Shown: positions 1-47,489 of the stretch, piece after piece
Numbering within the stretch: the stretch's first letter is position 1
Layout: the number at the start of each line of letters is the position of its first letter
Assembly (NCBI GenBank): GCA_947627735.1
Contig: CANQXG010000015.1
Location: 1-47,489 of the forward strand
Direction: 5' to 3'
Origin: an uncultured Oscillospiraceae bacterium
Lineage (GTDB): Bacteria > Bacillota > Clostridia > Oscillospirales > Oscillospiraceae
DNA length: 47,489 bases
Made by a program: the position numbers and the translations under genes
Notes under the pieces: model-generated
What the model was told of the DNA's origin: nothing
Database searches by the model: none
The model's input: the letters and a program-made list of their open reading frames with translations, nothing else

Positions 1-76
1 GACCATTAGCTCAGTTGGTCAGAGCAGCCGGCTCATAACCGGTCGGTCCGGGGTTCGAGTCCCTGATGGTCCACCA
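1..76 (+). tRNA. tRNA with CAT anticodon (Met or Ile2), missing its first base
   Basis: A full cloverleaf is visible except for base 1, which lies just left of the window. The acceptor strand pairs with ATGGTCC at 66-72, followed by discriminator A73 and an encoded CCA at 74-76. The anticodon arm is GCCGG, loop CTCATAA, CCGGT, so the anticodon is CAT. CAT can mean elongator Met or the lysidine-modified Ile2. The GGACC-type acceptor reminds me of Bacillus Ile2, but I cannot decide this by eye. No terminator follows, so it may be transcribed together with tRNA-Trp. Confidence 0.9.
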
Positions 77-132
77 CCACGTCAGATTTTTCCTGAAGAT
101 GTCGAGGCACAGCAAGCTGTTCCTCTCCATCG

Positions 133-340
133 GTCAGAAAAAATCTTCCTTTTCCCCAAAAGGCAGGCGTGCCTTTTGGGGACCCTGAATGGGTCGTATC
201 GGTCAGAAAAAATCCTCCTTTTCCACAAAAGGCAGGCGGGCCTTTTGTGGGTTACGAGAGGGTAGAGGGGACGGGCATTTCCGGTCGAAAAACTTCCTCC
301 TCTTTTACAAAAGGCTAGCAACCTTTTGTGGGTTACGAGG
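133..340. repeat. Three tandem imperfect hairpin repeats between two tRNA genes
   Basis: Three units, each roughly 50-60 bases, begin with GGTC(A)GAAAAA, continue with a TTCCTTTT-like stretch and end in a hairpin. The stems are CCCCAAAAGGC/GCCTTTTGGGG (154-181), CCACAAAAGG/CCTTTTGTGG (223-250) and ACAAAAGG/CCTTTTGT (307-329). The arms vary between units but stay paired, so structure looks more conserved than sequence. The T-rich side lies on the minus strand, so the hairpins would not act as plus-strand terminators. The open frame across them on the minus strand is only the translation of the repeat. I see no gene in 77-368. Confidence 0.8.
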
Positions 341-368
341 GTAATAAGGTGTGGAAAACTTTTGATAT

Positions 369-444
369 AGGGGAATAGCTCAGTTGGCAGAGCGACGGTC
401 TCCAAAACCGTAGGCCGAGGGTTCGAAACCTTCTTCCCCTGCCA
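369..444 (+). tRNA. tRNA-Trp(CCA)
   Basis: The acceptor stem AGGGGAA (369-375) pairs with TTCCCCT (434-440), followed by G441 and an encoded CCA. The D arm is GCTCAGTTGGCAGAGC. The anticodon stem is ACGGT/ACCGT around loop CTCCAAA, giving anticodon CCA for tryptophan. The T arm is GAGGG/CCTTC with a TTCGAAA loop. It is followed at once by a strong terminator. Confidence 0.96.
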
Positions 445-445
445 G

Positions 446-478
446 AAGCACGGATCCTTTGATAGGGTCCGTGCTTTT
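446..478 (+). terminator. Intrinsic terminator of the tRNA pair
   Basis: A stem of AAGCACGGATCC (446-457) and its complement at 465-476, with a TTTGATA loop, ends in TTTT. It lies two bases after the CCA of tRNA-Trp. Confidence 0.85.
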
Positions 479-510
479 GATATCTTATGATCGAATCGGC
501 GTGCTTCGCA

Positions 511-539
511 TTGACAGGGCGAGAGGCGCATGGTAATAT
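511..539 (+). promoter_or_regulatory. Sigma-A promoter of the methyltransferase-STAS gene
   Basis: TTGACA at 511-516 and TAATAT at 534-539 are separated by 17 bases. Transcription should start near 546, so the ATG at 548 would have no leader; this supports the start at 593. Confidence 0.75.
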
Positions 540-592
540 GCTAGCGCATGAAAGCAATACGAAACCGGACGAAAGAAAGGGGACCGAACGCC

Positions 593-1912
593 ATGGATAA
601 CGTACAGGAACTGCGGGAGAGGACCAATCCCGTATTCAACACAGCCAAGGCCACGCTGCTGCATCTGACCGAGGCCGGCCACGCCGACGCCGCTGTGATG
701 GCGGAGAAGCTTGGTCTGGACCTGGCAGCCGTGACCCACAGCGCCGAGGAGAAAACGGCCATGGGCCAGTCCAACGTCGCCATCGTGGAGCTGCGCTACC
801 GCTCCATGAACGCCTTTATTGAGGCCACCGGCGCAAAGACGATCGTGGACCTGCCCTGCGGCTACACGCCCCGGGCGATGGAGGATTTCATCGCGGATAA
901 GCGCTACATCGCCTGCGACCTGCCGGCGGTGGCGGAAGAGATGGGTCCGCTGGTGGATAAGATGCTGGCCGAGAGAGGCCAGAAGCGGGACGTGGCCTAC
1001 CACGGCGTGGACGGGACCAACTACGCCTCCCTCCGGGCGGCGCTGGAGGGGGCACAGGGGCCGCTGTGCATCACCACTGAGGGGCTTTTGATGTACCTCA
1101 CCCAGCCGGAACTGGCCGCGCTGATGGACAACATCCGGCGCATCCTGGAGGAGTTCGGCGGGGTGTGGATCACCCAGGACCCGGAGGTCGGCCGGGTGTA
1201 CATAGCCATGACCGTGGTGTCCATGAGCAGCGACCCTGCCGCCGCCAAAGCGGCGATGGAGGCCCTGGACGGCGGCGCCGACCTGGGCACGGTCCTCAAG
1301 GCCATGGCGGGGGACAAGGGCCGGTCCACGCTGGGCGCGTCCATGAGCACCTTCGGCGGCGAGGCGGATGTGGATTTCAGCAAGGCCATGAACTACCGTC
1401 CGGAGCAGGCCGAGGCCGCGGAGAAGGAATCTCTCCGCGCCCACGGTCTGAAGGCGGAACTGACGCCTGTGGCGGAGCGGATGCCGAAGCTGGGGAGCCT
1501 GTCGCCGGAAAAGACGGAGCTGGTGCGCCAGGCTATGGAGCGCATCAACCTGTGGACCATCACCCCGGACAGGACCACGCTGCTGCATGTGACCGACGGG
1601 GGCGGCGACGGCTTCGGCGTGTCCGTCAAGGCCCGGGACGGGGTCATGGACGTGGCTCTGCGGGGCCGGGTGGACTCCCTCACCGCGCCGGAGTTCCTGG
1701 CCGCCTATGAAAAGGCTGCCGGGGCCATGGACCTTACCGACGTGCATGTGGACATGTCGAAACTGGACTACATCTCCTCGGCGGGGCTGCGGGTGCTGCT
1801 GATGATGGTCAAGGCGGTGCAGCAGGGCCATGTGTCTGTGTCCGGGGCCAATGAAACGATCCGGGACATCCTGACCCAGACGGGTTACGCCGATATGCTG
1901 ACGATGGCATAA
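593..1912 (+). CDS. SAM-dependent methyltransferase (LCMT-like) fused to a C-terminal STAS domain
   Basis: This 439-residue protein has two parts. Residues 1 to about 260 resemble class I methyltransferases of the leucine carboxyl methyltransferase/PPM1 type. The SAM-binding glycine motif is VDLPCGYTPRA near 85-95, followed by an acidic CDLPAVAEE segment. Residues from about 345 to the end form a STAS domain like anti-sigma-factor antagonists, with the YISSAGLRVLL loop; S395/S396 sit where SpoIIAA is phosphorylated. The start at 593 is chosen because AAAGGGGA lies 9 bases upstream and the promoter rules out the earlier ATG at 548. The gene stands alone between tRNA genes and a convergent operon. 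STAS suggests partner binding or phospho-control of the methyltransferase, but substrate and partner are unknown. Confidence 0.8.
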   Translation: MDNVQELRERTNPVFNTAKATLLHLTEAGHADAAVMAEKLGLDLAAVTHSAEEKTAMGQSNVAIVELRYRSMNAFIEATGAKTIVDLPCGYTPRAMEDFIADKRYIACDLPAVAEEMGPLVDKMLAERGQKRDVAYHGVDGTNYASLRAALEGAQGPLCITTEGLLMYLTQPELAALMDNIRRILEEFGGVWITQDPEVGRVYIAMTVVSMSSDPAAAKAAMEALDGGADLGTVLKAMAGDKGRSTLGASMSTFGGEADVDFSKAMNYRPEQAEAAEKESLRAHGLKAELTPVAERMPKLGSLSPEKTELVRQAMERINLWTITPDRTTLLHVTDGGGDGFGVSVKARDGVMDVALRGRVDSLTAPEFLAAYEKAAGAMDLTDVHVDMSKLDYISSAGLRVLLMMVKAVQQGHVSVSGANETIRDILTQTGYADMLTMA

Positions 1913-1937
1913 TAGAAGAAACAATAGGTCGATGCCA

Positions 1938-1969
1938 AAAAGCACGGGTCCGTATGGACCCGTGCTTTT
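1938..1969. terminator. Bidirectional terminator
   Basis: A perfect 14-bp stem AAAAGCACGGGTCC / GGACCCGTGCTTTT with a 4-base loop (GTAT at 1952-1955) lies between convergent genes. The A and T tracts at its two feet serve both directions. Confidence 0.9.
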
Positions 1970-1985
1970 GCGCTTATGTGTCTTT

Positions 1986-4046
1986 TCAGATCTTCATGCA
2001 CACGTCCCAGGCGTTCCAGATGACGTTGCGGAGGTTGCCCCAGGACACGCACGTGCCCACCCGGTGGATGTTCTTGTCCTCCTCCCCCAGGGGGGCGGGC
2101 AGGAAGCCCACGGCGTTGACCACGCTGTCGCAGGCCAGATCAAAGGTCTTGCCGTCCTTGCCCTTCACGGTGACGGCCCCGTCCCGGATGTCGGTGATGG
2201 TGGAATTAAGGTACACCGGCACCTTCCGGAAGGCCAGCACGTCCCGGAGGAAGGAGCTGTTGGCCAGGCACGTGCCCGGGGCGGTGATCAGGTCATTTGC
2301 CATCTCCACGATCACCGGATGCCGGCCCTGGAGGCTCAGCTCATAGGCCGCCTCGCAGGCGGACTGGCCGCCGCCCAGGAACACCACCTTGTCGCCGGCG
2401 CCCTCGCCCAGCAGCAGCTGGGTGAAGGAGATGGTCTTTTCAAAGCCGGGGATGGGGAGGGTCTTGGCTTTGGAGCCGGTGCAGACGATCACCTCGTCGA
2501 ACTCGCCGATGAGGGAGGCGGGGTCGGCCACGGGCGTGTTCAGGCGGATCTCCACGCCGGCCTTGTCCAGCTCCCGGGCGTACCAGTCCAGCAGCCGCTT
2601 GTCCGCGTCCTTGAAGGACATGGCCGCCGCGGTGATGTACAGCCCGCCCAGCTTGTCGTCCTTTTCAAAGAGCACCGGCGTGTGGCCCCGCTTTTTCAGC
2701 ACCAGGGCGCACTCCATGCCGCCGATGCCGCCGCCGATCACGGCCACCTTCTTGGGCGTTTTGGCGGGGACGAGCTTATACTTTTTGCTCTGCATGGTGG
2801 GCGGGGTCAGGGCGCAGCGGGCCAGGTGCAGGGCGTCGGGCAGGCTCTGGGTGTTGGCCGTGCCCTCGCTCTTGGCGAAGTTGAAGCAGCCGTTGTGGCA
2901 GCCGATGCAGGGCTTGATGTCCTGCTCCCGGCCCTCCATCAGCTTGGTGACCCACTGGGGGTCCACCAGGTTCTGGCGGGCGGTGCCCATGGCGTCCAGG
3001 CGGCCGGCGGCGATCTCCGCCGCGGCGGTGGCCGGGTCCATCTTGCCGGCGCACACCACGGGCATGTCCGTGAACTGCTTGATGTGCTCCACCTCGGCCA
3101 GGTTGCAGTTCTTGCCCATGTACGTGGGCGGGTGGGGCCAGTACCAGGCGTCGTATGTGCCGTTGTCGCAGTTGAACATGGCGTAGCCCGCGTCCTGCAG
3201 GTATTTGATGGCCCGCTCCGACTCGGCCATGTCCCGGCCAAACTCGGTGAACTCCTCGCCGGGCACGGCGCCCTGGCCGAAGCCCTTGGTCTTGCTCACC
3301 ACCGAGTAGCGCAGGGCCACGGGGAAGTCGTCGCCGCAGTATTTGTGGATGCACTGGACGATCTCCACGGGGAAGCGGTAGCGGTTTTCAAAGCTGCCGC
3401 CGTAGGCGTCCGTGCGGTAGTTCATGTTGGCGATGGTGAACTGGTCCAAGAGATACCCCTCGTGGACCGCGTGGATCTCCACGCCGTCCACGCCGGCCTG
3501 GCGCAGCAGCTTTGCCGTCCGGCCGAAGGCGTCCACCATCTCCTGGATCTCCTCTATGGCCAGAGGCCGGCTCTTCAGCTCCGGATACCAGCGGTTGGGG
3601 GTCTCCGAGGCGGAGGCGCAGGCGTACTCGATGTCCAAAAAAGGCTTGGCCACCGTGCCCAGGGCCTTGTGCTTAAGCATCTTCACCATCAGGTCATTGA
3701 TGGCCATGGACCGGCCAAAGCCGGCGGCCAGCTGGATGAACAGCTTCGAGCCGGTCTTGTGGAACTCCGGCAGCCACTTCTCCAGGTCCCGGAACATCTT
3801 CTCGTTTTTATACAGCCACCGCCGGCCCATGGTGTCCCGCACGCACTGCATGCCCGGCAGCACCAGGCCCACGTTCTCCTGGGCCCGGTTCAGGATGTGA
3901 TGGGCGGCCTCCTTGTCGAAGTGGCAGGGCTCCAGCCAGCCGAACAGGCTGGTGCCGCCCATGGAGCACTGGACGATGCGGTTTTTGATCTCCACGTCCC
4001 CGATCTTCCAGGGGGTGAACAGCGGCGCGTATTTTTGATCCATCAT
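1986..4046 (-). CDS. Old-yellow-enzyme-type 2-enoate / 2,4-dienoyl-CoA reductase-like flavoprotein
   Basis: A 686-residue protein with the layout of E. coli FadH and clostridial enoate reductases. An N-terminal FMN TIM barrel starts FTPWKIGDVEIKNRIV. A 4Fe-4S site has cysteines 380, 383, 387 and 411, and a C-terminal FAD/NAD(P) part carries VAVIGGGIGG and VVFLGGGQSA motifs. Family members reduce activated C=C bonds with NAD(P)H. The fourth cysteine is 23 residues after the third, against 11 in FadH. The start is MMDQKY at 4046, with GAGG 9 bases upstream and 11 bases after the aconitase-X small subunit stop; the ATG at 4043 is an alternative. It is the last gene of an operon with aconitase X, which suggests it reduces the dehydration product or a later unsaturated intermediate. 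The substrate is not known. Confidence 0.85.
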   Translation of the reverse strand: MMDQKYAPLFTPWKIGDVEIKNRIVQCSMGGTSLFGWLEPCHFDKEAAHHILNRAQENVGLVLPGMQCVRDTMGRRWLYKNEKMFRDLEKWLPEFHKTGSKLFIQLAAGFGRSMAINDLMVKMLKHKALGTVAKPFLDIEYACASASETPNRWYPELKSRPLAIEEIQEMVDAFGRTAKLLRQAGVDGVEIHAVHEGYLLDQFTIANMNYRTDAYGGSFENRYRFPVEIVQCIHKYCGDDFPVALRYSVVSKTKGFGQGAVPGEEFTEFGRDMAESERAIKYLQDAGYAMFNCDNGTYDAWYWPHPPTYMGKNCNLAEVEHIKQFTDMPVVCAGKMDPATAAAEIAAGRLDAMGTARQNLVDPQWVTKLMEGREQDIKPCIGCHNGCFNFAKSEGTANTQSLPDALHLARCALTPPTMQSKKYKLVPAKTPKKVAVIGGGIGGMECALVLKKRGHTPVLFEKDDKLGGLYITAAAMSFKDADKRLLDWYARELDKAGVEIRLNTPVADPASLIGEFDEVIVCTGSKAKTLPIPGFEKTISFTQLLLGEGAGDKVVFLGGGQSACEAAYELSLQGRHPVIVEMANDLITAPGTCLANSSFLRDVLAFRKVPVYLNSTITDIRDGAVTVKGKDGKTFDLACDSVVNAVGFLPAPLGEEDKNIHRVGTCVSWGNLRNVIWNAWDVCMKI

Positions 4047-4057
4047 ATCATTGTACC

Positions 4058-4498
4058 TCACGCAACGGTCACGGTGCCGTCGGCGGCCACCGTGATGGTC
4101 ATGCCCGTCTGCACATACTGCAAAAACTCGTCCCCCAGCTGGTCCACCACGGGCATGCTCACATCCGTCCACACGTCCCCCAGAATGGCCCCGGAGGCGG
4201 CCAGGGAGTCGATGTGCTTGGAAAAGAGCATACACGCCGGCTGCCGGCCCATGGCGCAGGCGGCGTAGAGCACCATGCCGCCGGTGGTGGAGCCGATGGT
4301 CATGGGCAGGCACAGGGCCTTGCCCGCCATGGGCTTTTTATACAGGTCCGGGTTGTTCTGGTCGCCGCACTTGACCTTCTTGTCGCCGAACATCAGCGCC
4401 ATCTGGTAGCTGGCCAGGGTGTTGAAGCCGCCGTGGCTGACGAGGGCCTCGGCTGTGCATGTGCCGGGCACCACGGCGCGGCCTTTGAACTGTTTCAT
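4058..4498 (-). CDS. Aconitase X small subunit (DUF126 / swivel domain)
   Basis: A 146-residue protein matching the small swivelling domain of aconitase X, with the conserved GTCTAEALVSHGGFN segment near the start and IGSTTGGMVLYAAC in the middle. In archaea and many bacteria this domain is a separate subunit, as here; in others it is fused to the large one. The start at 4498 overlaps the large-subunit stop in ATGA, showing translational coupling. Characterised aconitase X enzymes dehydrate cis-3-hydroxy-L-proline (bacteria) or phosphomevalonate (archaea). The family call is firm; the substrate in this organism is open. Confidence 0.88.
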   Translation of the reverse strand: MKQFKGRAVVPGTCTAEALVSHGGFNTLASYQMALMFGDKKVKCGDQNNPDLYKKPMAGKALCLPMTIGSTTGGMVLYAACAMGRQPACMLFSKHIDSLAASGAILGDVWTDVSMPVVDQLGDEFLQYVQTGMTITVAADGTVTVA

Positions 4499-5775
4499 TT
4501 TGCGCCCTCCTTGCCGGTGATGATGTCCAGGATGTCCGCCTCGGTGTAGTACCGGGCGCTGGTGTATGTGCGCAGCTTGTTGGAGGAGGTGATGACCGCC
4601 TTGCTCTTGCAAAGGGGGTTATTCATGTACATCAGCGGGCAGATGTAGCTGACCACCACGCCGGTCCTGGCAAGCCTCGCGGCGTAGGGGGTCTTTTCAA
4701 ACTCCCGGATCACCGCCGTGGGCGCGGTGAACACCGTGGGCACCGCCACCTGCTGCCGGCCGGCGGCCTGCAGGCCCGCCTCCACCGCGTCCGTCCAGTC
4801 CTTAAGCTGGGTCAGGGACATGTGGGGGCAGCCGACGAAGCACAGCTTGGGCGCGGCGGAGGGATCCTTCCAGATCACGGGGTAGTTCCGCCGGACCTCC
4901 TCCAGGGTATCGTCGTCGATGACCCATGTCTGAGCACCCTCGGCGATGAGGCTCTCGCCCATGTCCACCGCCTCCGGGGTCAGATGCTCGATGTGGTAAA
5001 GGCCCACCGCGCCGTTGGAGGCGGTGGCCGCGCCGAAGTCCTTCAGATAGTCCTTCGCCGCGTCGTTGAGCTGCGTGCCCAGCCAAGGCTCCATGCCCCG
5101 GATGTAGGGCACGTCCTCCATCACCTTCATGCCGATGGCGGAACCCAGCAGCTGAGGCTCGGGGCGGTTTTTGCACCGCACGTCGATGACCCAGGTGGCC
5201 TTGCGGCCCTCGTCGGTGAGAAGGCCGAACTCCGGCACGAACCCGGCGATGGAACCCATGATCTCGATGATGCCGGAGTTGCGGTTGCACCGGGCGCCCA
5301 GCACGGAGTTTGCGTACACCACCGCCGAGGACTCCGCCCAGGACAGCGCCTCGCCCCGCTTGGGCGTGTTGCCCACCTCGTCCATGTAGCAGGTGCAGGT
5401 GTACCCGTCGTCGCCGGTGACGCCCAGCTTGTCCAGCTGGGATTCGTAACGGGCCTGCTGGTTGTACATGAATTTCTTAAAGACCAGGTTCTCCAGGAAG
5501 GAGGCCGGGACGTTGTCGTCCAGGGGCCGGGGATCGGCGGTGAACCGCTGCCCCTGGGGCAGGTCCCCGCTCAGAAGGGTGTCGTACAGATCGTAGATCG
5601 GCTTCATCACTCCCAGGCCGAAGCTGATCACCGTGTGGCCGTACTGGCTGGTCACCGGCACCATGCGCTCGGCCCCGAAGGTCTCGCCGTACATGACCAG
5701 GGTCTTGACCACCTTGGCCATCACGTCGCCCCGCTTGCCGTCCAGCAGAGCCTGCTGCTCATCTGTCAGGATCAT
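4495..5775 (-). CDS. Aconitase X catalytic (large) subunit, DUF521
   Basis: A 426-residue catalytic chain of aconitase X. Visible family signatures are TCTCYMDEVGN (residues 126-136), LGARCNRNSG (159-168) and FVGCPHMS (Cys316); these cysteines probably hold the Fe-S cluster. Known family reactions are dehydration of cis-3-hydroxy-L-proline to a pyrroline carboxylate, or of phosphomevalonate. No mevalonate-pathway gene is nearby, so a catabolic substrate such as a hydroxyproline-like acid is more likely (inference). It is the first gene of a three-gene operon, has GAGAGGTGG before its ATG, and has a promoter candidate at 5811-5839. Confidence 0.9.
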   Translation of the reverse strand: MILTDEQQALLDGKRGDVMAKVVKTLVMYGETFGAERMVPVTSQYGHTVISFGLGVMKPIYDLYDTLLSGDLPQGQRFTADPRPLDDNVPASFLENLVFKKFMYNQQARYESQLDKLGVTGDDGYTCTCYMDEVGNTPKRGEALSWAESSAVVYANSVLGARCNRNSGIIEIMGSIAGFVPEFGLLTDEGRKATWVIDVRCKNRPEPQLLGSAIGMKVMEDVPYIRGMEPWLGTQLNDAAKDYLKDFGAATASNGAVGLYHIEHLTPEAVDMGESLIAEGAQTWVIDDDTLEEVRRNYPVIWKDPSAAPKLCFVGCPHMSLTQLKDWTDAVEAGLQAAGRQQVAVPTVFTAPTAVIREFEKTPYAARLARTGVVVSYICPLMYMNNPLCKSKAVITSSNKLRTYTSARYYTEADILDIITGKEGAK

Positions 5776-5810
5776 AAGACCACCTCTCTTAAATTTGACA
5801 AGTTATATAA

Positions 5811-5839
5811 ATTATACAAGAATATGTCCCTGTAGTCCA
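5811..5839 (-). promoter_or_regulatory. Promoter of the aconitase-X operon
   Basis: On the minus strand TGGACT (5834-5839) and a perfect TATAAT (5811-5816) are 17 bases apart, in an AT-rich gap between divergent operons. The -35 match is moderate. Confidence 0.5.
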
Positions 5840-5891
5840 GCGGTATTTGCAAGTATTTCTCATTATTTTTCCATTTAGTGGCAGAAATAAG

Positions 5892-5920
5892 TTGTGCGCG
5901 GCCCGTTCGTATGGTATCAT
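5892..5920 (+). promoter_or_regulatory. Promoter of the DUF5058-M20 operon
   Basis: TTGTGC (5892-5897) and TATCAT (5915-5920) are 17 bases apart, followed by a leader carrying AAAAGGAGGGG just before the ATG at 5952. Confidence 0.55.
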
Positions 5921-5951
5921 GTGGTTAGAAACGATGAAAAGGAGGGGCCTT

Positions 5952-6704
5952 ATGGACATATTACAGAGGCTCAACAGCGCGCCTGTGTACCTCATCTGCG
6001 GGACCATCGTGGCCTTTGTGGCGGCGGTGTGCGTGGTGTTTATGGTGCGGGCCTGGCGGGCCGGGGTGGCCATCGGGATGGACAGGACGAAGATGAAGCG
6101 GGCCATCACCGCCAGCGCCACCTTCTCCGTGCTGCCCAGCGTGGGCATCCTGCTGGGGGTCATCGCCCTGTCGGGGAGCCTGGGCACGCCCTGGCCCTGG
6201 CTGCGGCTGTCGGTGATCGGCGCGCTGCACTATGAAACGCAGGTGGCCCAGGCGGCGGCGGAGCAGGTGGGCATGGGCACCCTGTCCGCGGCGTCGATGA
6301 CGCCCTCCGGCTTTGCCACCATCGCGCTGCTGATGAGCGTGTGCATCATGTGGGGCATGGTGCTGAGCGTGTTTTTCAACAAGCGCTACACGAAAAAGCT
6401 GGGCGCCGGCGCCGGGGAGGGCAAGTCCGGCGGCTTCGGCGACCTGGCCATGACGGCCATGTTCATCGGCCTGGTCAGCGCCTACATCGGCAGCTACGTG
6501 GGCGGGTTCATCTCCGGGGGAGGGCTGTTCTCCTTCGGCGGGGACTGGACGCCCCTGGTGGTGGTCGCGGCGGCGTGCCTGGCCATGGCGGGGTGCGTGT
6601 ATCTGAGCGAGAAGAAGAACATGGCCTGGCTGGACAGCTTTTCCATCGCCGGGAGCATGATCGTGGGCATGGCGGCGGCGGTGCTGGTCGGCGCCGTGGC
6701 GTGA
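5952..6704 (+). CDS. Polytopic membrane protein, probably DUF5058 family
   Basis: A 250-residue protein with about six hydrophobic segments (roughly residues 13-33, 55-76, 115-140, 155-178, 195-215, 225-245). It matches my recollection of DUF5058, a family of unknown function; no catalytic motif is visible. The ATG at 5952 follows AAAAGGAGGGG with good spacing, so an upstream in-frame ATG is not used. It is the first of three genes and is followed 12 bases later by a second small membrane protein. Two similar-sized polytopic proteins in a row suggest a two-component carrier. The M20 hydrolase downstream suggests a peptide or acyl-amino-acid cargo; this is inference. Confidence 0.65.
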   Translation: MDILQRLNSAPVYLICGTIVAFVAAVCVVFMVRAWRAGVAIGMDRTKMKRAITASATFSVLPSVGILLGVIALSGSLGTPWPWLRLSVIGALHYETQVAQAAAEQVGMGTLSAASMTPSGFATIALLMSVCIMWGMVLSVFFNKRYTKKLGAGAGEGKSGGFGDLAMTAMFIGLVSAYIGSYVGGFISGGGLFSFGGDWTPLVVVAAACLAMAGCVYLSEKKNMAWLDSFSIAGSMIVGMAAAVLVGAVA

Positions 6705-6716
6705 GGAGGTGCGGAT

Positions 6717-7400
6717 ATGAACGAAAAGACCGTATTTGAAAGCTACAACCGCCGCACCCATGTGATCGGACGGGCCGTCACCACCGTGACGCTCATCATG
6801 CTGGTGGGCGCGCCCTTCCTCATCGGCGGGGTGCTGGGGGCCATGCCCGATCTGGGGGCCGTGGCCCGGGCATTCTTGTCCGTGGGCCTGGTGTGGACGG
6901 TGAGCAGCGTGGTGGAGTTTCTGGTGTACACCCCCATGCTGGGGGCCGGGGGAGGATACCTGGCGTTCATCACCGGCAACCTCATCAACATGAAGATCCC
7001 CTGCGCCGTCAACGCCCGGGACATGGTGGGGGCCAAGACCGGCACGGCGGAGAACGAGATCATCTCCACGCTGTCCATCGCCACGTCCAGCCTGGTGACC
7101 ATCCTGGTGCTGGCGCTGGGGGTGCTGCTGCTGGCGCCGCTGCAGCCGGTGCTCCAAAGCCCGGTGCTGCGCCCGGCCTTCGACAACGTGGTCCCGGCCC
7201 TGTTCGGGGCCATGGCCTACCGGTATTACAGGAAGAACATGGACGTGGCCCTGGCGCCCCTGGTGCTGATGAGCGCGCTGTTCATCTTCGTGCCCAGCCT
7301 CACCGGGTCCACCAGCTTCATGGTGATCCCCTCCGGCGGCATCGCCATCGCCATCGCGTACCTGCTGTATAAAAAAGGAAGGAAGGGGGCCGCCCGATGA
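6717..7400 (+). CDS. Polytopic membrane protein of unknown function
   Basis: A 227-residue protein with five to six membrane segments and a short basic tail ending KKGRKGAAR. A glycine-rich stretch, MLGAGGGYLAFITGNLIN, near residues 79-96 lies between hydrophobic segments and could line a substrate path. I do not recognise a named family. TGAGGAGGTG at the end of the previous gene gives its ribosome site, and its stop overlaps the next start in ATGA, so the three genes are coupled. It is a probable partner of the DUF5058-like protein. Confidence 0.7.
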   Translation: MNEKTVFESYNRRTHVIGRAVTTVTLIMLVGAPFLIGGVLGAMPDLGAVARAFLSVGLVWTVSSVVEFLVYTPMLGAGGGYLAFITGNLINMKIPCAVNARDMVGAKTGTAENEIISTLSIATSSLVTILVLALGVLLLAPLQPVLQSPVLRPAFDNVVPALFGAMAYRYYRKNMDVALAPLVLMSALFIFVPSLTGSTSFMVIPSGGIAIAIAYLLYKKGRKGAAR

Positions 7401-8836
7401 AGACGTTTCTCATCCTGCTGGGCTGTGTGCTGGGCATCGTCCTGGCGCTGGTGCTCATCGCAGTGGTGCGCACGCTGCTGACGCCGGCGAAGAAGTCCGA
7501 GTATGCGCCGCCGCCCGCGGACGGCGAAGCCATGGCCCTGGCAGAGAAGCTGGCGAAGATGGTCCGGTGCCGGACTGTGTCCCAGCCGGGGCAGACAGAC
7601 CTCGGCGCCTTTTCCCAGCTGCAAAAGACCATGGAGGAGCTGTTCCCCCTGGTCCATGAGAAGCTGGAAAAAACCGTCATCGACGGCAACCTGCTGTTTT
7701 ACTGGAAGGGCAAGAGCCGGGAAAAGCCCATCCTGCTGATGAGCCATCAGGACGTGGTCCCGGCGGAGGGACCCTGGACCCACGAACCCTTTGCCGGGGA
7801 GATCTCCGACGGGCGGGTGTGGGGCCGGGGCGCGGCAGACACCAAGTGCTCGCTGATGGCCTTCTTCCAGGCGGTGGAACAGCTCCTGGCGGAGGGGTTC
7901 CAGCCCGCCTGCGACGTGTATTTGGCCAGCTCCTGCACGGAGGAGTGGGGCGGCGACGGCGCGCCCAAGATCGTCGGGGAGCTGCAAAAGCGGGGCGTGG
8001 AGCTGTTTCTGCTCTGCGACGAGGGCGGCGCCATCATCTCCGAACCCATCGGCGGCGTCCACGGCAACTTCGCCATGGTGGGGGTGTTTGAAAAGGGCAA
8101 GGCCAACGTGCGCTTCACCGCCCGCAGCGGAGGCGGCCACGCCAGCGCCCCGGGGAAGAACACCCCGGTGGACCGGGTGGCGGCCTTCGTGCACAGCATG
8201 CAGACCCGCTCCCCCTTCCGGAAGAAATTCCTGCCGGAGGTCACGGCCATGTTTGGCCGCCTGGCCCCTTACGCCCCCTTCGGGCTGCGGCTGGTGCTGG
8301 GGAACCTGTGGCTGTTCGGGCCGATCCTGAAGCCCATCCTGCCCTCCATCAGCGCCCAGGCGGGTGCCATGCTCCAGACCACGGCGGCGTTCACGGTGCT
8401 GTCCGGCTCCGAGGCATATAATGTGCTGCCCCAGGAGGCCTCCGTGGGGGTCAACATGCGCTTCATCCCCCACCAGGGGGAGAAGGAGAGCCTGGCGCTG
8501 ATCGAGGCCCGGGCGGAGAAGTTCGGCCTGGAGATGGAGGTGCTGCTCAGCAATGACTTCTCCCCGCTGGTAGACATCCGCGGCGAGGCCTATCAGCTGG
8601 TGGAGCGGGTCATCGGCCAGACCTTCCCGGGCCTGCCCGTGAGTCCCTATGTGATGACCGGGGCCACGGACGCCTATTTCTACCGGGACATCTGCCCCAG
8701 CTGCATCCGCTTCGCGCCGGTGGTGTTCGGCCCGGAGCAGATGAAGGGCATGCACGGGCTGGACGAGTGCGTGGACGTGAACTGCCTGCCCGGCGCGGTG
8801 GCGTTTTACGAGAACCTGATCCGCGCCCAGGGCTGA
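7397..8836 (+). CDS. M20 family metallopeptidase / amidohydrolase with N-terminal membrane anchor
   Basis: A 479-residue di-zinc hydrolase. The first 28 residues form a membrane anchor. Metal ligands and catalytic residues are visible as H117/D119 in MSHQDVVP, D148 in GRGAADTK, E182-E183 in CTEEWGGDG, D208 in LLCDEGG and H453 in MKGMHGLDE. The length and the YVMTGATDAYFYRD region resemble the carboxypeptidase S/PM20D1 branch, which cleaves dipeptides or N-acyl amino acids. The anchor puts it at the membrane next to the two membrane proteins encoded just upstream, but which side it faces is not clear. It probably supplies a small product to the divergent aconitase-X operon (inference). Confidence 0.88.
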   Translation: MKTFLILLGCVLGIVLALVLIAVVRTLLTPAKKSEYAPPPADGEAMALAEKLAKMVRCRTVSQPGQTDLGAFSQLQKTMEELFPLVHEKLEKTVIDGNLLFYWKGKSREKPILLMSHQDVVPAEGPWTHEPFAGEISDGRVWGRGAADTKCSLMAFFQAVEQLLAEGFQPACDVYLASSCTEEWGGDGAPKIVGELQKRGVELFLLCDEGGAIISEPIGGVHGNFAMVGVFEKGKANVRFTARSGGGHASAPGKNTPVDRVAAFVHSMQTRSPFRKKFLPEVTAMFGRLAPYAPFGLRLVLGNLWLFGPILKPILPSISAQAGAMLQTTAAFTVLSGSEAYNVLPQEASVGVNMRFIPHQGEKESLALIEARAEKFGLEMEVLLSNDFSPLVDIRGEAYQLVERVIGQTFPGLPVSPYVMTGATDAYFYRDICPSCIRFAPVVFGPEQMKGMHGLDECVDVNCLPGAVAFYENLIRAQG

Positions 8837-8853
8837 GAGAGGATAAAATAAGA

Positions 8854-8885
8854 GCCGGCTGTCGTAAGACAGCCGGCGTGTTTAT
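8854..8885. terminator. Terminator between convergent genes
   Basis: A 10-bp stem GCCGGCTGTC / GACAGCCGGC (8854-8877). The T-rich side is better on the minus strand (complement of AAAATAAGA), so it mainly serves the flavoprotein gene to the right. Confidence 0.75.
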
Positions 8886-8897
8886 CTTGTTGTGCGC

Positions 8898-9491
8898 TCA
8901 CAGTCCGGCGGCGAACATACGGGCCTTTTCCTCCGCCCGGGCCAGGAGCGGCTCCGGGTCCGGGACCATGTCCAGTCCCTCCGCCGCGATGCAGGTGTAC
9001 GCCCCGAAGCCGAAGAAGGCGCTCATGGCCTGCATGTACCGGCTGCCCTGCTCCAGGGGGGCGAGGGCGTCATTGTCATAGGCGCCGCCCCGGGTGGTCA
9101 GAAAGACCAGGTGCCGGCCCCGGCACATGCCGCGCAGGCCGTCGTCCAGGGTCTGGAAGGTGACGCCGGAAACGCTGACGTTTTCGATGTATACTTTCAA
9201 AATGGCGGGAAAGCTCAGATCCCAGAAGGGGGCGGCCACCACCACCTCATCTGCGGCGGCGAACTGCCGGGCATAGCGGAGCATATCGTCGTCCAGCTTG
9301 CCCCGTGCCAGCAGCGCGTCCCGTACCCGGAGCGTTTCAGCCGTCAGGGGCATAAGGCCCTCCTTGGCCGGGTCCACTACCGTCACCCGGTATTTATCCC
9401 CGTCCAGGCCGGACAGGAATGCCCGGGCCAGCCGGGCCGTCCGGGACTGCCCGCCCCGCACGCAGCAATCCACCAGAAGCACTTCCCGCAT
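8898..9491 (-). CDS. Flavodoxin-fold NAD(P)H oxidoreductase (AzoR/NQO-like)
   Basis: A 197-residue flavodoxin-2-type reductase. The N-terminal strand leads into a phosphate-binding loop (CVRGGQSRT). APFWDLSFPAILKVYIENV followed by SGVTF near residues 85-110 is the signature region of AzoR-type FMN reductases, and TTRGGAY forms the second flavin loop. Such enzymes transfer two electrons from NAD(P)H to quinones or azo/nitro compounds. AGAAAGGA lies before the ATG. It is a single gene between terminators; the true substrate cannot be read from the sequence. Confidence 0.85.
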   Translation of the reverse strand: MREVLLVDCCVRGGQSRTARLARAFLSGLDGDKYRVTVVDPAKEGLMPLTAETLRVRDALLARGKLDDDMLRYARQFAAADEVVVAAPFWDLSFPAILKVYIENVSVSGVTFQTLDDGLRGMCRGRHLVFLTTRGGAYDNDALAPLEQGSRYMQAMSAFFGFGAYTCIAAEGLDMVPDPEPLLARAEEKARMFAAGL

Positions 9492-9594
9492 ATGTCCTAT
9501 CCTTTCTCCGCGGCCATGGGCGGCCGCTCACCCGATTATAATCGACCCGCGCCCCGTTTGCAAGGGCCGCGAACGCGCCGGGGAGGGAGGGCAC

Positions 9595-9624
9595 TTGATT
9601 TTCCACGGGCAATGGGAGTATAAT
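9595..9624 (+). promoter_or_regulatory. Promoter of the ferritin gene
   Basis: TTGATT (9595-9600) and a perfect TATAAT (9619-9624) are 18 bases apart. I see no clear Fur box. Confidence 0.75.
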
Positions 9625-9656
9625 GCCTGTACCAACTTTTAGAAAAGAGGGATCTT

Positions 9657-10175
9657 ATGCTGCACAAAAAGATCGCGGAGCTGCTGAATCAGCAGGTCAA
9701 CAAGGAGCTGTATTCGGCCTACCTCTACCTGGACTTCGCCAACTACTACGCCGACGAGGGACTGGACGGGTTCGCCCACTGGTATGAGGTCCAGGCCCAG
9801 GAGGAGCGGGACCACGCGTTCATGATCCGCCGGTACCTGCTCAACAGCGGCGAGAAGGTGGAGTTCCTGCCCATCGACAAGCCCGACAAGGTGTTCAAGG
9901 ACCACATGGGTCCCCTGGAGGCCGGCTATGCCCATGAGCAGTACGTCACGGGCCTTATCACCGACATCTACCACGAGGCCTTCGGCCAGAAGGACTACAA
10001 GACCATGCAGTTCCTGGACTGGTTCATCAAGGAGCAGGGCGAGGAGGAGACCAACGCCGACGACATGGTCAAGAAGATGAAGCTCTTCGGCGGCGACGCC
10101 AAGGGCCTGTATGCCCTGAACCAGGAGCTGGCGGGGCGGGTGTATGCCCCCTCCGCCACCGGCCCCGCCATGTGA
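9657..10175 (+). CDS. ftnA: Ferritin
   Basis: A 172-residue non-haem ferritin that oxidises and stores iron in a 24-subunit cytoplasmic shell. Ferroxidase ligands are visible at E17 (NKELYSAYLY), E50 and H53 (EERDH), E94 (HEQY) and Q127/E130 (KEQGEEE). The length fits bacterial FtnA. GAAAAGAGGG precedes the ATG. It is monocistronic, with its own promoter and a strong terminator. Confidence 0.95.
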   Translation: MLHKKIAELLNQQVNKELYSAYLYLDFANYYADEGLDGFAHWYEVQAQEERDHAFMIRRYLLNSGEKVEFLPIDKPDKVFKDHMGPLEAGYAHEQYVTGLITDIYHEAFGQKDYKTMQFLDWFIKEQGEEETNADDMVKKMKLFGGDAKGLYALNQELAGRVYAPSATGPAM

Positions 10176-10198
10176 GCGCGGCCGCGGAAAGCGAATGG

Positions 10199-10237
10199 CG
10201 CCTGCGGTGTCCTGTGCACCGCGGGCGTTTTATTTTT
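10199..10237 (+). terminator. Ferritin terminator
   Basis: Stem CGCCTGCGGTG / CACCGCGGGCG (one G-T pair) with a 7-base loop, followed by TTTTATTTTT. Confidence 0.9.
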
Positions 10238-10238
10238 C

Positions 10239-10267
10239 TTGCGCCGGCAGGCGCGATGGTATATGAT
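10239..10267 (+). promoter_or_regulatory. Promoter of the DUF362 gene
   Basis: TTGCGC (10239-10244) and TATGAT (10262-10267) are 17 bases apart, directly after the ferritin terminator. Confidence 0.55.
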
Positions 10268-10297
10268 GGGGACAGCTTATAAGACGGGAGCGGACAT

Positions 10298-11464
10298 ATG
10301 GCACAGGTATCGATCGTATCCTGCCCGGACTATACGCCCCATGCGTGCCGGGAGGCGCTGCTGGCGGCGCTTGGCCCCATCGGCGGGCTGGATTTCGTAA
10401 AGCAGGGCATGCGCGTGGCCGTCAAGGCCAACCTGGTGAGCTTCTTAAAGCCGGAGGCGGGGGCCACCACCCACCCGGTGCTGCTGGCGGAGCTGACGAA
10501 GCTTTTGAAGGAGCGGGGCGCGGCCAGCGTGGTCATCGGTGACAGCCCCGGTGGGCTGTTTACGGCGGCGTATGTGAAGAACGTCTACCGGGCCGCGGGG
10601 ATGCATGAGGCGGAGGCCGCCGGGGCGGAGCTGAACATGGACTTCTCCCAGAAGGAGGCGGACGATCCCGCCGGGCGCGTGGCGAAGCACTTCACCTACA
10701 CCGGCTGGCTGGACGGCTGCGACGCCATCGTGGACTTCTGCAAGCTGAAAAGCCACGGCATGATGGCCATGACCGGCGCGGCCAAGAACATGTTCGGCTC
10801 CATCCCCGGCACCATGAAACCGGAGTATCACTATAAATACCCCAACGCCGCAGACTTTGCCCGGATGATCGTGGACCTGGACGAGTATTTCAAGCCCGTG
10901 CTCTCCATCGCCGACGCGGTGGTGGGCATGGACGGCAACGGCCCCACCATGGGCAAGGCCAAGCATATGGGATTTCTGGCTGCGTCCCGGTCGCCCCACA
11001 TGCTGGACCTGGCGTGCGCGGAGCTGATCGGTCTGGGGCGGGAGGACGTGCCCACCCTGGAGGCGGCCCGGGAGCGGGGCCTCATCCCCGACAGCTGGAA
11101 AGAGCTGGACATCGCCGGGGACATGGAGTCGTTCCGGGTGCGGGATTTCAATAACATCCGCACCAAGAGCGACGTGGTGTTCTTCGGCGAGATGCTCCTG
11201 GGGGAGGGCAGCAGCCCCTTCAAGCGGGCCTTCGGCAAGCTGATGCAAAAGGCCCTCAGCTCCCGGCCCAATGTGGCGCCGAAGGAGTGCGTGGGCTGCG
11301 GCCAGTGCGCCAGCATCTGCCCCGCCAAGGCCATCACCATGGAGCAGAAACTGCCCCGCATCGACAGGAGCAAGTGCATCCGCTGCTTCTGCTGCCAGGA
11401 GTTCTGTCCCAAGGGGGCCATGAAGGTGGCCAGGCCGCCCATCGCCCGGCTGCTGAACCGATAA
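10298..11464 (+). CDS. DUF362 domain protein with C-terminal 2x[4Fe-4S] ferredoxin domain
   Basis: A 388-residue protein. Residues 1 to about 310 are DUF362, a domain of unclear reaction common in anaerobes. Residues about 325-380 are a bacterial ferredoxin domain with CVGCGQCASICP and CIRCFCCQEFCP, enough cysteines for two 4Fe-4S clusters. This suggests a cytoplasmic electron-transfer or Fe-S-dependent enzyme. It is followed 13 bases later by tatD with a clear AAGGAGG, so the two genes probably form an operon; I see no obvious functional link. Confidence 0.9.
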   Translation: MAQVSIVSCPDYTPHACREALLAALGPIGGLDFVKQGMRVAVKANLVSFLKPEAGATTHPVLLAELTKLLKERGAASVVIGDSPGGLFTAAYVKNVYRAAGMHEAEAAGAELNMDFSQKEADDPAGRVAKHFTYTGWLDGCDAIVDFCKLKSHGMMAMTGAAKNMFGSIPGTMKPEYHYKYPNAADFARMIVDLDEYFKPVLSIADAVVGMDGNGPTMGKAKHMGFLAASRSPHMLDLACAELIGLGREDVPTLEAARERGLIPDSWKELDIAGDMESFRVRDFNNIRTKSDVVFFGEMLLGEGSSPFKRAFGKLMQKALSSRPNVAPKECVGCGQCASICPAKAITMEQKLPRIDRSKCIRCFCCQEFCPKGAMKVARPPIARLLNR

Positions 11465-11477
11465 GGAGGGCAAAAAT

Positions 11478-12242
11478 ATGTATTTTGATACCCATGCCCA
11501 CTATGACGACGAGTGGTTCGACGCCGACCGGGAGGCGCTGATCGCTTCCCTGCCGGCCGCCGGGGTGGACCTGGTGGTGAATGTGGGCTGCAACGAGGCC
11601 ACCAGCGAAGCGTCCATCGCCCTGGCCCACAAATATCCCTTCGTCTACGCCGCCGTGGGCTGGCACCCCCATGACGCTCAGAGCTGGACGGCGGACAGCG
11701 CCGACATGATCCGCGCCTGGGCGAGGGATGAAAAGGTGGTGGCCATCGGGGAGATCGGGCTGGACTACCACTACGATCTGGCCTGGAAGCAGACCCAGCA
11801 GGAGGTGCTGGAGGCGCAGTTGTGCCTGGCCGAGGAGCTGGGCCTGCCTGTGGTCATCCACGACCGGGAGGCCCACGGCGACTGCATGGACATCCTCCGC
11901 CGGCATCCCAGCGTGCGGGGGGAGTTCCACTGCTACTCCGGCAGCGCCGAGATGGCCAAAGAGATCCTGTCCTGGGGCTGGTACCTGGGCTTCAACGGGG
12001 CCATCACCATGCAGGGCGCCCGGCGGGCGCTGGAGGTGCTGGAGAGCATGCCCACGGACAGGATGCTGCTGGAGACGGACTGCCCCTACCTGGCCCCCAT
12101 GCCCCGGACGGACGGCAAGCGCAACGACTCCCGGAAGCTGCCCCGAGTGGCGGAGGTGATCGCCCAGGTGCGGCACACCAGCCCGGAGCTGGTGGCGAAG
12201 GTGTGCATGGAAAACGGAAAGCGGTTCTTCGGGATCGAATGA
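11478..12242 (+). CDS. tatD: TatD family metal-dependent hydrolase (DNase)
   Basis: A 254-residue TIM-barrel hydrolase of the TatD/YcfH type, a cytoplasmic 3'-exonuclease family linked to DNA and tRNA turnover. Metal-binding residues are H6 and H8 (DTHAHYDD), E92 (GEIGLDYHYD), H128 (VIHDREA), H151 (GEFHCYSG) and D201 (LLETDCPYLAP). The length is normal. AAGGAGG gives the ribosome site, and a hairpin terminator follows its stop within three bases. Confidence 0.95.
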   Translation: MYFDTHAHYDDEWFDADREALIASLPAAGVDLVVNVGCNEATSEASIALAHKYPFVYAAVGWHPHDAQSWTADSADMIRAWARDEKVVAIGEIGLDYHYDLAWKQTQQEVLEAQLCLAEELGLPVVIHDREAHGDCMDILRRHPSVRGEFHCYSGSAEMAKEILSWGWYLGFNGAITMQGARRALEVLESMPTDRMLLETDCPYLAPMPRTDGKRNDSRKLPRVAEVIAQVRHTSPELVAKVCMENGKRFFGIE

Positions 12243-12244
12243 AC

Positions 12245-12275
12245 ATCCGGGAGGACAGACCGCCCGGATATTTTT
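12245..12275 (+). terminator. tatD terminator
   Basis: Stem ATCCGGG / CCCGGAT with an 11-base loop, followed by ATTTTT. The next promoter starts two bases later. Confidence 0.75.
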
Positions 12276-12276
12276 G

Positions 12277-12305
12277 TTGACAAATTAGTCTATCGATGAT
12301 AGACT
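12277..12305 (+). promoter_or_regulatory. Promoter of the blaI-M56 operon, overlapping an operator
   Basis: TTGACA (12277-12282) and TAGACT (12300-12305) are 17 bases apart. The -10 box lies inside the right arm of the palindrome at 12285-12307, so a bound repressor would block polymerase. Confidence 0.8.
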
Positions 12306-12307
12306 AA
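12285..12307. promoter_or_regulatory. Palindromic operator 1 of the BlaI-like repressor
   Basis: Perfect 10-base arms TTAGTCTATC / GATAGACTAA around a 3-base spacer. Operator 2 shares the GTCTAT core, with centres 26 bases apart. Confidence 0.8.
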
Positions 12308-12312
12308 CGATG

Positions 12313-12331
12313 GGTCTATTGAGAATAGACC
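12313..12331. promoter_or_regulatory. Palindromic operator 2 of the BlaI-like repressor
   Basis: Perfect 8-base arms GGTCTATT / AATAGACC around a 3-base spacer, downstream of the -10 box and just before the ribosome site CGAGGAGG. Confidence 0.75.
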
Positions 12332-12349
12332 ACAACGGTCCGAGGAGGC

Positions 12350-12727
12350 ATGGCCATGGAGGACGGGAAACTGGGGACCGTGGAGACACGGTTCGCGGAC
12401 ATCATATGGGAGCGCGCGCCCCTGCGCTCGTCGGAGCTGGTGGCCCTGGCGGCCCGGGAGCTGGGGTGGAAGAAGTCCACCACCTACACGGTGCTGAAAA
12501 AGCTGTGCGGACGGGGGCTGTTTTCCAACGACGGCGGCACGGTCACGGCCCGGATGAGCCGGGAGGCGTATTACGCCCAGCGGGGGGAAAAACTGGTGGA
12601 GGAGGCCTTTCAGGGGTCTCTGCCCGCCTTCATCGCGGCCTTCACCGCCCGCAGGGGCCTGACGGCAGCGGAGGCGGAGCAGATACGCGCCCTCATCGAC
12701 GACTACCGGCGGGAGGGGACGAAATGA
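12350..12727 (+). CDS. BlaI/MecI-family transcriptional repressor
   Basis: A 125-residue winged-helix repressor of the BlaI/MecI/CopY family. The N-terminal helix-turn-helix includes KKSTTYTVLKKLCGRGLF (recognition helix and wing), and the C-terminal helices dimerise. Family members repress their own operon until cleaved by a cognate membrane metalloprotease, here the next gene, which overlaps in ATGA. Two matching palindromes at 12285-12331 support autoregulation. CGAGGAGG precedes the ATG; a second ATG two codons on is possible. No beta-lactamase gene is adjacent, so the regulon is unknown. Confidence 0.9.
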   Translation: MAMEDGKLGTVETRFADIIWERAPLRSSELVALAARELGWKKSTTYTVLKKLCGRGLFSNDGGTVTARMSREAYYAQRGEKLVEEAFQGSLPAFIAAFTARRGLTAAEAEQIRALIDDYRREGTK

Positions 12728-13782
12728 TAGCGCTGTTTCTGCGCATCGTGCGCACGGGCCTGACCGCCGGGTGGCTCATGGCCGCGGCCATACTGGTCCG
12801 GTGGCTTTTCCGCGGCGCGCCCAAGTGGACGCGGGGCCTGCTGTGGGCGCTGGTGGCGGCGCGGCTGCTGATGCCGGCGCCGATATACAGCGCCGTGAGC
12901 CTGATCCCGCCCCCGGCGGAGCAGACCGTGGAGGCGTATACCTCCCCGGAGGGGGTGCGGGTGCTGGACCAGGTCCTGCCCCAGATCGGGTTTGAAACGC
13001 TGCGGGACCGGGAGGCCAACGCCTGGGAGCGGGAAAACGGCGGGCACGTGTTCGTCAGCCACTCCGCCCCCGCCAGCGCCTATCTTGCCATCACATGGGT
13101 GGCGGGCATGGCCGCGATGGCGCTGTACGCGCTGATCGGCTATGCGCGCCTGCGCCGGCGGGTGCGGACCGCCGCCCGGCTGGAGGGGCGGGTATGGGTC
13201 TCGGACAGGATCGGCTCGCCGTTCCTGCTGGGGCTTATCCGGCCACGGATATACGTGCCCGCGTCCCTGGCGCCGCCGGCGCTGGACCATGTGCTGGCCC
13301 ATGAGCGGGCACATCTGCGGCGGGGCGACCACGTGTGGAAGGCGCTGGGCTACGCCCTGCTGACGGTGTACTGGTTCCAGCCTTTGGCGTGGGTGTGCTA
13401 CGGCCTTTTCTGCCGGGACGTGGAGCTGGCCGGCGACGAGGCGGCGACACGGGACCTGGATCAGGAGGGCCGGGCGGCCTACGCCCAGGCGCTGCTGGAC
13501 TGCGCCGGGCCTGTCCGGGGCGCGGGGGCGTGCCCGCCGGCCTTTGGCCGGTCCGATGTGAAGGGCCGGGTGAAGGCGGTGCTGGGGTACAAAAAACCAG
13601 CCCGGTGGCTGGCCGGGCTGGCGATAGCGGTGTTTTTGGCGGCGGGGGTCTGCTTTATGACCAGTCCCCGGACGGAAAACCAGTGGGATACCTTCATCGT
13701 GCTCCACTGGACAAATGATCCTGTCCGGCAGGCCGATCCGGCGCAGTCCAGCCCGGTCACGGACACGGGCGCGGTGAAATAG
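12724..13782 (+). CDS. M56 family (BlaR1-type) membrane metalloprotease lacking a sensor domain
   Basis: A 352-residue membrane protease of the BlaR1/MecR1 family. Membrane segments lie near residues 10-30, 35-55 and 118-140. The zinc motif HERAH is at 193-197 with third ligand E234 in ELAGDEAAT, followed by a last membrane segment (WLAGLAIAVFLAAGVCFM). Only some 40 residues follow it, so the penicillin-binding sensor of true BlaR1 (about 600 residues) is missing. The signal must be sensed by the membrane part or the loop at about 60-115. It is coupled to the repressor gene by ATGA. Confidence 0.88.
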   Translation: MIALFLRIVRTGLTAGWLMAAAILVRWLFRGAPKWTRGLLWALVAARLLMPAPIYSAVSLIPPPAEQTVEAYTSPEGVRVLDQVLPQIGFETLRDREANAWERENGGHVFVSHSAPASAYLAITWVAGMAAMALYALIGYARLRRRVRTAARLEGRVWVSDRIGSPFLLGLIRPRIYVPASLAPPALDHVLAHERAHLRRGDHVWKALGYALLTVYWFQPLAWVCYGLFCRDVELAGDEAATRDLDQEGRAAYAQALLDCAGPVRGAGACPPAFGRSDVKGRVKAVLGYKKPARWLAGLAIAVFLAAGVCFMTSPRTENQWDTFIVLHWTNDPVRQADPAQSSPVTDTGAVK

Positions 13783-13783
13783 C

Positions 13784-13815
13784 AAAAGCGGGGAGCAAGT
13801 GCTCCCCGCTTTTTT
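13784..13815. terminator. Bidirectional terminator
   Basis: AAAAGCGGGGAGC / GCTCCCCGCTTTT stem with loop AAGT, between convergent genes. Confidence 0.92.
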
Positions 13816-14903
13816 CAGTCGAACATCCTTCGGTTGTAGTAGCACTTGTCTAGCACCGTGGACAGCTCCATCAGCACGCTGTTCATCCCGTCGCTGCGGT
13901 AGGGGGCCACGGGGGTGTGGACCGTCATGTCCTCCGATTGGCGGTAGGGGATGGACACCCGCACCGACGTGCCCGTCCCGGGCCGGCTCTCCAGGATCAC
14001 CGTGCCCCCGTGGCGCTCGGCGATGCCCCGGGTGATATACAGTCCCAGGCCCGCCCCGGCGGCGGGGTCGGTATCGTCGGCGCCGGGATAGCGGCAGAAG
14101 GCGCCGGCCAGCTGCTCCTGGCTCATGCCGCTGCCCGGGTCCTGGACCGCCAGGATGAACCGGTCGCCCCGGCGGGACAGCTCCACCCGGATGGTGTCCC
14201 CCTCCCGGCAGTGGAGCAGGCTGTTGGTCATCAGGTTCAGCAGCATGATCTCCAGCAGGTCCCGGTCGGCCAGCGTCAGGTGCAGCCCCTCCTCGGCCCG
14301 GAACAGGACCGACACGCCCCGGCTCTCGCTGAGCCGGCCCACCGTGTCGCACAGCTCCCGGCACAGCACCGTCAGGTCTGTCACCCGGGGGATGAAGGGC
14401 AGATCGTTCTCCGCCACCCCCGCCGCCAGGGTCATGTGCCGGCAGGCCCGGAGCATCCGGTAATACTCCCGGTACAGTATGGCGCTGGTCTCCCGCAGGG
14501 CGGGATCGGCCTCGGCCTTGGTGCGGCCCACCAGCGCGTCGATGGCAAGGCGGGCGGACATCAGGCTTCCCGATAGCTCCTGCAGCGCCCGGGCGGAGGC
14601 CCCCGCCTGGGGGGCGGGTTCCTCCCGCAGACGGGTGCACACGCACACCGTCAGCCCCTCCAGGCGCACCACCGACAGGTTCACCCGCCGTCCGCCCGCC
14701 CGGGCGGAGGCGATGAAGCGCTCCGACGGCTCGGACAGGATGTGCTCCGGCATCGCGTCCGCCGCGGGGGAACCGGCCTCCACCCCGAACAGGGCGGCGG
14801 CAGGCGGGTTGACAAATACCACCGTGCCATCCCGGTCGATGCCCAGGACCGGGTCGCGGCTCATCTCGAACAGCGCTCTCAGCGCGTCCGGCAGTATGCT
14901 CAT
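13815..14903 (-). CDS. PAS-domain histidine-kinase-like ATPase without the phospho-acceptor histidine
   Basis: A soluble protein of 362 residues. An N-terminal PAS domain (PVLGIDRDGTVVFVNPPAAALFG) is followed by a helical region and a HATPase_c domain with N box (NLMTNSLLH), G1 (VQDPGSGM) and G2 (GAGLGLYITRG). The helical region where SHELRTPL is expected reads LSGSLMSARLAI, with no histidine or proline. It may be a pseudokinase, an ATP-dependent switch, or a phosphatase/anti-sigma-like protein. No response regulator is adjacent. The ATG at 14903 has GAGGG 13 bases upstream; the in-frame ATG at 14915 has that motif too close. The C-terminal 40 residues (ending CYYNRRMFD) are outside the kinase fold. 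Confidence 0.8.
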   Translation of the reverse strand: MSILPDALRALFEMSRDPVLGIDRDGTVVFVNPPAAALFGVEAGSPAADAMPEHILSEPSERFIASARAGGRRVNLSVVRLEGLTVCVCTRLREEPAPQAGASARALQELSGSLMSARLAIDALVGRTKAEADPALRETSAILYREYYRMLRACRHMTLAAGVAENDLPFIPRVTDLTVLCRELCDTVGRLSESRGVSVLFRAEEGLHLTLADRDLLEIMLLNLMTNSLLHCREGDTIRVELSRRGDRFILAVQDPGSGMSQEQLAGAFCRYPGADDTDPAAGAGLGLYITRGIAERHGGTVILESRPGTGTSVRVSIPYRQSEDMTVHTPVAPYRSDGMNSVLMELSTVLDKCYYNRRMFD

Positions 14904-15088
14904 ATCTTTACCCATACCCTCTGTTTATGTGCCTGCGGCGGGGCATATTCGTGGACGGACCGCCTGTGGACACGCCGATATCATAGCAGAAACAGTCGAA
15001 AAGTGCAATCCCCACAGGGCGGGGCGGGGGACAATATGGCAAGTGTGCAAAATAATCATGGGAAATGCCTCTTTTTTTCAAATAATGC

Positions 15089-15117
15089 TGGAAATGGCGG
15101 AGGGATTGGTGTATAAT
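15089..15117 (+). promoter_or_regulatory. Promoter of the GAPDH gene
   Basis: TGGAAA (15089-15094) and a perfect TATAAT (15112-15117) are 17 bases apart. The rest of the 14916-15195 gap is AT-richer DNA with no other feature I can support. Confidence 0.65.
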
Positions 15118-15183
15118 GCCCATGGTCGGCCATCGGACGGGAGAGAGAAGAAGGCCGGCACACGAAAGAACAAATTCTTTTAG

Positions 15184-16209
<1,026 letters not shown>

Positions 16210-16221
16210 TCCCGTTTTCCT

Positions 16222-16253
16222 CACAGGGGCGGCGCGAGCCGCCCCTGTGCTTT
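16222..16253 (+). terminator. gap terminator
   Basis: Perfect 12-bp stem CACAGGGGCGGC / GCCGCCCCTGTG with loop GCGA, followed by a weak CTTTGT tract. Confidence 0.75.
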
Positions 16254-16329
16254 GTCGGCCTGCGGGCCGGTTCATCATATAAGATATCCCCGCATATATT
16301 CGTTTATCCAGCACAGGCAAGGAGCATCT

Positions 16330-17955
16330 ATGGCTGAAAAGAAGGGACAAAACTTTCTCCACGGTGCGGCCATCTACACGGTGGGCATTATCCTGGTGAA
16401 AATACTGGGCGCGGTGTACAAGATCCCGCTGGGGAACATCCTTGGGAACGTCGGCTATGCCCACTTCGGCATGACCTACCGTATCTACAACTTCTTCCTC
16501 ACCATCTCCACCGCCGGCTTCCCCGTGGCCATGAGCCGCCTCATATCGGAGTCCGACTCTCTGGACCGGGAAAACCAGGTCTACCGGGTGTTCCGGGTAG
16601 GCATATGGAGCTTTTTGGCGCTGGGCGCGGCGGGCACGGCTGTGATGATGGCCTTCCCCGCGGAGATGGCGGCGCTGGCCGGCGACGTGCAGGCGGCCCG
16701 GTCCATCTTCGTCATGGCACCCAGCGTGCTTCTGGTGTGCGTCACGGCGACCTACCGGGGCTATGCCCAGGGCCACGCCGACATGATCCCCACCACCGTC
16801 AGCCAGGTGATCGAAACAGGCGTGAAGGTGCTGGTGGGCCTGGGGTGCGCCGGGTGGCTGTATAAGAGCGGCTACGGCATGGATGTCTGCGCGGCAGGCG
16901 CCATACTGGGCACCACCGTCAGCTCCCTGGCCGCCATGCTCTACATGCAGCTGGCGGTCCACCGCAAGTATCAGGTCAGGCCCGGCCCGGAGGCGAAGGA
17001 TGTGCCGGAGTCCCACAAGAAGATCCTGTGGGACCTGATCCGCATCGGCATCCCCATCACCATCTCCACCTCCATCATGAGCGTGATCCAGCTGCTGGAC
17101 GGGGTCATCACACTCAACCAGCTCCAGCACGCCGCCGGGTACAACGACATCGCGGCCAGCACCCTGTTCGGGGTGTATGACAAGGCCATGACGGTGTACA
17201 ACGTCCCCAGTTCTTTCGTGGTGCCCTTCCTGGCCAGCGTGGTCCCGGCGGTGGCCGCCGCCCGGGTGCGCAACGCCCGGGAGGAGGTGTGCGCCACCGC
17301 CGAGAGCGCCATGCGCATGTGCACGCTGGTGTGCCTGCCCATGGCCATCGGCATGGCGGTGCTGGCCCAGCCCTGCATGGCGGTGCTCTATCCCGAGGCG
17401 TCGAGCCAGGGTCCGATGCTGCTGTTCGAGCTGGGCATCACCTGCTATTTCATGACCATGAGCCTGATGACCAACTCCATCCTCCCGGCCAACGGCAACG
17501 AGCGGCTGCCCCTGGTGGCCATCGTGCTGGGCGGGCTGACAAAGGTGGTCGTCACCTACGTGCTGGTGGGCAATCCCCGGGTGAACATCTACGGCGCGCC
17601 TCTGGGGACGCTGTGCTGCTACCTGGTGATGCTGGGCGTGAACCTGTACAACATGGCCCGGCACATGGCCCGGCCCATGAACCTGTGGCGGATCGCAGGC
17701 CGGTCCGGCGTCAGCTGCGCCGTCATGGCCGTGGCGGCCTGGGCGGTGTGGAACCTGCTGCACGGGGTGATGGGCGGTCTGGGCGGTTCCGTCGCCGGAC
17801 GGCCTCTGAGCCTGCTGGTGCCCTTTGCCCTGGCGGTGATGACGGGCGTGGTGGTGTACTTCGTCATGGCCATCGCCCTGCGGGCCATCACCCTGGAGGA
17901 CATGAAGCTGTTCCCCAAGGGGGAGAGGATCGCGAAAAAGCTGCATATCCGCTGA
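16330..17955 (+). CDS. MVF/polysaccharide flippase (SpoVB/YabM-like)
   Basis: A 541-residue multi-pass flippase of the MATE/MVF superfamily with about 14 membrane segments, starting MAEKKGQNFLHGAAIYT. Family members move lipid-linked sugar precursors across the membrane, in sporulation (SpoVB) or cell-wall synthesis. It is followed by mazG, HU and rqcP, an order close to yabM-yabN-yabO of Bacillus, so a YabM-like role is the best guess. CAAGGAG precedes the ATG at 16330. SpoVB and MurJ-like functions cannot be told apart by eye. Confidence 0.85.
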   Translation: MAEKKGQNFLHGAAIYTVGIILVKILGAVYKIPLGNILGNVGYAHFGMTYRIYNFFLTISTAGFPVAMSRLISESDSLDRENQVYRVFRVGIWSFLALGAAGTAVMMAFPAEMAALAGDVQAARSIFVMAPSVLLVCVTATYRGYAQGHADMIPTTVSQVIETGVKVLVGLGCAGWLYKSGYGMDVCAAGAILGTTVSSLAAMLYMQLAVHRKYQVRPGPEAKDVPESHKKILWDLIRIGIPITISTSIMSVIQLLDGVITLNQLQHAAGYNDIAASTLFGVYDKAMTVYNVPSSFVVPFLASVVPAVAAARVRNAREEVCATAESAMRMCTLVCLPMAIGMAVLAQPCMAVLYPEASSQGPMLLFELGITCYFMTMSLMTNSILPANGNERLPLVAIVLGGLTKVVVTYVLVGNPRVNIYGAPLGTLCCYLVMLGVNLYNMARHMARPMNLWRIAGRSGVSCAVMAVAAWAVWNLLHGVMGGLGGSVAGRPLSLLVPFALAVMTGVVVYFVMAIALRAITLEDMKLFPKGERIAKKLHIR

Positions 17956-18023
17956 AAAATGACGGGAAAACCCCGGTATTTGAAGGATTTGTTGAATTTG
18001 ATACTTGCAGAGGGCCAGAATAT

Positions 18024-18815
18024 ATGGTAAATTTTCAGTACAAGGAAAAATACGGTCTGGAAGACTTCCGCGCCATCATGGCCATCCTCCGGGGGGAGGA
18101 CGGCTGCCCCTGGGACCGGGTGCAGACCCATCAGTCCATCCGCCGCGATCTGCTGGAGGAGGCCTATGAGACCGCTACCGCCATCGACAGCGGCGATATG
18201 GAGAACCTTCTGGAGGAACTGGGCGACCTGCAGATGCAGGTCTTGTTTCACGCCCAGATCGAGCAGGAGCGGGGCGGCTTCACCTTCGAGGACATATGCG
18301 ATGGCGCCTGCAAGAAGCTGATCCGCCGCCATCCCCATGTGTTCGGCAAGATGGAGCTGGACACCCCGGAGCAGGTGCTGGCCGCCTGGGACGAGGTGAA
18401 GCGCCAGGAGAAGGACCAGAAGACCACCGCCCAGGAGATGCAGAGCGTGGCGGCGGGGCTGCCGGCCCTGTGGCGGGCGGAGAAGGTCCAGAAGAAGGCG
18501 AAGAAGGACGGCTTCGACTGGCCCGATTGGCAGGGCGCCCGGGACAAGCTGGGCGAGGAGATCGGCGAGCTGGACGAGGCTCTCGCCTCCGGCGAGCGGA
18601 TCGAGGAGGAGCTGGGCGACGTGCTGGCCGCGGCGGTGAACCTGGCCAGACTTCTGAAGATCGACCCGGAGCGCGCCCTCAACGGCTCCACCGACCGGTT
18701 CATCCGCCGGTACAGCCGGATGGAGGAGCTGGCCCGGGAAAAGGGACAGGCCCTGCTGGAGATGGATCTGGACAGCCAGGAACTGCTTTGGCAGCAGGCA
18801 AAACGGGAAGAATGA
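18024..18815 (+). CDS. mazG: MazG nucleoside triphosphate pyrophosphohydrolase
   Basis: A 263-residue MazG that hydrolyses non-canonical or excess NTPs to NMP and PPi. Two MazG repeats are visible, each with an acidic metal-binding helix: LLEEAYETATAID with EELGD near residues 50-75, and EEIGELDEAL with EELGDVLAAAV near 175-205. In Bacillus the orthologue YabN carries an extra N-terminal methylase domain that is absent here. The start at 18024 is chosen from an AGAGGG about 9 bases upstream and from the MazG N-terminus (LEDFRAIMAILRGEDGCPWD). Confidence 0.9.
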   Translation: MVNFQYKEKYGLEDFRAIMAILRGEDGCPWDRVQTHQSIRRDLLEEAYETATAIDSGDMENLLEELGDLQMQVLFHAQIEQERGGFTFEDICDGACKKLIRRHPHVFGKMELDTPEQVLAAWDEVKRQEKDQKTTAQEMQSVAAGLPALWRAEKVQKKAKKDGFDWPDWQGARDKLGEEIGELDEALASGERIEEELGDVLAAAVNLARLLKIDPERALNGSTDRFIRRYSRMEELAREKGQALLEMDLDSQELLWQQAKREE

Positions 18816-18894
18816 ATCTGTGAAGACCCGCGTGAAGCGGCTATAATAACACAAAAGAGGCGGAAACCACGCCAAAAAATCAGGAGGTAAGAAA

Positions 18895-19170
18895 ATGAAC
18901 AAGGCAGAACTCATCGCGGCTGTTGCGGAGAAGGCCGGACTTTCCAAAAAGGACGCTGAGCTGGCGGTCAACGCCGCTGTGGAGACCATCACCGACACCC
19001 TGAAGGAGGGTGGCAAGGTCCAGATTGTGGGCTTTGGCGCTTTTGACGTGAAGGAGCGCGCTGCCCGCATCGGCCGCAATCCCCAGACCAAGAAGGAGAT
19101 CAAGATCCCCGCTTCCAAGATCCCTCAGTTCAAGGCCGGCAAGGCCCTGAAGGACGCTGTGGCGGAGTGA
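18895..19170 (+). CDS. hup: HU family DNA-binding protein
   Basis: A 91-residue histone-like protein that bends DNA as a dimer. It starts [22 protein letters not shown] and carries [20 protein letters not shown], the beta-arm region that grips the minor groove. CAGGAGG precedes the ATG. A TATAAT at 18842-18847 suggests a private promoter with a poor -35. It sits between mazG and rqcP, a common arrangement in Clostridia. Confidence 0.96.
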
Positions 19171-19190
19171 TATCCCCTTGTTAGCCAAAC

Positions 19191-19224
19191 GCGGCGCGGG
19201 CCATCCCGCGCCGCGGGCGCTTTT
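19191..19224 (+). terminator. Hairpin between HU and rqcP
   Basis: Perfect 10-bp stem GCGGCGCGGG / CCCGCGCCGC with loop CCAT, then GGGCGCTTTT. The T tract is offset, so it may attenuate rather than fully stop transcription. Confidence 0.55.
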
Positions 19225-19240
19225 GTAGGGAGAACACACT

Positions 19241-19480
19241 ATGCGACTGGACAAGTTTTTGAAGGTGTCCCGGCTCATCAAGCGCCGCACCGTGGCCAAT
19301 GAGGCCTGCGACGGGGGCCGGGTCAGCGTCAACGGCGCCCCCGCCAAGGCCTCCCGGGAGGTGAAGGCCGGGGACGTGATCGAGATCCGCTTCGGCGAGC
19401 GGACCACCCGGGTGGAGGTGCTGAACGTGGCCGAGGCGGTGCCCAAGGCCGACGCGGCGGCTCTGTACCGGGAGATATGA
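19241..19480 (+). CDS. rqcP: S4-domain RNA-binding protein RqcP (YabO)
   Basis: A 79-residue protein consisting of one S4 domain (MRLDKFLKVSRLIKRRT, then the GGRVSVNG turn). RqcP/YabO binds stalled 50S subunits with RqcH and helps add alanine tails in ribosome quality control. Length, N-terminus and the position after mazG and HU match. The yabP/yabQ sporulation genes that often follow are not present here. Ribosome site TAGGGAGAA. Confidence 0.88.
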   Translation: MRLDKFLKVSRLIKRRTVANEACDGGRVSVNGAPAKASREVKAGDVIEIRFGERTTRVEVLNVAEAVPKADAAALYREI

Positions 19481-19606
19481 CCGTTCGATGCCTTTCGACA
19501 CCGTTCCGCCCGGGGGAGGGCGGAGCGTGTTAACAAGGCTGTTGAAGATGTCTGAAACCGGCGGTTTTGGGGCTTTTGCCCCGGCGGCATCATAATCGTG
19601 GCCATG

Positions 19607-19639
19607 CCTCCATATCCATGGGATATGGAGGTGTTTTTT
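19607..19639 (+). promoter_or_regulatory. Hairpin burying the ribosome site of the D,D-carboxypeptidase gene
   Basis: Perfect 11-bp stem CCTCCATATCC / GGATATGGAGG with a 3-base loop (ATG), followed by TGTTTTTT. The right arm contains the GGAGG of the GTG start at 19640. It looks like a terminator and an RBS lock at the same time. Confidence 0.8.
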
Positions 19640-20788
19640 GTGCGAAAAATACTGGCATTCATCCTGGCGGCCATACTGCTCACCACCCCGGCGCTGGCGG
19701 TAGAGCCATTGCCGGCGGAGGCGATCACCATTCAGGCGCCCTGCGCGGTGCTGATGGAAAAGACCACCGGCCAGGTGATATACGAAAAGGACGCCCACCG
19801 GCGCTGTCCGCCGGCCAGCGTGACGAAGGTGATGACCATGCTGCTGGTGACGGAGGCCCTGGAGGCCGGCACCATCACCGCCGACACGGTGGTGACCGCC
19901 TCGGAGGCGGCCTGCTCCATGGGCGGCAGCCAGATATGGCTGGAGCCGGGGGAGCAGATGACGGTGGGGGAGATGCTCAAGTGCGTGGCGGTGGTCAGCG
20001 CCAACGACTGCGCCGTGGCCCTGGCGGAGCTGATCGCAGGGTCGGAGGAGGCATTCGTGCAGCGGATGAACCAGCGGGCCGGCCAGCTGGGCATGGCCGA
20101 CACCCACTTCACCAACTGTACGGGGCTGTATGACGACGAGGAGCACTACACCTCCGCCTACGACATCGCCCTGATGAGCCGGGAGCTGATCGGCCACGAC
20201 ATGATCAAGGACTATACCACCATCTGGATGGACTCCGTCCGGGGCGGGGAGTTCGAGCTGACCAATACAAACCGGCTCATATACGGCTACGAGGGGGCCA
20301 CCGGCCTGAAGACCGGCTTCACCTCCCAGGCCATGTACTGCCTCGCCGCCACGGCGGAGCGGGACGGGGTGGAGTATATCGCCGTGGTGCTCCACGGCCA
20401 GACATCCAAGGAGCGGTTCGACGACGCGAGGACGCTTTTGAACTACGCCTTCGCCAACTACACCCTGGCGTCCCTGCGGCCCGGCCAGGCCCTGCCGCCC
20501 ATCCCGGTGGCCATGGGCGCGGCGGACGCCGTCCAGCCGGTGTTCACCGGCGGGGAGTGGATGCTCCGGGAGAAGGGCGCGGCGGCGGAGCTGCGCTATG
20601 AGCTGGACCTGCCGGAGAAGATCTCCGCGCCGGTGGTCCAGGGTCAGCGCCTGGGGAGCATGACCGTGACGGCGGGGGAGGAAGTCCTGGCCCAGGTGGA
20701 CATCGTGGCCGGCGGGAGCGTACAGCGCCTGGGGTTCTGGGCGGTGTATGGCCGGCTGCTGGGGACGCTTGTGGGACTGAAACAGTGA
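19640..20788 (+). CDS. D-alanyl-D-alanine carboxypeptidase (DacF/PBP5 type, S11)
   Basis: A 382-residue exported penicillin-binding protein that trims the terminal D-Ala from peptidoglycan stem peptides. A signal peptide ends near ALA at residue 20. The active site is S60-V-T-K63 with S120-A-N122 and K224-T-G. Beyond the catalytic domain is a beta-rich C-terminal domain, but no clear amphipathic anchor follows. The start is GTG at 19640, with GGAGG 8 bases upstream; ATGs at 19598 and 19625 are in frame but lie within or before the hairpin. Length fits DacF. Confidence 0.92.
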   Translation: MRKILAFILAAILLTTPALAVEPLPAEAITIQAPCAVLMEKTTGQVIYEKDAHRRCPPASVTKVMTMLLVTEALEAGTITADTVVTASEAACSMGGSQIWLEPGEQMTVGEMLKCVAVVSANDCAVALAELIAGSEEAFVQRMNQRAGQLGMADTHFTNCTGLYDDEEHYTSAYDIALMSRELIGHDMIKDYTTIWMDSVRGGEFELTNTNRLIYGYEGATGLKTGFTSQAMYCLAATAERDGVEYIAVVLHGQTSKERFDDARTLLNYAFANYTLASLRPGQALPPIPVAMGAADAVQPVFTGGEWMLREKGAAAELRYELDLPEKISAPVVQGQRLGSMTVTAGEEVLAQVDIVAGGSVQRLGFWAVYGRLLGTLVGLKQ

Positions 20789-20801
20789 CAGGCGCCCCAT
20801 C

Positions 20802-20831
20802 GGGCCGGAAAAAGCCCCTTGTTTCCGGCCC
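20802..20831 (+). terminator. Possible terminator after the carboxypeptidase gene
   Basis: 10-bp stem GGGCCGGAAA / TTTCCGGCCC with a 10-base loop, but without a T tract after it. Confidence 0.45.
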
Positions 20832-20858
20832 ATCCGCCCCACTTTGGCCCCCGGCGGC

Positions 20859-20887
20859 TTGAAAACCGGGAAAAAATAGAGTATAAT
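20859..20887 (+). promoter_or_regulatory. Promoter of pgi
   Basis: TTGAAA (20859-20864) and a perfect TATAAT (20882-20887) are 17 bases apart. Confidence 0.85.
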
Positions 20888-20950
20888 CTAAACAATAACA
20901 GCCGCCCAGGCGCGGCGAACACGAATGATGAATGGGAAGGAGTGCTGACA

Positions 20951-22219
20951 ATGGTCAAGGTCGATCTATCCGGAGCGCTCAGCTTTCTGGACAGCGCGGG
21001 ACCGGATTACGGCGCCGCCGGGCAGGCCCATCGGGCGCTGGCGGAGGGAAAGGGCGCCGGCTCCGATTTCACCGGCTGGCGGGAGCTGCCCCGCCGGGTG
21101 CAGGGGGAGGAGCTGAAGAAGATCACCGCCGCCGCGGAGCGCATCCGCGACAACAGCCAGGTGCTGGTGGTGGTGGGCATCGGCGGAAGCTATCTGGGCG
21201 CCCGGGCGGGCATAGAACTCATAAAGCCCAAGAACGGCCCAGAGGTCATCTTCGCCGGCACCGGCCTGTCCCCGGACGATCTGAACGACAAGCTGGACCG
21301 ACTGGGGGATCGGGAGTTCTCCGTGAACGTCATCTCCAAGTCCGGCACCACCCTGGAGCCGGCGGCGGCGTTTCGGATCTTCCGGGGCCTGCTGGAGAAA
21401 AAATACGGCAAGACCGGTGCCCGCAAGCGCATCTATGCCACCACCGACCGGGCGAGGGGCGTGCTGAAAACCATCGCCGACGGGGAGGGCTACGAGACCT
21501 TCGTGGTGCCCGACGACGTGGGAGGCCGGTACAGCGTGCTGTCCGCGGTGGGGCTGCTGCCCCTGGCGGCGGCGGGCTGCGACGTGCACACCATGGTGGG
21601 CGCGGCGGCGGAGGCCATGTATGAGCTGGATCTGCGCAACCCCGACAACCCCGCCTGGCAGTATGCCGCCACCCGCAACGCCCTGTATGCCAAGGGCAAG
21701 CGCATCGAGATCCTGGCCAGCTACGAGCCCACGTTCCGCTACATGGCGGAGTGGTGGAAGCAGCTGTACGGCGAGAGCGAGGGCAAAAACGGCGTGGGCA
21801 TCTACCCCGCCAGCGTGGAGTATAACGCCGACCTTCACTCCATGGGCCAGTACATCCAGGACGGCCCCCGCACCCTGATGGAGACCGTGGTCAGCTTCGA
21901 CCGGCCCCGGCGGGACTACGAGGTGCCCTTCGTCATGGGCGACCCGGACGGGCTGAACTATCTGGCCGGCCGGGGCCTGGGGGAGATCTCCCGGGTGGCC
22001 ATGGAGGCGGTGAAGGCCGCCCACGTGGCCGGCGGCGTGCCCAATATGGGCGTGAGCGTGCCCCTGCGGGACGAGGAGGGCTTCGCGGAGCTGGTGTGCT
22101 TCTTCGAGATGGCCTGCGCCATCAGCGGGTATATGCTGGGCGTCAACCCCTTCGATCAGCCCGGCGTGGAGGCCTATAAAAAGAATATGTTCCGGATGCT
22201 GGGCAAGCCCGGCGCATGA
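20951..22219 (+). CDS. pgi: Glucose-6-phosphate isomerase
   Basis: A 422-residue glycolytic isomerase (glucose-6-P to fructose-6-P). The sugar-phosphate-binding SIS regions include GIGGSYLGARAG and SKSGTTLEPA, and SVEYNADLHSMGQYIQDG carries the catalytic region near the C-terminal third. GGAAGGAG lies before the ATG at 20951. Somewhat short but complete for the Firmicute branch. It is monocistronic with a very good promoter. Confidence 0.96.
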   Translation: MVKVDLSGALSFLDSAGPDYGAAGQAHRALAEGKGAGSDFTGWRELPRRVQGEELKKITAAAERIRDNSQVLVVVGIGGSYLGARAGIELIKPKNGPEVIFAGTGLSPDDLNDKLDRLGDREFSVNVISKSGTTLEPAAAFRIFRGLLEKKYGKTGARKRIYATTDRARGVLKTIADGEGYETFVVPDDVGGRYSVLSAVGLLPLAAAGCDVHTMVGAAAEAMYELDLRNPDNPAWQYAATRNALYAKGKRIEILASYEPTFRYMAEWWKQLYGESEGKNGVGIYPASVEYNADLHSMGQYIQDGPRTLMETVVSFDRPRRDYEVPFVMGDPDGLNYLAGRGLGEISRVAMEAVKAAHVAGGVPNMGVSVPLRDEEGFAELVCFFEMACAISGYMLGVNPFDQPGVEAYKKNMFRMLGKPGA

Positions 22220-22264
22220 TGACGGCGGCGGGGAAAAATTTGTCGTCCTTTTATCAAATTTCCG

Positions 22265-22293
22265 TTGCCAGACGCAGCGAAAGATGATAGAAT
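22265..22293 (+). promoter_or_regulatory. Promoter of the P-loop protein gene
   Basis: TTGCCA (22265-22270) and TAGAAT (22288-22293), 17 bases apart. Confidence 0.75.
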
Positions 22294-22325
22294 AAGACAT
22301 CACATAAAAGGAGCGTGATGATCTT

Positions 22326-22742
22326 TTGATCAGACTGATCATGGGTCTGAAAGGGACCGGCAAAACGAAGCAGCTGGTGGAACTGGTGCGCAAAGCGGTG
22401 GATGAGGAGCACGGCGACGTGATCTGCATCGAGAAGGACAAGGTCCTGACCTACGACATCCCCTATCAGGCGCGGCTCATCCACGCCTCCCAGTACGGGA
22501 TCAACTCCATCGACCTGATGCGCGGCTTTATCAGCGGCCTGGCTGCCGGGAACTTCGATATCACCCATGTGTTCATCGACAATCTTTTCAAGATCATCCG
22601 GCCCGCCTCGGAGGAGGACCTGGCCCAGTTCCTGGCGTGGATGGAGAAATTCGGTCAGACGGAGAGCATCACCTTCACGGTGACCGTTTCCGCGGACCCG
22701 TCCAGCTTCGGCCCGGACGTGACCAAGTATCTGGCCCAGTGA
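22326..22742 (+). CDS. Small P-loop ATP-binding protein of unknown function
   Basis: A 138-residue soluble protein. GLKGTGKT at residues 7-14 is a Walker A motif directly after a short beta strand (IRLIM), and THVFIDNLFK near residue 80-89 could be the Walker B strand with D85. It has no membrane or DNA-binding segment. I do not recognise the family. The start is TTG at 22326, needed to keep the strand before the P loop; an ATG at 22341 would remove it. AAAGGAG lies 12 bases upstream. A three-codon frame (ATG ATC TTT, stop) begins at 22318 and its stop overlaps the TTG, so reinitiation is conceivable. It is monocistronic between a clear promoter and terminator. Confidence 0.7.
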   Translation: MIRLIMGLKGTGKTKQLVELVRKAVDEEHGDVICIEKDKVLTYDIPYQARLIHASQYGINSIDLMRGFISGLAAGNFDITHVFIDNLFKIIRPASEEDLAQFLAWMEKFGQTESITFTVTVSADPSSFGPDVTKYLAQ

Positions 22743-22757
22743 TCGGGGTACATACAT

Positions 22758-22800
22758 AAAAGAAGGCGTCCGGCCCAGGCCGGACGCCTTCTTTATTTTT
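22758..22800. terminator. Bidirectional terminator
   Basis: AGAAGGCGTCCGGCC paired with its complement around a 2-base loop, ending TTTATTTTT, between convergent genes. Confidence 0.93.
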
Positions 22801-22807
22801 CCTGCGC

Positions 22808-23935
22808 TCACAGGGACTTGCGGAGCGCGCCGCATGCCTTGACCAGGCCCTGGCACAGCGCCTCGGCGTCCGCCCGGGTGCTGAACCGGCCAAAGGATAT
22901 GCGGATGGCCCCGTCGATCACCTTCGCCGGCAGGCCCATGGCCTCCAGCACGTGGCTGCGGCCCCCTTTTTTGCAGGCCGAACCCTTGGACACGCATATG
23001 CCCAGACCGTCCAGGTAGTTGAGCAGCACCTCGCTGCGGTAGCCGGGCAGGGACAGGCACAGGATGTGGGGCGCGCCGCCGCCCAGGATCACCGCCTCCG
23101 GCAGGGCCGCGGTGACGGCGTCCACCGCATACTGCCGCAGGGCGGCCATCCGGCCCGGGGCGTCCTTATCGGCGCGGTACGCCTCCACGGCGGCTGCCAG
23201 GGCCAGGATGCCGGGCATGTTCTCCGTGCCGGAGCGGAAGCCCGCCTCCTGGCCGCCCCCCAGCACCATGGGCGGCAGCCGGACGCCGGCGCGGACATAC
23301 TGGGCGCCCACGCCCTTGGGGGCGTGGATCTTGTGGCCGGAAACGGTGACGACATCCGCCCCCAGGGCCTTGACAGTGAAGGGTACCTTCATGTATCCTT
23401 GTATGGCGTCGGTGTGCAGCAGGGCGGGGCACTTGGCCGCCCGGATGGCCCGGGCCACGGCGGGGATGTCCGTGACGGCGCCAGTTTCGTTGTTGACCAG
23501 CATCAGGCTCACCAGCGCCGTGTCAGGCCGCAGGGCCGCGGCCACGGCGTCGGCGGACACCGCTCCGTCCGGCCCGGGGGACAGGCGTGTGACCTCCCAG
23601 CCCTGGGACTGCAGCCGGTCCAGCGTCCGGCGCACGGCGTCGTGCTCCGTCAGGCCGCTGACGATGTGCCGGCCCTTGTGGCGCATGAGGGCGCAGGCCC
23701 CCTCTAAAGCCCAGTTGTCCCCCTCGGAGCCGCCGGAGGTGAAGTACACCTCCTCGGGCCGGGCGCCCATGCTGGCGGCCACGGTCTGCCGGGCCGACAG
23801 AAGGGCCTGCCGGGCCGCGCGTCCGGGGACGTGGGTGGAGCTGGGGTTGCCGAAACCGTCGGTCATAGCGGCCAGAGCCGCCCGGGCCGCCTCGGGGCAG
23901 ACCTGGGTTGTGGCCGCGTTATCCAGATATACCAT
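22808..23935 (-). CDS. Cysteine desulfurase (NifS/IscS class V aminotransferase family)
   Basis: A 375-residue PLP enzyme that takes sulfur from cysteine for Fe-S clusters or tRNA thiolation. H98 (TEHDA) stacks on PLP, K202 (SGHKIHAPKG) forms the Schiff base, and C321 (SKGSACKKG) carries the persulfide. The CKKG loop and length resemble the NifS/IscS group I branch used as a housekeeping desulfurase in Clostridia. It is divergent from mtaB with only 51 bases between. On the minus strand GGTGA lies 6 bases before the ATG, and the promoter predicts a very short leader. Confidence 0.9.
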   Translation of the reverse strand: MVYLDNAATTQVCPEAARAALAAMTDGFGNPSSTHVPGRAARQALLSARQTVAASMGARPEEVYFTSGGSEGDNWALEGACALMRHKGRHIVSGLTEHDAVRRTLDRLQSQGWEVTRLSPGPDGAVSADAVAAALRPDTALVSLMLVNNETGAVTDIPAVARAIRAAKCPALLHTDAIQGYMKVPFTVKALGADVVTVSGHKIHAPKGVGAQYVRAGVRLPPMVLGGGQEAGFRSGTENMPGILALAAAVEAYRADKDAPGRMAALRQYAVDAVTAALPEAVILGGGAPHILCLSLPGYRSEVLLNYLDGLGICVSKGSACKKGGRSHVLEAMGLPAKVIDGAIRISFGRFSTRADAEALCQGLVKACGALRKSL

Positions 23936-23952
23936 AAAAAATCACCGAGGGC

Positions 23953-23981
23953 ATTATACCCTCTGTGCCGGGAAAAGGCAA
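23953..23981 (-). promoter_or_regulatory. Promoter of the cysteine desulfurase gene
   Basis: Minus strand TTGCCT (23976-23981) and a perfect TATAAT (23953-23958), 17 bases apart. The predicted start is only about 10 bases before the ATG, and the -35 box abuts mtaB. Confidence 0.65.
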
Positions 23982-23986
23982 GGCTT

Positions 23987-25255
23987 ATGACATACGCAGT
24001 GTATACCTTGGGCTGCAAGGTGAATCAGTACGAGACCCAGGCGCTGGAAACCATGCTCCGGGAGCGGGGTTTTTTGCCGGCGGAGCGGGAGGCGGACGTT
24101 ATCATCGTCAACACCTGCGCCGTCACCGCCGAGAGCGGGCGCAAGTCCCGCCAGGCCATCCGGCGCATGCGAGCGCTCCATCCCGGGGCGCTGACGGTGG
24201 TGTGCGGCTGCTACTCCCAGCTGGAGCCGGAGGACGTGTCGGCGCTGGGGGCGGACATCCTGTTCGGCAGCGGGGACAAGCACGCCCTGGCGGACGCCAT
24301 CGAAATGGCGCTGCCCGCACGATCGGTGGACGACCCCTTCCGGCGGCGGGTGTTCGAGCCGCTGCCCTCGGGGGCCGTGTCCGGCAGGACGCGTGCCATG
24401 CTGAAGATCCAGGACGGGTGCGATAACTTCTGCACCTACTGCGTCATACCCTATACCCGGGGGCGGGTGCGCTCCATGCCCCTGGAGGAGGTGGCCGCCC
24501 AGGCAGCGGCGCTGGGGGAGCGGCGCTTTGCCGAGATCGTGATCACCGGCATCGAGATCGCCTCCTACGGCAAGGACCTGCCGGGAAAGCCCGATTTGGC
24601 GGACGCGGTGCTGGCGGCGGCCCAGGCCGCGCCAAAGGCCCGGATACGGCTGGGGTCGCTGGAGCCCACGGTGGTGACGGACAGCTTCTGCGCTCGCCTG
24701 GCGGGGGCGGGGAACGTGTGTCCCCACTTTCACCTGTCCCTCCAGTCCGGCTGCGACGATACCCTCCGGCGGATGAACCGCAAATACGATACCGCCGCCT
24801 TCCTAGCGGTGTGCGGCCGGCTGCGGGCCGCCTTTCCCGGGTGTGCGCTGACCGCCGACCTCATCTGCGGCTTCCCCGGGGAGAGCGAGGAGGATTTCAC
24901 CGCCACGCTGGCGTTTCTGGAAAAGTGCGGCTTTTACAGCGTCCACGCCTTTCCCTACTCCGTCAGGCCGGGGACGAAGGCCGCCGACATGCCGGGCCAG
25001 CTCAGCCGCGCCGAGAAGGAGGAGCGGGTCCGCCGGGCGGGCGAGGTGATCGGCCGGCTGCGGCAGGCGTACCTGGAGGGGTGCGTGGGCAGGACCCTGG
25101 CGGTGCTGTTTGAAACGGACCGCACCGGCCACGGGGAGAACTACTGCCCCGTCCGCATCCGGGGGAAGGCCATGCGGGGACAGGTGGAAAATGTGCTCAT
25201 AGCCGGCGTGGAGGACCAGACGCTTTTGGGCGATGTGACAAATCCGCCGGAATGA
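23987..25255 (+). CDS. mtaB: tRNA t6A37 methylthiotransferase MtaB
   Basis: A 422-residue radical-SAM methylthiotransferase that turns t6A37 into ms2t6A in tRNAs reading ANN codons. Its N-terminal cluster domain starts TLGCKVNQYET with Cys10, Cys44 and Cys73 or Cys75. The radical-SAM cluster is C145/C149/C152 in CDNFCTYC. A TRAM-like RNA-binding domain closes the protein. The start at 23987 gives the standard MTYAVYTLGCKVNQYE N-terminus. Its neighbour desulfurase could feed sulfur to this chemistry. Confidence 0.94.
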   Translation: MTYAVYTLGCKVNQYETQALETMLRERGFLPAEREADVIIVNTCAVTAESGRKSRQAIRRMRALHPGALTVVCGCYSQLEPEDVSALGADILFGSGDKHALADAIEMALPARSVDDPFRRRVFEPLPSGAVSGRTRAMLKIQDGCDNFCTYCVIPYTRGRVRSMPLEEVAAQAAALGERRFAEIVITGIEIASYGKDLPGKPDLADAVLAAAQAAPKARIRLGSLEPTVVTDSFCARLAGAGNVCPHFHLSLQSGCDDTLRRMNRKYDTAAFLAVCGRLRAAFPGCALTADLICGFPGESEEDFTATLAFLEKCGFYSVHAFPYSVRPGTKAADMPGQLSRAEKEERVRRAGEVIGRLRQAYLEGCVGRTLAVLFETDRTGHGENYCPVRIRGKAMRGQVENVLIAGVEDQTLLGDVTNPPE

Positions 25256-25256
25256 T

Positions 25257-25283
25257 TTGCAATCCCCGGGGAAATGGTATAAT
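25257..25283 (+). promoter_or_regulatory. Extended -10 promoter of serC-serA
   Basis: A perfect TATAAT at 25278-25283 with TG one base before it (extended -10). The best -35, TTGCAA at 25257-25262, is only 15 bases away. Confidence 0.6.
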
Positions 25284-25317
25284 ATCAATGTATTCTCCGA
25301 TTTTTTGAGGTAAAACA

Positions 25318-26403
25318 ATGAAGAGGGAAGAAGTGTTCAATTTCTCCGCCGGACCGTCGGTCCTGCCCCGGCAGGCCCTGGAGCGCGCCGCGGCGGAGAT
25401 GCTCAACTACAACGGTAGCGGCATGTCCGTCATGGAGATGAGCCACCGCAGCGCCTTTTTCCAGGAGATATTCGACAGCGCCAAGGCCAAGCTGAAAAAG
25501 GCCCTGGCCGTGCCGGACAGCCATGAGATCCTGTTTCTCCAGGGCGGCGCCTCCGCCCAGTTTTCCATGGTGCCCCTGAACCTGATGGAGGGGGGCGGGG
25601 CGGACTACGCCGTCACCGGCCACTTCGCCAACATCGCCATGAAGGAGGCCAAAAAGTACGGCGCCGTCCACGTGGCCGCCGACACCCTGGGCGGGGAGCA
25701 GGCGTACATCCCCCGGCAGGAGGAGCTGGACCTGAGCGACGGGGCGAAGTATTTTTACTACTGCGCCAACAACACCATCTATGGCACCGCCTGGAACTAT
25801 GTGCCCCGGACGGCCGCGCCGCTGGTGTGCGACATGAGTTCGGAGATCCTCTCCCGGCCCGTGGACGTGGCCAAATTCGGCGTGATCTTTGCCGGCGCCC
25901 AGAAGAACATGGCCCCCGCGGGCCTGACCGTGGTCATCATCGACAAGGCCCTGGCGGGCCGGGAGGCGCCCTATACGCCCCTGGTGATGAGCTATAAGAC
26001 CATGATCGAGAAGGACAGCATGTACAACACCCCGCCCTGCTGGTGCATCTATATGCTGGGCCTGACCCTGGACTGGCTGGAGAGCCAGGGGGGCGTGGCC
26101 GGCATGGAGGCCATCAAGCACGAGAAGGCGGCCATCCTCTACGACATCATCGACAACAGCCGCCTGTATAAGCCCTCCGCCCGGCGGGAGGACCGCAGCG
26201 ACATGAACGTCACCTTCCGCACGGGGGACGCGGACCTGGACGCGGCCTTCGCCAAGGAGGCCCAGGCGCGGGGACTGATGAATCTGAAGGGCCACCGGGC
26301 CGTGGGCGGCATCCGGGCGTCGCTGTATAATGCCCAGCCCATGGAGGGCGTGCAGGCTCTGGCGGCATATATGAAGGAATTTGAGGCGAAGCATCATGTA
26401 TAA
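25318..26403 (+). CDS. serC: Phosphoserine aminotransferase
   Basis: A 361-residue PLP enzyme converting 3-phosphohydroxypyruvate and glutamate to phosphoserine. It begins VFNFSAGPSVLP, and the PLP lysine is K196 in FAGAQKNMAPAG. Length is normal. GAGGTAAAAC precedes the ATG. Its end overlaps serA by 8 bases, so the two serine-pathway enzymes are translationally coupled. No serB phosphatase is nearby. Confidence 0.96.
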   Translation: MKREEVFNFSAGPSVLPRQALERAAAEMLNYNGSGMSVMEMSHRSAFFQEIFDSAKAKLKKALAVPDSHEILFLQGGASAQFSMVPLNLMEGGGADYAVTGHFANIAMKEAKKYGAVHVAADTLGGEQAYIPRQEELDLSDGAKYFYYCANNTIYGTAWNYVPRTAAPLVCDMSSEILSRPVDVAKFGVIFAGAQKNMAPAGLTVVIIDKALAGREAPYTPLVMSYKTMIEKDSMYNTPPCWCIYMLGLTLDWLESQGGVAGMEAIKHEKAAILYDIIDNSRLYKPSARREDRSDMNVTFRTGDADLDAAFAKEAQARGLMNLKGHRAVGGIRASLYNAQPMEGVQALAAYMKEFEAKHHV

Positions 26404-27556
26404 AGTAAAGACCATCAACAACATCGCCCAGGCTGGCCTGGATGTGCTGGATAACAAGGGCCTGCGGGTGGACAACACCGCAGTCGATCCCGACGGGCTG
26501 CTGATCCGCTCGGCAAAGCTGCACGACATGACCTTCGGCCCCGATCTGCTGGCCATCGCCCGGGCAGGCGTGGGCACGGACAACGTGCCCGTCCAGCGGT
26601 GCACGGAGCAGGGCATCGTGGTGTTCAACACTGCCGGCGCCAACGCCCAGGCGGTGGTGGAGCTGGCCGTGTGCTCGCTGGTGCTGGCGTCCCGGGACCT
26701 GATGGGCGGGGCGCTGTGGGTCCATTCCCTGGCGGGCCGGGAGGACGTGGAGGCCGCCGTGGAGGCGGGGAAGAAGGCCTTCGTGGGGCCGGAGATCCGG
26801 GGCAAGACCCTGGGCGTCATCGGCCTGGGGGCCATCGGCGCCCGCATCGCCAAGACCGCGCTGAACCTGGGCATGGAGGTCATCGGCTACGACCCCTACC
26901 TGTCCGTGGAGGCGGCGTGGCATCTGCACAGCGACGTCAAGCACGCCGAGGACCTGGCCAGCCTCTATAAGGCCGCGGACTATATCCTGGTGCAGGTGCA
27001 CCACAACGAAAAGACCCACCACATGATCGACGCGGCGGCCATCGCCCAGATGAAGGACGGGGTGCGGCTCATCAACCTGGGCCGGGGCGGCCTGGTGGAC
27101 GAGGACGCCGTGCTGGCGGCCCTGGAGAGCGGCAAGGCGGCCCGGTACGTCACCGACTTCCCCAGCGCTAAGCTGGCGGGGGCCAAAGGCGTGGTGGCCT
27201 TCCCCCACCTGGGCGCCTCCACCCCCGAGAGCGAGGAGAAGTGCGCCATCATGGCGGCCCAGGAGCTGGCCGATTACCTTCTCAACGGCAACATCCACAA
27301 CTCCGTCAACCTGCCGGAGCTGACCCTGGAGCGGGCCGGCGTGGCCCGCATCTGCGCCATCCACGACAACGTTCCCCGCATGATAAACAGCTTCCTGGAC
27401 ATCATCGGCCAGGAGAACATCAACGTGGAGCACATGCAGAACCGTGCCCGGGGAGAGGTGGCCTACACGGTCATCGACGTGGGCAGCCCCATCGCGCCCA
27501 CCCTGGCCGGGCGCATCGCCGCCGTGCCCCATGTGCGCCGGGTGCGGGTGCTGTAA
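26396..27556 (+). CDS. serA: D-3-phosphoglycerate dehydrogenase
   Basis: A 386-residue NAD enzyme for the first step of serine synthesis. The Rossmann motif is GLGAIG (143-148); catalytic R230 (LGRGGLVDE) and H271 (FPHLGAST) are present. A C-terminal ACT domain (about 315-386) suggests serine feedback control. The start at 26396 lies within the serC tail; the few codons upstream in frame belong to the serC overlap. It is followed by a strong terminator. Confidence 0.95.
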   Translation: MYKVKTINNIAQAGLDVLDNKGLRVDNTAVDPDGLLIRSAKLHDMTFGPDLLAIARAGVGTDNVPVQRCTEQGIVVFNTAGANAQAVVELAVCSLVLASRDLMGGALWVHSLAGREDVEAAVEAGKKAFVGPEIRGKTLGVIGLGAIGARIAKTALNLGMEVIGYDPYLSVEAAWHLHSDVKHAEDLASLYKAADYILVQVHHNEKTHHMIDAAAIAQMKDGVRLINLGRGGLVDEDAVLAALESGKAARYVTDFPSAKLAGAKGVVAFPHLGASTPESEEKCAIMAAQELADYLLNGNIHNSVNLPELTLERAGVARICAIHDNVPRMINSFLDIIGQENINVEHMQNRARGEVAYTVIDVGSPIAPTLAGRIAAVPHVRRVRVL

Positions 27557-27576
27557 CATTACCGTAACAAAAAGGG

Positions 27577-27605
27577 GACTGGAGCGTCGGCTCCAGTCTT
27601 TTTTT
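27577..27605 (+). terminator. serCA terminator
   Basis: Stem GACTGGAGC / GCTCCAGTC with loop GTCG and a run of seven T. Confidence 0.95.
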
Positions 27606-27681
27606 GTTTCTTTATGTGTTAACATAATTACAAAATGGACCTGAAAATAACATTTTGGATACAAAAATTTCAGGAAATCCC

Positions 27682-27710
27682 TTGCATTGGACCCATTTTC
27701 ATGGTATAGT
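27682..27710 (+). promoter_or_regulatory. Promoter of the SLH surface-protein gene
   Basis: TTGCAT (27682-27687) and TATAGT (27705-27710), 17 bases apart, with TG one base before the -10. The leader carries CCATCTGT (27715-27722) and its complement ACAGATGG (27753-27760), which could fold next to the GGAGGAG ribosome site. Confidence 0.7.
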
Positions 27711-27769
27711 GTGTCCATCTGTAAGATGAGCCACAGTATGTACGTATCGCCAACAGATGGAGGAGACCC

Positions 27770-30700
27770 ATGACTTACGGGAAAAAAGCGATCGCCTTCG
27801 TGCTGATCCTGACAATATTCATCTCCATGGGGGAGGGACTGGCGCTGGCCAGCCCCGGGACGGAAGCGCCTCCCGCACCGGAGGGGAGCGAGCCGGCCCC
27901 TGCCCCGGAGACGGAGAGCGACGCTGAGCCTGCCCCGGCCCCGGAGGAGAATGGGACGGAGGAAGCTCCCGCACCGGAGACCGGCGCCGAGCCGGGTCCG
28001 GAAACGGAAACTGCGCCGGAGACCGGGACGGAGCCGGAGATCGGCACCGAGCCGGAGATCGGCACGGAGCAGACCCCCGCGCCGGAGCAGGAGGACGAGC
28101 AGGCCCCTTCCCAGGATGCGCCGGAGACCATGGCCCTGCAGGGCGAGCACAAGACCTGGCCCTGGACGGAGCCGGGCAACTCCGTGGCAGCGCTGATGAA
28201 CGGCGGCACCTCTCTTGTCAGCGGCGACAGCTTTTACTTCTCCGAGGACGGCCTGTGGCTGGAGCAGGGGGGACAGAGGACCCTTCTGGCCAGCGTGAAG
28301 GCGGAAAACCTGAACCTGTGCGGCCAGTGGCTGTACTATACCGATAACGACACCGTATACCGCATGAGTCCCGCCGGCGGCGCGGCGGAGAGCGTCTACA
28401 CCGCCGACGGCTATATCGTCCAGCTGTACGTCATGGGCCAGGAGCTGCGCTTCGTGTCCAATGGCGGGGCGTATTCTTATGACATGAACGACGGCCAGCT
28501 GGAGAGCCTGGCCTGCCCCGCCGACGTGAAGCGGCTGATCCCCACGCCCTATGGCAACCTGTATCTGACCGGCGCGTACTTCAACTACACCCTGTGGGCG
28601 GAGACAACGTCCCTGCTGAGCGGGGTGGACAGCGCCTATCCCGAGGGGGAGGACTGGCTGGTGGTGGTCAACGCCTCCGGCACCTGGCAGGCGGACATCC
28701 AGTCCATGTTCCAGGGAAGCATCTCCCTGCAGGACTACTCCCTGTATCAGGACCAGATCCCCGCGGTGAGCCTGTCCGACGAAGAGCTGGCGTCCAGCGA
28801 GGCGGCCTATCTGCAGTCCGACGCCTATCTGCAGCAGCACGCGATGCTGGAGGAATATACCGACAACGGCATCGCCACCATCAGCACCTCCACCGTCCGC
28901 AGCAAGACCCTCACCCCCAACCAGCAGAACATCGTCCTGCGCGCCCAGCAGATGAGCGAGGTCAAGTGGAAGTGCCTGAAGACCATCTACTCCTGGGGCG
29001 GCAACGACCAGAGCTACGTCAGCGGCAACTCCAGCTGGGGTTCCAAGGTCGTGGCCACCGACGGCACCGTGTCCTACGGCCAGTTCCTGGAGGGCAAGAC
29101 CTATAAGGGCGTGCCCTACGCCCAGGCGGTGGGCACCGGCTATGTGGGCTGGGATATCAGCCTGAAGCAGTTCCTCGAGGCCACCGCCAACTCCTCCAGC
29201 AAGTTCTATACCAGCAACTCCACCTATGGCCGCACGGCGCCTTACTACGGCAGCGACTGTACGGGCTTCGTGTCCTATGCCTGGGACCTGCCCTACAGGA
29301 GCCTGGGCCAGACGCTGCTGTCCTTCTCCGAGTACATCGGCGTGACCAACGAGCAGGGCCTTTACAAGCTGCAGGTGGGCGATTGCCTGAACCTGATCAC
29401 CGAGCACGTGGCCCTGGTCACCGATATCGGCTATGACTCCGCCGGACGGATTGTGTCCGTGGAGATCACCGAGCAGACCCCCTGCAAGATGCGGGTGACC
29501 TGCTACGGCGAGAAGATCGACGGCCGGTCCTATGACTACACCGGCCAGATGAGCTATCTGCAGACCTATTACCTGAACAAGGGCTACAAGATCTACCGGC
29601 GGGACTGCTCGTCCCGGCCCAATGTGCGGGAACCCGAGGATGAGGCCGGCCTGAGCTACGCCACCGCCCCCACCATGTCGGCGGTGCCCCAGGGTCCCGC
29701 CTCCGCCAAGGTGACCCTCAGCCACGCCGACAAGGGCGCCGTCATCTACTACACCACCGACGGCTCCGCCCCCTCCACCTCCAGCAAGAGGTATACCGGC
29801 CCCTTCACCGTGTCCAAGTCCACCACCATCCGGGCGGTGGCCAAGGTGCCGGGCTATGAAAACAGCTTCCCCCTGAACGAGACGCTGCAGATGTCCGTCC
29901 AGCCCACGCTGCAGGCATCGGGGAGTTCCTCCGGGTCGGGCCTGTTTTTGAGCAACGGCGTCTATTACGCCGATCCCAACGCCAAGCTGACCCTGAAGGG
30001 GGAGAGCGGCGTGACGGTTTACTACACCACCGACGGGTCCAATCCCACCCTGAACAGCACCAAGGTCACCTCCTCCACGTCCATCGCCGTGAAGGACGGC
30101 ATGACCATCAAGGCCTTTGCCGCCGGCAACGGCGTCGTGCCCAGCACGGTGGCCAGCTTCACCGTCAAGACCGGCCAGCTCTATACCATCACCGTGGACG
30201 ACCCCTTCGGCTTCGTTTCCCCGGCGGGCAGCGTCAGCGTCCTGTCCGGCAGCTCCGTCACCTTCAAGATCGGCTCTACCAACGGCTATACCCTGGGCAA
30301 CGTGAAGGTGGACGGCAAGAGCGTGGGCGCGGTGAAGGAGTACACCTTCAGCAAGGTTTCTGCCAATCACACCCTCAAGGCCGAGGTAAAGCTGCCCTTC
30401 TCCGACGTCAGCTCCGACAGCTGGTATGTGGACGCGGTGGCCTTCGCCGCCAACAAGGGCATCTTCAACGGCATATCCTCCTCCAAGTTCGACCCCAACG
30501 GGGCCATGAACCGGGGCATGTTCATCACGGTCCTGGGCCGGTACGCCAAGGTGGACAGCTCTATCGCCAACTGGTCCGGCCAGATGGGCCTGACCAACGG
30601 CTCGGACATCTACGTCCGCTCCGGCACCTCCACCAGCACCGCCCAGGTGACGCTCATCGCCGCCGCCGGCCAGTACATCAAGGTCACGGGCACCGTGGCC

Positions 30701-31183
30701 GCCTCCAAGAGCCAGGACGGCGCGGTGTGGTACCAGGTGGAGTATAACGGCAGGAAGGGCTATGTGCGCAGCGTCATGCCCTCCAACAACAAGACGCTGA
30801 TGTACGTCTGCCAGTTCAACGACCTGTCCGGCTCCGACATCAGCTACTGCAGCGGCTATGCCCAGTGGGCCAACCTCAACGGCATCGTCACCGGCACCAG
30901 CGACACCACCTTCTCCCCCAGGGGAGCCATCTCCCGGCAGGATATCTGCAAGGTGCTGTATGAGTACCTGACGGACTACAAGGGCATGAGCCTTCCCACC
31001 GGCAGCGCCGGGTTCAAGGACGCCGCCAAGGTCTCCAGTTACGCCAGGACGGCGGTGAACGCCATGGCCGCTATCGGCGTGATCACCGGCGACCAGAACG
31101 GTAACTTCAACCCCACCACCGCCGCCACCCGCGCGGAGGTCGCCGCCATCTTCATGCGGCTGGATCAGTACCTGAACGGCTGA
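27770..31183 (+). CDS. SLH-anchored surface protein with NlpC/P60-like, chitobiase-C-like and SH3 domains
   Basis: A 1137-residue exported protein. In order: signal peptide (1-28); a disordered stretch rich in Pro, Glu and Ala (about 28-130); a beta-rich DUF5050-like region (about 135-280); an NlpC/P60-like part with Cys497 (DCTGFVSYAW) and His546 (TEHVALVTD). Two chitobiase C-terminal-like modules follow (near 645-710 and 740-805, each with YYTTDGS), then a beta module to about 870. Three SLH motifs start at F877, F1016 and F1082, with an SH3-like module (about 946-1005) between the first and second. SLH motifs bind pyruvylated wall polymer, so it should sit on the cell surface as a peptidoglycan hydrolase. 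GGAGGAG precedes the ATG. It is monocistronic. Confidence 0.87.
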   Translation: MTYGKKAIAFVLILTIFISMGEGLALASPGTEAPPAPEGSEPAPAPETESDAEPAPAPEENGTEEAPAPETGAEPGPETETAPETGTEPEIGTEPEIGTEQTPAPEQEDEQAPSQDAPETMALQGEHKTWPWTEPGNSVAALMNGGTSLVSGDSFYFSEDGLWLEQGGQRTLLASVKAENLNLCGQWLYYTDNDTVYRMSPAGGAAESVYTADGYIVQLYVMGQELRFVSNGGAYSYDMNDGQLESLACPADVKRLIPTPYGNLYLTGAYFNYTLWAETTSLLSGVDSAYPEGEDWLVVVNASGTWQADIQSMFQGSISLQDYSLYQDQIPAVSLSDEELASSEAAYLQSDAYLQQHAMLEEYTDNGIATISTSTVRSKTLTPNQQNIVLRAQQMSEVKWKCLKTIYSWGGNDQSYVSGNSSWGSKVVATDGTVSYGQFLEGKTYKGVPYAQAVGTGYVGWDISLKQFLEATANSSSKFYTSNSTYGRTAPYYGSDCTGFVSYAWDLPYRSLGQTLLSFSEYIGVTNEQGLYKLQVGDCLNLITEHVALVTDIGYDSAGRIVSVEITEQTPCKMRVTCYGEKIDGRSYDYTGQMSYLQTYYLNKGYKIYRRDCSSRPNVREPEDEAGLSYATAPTMSAVPQGPASAKVTLSHADKGAVIYYTTDGSAPSTSSKRYTGPFTVSKSTTIRAVAKVPGYENSFPLNETLQMSVQPTLQASGSSSGSGLFLSNGVYYADPNAKLTLKGESGVTVYYTTDGSNPTLNSTKVTSSTSIAVKDGMTIKAFAAGNGVVPSTVASFTVKTGQLYTITVDDPFGFVSPAGSVSVLSGSSVTFKIGSTNGYTLGNVKVDGKSVGAVKEYTFSKVSANHTLKAEVKLPFSDVSSDSWYVDAVAFAANKGIFNGISSSKFDPNGAMNRGMFITVLGRYAKVDSSIANWSGQMGLTNGSDIYVRSGTSTSTAQVTLIAAAGQYIKVTGTVAASKSQDGAVWYQVEYNGRKGYVRSVMPSNNKTLMYVCQFNDLSGSDISYCSGYAQWANLNGIVTGTSDTTFSPRGAISRQDICKVLYEYLTDYKGMSLPTGSAGFKDAAKVSSYARTAVNAMAAIGVITGDQNGNFNPTTAATRAEVAAIFMRLDQYLNG

Positions 31184-31203
31184 ATCCGCCAACAAAATAC
31201 CGT

Positions 31204-31250
31204 CACCCCCTCCGGATGGGCCGCATAGGATGGCCTGAGCGGAGGGGGTG
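31204..31250 (+). promoter_or_regulatory. Hairpin after the SLH gene that buries the next ribosome site
   Basis: Perfect 11-bp stem CACCCCCTCCG / CGGAGGGGGTG with an inner GGCC/GGCC pairing. The right arm holds the GGAGGGGG of the gene starting at 31256. TTGTT follows, so it may also act as a weak terminator for the SLH gene. Confidence 0.75.
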
Positions 31251-31255
31251 TTGTT

Positions 31256-31501
31256 ATGGACCTGGAACAGTATGGCCGGCAGGTGCGCCGGGGCGAGAAG
31301 GGCGAAGCGCTGGAGAAGCTGGCCCGATCCCGGGAGGGGGAGGCGCTTCTGGCCCGGGTGGACGGTGGAAAGCTGGAGCAGGCGGCAAAGGCGGGGGATA
31401 TGAAGGCCCTCTCCGCCATGCTCCGGGATATCCTGTCCACGCCGGAGGGCAAGCGGTTCGCCCAGCAGGTGGAGAGGACGGTGAACGGCGGTGGACGATG
31501 A
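31256..31501 (+). CDS. Small conserved-looking helical protein, first of three
   Basis: An 81-residue soluble, helical, charged protein without signal or membrane segment. The middle (KLARSREGEALLARVDGGKLEQAAKAGD kind of pattern, residues about 21-48) and LSTPEGKRFAQQ near 61-72 look like a compact helical fold. I recall similar small proteins in other Clostridia but cannot name a family. GGAGGGGG 5-8 bases upstream is inside a hairpin. Its stop overlaps the next gene, so the three genes form a tight operon. Confidence 0.65.
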   Translation: MDLEQYGRQVRRGEKGEALEKLARSREGEALLARVDGGKLEQAAKAGDMKALSAMLRDILSTPEGKRFAQQVERTVNGGGR

Positions 31502-31859
31502 TCTGGCCGCCCGGCTGGAGGCTGTGCTGTCCGACCCCGGCCAGATGGAGAAGATCGGGCAGATGGCGAAGGGCCTGCTGGGCCAGATGGCCCCGCCGGA
31601 TCAGGAGAGCGGGAAAAAGACACCGGAACGGACCGCGCCGGACCTAGATGCGGGGCCGGACGGGCGATTCCTGGCCGGGCTGGGAAAGGCTTTCACCGGC
31701 GGGGGCAGGAGCCGGTCGGCGGAGCTGCTGATGGCCATGAAGCCCTACATGCGCCCGGAGAAGCAGGAGAAACTGGACCGGGCCGTGCGCATCGCGCGGA
31801 TGGTGCACATCGCAGGCGCGGTGGTCCGCCAGTACGGAGGGGACGGCCATGGCCTATAG
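31491..31859 (+). CDS. Small protein of unknown function, second of three
   Basis: A 122-residue protein starting with GTG at 31491, overlapping the previous gene by 11 bases. The N-terminal LEAVLSDPGQMEKIGQMAKGLL forms a short helical motif (its first 20 residues are the most family-like part). A polar, Pro/Gly-rich linker follows, and then a second helical stretch with AMKPYMRPEKQEKLDRAVRI. No catalytic motif is seen. Its end overlaps the third gene by 11 bases. Confidence 0.62.
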   Translation: MDDDLAARLEAVLSDPGQMEKIGQMAKGLLGQMAPPDQESGKKTPERTAPDLDAGPDGRFLAGLGKAFTGGGRSRSAELLMAMKPYMRPEKQEKLDRAVRIARMVHIAGAVVRQYGGDGHGL

Positions 31860-32115
31860 CGGCGCGTACAGGCCCCGGCAGCCCGGCCCGGAGCGGCCTT
31901 CGCCGCCGGCGATGCAGCCCCGCCGGGAGGCGCCGTCCCACCGGGGGGAGGATAAGCTGTCCGGCGCGGTGGGGGCGCTGATGCGAAAGCTGGAGTCCAT
32001 GAGCGCCAACATGGAAACGGACGATCTGATCCTGGCGCTGATCCTGTATCTCATGTACCGGGAGAGCGGGGACAAGGATTTGCTTATCATGTTAGGTGCG
32101 ATGCTGCTGACATAA
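31849..32115 (+). CDS. Small protein with hydrophobic C-terminal helices, third of three
   Basis: An 88-residue protein. The first 35 residues are Pro/Arg-rich and look disordered. The C-terminal half has two hydrophobic stretches (LILALILYLMYR and DLLIMLGAMLLT) split by ESGDK, fitting a membrane-associated hairpin. It has ATG at 31849 with GGAGGGGAC upstream inside the previous gene. Its possible role is to anchor the two soluble partners to a membrane (inference). Confidence 0.62.
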   Translation: MAYSGAYRPRQPGPERPSPPAMQPRREAPSHRGEDKLSGAVGALMRKLESMSANMETDDLILALILYLMYRESGDKDLLIMLGAMLLT

Positions 32116-32141
32116 AAAAGAGCGCGCTTCAAAGCGCGCTC
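32113..32141 (-). terminator. Terminator at the end of the trpS transcript
   Basis: Stem GAGCGCGCTT / AAGCGCGCTC with a 2-base loop. The A tract at 32113-32119 gives a run of U on the minus strand; the plus side has no T tract. Confidence 0.75.
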
Positions 32142-32147
32142 TACATT

Positions 32148-32262
32148 ATGGAACGCCTCCCCTGTGCAAGGGGAGGTGGCTCGCCTTGGGCGAGACGGAG
32201 GGGTTGTCACAATCCCCCAGTCAGCGCCTTTGGCGCTGACAGCCCCCTTTGCACAAGGGGGC
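32148..32262. repeat. Four-hairpin intergenic repeat (REP/MITE-like)
   Basis: Four stems in 107 bases: CCTCCCCT/AGGGGAGG (32156-32176), CTCGCC/GGCGAG (32180-32194), GTCAGCGCC/GGCGCTGAC (32220-32240) and GCCCCCTT/AAGGGGGC (32242-32262). The outer two carry related GTGCA/TGCAC loops, so the ends form an imperfect inverted repeat. I recall close relatives scattered through Faecalibacterium/Oscillospiraceae genomes. It encodes nothing and lies in the 3' region of trpS. Confidence 0.75.
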
Positions 32263-32301
32263 CGTCCGGTATTGTATCGCCTTCGGCGATGAAAAAGTTT
32301 A

Positions 32302-33315
32302 TTAAGCCCGTGGCACTAAGCCGACCTTTTTATATACCTTGCGCAGGGTCTTCATGGCGATGTAGGAGGCCTTCTCCGCGCCGGTCCGGCACAGATTCTC
32401 CAGGTAACCCTTGTCCTTCATCAGCCGGGACGCCTCCTCCCGGATGGGCCGGAGGGTCTCGATGACTGCCTCGCCCACGGCTGTCTTGAAGTCGCCGTAG
32501 CCGTGGCCGGCGAACTCGTCCTCGATCTGGGCAAAGGTGCGGCCTGTGCAGCTGGCGTAGATCTGCATCAGATTGGCCACGCCGGGCTTGTTCTCCCGGT
32601 CGTAGCGCACGCACCGCTCGCCGGTGTCGGAGTCGGTGACGGCCCGCTTGAACTTCCGGGCGATGTCCTGGGGCTGGTCCATCAGACACACCCGGCCATT
32701 GCCCACGTCGTCGGACTTGGACATCTTGCTGGCGGGGTCCAGCAGGTCCATCACCCGGGCGCCCACCTTGGGGATGTAAGGTTCGGGGATCTTGAACACG
32801 TCGCCGTAGACGTTGTTGAAGCGGTGGGCGATGTCCCGGGTCAGCTCCACGTGCTGCTTCTGGTCGTCGCCCACGGGCACGTAATCCGGCTGGTACAGCA
32901 GGATGTCCGCCGCCATCAGGGAGGGGTAGGCGAACAGGCCGCCGTTGATGTTGTCCGCGTTCTTGGCGGACTTGTCCTTGAACTGGGTCATGCGGCTCAG
33001 CTCGCCGAACATGGTGTAGCACTGCAGCACCCAGCCCAGCTGGGCGTGCTCGGGCACATGGGACTGGATGAACAGGGTGTTCTTCTCCGGGTCCAGGCCG
33101 CAGGCCACGTACTGGGCCAGCTGCTCCAGCGTCCGTCGGCGCAGCAGCGCCGGGTCCTGCCGGGTGGTCAGCGCGTGCAGGTCCGCCATGAAGTAGTAGC
33201 AGTCGAACTGATCGGCCCGCTCCGCCCAGTTCTTGATGGCCCCCAGGTAGGAACCCAGGGTCAGGTCTCCGGAGGGCTTGATGCCGGACAGCATCACTTT
33301 TTTCTTCTCGTCCAT
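32302..33315 (-). CDS. trpS: Tryptophan--tRNA ligase
   Basis: A 337-residue class I synthetase charging tRNA-Trp. The HIGH-type motif is in KPSGDLTLGSYLG (about 13-25) and KMSKS is at 197-201. Length matches bacterial TrpS. The start MDEKKKVMLSG at 33315 is used because GGAAAG lies upstream and the extra in-frame N-terminus from 33378 would overlap the promoter. No T-box leader fits in the short upstream gap, so tryptophan control by T-box is unlikely here. Confidence 0.96.
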   Translation of the reverse strand: MDEKKKVMLSGIKPSGDLTLGSYLGAIKNWAERADQFDCYYFMADLHALTTRQDPALLRRRTLEQLAQYVACGLDPEKNTLFIQSHVPEHAQLGWVLQCYTMFGELSRMTQFKDKSAKNADNINGGLFAYPSLMAADILLYQPDYVPVGDDQKQHVELTRDIAHRFNNVYGDVFKIPEPYIPKVGARVMDLLDPASKMSKSDDVGNGRVCLMDQPQDIARKFKRAVTDSDTGERCVRYDRENKPGVANLMQIYASCTGRTFAQIEDEFAGHGYGDFKTAVGEAVIETLRPIREEASRLMKDKGYLENLCRTGAEKASYIAMKTLRKVYKKVGLVPRA

Positions 33316-33368
33316 ATATCCACGCTTTCCACGGCCCGCGCCGTTTCTTTTTCCTTTTCTAACTAAAT

Positions 33369-33398
33369 ATAATATCACATTTGATTATCTCTTGACAA
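33369..33398 (-). promoter_or_regulatory. trpS promoter, -35 box shared with gltX
   Basis: Minus strand TTGTCA (33393-33398) and TATTAT (33369-33374), 18 bases apart. Its -35 overlaps five of six bases of the gltX -35 on the other strand. Confidence 0.7.
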
Positions 33399-33420
33399 CC
33401 CGCTCAGAATAAAATATGCT
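33392..33420 (+). promoter_or_regulatory. gltX promoter, -35 box shared with trpS
   Basis: TTGACA (33392-33397) and TATGCT (33415-33420), 17 bases apart. Confidence 0.7.
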
Positions 33421-33451
33421 TATGGCAGTCTGAACGAGCGAGGAAACGCAT

Positions 33452-34921
33452 ATGGACGAGAAGTTTTTTGACGATCTGGAGGCGCGCATCCCCACCAGGG
33501 AGGTGCGCACCCGTTTCGCCCCCAGCCCAACGGGGTATATGCATGTGGGCAACCTGCGCACGGCGCTGTACACCTGGTGCATCGCCCGCCACAACGGCGG
33601 AAAGTTCATCCTGCGCATCGAGGACACCGACCAGAACCGGCTGGTGGAGGGGGCGGTGGACGTGATCTACCGCACGCTCACCGACTGCGGCCTGGACTGG
33701 GACGAGGGGCCGGATAAGGGCGGCCCGGTGGGACCCTATGTGCAGACGGAGCGGCGGGGGCTGTACCTGCCCTTCGCCCAGCGGCTGGTCCAGCGGGGCC
33801 ACGCCTATTACTGCTTCTGCGACAAGACGGAGGGGGAGGACCCCGAGGGCTTTGAGCGCACCGCCGATCCCTGCCGGGACCTTCCGGAAGAGGAGGTCCG
33901 GCGCTGCCTGGCGGCGGGCATGCCCTACGTCATCCGCCAGCGGATACCCGCGGAGGGGACCACCACCTTCCACGACGAGATATTCGGGGATGTGACTGCC
34001 CCCAACAAGGACCTGGACGACCAGGTGCTCATCAAGCGGGACGGCCTGCCCACCTATAACTTCGCCAACGTCATCGACGACCACCTGATGGGCATCACCC
34101 ATGTGGTCCGGGGTTCGGAATATCTGGCCAGCGCCCCCAAGTACAACCTGCTGTATGAGGGCTTCGGCTGGAAGGTGCCCAAGTATGTGCACTGCTCTCC
34201 CGTGATGCGCGACGCCCACAACAAGATGTCCAAGCGCCACGGGGACCCCTCCTACGAGGACCTGGTGGAGAAGGGCTATCTGCGCGCCGCCATCGTCAAC
34301 TATGTGGCCCTGCTGGGCTGGGCCCCCGGCGGGGAGAGGGAGATATACTCCATCCGGGAGCTGGCGGAGGCCTTCGATCTGGCCGGCATCAGCAAGAGCC
34401 AGGCCATCTTCGACATCGAAAAGCTGACCTACTTCAACGCGGAATATATCCGGGCCATGGACCCGGCGGACTTCGCCCGGGCGGCGGAGCCTTACATCCG
34501 CCAGAGGGTGAAAAACCCTTCCATCGACCCCGCCGCCGTGGCCGCGCTGCTGCAGCAGCGCACGGAGGTGCTCACGGATATCCCCGGGAAGCTGGGTTTC
34601 TTCGACGCCCTGCCGGACTATGACGCGGAGCTTTACGTGCACAAAAAGTCCAAGAGCGACAGAGAAAGCGCCCTGCAGATGCTCCAGGCGGCCCTGCCGG
34701 TGCTCCAGGCGCTGCCCGTATGGGACGATGAGCACATCCACGGCGCCATGGTGTCCCTGGCGGAGAGCCTGGGCGTGAAGAACGCGAAGCTGCTCTGGCC
34801 GGTGCGCATCGCCGTCACCGGCACGGCGGTGACCCCCGGCGGGGCGGTGGAGATCTGCCGCATCCTGGGCCGGGAGGAGACCCTGCGGCGGATGGCAGAC
34901 GGCATCGGGCGGCTCAGTTGA
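33452..34921 (+). CDS. gltX: Glutamate--tRNA ligase
   Basis: A 489-residue class I synthetase charging tRNA-Glu. The N-terminal signature is RFAPSPTGYMHVGNLRTALY (HVGN at 31-34) and KMSKR is at 258-262. A C-terminal anticodon-binding helical domain completes it. GAGGAAACGC precedes the ATG. It is either discriminating or non-discriminating; gatCAB is not in the window. Confidence 0.96.
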   Translation: MDEKFFDDLEARIPTREVRTRFAPSPTGYMHVGNLRTALYTWCIARHNGGKFILRIEDTDQNRLVEGAVDVIYRTLTDCGLDWDEGPDKGGPVGPYVQTERRGLYLPFAQRLVQRGHAYYCFCDKTEGEDPEGFERTADPCRDLPEEEVRRCLAAGMPYVIRQRIPAEGTTTFHDEIFGDVTAPNKDLDDQVLIKRDGLPTYNFANVIDDHLMGITHVVRGSEYLASAPKYNLLYEGFGWKVPKYVHCSPVMRDAHNKMSKRHGDPSYEDLVEKGYLRAAIVNYVALLGWAPGGEREIYSIRELAEAFDLAGISKSQAIFDIEKLTYFNAEYIRAMDPADFARAAEPYIRQRVKNPSIDPAAVAALLQQRTEVLTDIPGKLGFFDALPDYDAELYVHKKSKSDRESALQMLQAALPVLQALPVWDDEHIHGAMVSLAESLGVKNAKLLWPVRIAVTGTAVTPGGAVEICRILGREETLRRMADGIGRLS

Positions 34922-34945
34922 GCGAAACCAAATATTGATAGGCAA

Positions 34946-34985
34946 GATGCACCTCTTTCGCGGCAAAATACGAGAGAGGTGTATC
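34946..34985 (+). promoter_or_regulatory. Hairpin burying the ypeB ribosome site
   Basis: A 15-bp stem (34946-34960 with 34971-34985, two G-T pairs) closes a 10-base loop and is followed by TTTCT. The right arm contains GAGAGGTG, the ribosome site of ypeB at 34991. It also resembles a terminator for gltX. Confidence 0.8.
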
Positions 34986-34990
34986 TTTCT

Positions 34991-36343
34991 ATGAAAAAAC
35001 GAACGGCCGCGAGGCTGATCACATTCCTGTCCGCGGCGCTGATCGTCGCGGGGGTGTTCGCCGTGCGCAATACCCGCCGGGCCCAGGTGCTGGAGCTGTA
35101 TGCCCGGGCAAACACCCAGCACGCCTTCGACGAGCTGGTGACCAGCGTGTCGGAGCTTTCCAACGCCCTGGAGAAGAGCCAGTACCTGTCCGACCCGGCG
35201 CTGGAGAGCGCCCTGTGCACCCAGATATTTGGCCGGGCCATGACCGCCCAGATGGCCATGGGGACGCTGCCCTATGCCTCCCAGCAGCTGGAGCAGACCG
35301 CCAGCTTCGTCTCCAAGGTGGGGGATTACGCCAACACCCTGGCCCGGACGGTGGGGGCCAACGGGGGTTATTCCGACGAGGAGCTGGAGAACCTGCGCTC
35401 CCTGGCCCAGACCGCCTCGGTGATGAAGCTGAACCTGCAGGACATGCAAAGCCGCATCCAGTCAGGCCAGCTGGCCTTGGAGGACGTGTACGCCCTGTCC
35501 GCCGGCGCCGCCGGGGGAGAGGGCCAGCCGCCCCTGGCGGGGGAGGCCTTTGAAACCATCGAGCAGGAATTTCCCGAGCTGCCCACGCTGATCTACGACG
35601 GGCCGTTCTCCGAGACCATGGCGGTGCATAAGGCCCTGTACCTGGAGGGGATGGAGCCGGTGAGCCAGGAGGACGCCCTGCGCGTCGCCGCCGATTTTCT
35701 GGACATGCCCCTGTCCAAGCTGCGGGCCGCCGGCGAGCGGGAGGGGGACGTACCCTGCTGGATATGCGCGGGCCGCTTCAACGGCGGCGAGTACACTGTG
35801 GCGGTGACGAAGCAGGGAGGCCAGGTGTGGAGCGTGCTGTGCGACCGGGCGGTGGGGGAACAGAGCTACTCCATCCGCCAGGGCCTGACCAGGGCGGAGG
35901 ACTATGTGCGCGCCTGGGGCTTCGAGGACATGGAGGAGAGCTACCACACCGCCGCCGACGGGGTGCTGCTGGTGAACTTCCAGCACAGCGAGCACGGCGT
36001 GCGCTGCTATCCCGACATGATAAAGGTGGGGGTGGCCCTGGATAACGGCAATCTGGTGGCCTACGACGCCCAGGGGTATATCAGCTCCCACACCGAGCGG
36101 GACATCCCCCAGCCGGAGGTGACCGACGAGCAGGCCCGGGCGGCCCTGTCCGGGGCGCTGACCGTCACCGACCACGCCATGGCCATCATCCCCTCCCAGG
36201 GGGGCGAGGAGCGGTTCTGCCACGAGTATCTGTGCGCCAGCCAGGAGGGGGACAAGTACCTGGTGTACGTCAACGCCGTGACCGGCGCGGAGGAAAAGAT
36301 CCTCATTCTCCTGGAGGATGAGAACGGTACCCTCACCGTCTGA
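34991..36343 (+). CDS. ypeB: YpeB-like spore germination protein
   Basis: A 450-residue protein with an N-terminal membrane anchor (about 9-25, after MKKRTAAR) and a helical region (about 30-165) typical of YpeB. It ends in PepSY-like beta modules, such as VAADFLDMPLSKLR and the repeated GGEYTVAV / DNGNLVAYDAQGY segments. YpeB stabilises the cortex-lytic enzyme SleB in the spore and is degraded at germination. sleB usually sits next to it but is absent here. The ATG at 34991 is spaced 11 bases from GAGAGG; a GTG at 34979 is less likely. This is the best direct sign of spore formation in the window. Confidence 0.88.
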   Translation: MKKRTAARLITFLSAALIVAGVFAVRNTRRAQVLELYARANTQHAFDELVTSVSELSNALEKSQYLSDPALESALCTQIFGRAMTAQMAMGTLPYASQQLEQTASFVSKVGDYANTLARTVGANGGYSDEELENLRSLAQTASVMKLNLQDMQSRIQSGQLALEDVYALSAGAAGGEGQPPLAGEAFETIEQEFPELPTLIYDGPFSETMAVHKALYLEGMEPVSQEDALRVAADFLDMPLSKLRAAGEREGDVPCWICAGRFNGGEYTVAVTKQGGQVWSVLCDRAVGEQSYSIRQGLTRAEDYVRAWGFEDMEESYHTAADGVLLVNFQHSEHGVRCYPDMIKVGVALDNGNLVAYDAQGYISSHTERDIPQPEVTDEQARAALSGALTVTDHAMAIIPSQGGEERFCHEYLCASQEGDKYLVYVNAVTGAEEKILILLEDENGTLTV

Positions 36344-36370
36344 GGGCAAAACGGCGAAAAAATAAGAAAT

Positions 36371-36410
36371 TATTCACAAAAAACAGGTGGTATTCGCAAA
36401 AAAGGGGTTG
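36371..36410 (+). repeat. Two 20-bp direct repeats in front of a promoter
   Basis: 36371-36390 and 36391-36410 match at about 16 of 20 positions (TATTCnCAAAAAA core). The period of 20 is close to two helical turns, and the second copy ends inside the -35 box of the promoter at 36408. This fits a regulator site or an A-tract upstream element. Confidence 0.6.
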
Positions 36411-36436
36411 TATCATTCTGTAACTTTTGTTATAAT
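36408..36436 (+). promoter_or_regulatory. Promoter of the zinc-ribbon membrane protein gene
   Basis: TTGTAT (36408-36413) and a perfect TATAAT (36431-36436), 17 bases apart. Confidence 0.85.
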
Positions 36437-36466
36437 TAGGTTGCTTACAGAAAGGTGTGATCCTAA

Positions 36467-37144
36467 ATGAGCGTTGTTCCCAATGTCACATGCCGCCGCT
36501 GCCACAGGCAGTATCCGGCGTTCCGCAGCCGCTGTCCCTATTGCGGCACAAAAAAAGTCCGGGAGGTGCGCAGCGCCACCCCGGAGACCGACAGCGCCGT
36601 CCCCGGCACCCAGGCGTCCCGCTTTGCCGTGGAGACCATCAACTGGCAGATGCTCATCGGCGCGGTGCTGCTGCTGGCGGTGATCATAGCCACCATCGTG
36701 CTGGTGTCGTCCAAGGTGAGCGCAGCCGTGGAGGCCAATCCCGGCGCCGCCCAGGGTGAGGCCGCCGGCGATGGCACGGACCCCGGCGGCACCATGGTCT
36801 CGGCCCCGCCCATCCCCACCGAGGCGCCCTCGCCTTCGCCCACGGCGCCCCCGTCCATCACCAATGTGCAGATCCTCTGGAAGTGGTATGAGGGCCACGA
36901 CTACTCCGGCACCGGCTTCACCAGCGACAAGGGCGTGCCCCTGACCGACTTCCAGGTGAGCTGGTATCCCACCAACGTGACGGCCATACCCAAGTGGAGC
37001 AGCTCCGACGAGAGCATCGTGACCGTGTCCCCCACGGAGGGCAACGTGGTCACCATCACGCCGGTGGGCGAGAGCGGCCAGACCGCTACCATCACGGTGG
37101 ACGTCAACGGCGAAACCCGGTCCATGCCCGTGACGGTGAAGTGA
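36467..37144 (+). CDS. Zinc-ribbon, single-pass membrane protein with Ig-like C-terminal domain
   Basis: A 225-residue protein. The N-terminal zinc ribbon has C9, C12, C23 and C26. One membrane segment follows at about 61-82, then a Pro/Ser/Thr-rich linker (110-130), then a beta-rich bacterial Ig (Big_2-like) domain with SWYPTNVTAIPKWSSSDES. The zinc ribbon should be cytoplasmic and the Ig domain outside. Function is unknown; sensing or wall attachment is possible. AAAGGTG precedes the ATG. It is monocistronic. Confidence 0.78.
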   Translation: MSVVPNVTCRRCHRQYPAFRSRCPYCGTKKVREVRSATPETDSAVPGTQASRFAVETINWQMLIGAVLLLAVIIATIVLVSSKVSAAVEANPGAAQGEAAGDGTDPGGTMVSAPPIPTEAPSPSPTAPPSITNVQILWKWYEGHDYSGTGFTSDKGVPLTDFQVSWYPTNVTAIPKWSSSDESIVTVSPTEGNVVTITPVGESGQTATITVDVNGETRSMPVTVK

Positions 37145-37161
37145 ACACAGCAGAATAAGCG

Positions 37162-37193
37162 GCTCCCGGCCAAGGCCGGGAGCTGTCTTTTTT
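37162..37193 (+). terminator. Terminator
   Basis: Stem GCTCCCGGCC / GGCCGGGAGC with a 2-base loop, then TGTCTTTTTT. Confidence 0.9.
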
Positions 37194-37230
37194 GCACCCG
37201 ACGCCGTGAGGAAGCGGGGCAAAATGCGGA

Positions 37231-37259
37231 TTGCTTTGCGTTAATGGATATGGTAGAAT
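37231..37259 (+). promoter_or_regulatory. Promoter of the GNAT gene
   Basis: TTGCTT (37231-37236) and TAGAAT (37254-37259), 17 bases apart. Confidence 0.7.
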
Positions 37260-37328
37260 TTTTGCTGGTACAGGCGGACAGATCGGAATTTAGCGATATA
37301 AAAGGTTTTCTAAAAAGGCGGTACTTGT

Positions 37329-37841
37329 ATGGAAATAAGGCAAGAACGAGCAGACGATCATAGTACAGTTTTTCAGGTCGTAACAGAAGCGTTTTCTCAC
37401 GCTGAACATAGTGATGGAAATGAGCAGGAGCTTGTGACCCTGTTACGGGACACTCCATCCTTTATTCCAGAGCTTTCCCTTGTGGCAGTGGAAGATGGCA
37501 AGATAGCGGGGCATATCCTCTTTACCAAGATCGCCATAGGAGAATACACTGAACTTGCTCTCGCACCCCTTTCTGTTCTTCCGTCATATCAGCGGAGAGG
37601 AATTGGGCTGGCGCTTATCCGCGAGGGACATCGTATTGCCAAACAGTTGGGGTATGACTACTCGGTGGTATTGGGTTCTCCGGTATATTATCCGCGTGCT
37701 GGTTATCTTCCGGCGAGCTTATACGGAATTAAAGCGCCATTTGAAGTACAGGACGAATACTTCATGGCGTTCAAATTACAAAACGATGCACCTCAAGTGA
37801 AAGGCATGGTCAAATATGATCCAGCCTTCGGAATTGATTGA
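37329..37841 (+). CDS. GNAT family N-acetyltransferase (YhbS-like), AT-richer than its surroundings
   Basis: A 170-residue acetyl-CoA-dependent acetyltransferase. The acetyl-CoA loop is YQRRGIGLALI near residues 92-102, and the C-terminal VLGSPVYYPRAGY with F139-type aromatic residues resembles the YhbS branch. Substrate is unknown. Base and codon use differ clearly from neighbours: many ATA, TTA, GAA, CAA and GTA codons in an otherwise GC-rich window. This suggests recent transfer. It lies next to a broken tRNA-Val copy. AAAGGCGG lies about 9 bases before the ATG. Confidence 0.88.
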   Translation: MEIRQERADDHSTVFQVVTEAFSHAEHSDGNEQELVTLLRDTPSFIPELSLVAVEDGKIAGHILFTKIAIGEYTELALAPLSVLPSYQRRGIGLALIREGHRIAKQLGYDYSVVLGSPVYYPRAGYLPASLYGIKAPFEVQDEYFMAFKLQNDAPQVKGMVKYDPAFGID

Positions 37842-37882
37842 CAACTTCCCATTTGCAGGGCCGATAAAATGCCTAAAACCAA

Positions 37883-37910
37883 AACCCCACGCGAGCGTGG
37901 GGTTCTTTTC
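37883..37910 (+). terminator. Terminator of the GNAT gene
   Basis: Stem AACCCCACGC / GCGTGGGGTT with a 2-base loop, then CTTTTC. Confidence 0.85.
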
Positions 37911-37919
37911 AAAACAGCA

Positions 37920-38064
37920 AAAATCCCGGGGAGCGGTTCTCCCCGGGACTTTGTGGTGGACGATACAAGACTCGAACTTGCGGCGGCCTGCCGCGTGGCC
38001 GCGGACGGCTTCGCCGCCTGTTCCGCCGCCGTGACCGGCGGCTCAATGAGGTCATAAGTTCGAG
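37920..38064 (-). pseudogene. Broken duplicate of the tRNA-Val 3' end plus terminator
   Basis: 37920-37980 repeats 38084-38145 almost exactly: the terminator hairpin, the encoded CCA, the 3' acceptor strand and the T arm up to CTCGAACTTG. Identity then stops in the T arm and is replaced by about 70 bases of very GC-rich DNA. GAGGTCATAAGTTCGAG (38048-38064) is an inverted near-copy of the tRNA-Val variable/T-arm sequence. No anticodon arm remains, so it cannot be a tRNA. Likely the relic of a duplication or an integration event. Confidence 0.72.
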
Positions 38065-38083
38065 CCGGCCTTTTCAGAATAGT

Positions 38084-38112
38084 AAAATCCCGGGGAGCAG
38101 TTCTCCCCGGGA
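38084..38112 (-). terminator. Terminator of tRNA-Val
   Basis: Stem TCCCGGGGAG / CTCCCCGGGA with a 5-base loop; AAAA at 38084-38087 gives the U tract on the minus strand. A copy lies at 37920-37948. Confidence 0.88.
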
Positions 38113-38118
38113 CTCTGT

Positions 38119-38194
38119 TGGTGGACGATACAAGACTCGAACTTGTGACCTCCCGCACGTCAAGCGGATGCGCTACCAGCTGCGCCAATCGTCC
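38119..38194 (-). tRNA. tRNA-Val(GAC)
   Basis: On the minus strand the acceptor GGACGAT pairs with ATCGTCC, followed by A and an encoded CCA (38119-38121). The anticodon stem TCCGC/GCGGG holds loop TTGACGT, so the anticodon is GAC for valine. D and T arms are regular. Confidence 0.95.
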
Positions 38195-38208
38195 GTTCAG
38201 CGTGGGAT

Positions 38209-38237
38209 ATTCTATCGCATATCGGCTGGATTGTCAA
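38209..38237 (-). promoter_or_regulatory. Promoter of tRNA-Val
   Basis: Minus strand TTGACA (38232-38237) and TAGAAT (38209-38214), 17 bases apart, about 15 bases before the tRNA. Confidence 0.85.
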
Positions 38238-38256
38238 GGATAAATTCACCGGAAGG

Positions 38257-39726
38257 TCACAGCTTCATCTCCAGCTCCACAAATTCCTCCAGCACCTCTT
38301 TCTCCGTGAAGCCCACGCTGCGGTACAGAGCCAGGGCGGGACGGTTGAAGCGGTTGACGCCGATGGTCAGCCTGTCCGCGCCTTTGCCCTTCAATATCTC
38401 CATGGCCCGGGTCAGCAGGATGCGGCCATAGCCCCGGCCCTGGTAGCGGCGGTCCACCTGCAGGAAGGTGATGTCGTAATCCTTCTTCTCAGGCCGAATG
38501 GTCAGGCCCGCCATGCCCACGGCGGTGCCGTGGTCCATGAGCACATAGGCCGGCTGCCGCCGGGCAAGGGTGGAGGCGATGCACCGGGAGCACTCGGGCA
38601 CGAAGGCCAGCTGCTCCGGGGACACTTCGATGAGCACGGCGTCCCGGACATTTTTGCCGTTGATCCGCTTCAGCTGGGGGTCTCGGGGATACACCCGGGT
38701 GTCCTGCCAGGCCCGGCGCAGCTCGGCGGGGAAGGAGGTCCAGCGGCGGTTCTCGTTCAGGGCCATCTTCGGCTCCTCGCTGTCCAGCATCAGGATGCTG
38801 ACGCCGTCGTCAAAGCCCAGCAGGAGCCGGCAGACGTTGCGCAGCTTCATGGGATACAGGTCCGCCGCGTACAGGTCGCCCCGCCTGATGAAGCCGATGC
38901 CGTTGCCATCGGCGTTGCACTTGAGCATGGTCTGCCAGGTGCGCTCGGAGAAAAAACGCTTTTCCGCCAGCGCCCGCGCCAGCTTATCCATGTCCCGCAG
39001 GGTGGTGGTGAAGGCGTCGGCGGGCGCCAGCTGGGGCAGGGGGATGAGCTCCGTGTCCCGGAACGCGCCGTACAGCGCGGCGGTGGCGTCGTTGCCGGGG
39101 CGGGTGTCGTCCATGCCCAGGGGCGCGAAGAAGTGATTAAACAGGTATTCCCGCGGCGCCATTCCGGATGCCCGGCGGATGATCTCCGCCAGGAAGAGAT
39201 AGCCCGTCTCGCCGCCGTCGTCCTCCACGCCGGGGTCGTGGGTCAGCTCCATGCCGCCCACATCGTTCATCAGCTCCGAAAAGGGGATGTCCCGGGCGTG
39301 CAGCTCATACTCCCGCACGAACCGCTCCCGGTCGCTGAGGGCGGCGTGGGCGGGGTCTTTTTGCAGCGCGGGCATACGCACCGTGGTCCAGTGGTCGGGG
39401 ATGCCGGCGTCCCAGCGCAGAAGGTCCCGCACCCGCACGCGGCCTCCCTGGGCATATTCGGGCAGCCAGCGGCTGATGGGGTCGGCCAGCCGCAGCATTT
39501 TCCGCTCCGCCAGGTGCATGGCGCAAAGGGACAGAAAAAAGCCGTTTTCGGCGTGCAGACAGAACCGCTGGTCCAGGTCCATGGGCCGGCCGGCGGCCCG
39601 GTCGGCATAGCCGAAGGCCTTTTCATAGTGGAAGCCCTCCCGGTCCCGGATGGACAGCACCGACGAGATGTCCCACCGGCGGGCCTCGGCTTCAATGGTC
39701 CCTATCAGTTTTTCCGCGTCTTTCAT
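38257..39726 (-). CDS. Degenerate beta-lactamase-fold domain fused to a GNAT acetyltransferase
   Basis: A 489-residue cytoplasmic protein. Residues 1 to about 340 follow the serine beta-lactamase/class C esterase layout (KAFGYADRAAGRPMD, then LADPISRWLPEY, then VRDLLRWDAGIPDHW). However, the SxxK site reads A59-E-N-G62 and the YxN motif reads GGE, so catalytic Ser, Lys and Tyr are gone. Residues about 345-489 are a GNAT domain with the acetyl-CoA loop YQGRGYGRILLTRAM. The beta-lactamase-like part may bind a ligand for the transferase (inference). ACGGAGGAT precedes the ATG at 39726. It lies 20 bases after the SLOG-like gene, probably in one operon. Confidence 0.82.
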   Translation of the reverse strand: MKDAEKLIGTIEAEARRWDISSVLSIRDREGFHYEKAFGYADRAAGRPMDLDQRFCLHAENGFFLSLCAMHLAERKMLRLADPISRWLPEYAQGGRVRVRDLLRWDAGIPDHWTTVRMPALQKDPAHAALSDRERFVREYELHARDIPFSELMNDVGGMELTHDPGVEDDGGETGYLFLAEIIRRASGMAPREYLFNHFFAPLGMDDTRPGNDATAALYGAFRDTELIPLPQLAPADAFTTTLRDMDKLARALAEKRFFSERTWQTMLKCNADGNGIGFIRRGDLYAADLYPMKLRNVCRLLLGFDDGVSILMLDSEEPKMALNENRRWTSFPAELRRAWQDTRVYPRDPQLKRINGKNVRDAVLIEVSPEQLAFVPECSRCIASTLARRQPAYVLMDHGTAVGMAGLTIRPEKKDYDITFLQVDRRYQGRGYGRILLTRAMEILKGKGADRLTIGVNRFNRPALALYRSVGFTEKEVLEEFVELEMKL

Positions 39727-39746
39727 ATATCCTCCGTCCTGCGTTC

Positions 39747-40259
39747 TCACTTTGCCGCGCGGCCCAGCTCCAGCTCCACGATCTGCACCCCCTGGCGCAT
39801 GGCGTAGAGCATGGTGTTGCGGGTGCCGCCGGGGGTGCCGTTATACACCGCCACCAGCACCGACGACGCGTCCACCATATAGCGGTTGCGGTCCATCATG
39901 CAGTCGGGGGTGTAGGCCCGGTGGAGGACCGTCACCTGGTCACAGGCCTCCGCCAGGCGGAAATACCGCCTCTGCCACAGCACCGGCCAGCGCTTTTCCT
40001 GCCCGGCGTAGGGCACGGCGGCCTCCAGCGTCACGTCCGGGTGTTCGTCCCGCAGGGCCACCACCGCCTCGCCGCAGTATATGTCTATGCCGGTGGCCAT
40101 GCCGCAGATAAAATGGCGGTACCCGCCGGCGTACAGACTGGCCAGCACGTCGGCGATGGCCCCCTTCAGGGCCAGGCACGCCGGCGCGCTCTCATCGCTC
40201 CCCCAGAGGAGCTTGTCGGCCCGATGGCCGGTAAAGCAGCATGTTTTTTCCCGTTCCAT
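39747..40259 (-). CDS. SLOG/DUF1273-like (YpsA-type) protein
   Basis: A 170-residue Rossmann-like protein with the N-terminal CCFTGHRADKL signature and GMATGIDIYCGE further in, both typical of the YpsA/DUF1273 branch of the SLOG superfamily. SLOG proteins bind nucleotides or nucleotide-derived ligands; the exact role here is unknown. The ATG at 40259 lies right at the predicted transcription start of the promoter at 40266-40294 and has no ribosome site, so it may be a leaderless mRNA. Confidence 0.82.
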   Translation of the reverse strand: MEREKTCCFTGHRADKLLWGSDESAPACLALKGAIADVLASLYAGGYRHFICGMATGIDIYCGEAVVALRDEHPDVTLEAAVPYAGQEKRWPVLWQRRYFRLAEACDQVTVLHRAYTPDCMMDRNRYMVDASSVLVAVYNGTPGGTRNTMLYAMRQGVQIVELELGRAAK

Positions 40260-40265
40260 GGCCCC

Positions 40266-40294
40266 ATTATGGCATAGCCGGCATGCCGTTGCAA
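40266..40294 (-). promoter_or_regulatory. Promoter of the SLOG operon, predicting a leaderless mRNA
   Basis: Minus strand TTGCAA (40289-40294) and CATAAT (40266-40271), 17 bases apart. The expected start falls at about 40259, the A of the ATG. Confidence 0.65.
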
Positions 40295-40396
40295 CAGATT
40301 TTTCCATGGAAAACATTTTTTCGCCGGGGCTGCAAATCCCCGCGGATTGTTGGCATACTACCGCTGTACAACTTATGAGCAACGGAGGCAAGACAG

Positions 40397-40729
40397 ATGA
40401 AGACCATCTTTTCGGCCCTGCTGACGGCGGCCATGCTCCTGGCGGCGCTGGCCGGCTGCGGTAAGGCGGCTACAGGGGAGACCCGGACCACTCCCACCGC
40501 GGCGCCCACCGCCGGCATGGACCACAGCGGTGACAGCGCCGAGGACGGCGTGGTGGACGAGGCCCACGACGCCGTGGACGGCGTCATCGGCGCCGGCAAG
40601 GACGCCGTGGACGACCTGGTGGAGGGCGGCAAGGACCTGGTGGACGGCGCGGCGGGCGCCGTGGAGGACATGACGGACGGCCGGGAGGCCGCGCCCGCTC
40701 CCTCGCCCGCGTCCAGTCCCAAGCGGTGA
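40397..40729 (+). CDS. Small lipoprotein with four 11-residue amphipathic repeats
   Basis: A 110-residue lipoprotein. The signal peptide ends in lipobox LAGC with Cys21. After a Thr/Ala/Pro linker, residues 48-91 are four 11-residue repeats of the pattern A-V-D-G-V-x-x-x-x-K-D (48-58, 59-69, 70-80, 81-91). This period matches amphipathic helices that lie on lipid, as in LEA or apolipoprotein-like sequences. The tail is Pro/Ala/Ser-rich. Function is unknown. CGGAGG precedes the ATG. Confidence 0.8.
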   Translation: MKTIFSALLTAAMLLAALAGCGKAATGETRTTPTAAPTAGMDHSGDSAEDGVVDEAHDAVDGVIGAGKDAVDDLVEGGKDLVDGAAGAVEDMTDGREAAPAPSPASSPKR

Positions 40730-40837
40730 ATCGATACGCGGGGCGGTCCGGACAGTCCGGGCCGCTCTACATATAACATATTACACAAATTCGGCGGCCT
40801 CAAATCGTTTAGTTAATATAATTTTAACATTTCCATG

Positions 40838-40866
40838 TTGACAACCGCTCACAAGATTGGTAAAAT
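40838..40866 (+). promoter_or_regulatory. Promoter of the mgl operon
   Basis: A perfect TTGACA (40838-40843) and TAAAAT (40861-40866), 17 bases apart. Confidence 0.85.
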
Positions 40867-40872
40867 CTTTGA

Positions 40873-41068
40873 GGAATTGGACAAAAAGGCCCCCGGAATT
40901 TGTCTATTTCCTGACAATGGCGTTGCCAAGGACCGCAGCAGGGCGCCCTGCTGCATGCAGCTGTTTCACAGCTGCATGAGGGCCGCTTCGGATCGGTAAT
41001 ACGGCAGGACCGTTTGGTCTTGCTCTATTATAACTCCCGCGAATATATTTTTGAAAAGGAGATCCAAA
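40873..41068 (+). promoter_or_regulatory. Long structured leader of the mgl operon
   Basis: About 195 bases lie between the predicted start and the first ATG. They hold a perfect palindrome GCAGCAGGGC/GCCCTGCTGC (40935-40954) and a hairpin CATGCAGCTG/CAGCTGCATG (40954-40978), plus a TATTATAA stretch near 41026-41033 that could be a second -10. I do not recognise a riboswitch class. 40730-40837 holds no gene; it is AT-rich toward its right end. Confidence 0.55.
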
Positions 41069-42430
41069 ATGAAGAAACTTCTTGCACTTCTTCTCGCGCT
41101 GGTCATGGTCTTCAGCCTGGCCGCCTGCGGCGGCGGCGACAAGGCCGAAGATACCCCCGAGACCGAACCCGAAGCCGGTCCCGCTGATGCGCCTGAGACT
41201 GAACCCGAGGCCGAGCCTGAGGCCGAGGAGCCTGCGGCTGAGGTCCCCAACAACGAGAAGCCCGTTATCTGGTTCAACCGTCAGCCCTCCAACAGCACCA
41301 CCGGTGAGCTGGATATGGACGCTCTGACCTTCAACGGGAAGACCTACTACGTGGGCTTCGACGCCAAGCAGGGCGCCGAGCTGCAGGGCCAGATGATCGT
41401 CGACTATCTGCAGAGCCACGGCGAGGGCCTGGACCGTAACGGCGACGGCATCATCGGCTACGTGCTGTGCATCGGCGATATCGGCCACAACGACTCCATC
41501 GCCCGTACCCGCGGCGCCCGTCTGGCGCTGGGCACTGCTGTTCCCGACTCCGCCCAGGGCAAGACCGCTGTCGAGACCATCGACGACGTGAACCCCAACG
41601 CCGTGGGCACCAACCTGGACGGCTCCTCCGCTGAGGTCCAGGATGGCGCCATCACCATCGACGGCACCGACTACATCGTCCGTGAGCTGGCCTCCCAGGA
41701 GATGAAGAACAACTCCGGCGCCACTTGGGACGCCCCCACCGCCGGCAACGCCATCAATACCTGGAGCGCCTCCTTCGGCGACCAGATCGACGTGGTCGTT
41801 TCCAACAACGACGGCATGGGCATGGCCGTGTTCAATGCCTGGTCCAAGGACAACAACGTCCCCACCTTCGGCTATGACGCCAACTCCGACGCTGTCGCCG
41901 CCATCGCCGACGGCTACTGCGGCACCATCACCCAGAACGCCGACGTGCAGGCCTACCTGACCCTGCGTGTCATGCGTAACGCCCTGGACGACGCCGACAT
42001 CATGACCGGTATCAGCACCCCTGACGCCGCCGGCAACGTCCTGAGCGAGGATCTGTACTACTACGACGACGCCACCCGCTGCTTCTACGCTCTGAACGGC
42101 GCCGTCACGGCGGAGAACTATGAGTCCTTCCTGGACGCCACCGCTCCCAACCCCGCGTTCAACAACCAGCTGAGCGAGGCCGACGCCCCTGTCAAGAAGG
42201 TTTGGCTGGACATCTTCAACTCCACCGATAACTTCCTGAATGCCACCTATAAGCCCCAGCTGGAGAACTATGACGGCATTCTGAACCTGGATGTGGAGTA
42301 CATCGCCGGCGACGGCCAGACCGAGGCCAACATCACCGACCGTCTGGCTAACCCCAGCGAGTATGACGGCTTCGCCATCAACATGGTCAAGACCGACAAC
42401 GCCGCTTCCTACACCTCCAAGCTCCAGTGA
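41069..42430 (+). CDS. mglB: Galactose-type sugar ABC transporter, substrate-binding lipoprotein
   Basis: A 453-residue periplasmic-binding-protein-type lipoprotein. Signal peptide with lipobox LAAC (Cys20), then a Glu/Pro/Ala-rich spacer to about residue 65, then the binding domain. DRNGDGIIGYVLCIGD resembles the calcium/hinge region of MglB, and VVSNNDGMGMAV is the typical second-lobe motif. It captures a sugar (galactose/glucose-like) outside the membrane. Start at 41069 with AAAAGGAGATC upstream. Codon use is strongly biased, as for abundant proteins. Confidence 0.9.
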   Translation: MKKLLALLLALVMVFSLAACGGGDKAEDTPETEPEAGPADAPETEPEAEPEAEEPAAEVPNNEKPVIWFNRQPSNSTTGELDMDALTFNGKTYYVGFDAKQGAELQGQMIVDYLQSHGEGLDRNGDGIIGYVLCIGDIGHNDSIARTRGARLALGTAVPDSAQGKTAVETIDDVNPNAVGTNLDGSSAEVQDGAITIDGTDYIVRELASQEMKNNSGATWDAPTAGNAINTWSASFGDQIDVVVSNNDGMGMAVFNAWSKDNNVPTFGYDANSDAVAAIADGYCGTITQNADVQAYLTLRVMRNALDDADIMTGISTPDAAGNVLSEDLYYYDDATRCFYALNGAVTAENYESFLDATAPNPAFNNQLSEADAPVKKVWLDIFNSTDNFLNATYKPQLENYDGILNLDVEYIAGDGQTEANITDRLANPSEYDGFAINMVKTDNAASYTSKLQ

Positions 42431-42464
42431 TGGCCGGCTTGAGGATCAGACAGTAACTTGAGCG

Positions 42465-42502
42465 GGGGCCATCAGGAAGATCTCTTTCTGGTGGCCCCTT
42501 TT
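42465..42502 (+). terminator. Attenuating terminator between mglB and mglA
   Basis: A 16-bp imperfect stem starting GGGGCCATCAGG and closing CTGGTGGCCCC, then TTTT. It would let more binding protein than ATPase/permease be made. Confidence 0.85.
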
Positions 42503-42588
42503 GAAACGTTGCTCCTCAGCCCGGGGGAAAGGGGGCTGCGGAGCCGCGTTTCACAACAAAGCCTAGGCGAAAGAACAGGAGTGAGAAT

Positions 42589-44097
42589 ATGGCAGATAAG
42601 GAAGCAAAGACCGTCTTATCGATCCGGGGCATGTGCAAGTCCTTCGGCCGTAACCGTGTTCTCGACCACATCGACCTGGATGTGAAGGCAGGGTCCATCA
42701 TGGGCCTGATGGGAGAAAACGGCGCCGGGAAGTCCACCATGATGAAGTGCCTGTTCGGCACCTATCAAAAGGACGAGGGGACCATCTTTTTTGACGGCAA
42801 GGAGGTCAACTTCTCCGGCCCGAAGAACGCCCTGGAAAACGGCGTGGCCATGGTCCATCAGGAACTGAACCAGTGCCTGGAGCGGAACGTGCTGGATAAC
42901 CTGTTTTTGGGCCGGTACCCGAAAAACTCCATGGGCGTGGTGGACGAGGCCCGCATGAAGCGGGAGGCGGCGGATCTGTTCCGGCGGCTGAACATGACCG
43001 TGAACCTGACCGCCCCCATGAAGACCATGTCGGTTTCCTCCCGGCAGATGGTGGAGATCGCCAAGGCCATCTCCTATGACGCGAAGCTGATCGTGCTGGA
43101 TGAACCCACCTCCTCGCTGACCGTCAGAGAGGTGAGCAAGCTGTTCGAGATGATGCGCAACCTCCGGGAGCAGGGCATCTCCCTGGTGTACATATCCCAC
43201 AAGATGGACGAGGTGTTCGAGATATGCGATCAGGTCTCCGTTCTGCGGGACGGCAAGCTGGTCATGACCAAGGACACCAAGGACACCAACATGGACGAGC
43301 TGATCGCCGCCATGGTGGGCCGGTCGCTGGACAATCGGTTCCCGCCGGTGGACAACACCCCCGGCGACGTGGTGCTGTCGGTGCAGCACCTGTCCACCAA
43401 ATACGCCCCCAACCTGAAGGACATCTCCTTCGACGTGCGGGAGGGGGAGATATTCGGCCTGTACGGCCTGGTGGGCGCGGGCCGGTCGGAGCTGCTGGAG
43501 ACCATGTTCGGCGTGCGCACCAGGGCCGCCGGGCGTGTGTACTATAAAGGAAGGCTGATGAACTTCGCCAACGCCAGGGACGCCATGGACCACGGCTTCG
43601 CCATGATAACGGAGGAGCGCAAGTCTACGGGCCTGTTCCTGGAGGGGGACCTGACGTTCAACACCACCATCACCAATCTGGAACACTACAAGACCGGCCT
43701 CGCCCTTTCCAAGGACAAGATGGTCAACGCCACCGCCAACGAGATCAACGTCATGCACACCAAGTGCATGGGTCCGTCCGACGCCATCACGGCGCTGTCC
43801 GGCGGCAACCAGCAGAAGGTCATCTTCGGCAAGTGGCTGGAGCGGGACCCGGCGGTGTTCATGATGGACGAACCCACCCGGGGCATCGATGTGGGCGCCA
43901 AATACGAGATATACGAGCTTATCATAAAAATGGCCAAGCTGGGCAAGGCGATCATCGTCGTGTCCTCTGAGATGCCCGAGATACTGGGCATCACCAACCG
44001 GATCGGCGTCATGTCCAACGGCTACCTTTCCGGCATCGTGGACACCAAGCAGACCGATCAGGAGGAACTCCTGCGGCTCAGCGCCAAATACCTGTGA
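42589..44097 (+). CDS. mglA: Galactose-type sugar ABC transporter, ATP-binding protein
   Basis: A 502-residue double ABC ATPase of the sugar CUT2 family. First domain: Walker A GENGAGKST, signature SVSSRQMVEIAKA, Walker B LIVLDEPTSSL. Second domain: a degenerate Walker A GLVGAGRSE and signature LSGGNQQK, as usual in MglA/RbsA. It couples ATP hydrolysis to sugar import with MglC. ACAGGAGTGAG precedes the ATG. Its stop is 11 bases before the mglC start. Confidence 0.95.
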   Translation: MADKEAKTVLSIRGMCKSFGRNRVLDHIDLDVKAGSIMGLMGENGAGKSTMMKCLFGTYQKDEGTIFFDGKEVNFSGPKNALENGVAMVHQELNQCLERNVLDNLFLGRYPKNSMGVVDEARMKREAADLFRRLNMTVNLTAPMKTMSVSSRQMVEIAKAISYDAKLIVLDEPTSSLTVREVSKLFEMMRNLREQGISLVYISHKMDEVFEICDQVSVLRDGKLVMTKDTKDTNMDELIAAMVGRSLDNRFPPVDNTPGDVVLSVQHLSTKYAPNLKDISFDVREGEIFGLYGLVGAGRSELLETMFGVRTRAAGRVYYKGRLMNFANARDAMDHGFAMITEERKSTGLFLEGDLTFNTTITNLEHYKTGLALSKDKMVNATANEINVMHTKCMGPSDAITALSGGNQQKVIFGKWLERDPAVFMMDEPTRGIDVGAKYEIYELIIKMAKLGKAIIVVSSEMPEILGITNRIGVMSNGYLSGIVDTKQTDQEELLRLSAKYL

Positions 44098-44108
44098 TAG
44101 GAGGAGAA

Positions 44109-45773
44109 ATGACAGTGGCCAGTCTAAACGAGAAGATCCTGTCCATAGAGGAGGAACAGCGGCTCCTTGCCCCCATCGACGAGTATGTGGGCGCGATCCA
44201 GGATAAGATCGACGCGCTGCGTGTGGACGGCACCGATAAGGTGACGGCGCTGACGAACCACATGGCCGTGGTGAAGGAAAACGCCAACTACACCAAGGCG
44301 GAGAAGGCGGCCATCCTGGCCGAGGACAAAAAGGCCCTCGCCCAGGCGAAGGCCGTGGAGGAGCAGCATAAGGGGGAGATCAAGTCCCTGACCGACCAGG
44401 CGGTGAAATACCTGGACGAGAATTACGACAAGCAGTATTACGCCAGCGTGGCCGCCTCCTGCGCGGCGGAGAAAGAGGCGGAGAACAAGCGCTATGAGGC
44501 GGAGCTGGCGGAGCTGAAGAGCCAGCACGCCGCGGAGCTTGCCAAGCTGTCCGACCAGGGCGAGATCAAGGACGAGAAGTACGTCTTTAAGAACAAGCAG
44601 TTCGACGCAAAGCTGAAGCACGACGCCACCCTCCAGGCCATCAAGGACCGGCGCCATGACGCCTATACCCACCGGTACCACCTGATCGACCTGCTGCGGC
44701 TGAGCAAGTTCACCTTCGCCGAGAAGCAGAAGCAGAAGTGGGAGAACTACAAGTACTCCTTCAACATCCGCCAGTTCCTGCTGGCAAACGGCCTGTACAT
44801 CGTGATCGTGCTGATCTTCATCCTGCTGTGCATCCTGGCGCCCGTGGTGAAGAACACGAAGCTGCTCACCGTCACCAACATCCTGAACATCCTCCAGGCG
44901 GCGTCCCCCCGTATGTTCCTGGCTCTGGGCGTGGGCGGCCTGATCCTGCTGGGCGGCACCGACCTGTCCGTGGGCCGTATGGTGGGCACCAGCATGGTGC
45001 TGGCCACCATGATCATGCACAAGGGCATCAACACCGGCGCGCTGTTCGGGCACATCTTTGACTTCACCGGCATCCCCATCGGCGTGCGCATGATTATGGC
45101 GCTGGTGATCTGCTGCTGCGTCACCACGCTGTTCACCAGCTTCGCCGGATTCTTCACCGCCCGGTTCAAGATCCACCCGTTCATCTCCACCATGGCCAAC
45201 ATGCTTATCATGTTCGGCCTGATGACCTTTGCCACCAAGGGCGTGTCCTTTGGCGCCATCGAGCCGGAGATCCAGAACATCATCATGCCGAAGATCGGAG
45301 GGAAGTTCCCCACGATCATCCTGTGGGCGGTGGCCGTGATCGCCATCATGTACTTCATATGGAACAAGACCACCCTGGGGAAGAACATGTACGCCGTGGG
45401 CGGCAACTCCGAGGCCGCGGCCGTGTCCGGCATCTCCGTGTTCCGCGTCACCATCACCGCCTTCGCCATCGCCGGCATCCTGTACGGCTTCGGCGCGTGG
45501 CTGGAGTGCATACGCATGGTGGGTTCCGGCTCCGCCTCTTACGGCCAGGGCTGGGAGACCGACGCCATCGCTGCCTGCGTGGTGGGCGGCATCTCCTTCA
45601 GCGGCGGCATCGGCAAGATCCAGGGCATCGTCGTGGGCGTGCTGATCTTCACCGCCCTGACCTACTCCCTGACCATCCTGGGCGTGGACACCAACCTGCA
45701 GTTCGTCTTCTCCGGCATCATCATCCTGGCCGCCGTCACCATCGACTGCCTGAAGTACGTGCAGAAGAAGTAA
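44109..45773 (+). CDS. mglC: Galactose-type sugar ABC transporter permease with long coiled-coil N-terminus
   Basis: A 554-residue permease. The C-terminal part, about 330 residues, is a CUT2 permease like MglC/RbsC, with GGLILLGGTDLSVGRMVG and GGNSEAAAVSGI. The first membrane segment begins only near residue 222. Before it is a charged region rich in Lys, Glu, Ala and Gln, predicted helical or coiled coil, from LNEKILSIEEEQRLL to LRLSKFTFAEKQKQKWEN. E. coli MglC (about 336 residues) has no such region. It should sit in the cytoplasm beside MglA. The start at 44109 has AGGAGGAGAA directly upstream; GTG at 44094 overlaps the mglA end. Confidence 0.9.
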   Translation: MTVASLNEKILSIEEEQRLLAPIDEYVGAIQDKIDALRVDGTDKVTALTNHMAVVKENANYTKAEKAAILAEDKKALAQAKAVEEQHKGEIKSLTDQAVKYLDENYDKQYYASVAASCAAEKEAENKRYEAELAELKSQHAAELAKLSDQGEIKDEKYVFKNKQFDAKLKHDATLQAIKDRRHDAYTHRYHLIDLLRLSKFTFAEKQKQKWENYKYSFNIRQFLLANGLYIVIVLIFILLCILAPVVKNTKLLTVTNILNILQAASPRMFLALGVGGLILLGGTDLSVGRMVGTSMVLATMIMHKGINTGALFGHIFDFTGIPIGVRMIMALVICCCVTTLFTSFAGFFTARFKIHPFISTMANMLIMFGLMTFATKGVSFGAIEPEIQNIIMPKIGGKFPTIILWAVAVIAIMYFIWNKTTLGKNMYAVGGNSEAAAVSGISVFRVTITAFAIAGILYGFGAWLECIRMVGSGSASYGQGWETDAIAACVVGGISFSGGIGKIQGIVVGVLIFTALTYSLTILGVDTNLQFVFSGIIILAAVTIDCLKYVQKK

Positions 45774-45796
45774 TAGCTGCCCGAAAAACTTATCAA

Positions 45797-45835
45797 CAAA
45801 AAAGCGCGGCCCGGTCATACCGGGCCGCGCCTTGC
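45797..45835. terminator. Bidirectional terminator
   Basis: Stem GCGCGGCCCGGT / ACCGGGCCGCGC with a 3-base loop. The AAAAAA foot on the left gives a strong U tract for dapA on the minus strand. Confidence 0.85.
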
Positions 45836-45845
45836 GTTATGTCGG

Positions 45846-46730
45846 TCATATGAGTCCGTGGCGGGCCAGCACGCCCTTCAGGGCACGGCGGTTCGCCTCA
45901 CCCATGGGCACCAGGGGCAGGCGCAGCTCGCCGTCCATAAGTCCCGCCATGGCCATGGCGGCCTTGATAGGGATGGGGTTGACCTCTGTAAACAGGGCCG
46001 TGAACAGATCCAACCACTGCCGGTTCATCGCCGCGGCGGCGGGGTAGTCGCCCGCCAGGCACAGATCGCAAAGGCCGCTCACCGCCTCGGGGACGATATT
46101 GGACGCCACGGAGATCACGCCCTTGGCCCCCAGAGCCATCATGGCCACCGTGTCGGCGTCGTTGCCGCTGTAAAACGTGAGCTTATCTCCGCACAGGGCG
46201 GCGGTGCGGGCGAAGGCGGCGATGTCGCCGGAGGCCTCCTTCACGCCGGCGATGTTGCCGTGGTCCGCCAATACGGCGTATGTCTCCGGTGCGATGGACA
46301 GCCCGGTACGGCCCGGCACATTATAAAGGATCACCGGCAGGCGCGTCCGGTCGGCCACGTAGGTGAAGTGGGCGATGAGTCCGGCCTGGGTGGTCTTGTT
46401 GTAGTAGGGCGTGACCATCAGCACGCCGTCCGCCCCCGCGTCCTCCGCCCGGCTGGCCGCGGCCAGGGCCTTGGCGGTGTCATTGGAGCCGATGCCGGCG
46501 ACGATCTTCATGCGTCCGGCGGACTTTTCCGCCGCCAGGCGGATCAGCTTTTCCTGTTCCTCCGCCGTCAGGGTGGCGGCCTCGCCGGTGGTGCCGCACA
46601 CCACCAGGGCGGTCACGCCGCCGGCGGACTGCATGTCGATGAGGCGGGCAAAGGCGTCATAGTCCACCGCGCCGCCCTTCATGGGCGTCACCAGGGCGGT
46701 GGCGCAGCCGGTGAATAAAGGTGTTGACAT
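45846..46730 (-). CDS. dapA: 4-hydroxy-tetrahydrodipicolinate synthase
   Basis: A 294-residue TIM-barrel aldolase that condenses pyruvate with aspartate semialdehyde in lysine/diaminopimelate synthesis. T47-T48 (CGTTGEA), Y110 (VTPYYNK), Y136 (LYNVPGRTG) and Schiff-base K164 (GVKEASGD) are present. TTCAGGAGGAG precedes the ATG. It lies directly after asd, which makes its substrate. Confidence 0.96.
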   Translation of the reverse strand: MSTPLFTGCATALVTPMKGGAVDYDAFARLIDMQSAGGVTALVVCGTTGEAATLTAEEQEKLIRLAAEKSAGRMKIVAGIGSNDTAKALAAASRAEDAGADGVLMVTPYYNKTTQAGLIAHFTYVADRTRLPVILYNVPGRTGLSIAPETYAVLADHGNIAGVKEASGDIAAFARTAALCGDKLTFYSGNDADTVAMMALGAKGVISVASNIVPEAVSGLCDLCLAGDYPAAAAMNRQWLDLFTALFTEVNPIPIKAAMAMAGLMDGELRLPLVPMGEANRRALKGVLARHGLI

Positions 46731-46742
46731 GTTTCTCCTCCT

Positions 46743-46780
46743 GAAAAAAGCGATGCCGCGGGCGGTCTGCCCACGGCATC
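46743..46780 (-). terminator. Terminator or attenuator between asd and dapA
   Basis: On the minus strand GATGCCGTGGGC pairs with GCCCGCGGCATC (one G-U), followed by GCTTTTTT, ending just before the dapA ribosome site. dapA may need read-through or its own promoter. Confidence 0.82.
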
Positions 46781-46805
46781 TTTCGCGTTTATGATATTTC
46801 GGAGG

Positions 46806-47489
46806 TCAGTCCAGCCAGCCCTCGGCCCGCAGCAGCTCCGCCAGCAGCACACCGCCGCCGGCGGCGCCCCGCAGGGTGTTATGGCTCAGGCAGACGAACT
46901 TGTAGTCGTACTGGCTGTCGGGCCGCAGCCGGCCCACGCTCACCGCCATGCCCCCCTCCAGGTTCCGGTCCAGCTTCGTCTGGGGCCGGTTGTCCTCCTC
47001 AAAATAGTGGAGGAACTGCTTGGGGGCGGAGGGGAGGGCCAGCTGCTGGGGCCGGCCGGAGAAGGCCGCCCAGCGGGCCAGGATCTCCTCCTGGGTGGGC
47101 TTGCGGTCAAAGGAGCAGAACACCGCGGCCATGTGGCCGTTGGAGCAGGGCACCCGCAGGCACTGGGCGGTGATGGCGGGGCTTTGGGCGATCTCGATGT
47201 GGTCGCCCGCCACGCGGCCCCACAGCTTCAGAGGCTCCTGCTCGCTCTTCTCCTCCTCGCCGCCGATGTAGGGGATGATGTTGTCCACCATCTCGGGCCA
47301 GGTCTCAAAGGTCTTGCCGGCGCCGGAGATGGCCTGATAGGTGCACACCAGCACCCGGTTCAAGCCGAACTCGTCCTTCAGCGGATGCAGGGCGGGCACA
47401 TAGCTCTGCAGAGAGCAGTTGCTCTTCACGGCGATGAAGCCCCGCTTGGTGCCCAGGCGCTTTCTCTGGGCGGGGATGACGGCCAGGTG
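46806..47489 (-). CDS. asd: Aspartate-semialdehyde dehydrogenase, 3' part only
   Basis: The last 227 codons of asd, open to the window edge. The frame is continuous from base 47489 (reads HLAVIPAQRKR). KSNCSLQSYVPAL holds the catalytic Cys (SNCS), CTYQAISGAGK and VPCSNGHMA are further family motifs, and SHNTLRGAAGGGVLLAELL is the typical end. The SNCS spacing and RVPCSNGH fit the archaeal/yeast-like branch of Asd common in Clostridia. The enzyme makes aspartate semialdehyde for DapA. An internal ATG at 47429 is not the start. Confidence 0.93.
   Translation of the reverse strand, partial: HLAVIPAQRKRLGTKRGFIAVKSNCSLQSYVPALHPLKDEFGLNRVLVCTYQAISGAGKTFETWPEMVDNIIPYIGGEEEKSEQEPLKLWGRVAGDHIEIAQSPAITAQCLRVPCSNGHMAAVFCSFDRKPTQEEILARWAAFSGRPQQLALPSAPKQFLHYFEEDNRPQTKLDRNLEGGMAVSVGRLRPDSQYDYKFVCLSHNTLRGAAGGGVLLAELLRAEGWLD

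Follow-up and report, generated by a model that had tools for sequence, protein, structure and literature searches.

Gene organization of the locus

The window, a 47,489-nucleotide stretch of DNA from an uncultured Oscillospiraceae bacterium, was searched with Pfam profiles in the region carrying two facing operons (Table 1). All six genes described in the original prediction were found in the layout claimed there, five of them with Pfam matches, and the gap between the operons was confirmed at 176 bases. Two sigma-70-like sequences, one per strand, were detected between positions 5700 and 6020 (shuffled sequences gave a mean of 0.6); both are weak matches, based on the consensus only.

Table 1. 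Features of the two facing operons.
Feature	Position	Strand	Evidence
FadH/OYE-type flavoenzyme, proposed enoate reductase	1986..4046	-	PF00724 171.9 bits; Pyr_redox_2 PF07992 96.1 bits
Aconitase-X small swivel subunit	4058..4498	-	PF01989 43.9 bits (cut-off 27); 7cnr_B E 1.8e-6
Aconitase-X large (catalytic) subunit	4495..5775	-	PF04412 303.6 bits (cut-off 31.5); phmmer to 7cnr_A E 1.8e-40
Divergent intergenic stretch, 176 bases	5776..5951	.	one promoter-like match per strand
DUF5058 polytopic membrane protein	5952..6704	+	PF16481 248.3 bits; hydrophobicity
Polytopic membrane partner of DUF5058	6717..7400	+	no Pfam match
M20 hydrolase with N-terminal membrane anchor	7397..8836	+	PF01546 114.1 bits

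The genes for the two aconitase-X (AcnX) subunits, both of which score above the curated Pfam cut-offs, overlap by 4 bases. Translation of the FadH-type gene likely starts at 4046; a start at 4313, which would give the longest open reading frame, was set aside as it overlaps the gene for the small AcnX subunit. Across the genome from which the window derives, PF04412 has one match and PF00724 two. The FadH-type protein comprises an FMN barrel, the cysteine motif C380-x2-C383-x3-C387-x23-C411 and a FAD/NAD(P) domain, and its Oxidored_FMN and Pyr_redox domains together with the four cysteines place it among the FadH/OYE iron-sulphur flavoenzymes; 2,4-dienoyl-CoA reductase (1ps9) is among its relatives in the PDB. 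The cysteines and a HAVHEGY motif are conserved in a 74-row alignment. In the opposite operon, N-terminal residues 1-33 of the M20 hydrolase are hydrophobic, and its nearest NCBIfam model is that of the PRK08262 group, for which it falls below the cut-off (NF006113, 270 bits; cut-off 503). AlphaFold models of the DUF5058 protein and its partner were poor (mean pLDDT 53 and 58).

A separate branch of AcnX with conserved catalytic residues

Two activities have been described for AcnX, and the published phylogeny also lists four bacterial subclasses without an assigned function (PMC8184944). We aligned the window AcnX with its relatives in 98 loci; some genomes are represented twice (L011/L055 and L015/L056 look alike), and genes in these loci were called by a home-made score that missed at least one real gene, the M20 gene of L049. 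Residues Cys127, Cys316, Cys379, Glu148, Ser149, Lys400 and Tyr404 of the large subunit were invariant in 98/98 loci, as was His47. The swivel subunit contains a Gly-Ser70-Thr-Thr motif, of which Ser70, Thr71 and Thr72 were present in 96/96 aligned rows. We propose that Cys127, Cys316 and Cys379 are the cluster ligands and that Ser70 is the general-base serine.

The archaeal type IIb enzyme, phosphomevalonate dehydratase (TkAcnX, 7CNR/7CNS), belongs to the same family and likewise has two subunits (PMC8184944, PMC10040528). Its cysteines of the [4Fe-4S] type, Cys110, Cys283 and Cys342, occupy the same positions as the three window cysteines, so that the full set is kept, and Glu129, Ser130, Lys361, Tyr365 and Ser62 of the small subunit are also retained. 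In contrast, the phosphate-site residues Gly48, Ser50, Asn53 and Asn79 are replaced by Thr48, Ile50, Gly53 and Asp81 in a pairwise match; the type IIb phosphate-binding residues are not kept. The two enzymes are identical at 101 of 323 aligned residues, and the window enzyme differs further from TkAcnX in its separate clade and its reductase partner.

Type I AcnX (PMC5144071, PMC8184944) shares with the window enzyme the family, the serine base, and the Glu and Lys residues. Two of four type I contacts are kept (Ile50 and, in the small subunit, Thr72), while Asp203 and Trp35 correspond to His47 and Leu28. The window enzyme differs from type I in having two separate subunits, in lacking the Cys-x-Cys ligand pair, in place of which Cys316 is found, and in not being seen in a hydroxyproline cluster; it scored 136.7 bits against NF051439, for which the cut-off is 700. 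The landmark sets of both known enzymes are each incomplete. Types IIc-IIf are reported to be bacterial two-subunit proteins without any landmark residue of either enzyme (PMC8184944); the window AcnX resembles them in origin and subunit structure but has retained two of the four contacts found in type I. When a tree was built, as the original prediction had suggested, the large subunit fell in a clade of its own (15 rows, support 100/99). No enzyme assay for this branch was found in a literature search.

AcnX and the FadH-type reductase form a conserved pair

AcnX and the FadH-type flavoenzyme are a real, conserved pair, and adjacency, co-occurrence and the FadH tree all bear out the proposal that they belong together. 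Of 80 named loci, 40 carry the reductase gene directly next to AcnX; the order is FadH-large-small in 32 and large-small-FadH in 8, and the gap measures 12-23 bases in 25 of the 32 FadH-first loci. In the other 40, FadH is not a direct neighbour of AcnX, and 10 of these loci end close by; neighbours in loci without FadH, judged by eye from the starts of their sequences, are mostly housekeeping-like. Among more distant matches at the level of the phylum (AcnX 41-54% identical), the three genes lie together in five of six, in both orders; a relative from Rhodococcus has no FadH beside AcnX.

Co-occurrence was counted using genome lists transcribed by hand. Among 400 genomes of the family, AcnX was found in 52, window-type FadH in 51 and both in 43 (Fisher p 1.6e-40, uncorrected for kinship), with the genes adjacent in only 16 of these 43 and apart in 27. 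FadH was missing from 9 of the 52 AcnX genomes and AcnX from 8 of the 51 FadH genomes, some of which are incomplete; one of the nine (G346, locus L024) has pieces of FadH in two open reading frames beside AcnX. In a set of 235 genomes (G000-G234, as gathered from its listing), FadH was present in 20/24 genomes with AcnX versus 3/211 without it, again uncorrected for kinship. The pair is not named in the titles or abstract openings returned by the literature search.

A 42-row FadH tree, which leaves out L215 (49% filled), united the window type, a mid-group of 19 rows and the AcnX partners found in L184-L188 in one set (support 100/99) that excludes E. coli FadH as well as nine other FadH/OYE rows. 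A first tree without the mid-group had shown the AcnX partners as a set excluding all others; once added, the mid-group nested inside it. Mid-group FadHs occur without window-type AcnX, indicating that FadH does not need AcnX. The window FadH shares its FMN barrel, four-cysteine motif and FAD and NAD(P) domain with the FadH/BaiCD/bilirubin reductase group, from which its AcnX partner sets it off; it scored below the cut-offs of the models for BaiCD (305 bits; cut-off 825) and bilirubin reductase (256 bits; cut-off 750).

The DUF5058 operon is probably a unit of its own

The original prediction had joined both operons in one catabolic module. Its AcnX/FadH half was upheld, but the DUF5058 protein, its partner and the M20 hydrolase are not a constant part: of the 98 loci, this trio stands beside AcnX in the window, L033 and L056/L015 only, divergently in the first two and convergently in L056/L015, and other genes lie upstream of AcnX in genome G358 (AcnX 95% identical) and in L032 (94%). 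In 20 fetched loci the trio's operon occurs without AcnX, with the partner beside DUF5058 in 19 and M20 in 15. The three genes are probably a unit of their own.

We also weighed whether a single pathway of import, hydrolysis, dehydration and reduction might include the trio, at least optionally in some species. The two arrangements beside AcnX are consistent with such a link, as is L049, in which another anchored-looking M20 (35% identical, 84.7 bits) precedes AcnX on the same strand and follows an MFS_2 transporter gene. DUF5058 was commoner in genomes with AcnX (24/52 versus 3/28 hand-picked genomes without it; p 0.0013), as were its partner of the close type (8/24 versus 11/211; p 0.00013) and of any type (9/24 versus 32/211; p 0.019), all three uncorrected for kinship. 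The association is, however, far weaker than that of FadH in the same 235 genomes, and together with the scarcity of the trio at AcnX loci and its existence as an operon elsewhere this makes the single pathway quite unlikely. Because of the partner co-occurrence and the L049 M20 gene, we judge an optional link more likely than at first, and our best reading slightly less so. The trio would then be a mostly independent unit that may optionally feed AcnX, and its operon merits study as a second unit; the word DUF5058 was found in none of the papers of the library searched.

Proposed reaction and candidate substrates

Dehydration followed by reduction of a C=C bond, as originally suggested, fits both enzyme types. 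We consider it somewhat probable (about 0.57) that AcnX and FadH act consecutively on a beta-hydroxy acid that is free rather than bound to CoA, giving an enoate and then the saturated acid. AcnX would remove a proton from C2 and the hydroxyl from C3 as water, leaving an alpha,beta-unsaturated acid, with the carboxylate and hydroxyl presumably held by the Glu, Ser, Lys and Tyr residues, as in solved relatives. FadH would use its FMN, 4Fe-4S cluster and FAD to pass electrons from NAD(P)H to the C=C bond; the reduction may pull the dehydration forward and re-oxidize NAD(P)H in a fermenter, so that the pathway could serve as an electron sink.

The substrate is probably neither mevalonate 5-phosphate nor cis-3-hydroxyproline. 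In a version with the latter, FadH would take the place of the pyrroline reductase. Membership of the same family as type I AcnX, the agreement of Thr72 and Ile50 with two type I contacts, and a proline racemase and sigma-54 regulator (best NCBIfam match PrdR, below cut-off) lying nearby in L186 are in its favour. It is nevertheless disfavoured by the residues, as His47 takes the place of Asp203, the residue that binds the ring nitrogen in type I, and the Cys-x-Cys pair is absent, and by the lack of a proline racemase in the window's own genome; full-length racemases occur in 3/53 genomes with window-type AcnX and 2/27 without. We regard this substrate as very improbable. A hydroxydicarboxylic or branched beta-hydroxy acid (malate, citramalate, 3-hydroxy-3-methylglutarate or unphosphorylated mevalonate) is an unlikely choice: the chemistry, the altered archaeal phosphate contacts and the invariant His47 are compatible with it, but no genomic link was found, and Asp81, if it faces the substrate, disfavours a second carboxylate. 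No conserved transporter was seen, and an internal metabolite is therefore possible. Carnitine, with Asp81 facing the cation, was also thought of.

There are weak hints of phenylpropenoate-like acids. Here, AcnX would convert a 3-hydroxy-3-arylpropanoate to a cinnamate-type acid, which FadH would reduce to the arylpropanoate. The mid-group FadHs nearest to the window enzyme have as neighbours a GH51-type arabinofuranosidase (L228, L229, L234), a PF00756 esterase (L233, L234, L236, L237, L238) and a BD-FAE esterase (L233, L234); members from L228, L234 and L237 were identified with Pfam and the remainder by clustering. Such neighbours are expected for enzymes hydrogenating hydroxycinnamates that are released from plant fibre. 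In Rhodococcus, the AcnX shares these pocket residues and is encoded 5.5 kb away from a degradation cluster of the 3-(3-hydroxyphenyl)propionate type. A MarR-type regulator, of a kind that often senses phenolic acids, stands before the genes in 9 of the 98 loci, two of which were checked with Pfam. Window-type FadH loci, however, have no such esterase neighbours, and the Rhodococcus AcnX and degradation clusters are separate operons, leaving these substrates unlikely. An improbable extension is a CoA-free route in gut Clostridia, in which an aconitase-type enzyme dehydroxylates 3-hydroxy-3-arylpropanoates (for example 3-(3-hydroxyphenyl)-3-hydroxypropionate, a metabolite found in urine) and the AcnX-paired FadH reduces the cinnamate, or hydroxycinnamates are hydrated in reverse. 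If true, AcnX would have a third chemistry, one linked to phenolics from the diet.

In our best reading, the AcnX/FadH unit is a variant of known enzymes. That a reductase travels with one AcnX branch narrows the reaction to a free beta-hydroxy acid converted to an enoate and then reduced, which can be tested with a small substrate panel and, if true, would add a CoA-free dehydration-reduction route in animal-gut fermenters. In four loci (L142, L151, L152 and L181), Rnf genes lie next to FadH or in its vicinity.

Organization of the locus

The ORF list and family scans confirmed all six genes of the locus and bore out their predicted divergent arrangement around a 176-base gap. The genes for the large and small subunits of aconitase X (AcnX) overlap by 4 bases, and the gene for the FadH-like flavoenzyme (FadH) starts (Met-Met-Asp-Gln) 11 bases past the small-subunit stop. 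In the oppositely oriented set, 12 bases separate the genes for the DUF5058 membrane protein and its polytopic membrane partner, and the partner and M20 hydrolase genes overlap by 4 bases. These short gaps and overlaps indicate two tight, divergent operons with 176 bases between them; promoter-like matches in that gap were weak. Elsewhere in the window lies a gene whose product ends in a STAS domain and has an N-terminus weakly resembling methyltransferases (LCM family, below cut-off); this product had no match in the other fetched AcnX loci.

Coordinates of features in the window and in fetched loci (L-numbers)
Locus	Feature	Position
Window	Gene for STAS-domain protein	548-1912
Window; also L189-L207	DUF5058, polytopic partner and M20 operon	5952-8836 (window)
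L049	MFS_2 transporter gene and separate M20 gene immediately ahead of AcnX-FadH, one strand	6627-9490
L186	Two proline racemase features, one of them a short fragment	2767-2883 and 10361-11368

Conservation of the AcnX-FadH pair

Window-type AcnX, defined by E <= 1e-100 and at least 65% identity, was found in 52 of 400 Oscillospiraceae genomes, that of the window included. PF04412 was matched in 124 of the 400 at E <= 0.001 (97 over the cut-off), and because these counts exceed those of the window type, other AcnX branches are present in the same family. Phylum-wide, AcnX was matched in 7 of 398 at E <= 1e-60, again counting the window's own genome. At least 586 stretches in the named-genome collection encode AcnX relatives, of which the best 80 were retained as loci; nearly all of these 80 belong to assemblies of Oscillospiraceae or Clostridia, often of animal-gut origin, with L049 the sole Coriobacteriales locus.

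FadH was scored as adjoining when it showed over 45% identity and lay on the same strand within 1.2 kb of AcnX. It adjoined AcnX in 40 of the best 80 of at least 586 loci, preceding it in 32 (25 of them with a gap of 12-23 bases) and following it in 8; 10 of the 40 loci lacking an adjoining FadH end close by. Among the 400 family genomes, FadH (55% identity or more) occurred in 51, window-type AcnX in 52 and both in 43, an odds ratio of 203 (p = 1.6e-40, kinship not corrected). The genes are adjacent in 16 of these 43, as read from coordinates by hand, and the link persists in trans in the remaining 27. Within the window's genus, the window's genome and G358 have both genes and seven others listed have neither. 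As a weak control, 13 loci of other AcnX branches, whose flanks reach about 1.5 kb at most, showed no match to FadH. The pair is thus real and conserved beyond chance, in agreement with the original prediction that AcnX and a FadH-like reductase form one unit. MarR-type genes lie upstream of AcnX in 6 loci and of FadH in 3 (two members checked). In four loci from two genera (L142, L151, L152 and L181), a FadH gene that stands alone has Rnf-type genes next to it or in its vicinity, in differing arrangements.

Distant relatives

Both AcnX subunit genes and a FadH-type gene occur together, in both orders, in five of the six other phylum matches (L184-L188; 41-54% identity to the window for AcnX, 28-37% for FadH); L183 has AcnX without FadH. 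A 42-row FadH tree unites the L184-L188 partners with the window type and a mid-group of FadHs in one set of 32 (100/99). Outside it fall FadH of E. coli and nine further FadH/OYE proteins, including same-genome paralogues; a long-branch warning applies to these excluded rows. The mid-group FadHs (44-50% identical; 19 rows in the tree) come from 24 genomes, none with window-type AcnX. Since they nest with the window type, the AcnX partnership looks older than the split of the two, with mid-group FadH apparently used in another setting. Arabinofuranosidase, PF00756 esterase, BD-FAE esterase or DUF3237 neighbours in 7 of the 19 mid-group loci (L228, L229, L233, L234, L236, L237 and L238) suggest that these FadHs may belong to fibre degraders and reduce hydroxycinnamates released from plant fibre.

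A 30-row AcnX tree groups the window protein and its relatives with a Rhodococcus protein and L183-L188 in a 15-member clade (100/99), apart from four fused proteins of type I (the cis-3-hydroxyproline dehydratase type) and Thermococcus AcnX. The Thermococcus row was shortened to 327 residues, and the tree carries a long-branch warning. The Rhodococcus opacus PD630 gene has a block of LysR, MFS, hydrolase and SDR genes on one side and a GntR gene on the other. At a distance of 5.5 kb is a cluster with 3-carboxyethylcatechol dioxygenase that we take to serve 3-(3-hydroxyphenyl)propionate breakdown. On a Paroceanicella plasmid (L212), AcnX of another branch accompanies DUF126, a FAD-dependent oxidoreductase, an IlvD-type dehydratase and a C4-dicarboxylate TRAP transporter.

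In L186, a proline racemase gene adjoins AcnX-FadH, and a sigma-54 regulator near the pair has PrdR as its best NCBIfam match (379 of 795 bits). Full-length proline racemase was found in 3 of 53 genomes that carry this kind of AcnX versus 2 of 27 without. L186 also holds a short fragment of a second proline racemase, with a stop reported inside, a few kb from the first.

Active site of AcnX

We infer the chemistry of the pair from enzyme family and residues. Residue roles for the comparison with Thermococcus AcnX, a phosphomevalonate dehydratase, were taken from PMC8184944. Pairwise matching placed its cluster cysteines 110 and 283 at Cys127 and Cys316 of the window protein, and Glu129 and Ser130 at Glu148 and Ser149; Cys342, Lys361 and Tyr365, beyond the printed pairwise match, were taken from multiple alignments as Cys379, Lys400 and Tyr404. 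All seven window residues are invariant in 98 of 98 aligned rows. In the small subunit, Ser62, Thr63 and Val64 correspond to Ser70, Thr71 and Thr72. The phosphate contact Asn79 is Asp81 in the window, and Asn53 is opposite Gly53 in the pairwise match, though not in the 30-row alignment. Asp203 of type I AcnX, which binds the hydroxyproline nitrogen, is replaced by His47. Judged by these alignments, the altered Asn79 and Asp203 positions leave the window AcnX without the full landmark set of either known enzyme; subclasses IIc-IIf likewise have neither set, according to PMC8184944. His47, Val49, Ser51, Asp81-Pro82 and Tyr104 are common to the window, L183-L187 and the Rhodococcus protein and are not shared with L188, type I proteins or Thermococcus, the position-47 letter of L188 and some far rows varying between two alignments.

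The DUF5058, partner and M20 operon

A conserved neighbourhood joining AcnX-FadH to DUF5058 and M20 had also been predicted, and this did not hold. The trio as a constant part of the unit was rejected, lying beside AcnX only in the window, L033 and L056 among 98 loci (its M20 is also in L015, apparently a second copy of the L056 locus). Of 20 loci fetched from places without AcnX nearby, 19 had the partner adjoining DUF5058 and 15 had M20; no match to the window M20 was detected in L196, L197, L202 and L203, nor to any window protein in L208. Among 80 genomes, 27 had DUF5058: it was present in 24 of the 52 that have window-type AcnX and in 3 of 28 hand-picked genomes that lack it (p = 0.0013). 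Searching with the partner found it in 41 of 235 family genomes. Its close type (at least 59% identity) was present in 8 of the 24 genomes that have AcnX and in 11 of the 211 that do not; for FadH, the same genomes gave 20 of 24 versus 3 of 211. Because the operon occurs elsewhere without AcnX and co-occurs with it more weakly than FadH does, the trio is probably an independent operon. Its weaker tie to AcnX is possibly driven by kinship, and it may be linked to AcnX-FadH optionally. In L049, whose AcnX locus is without DUF5058, the MFS_2 gene is followed by an M20 gene (84.7 bits in Pfam), which is separated from the downstream AcnX by about 0.5 kb.
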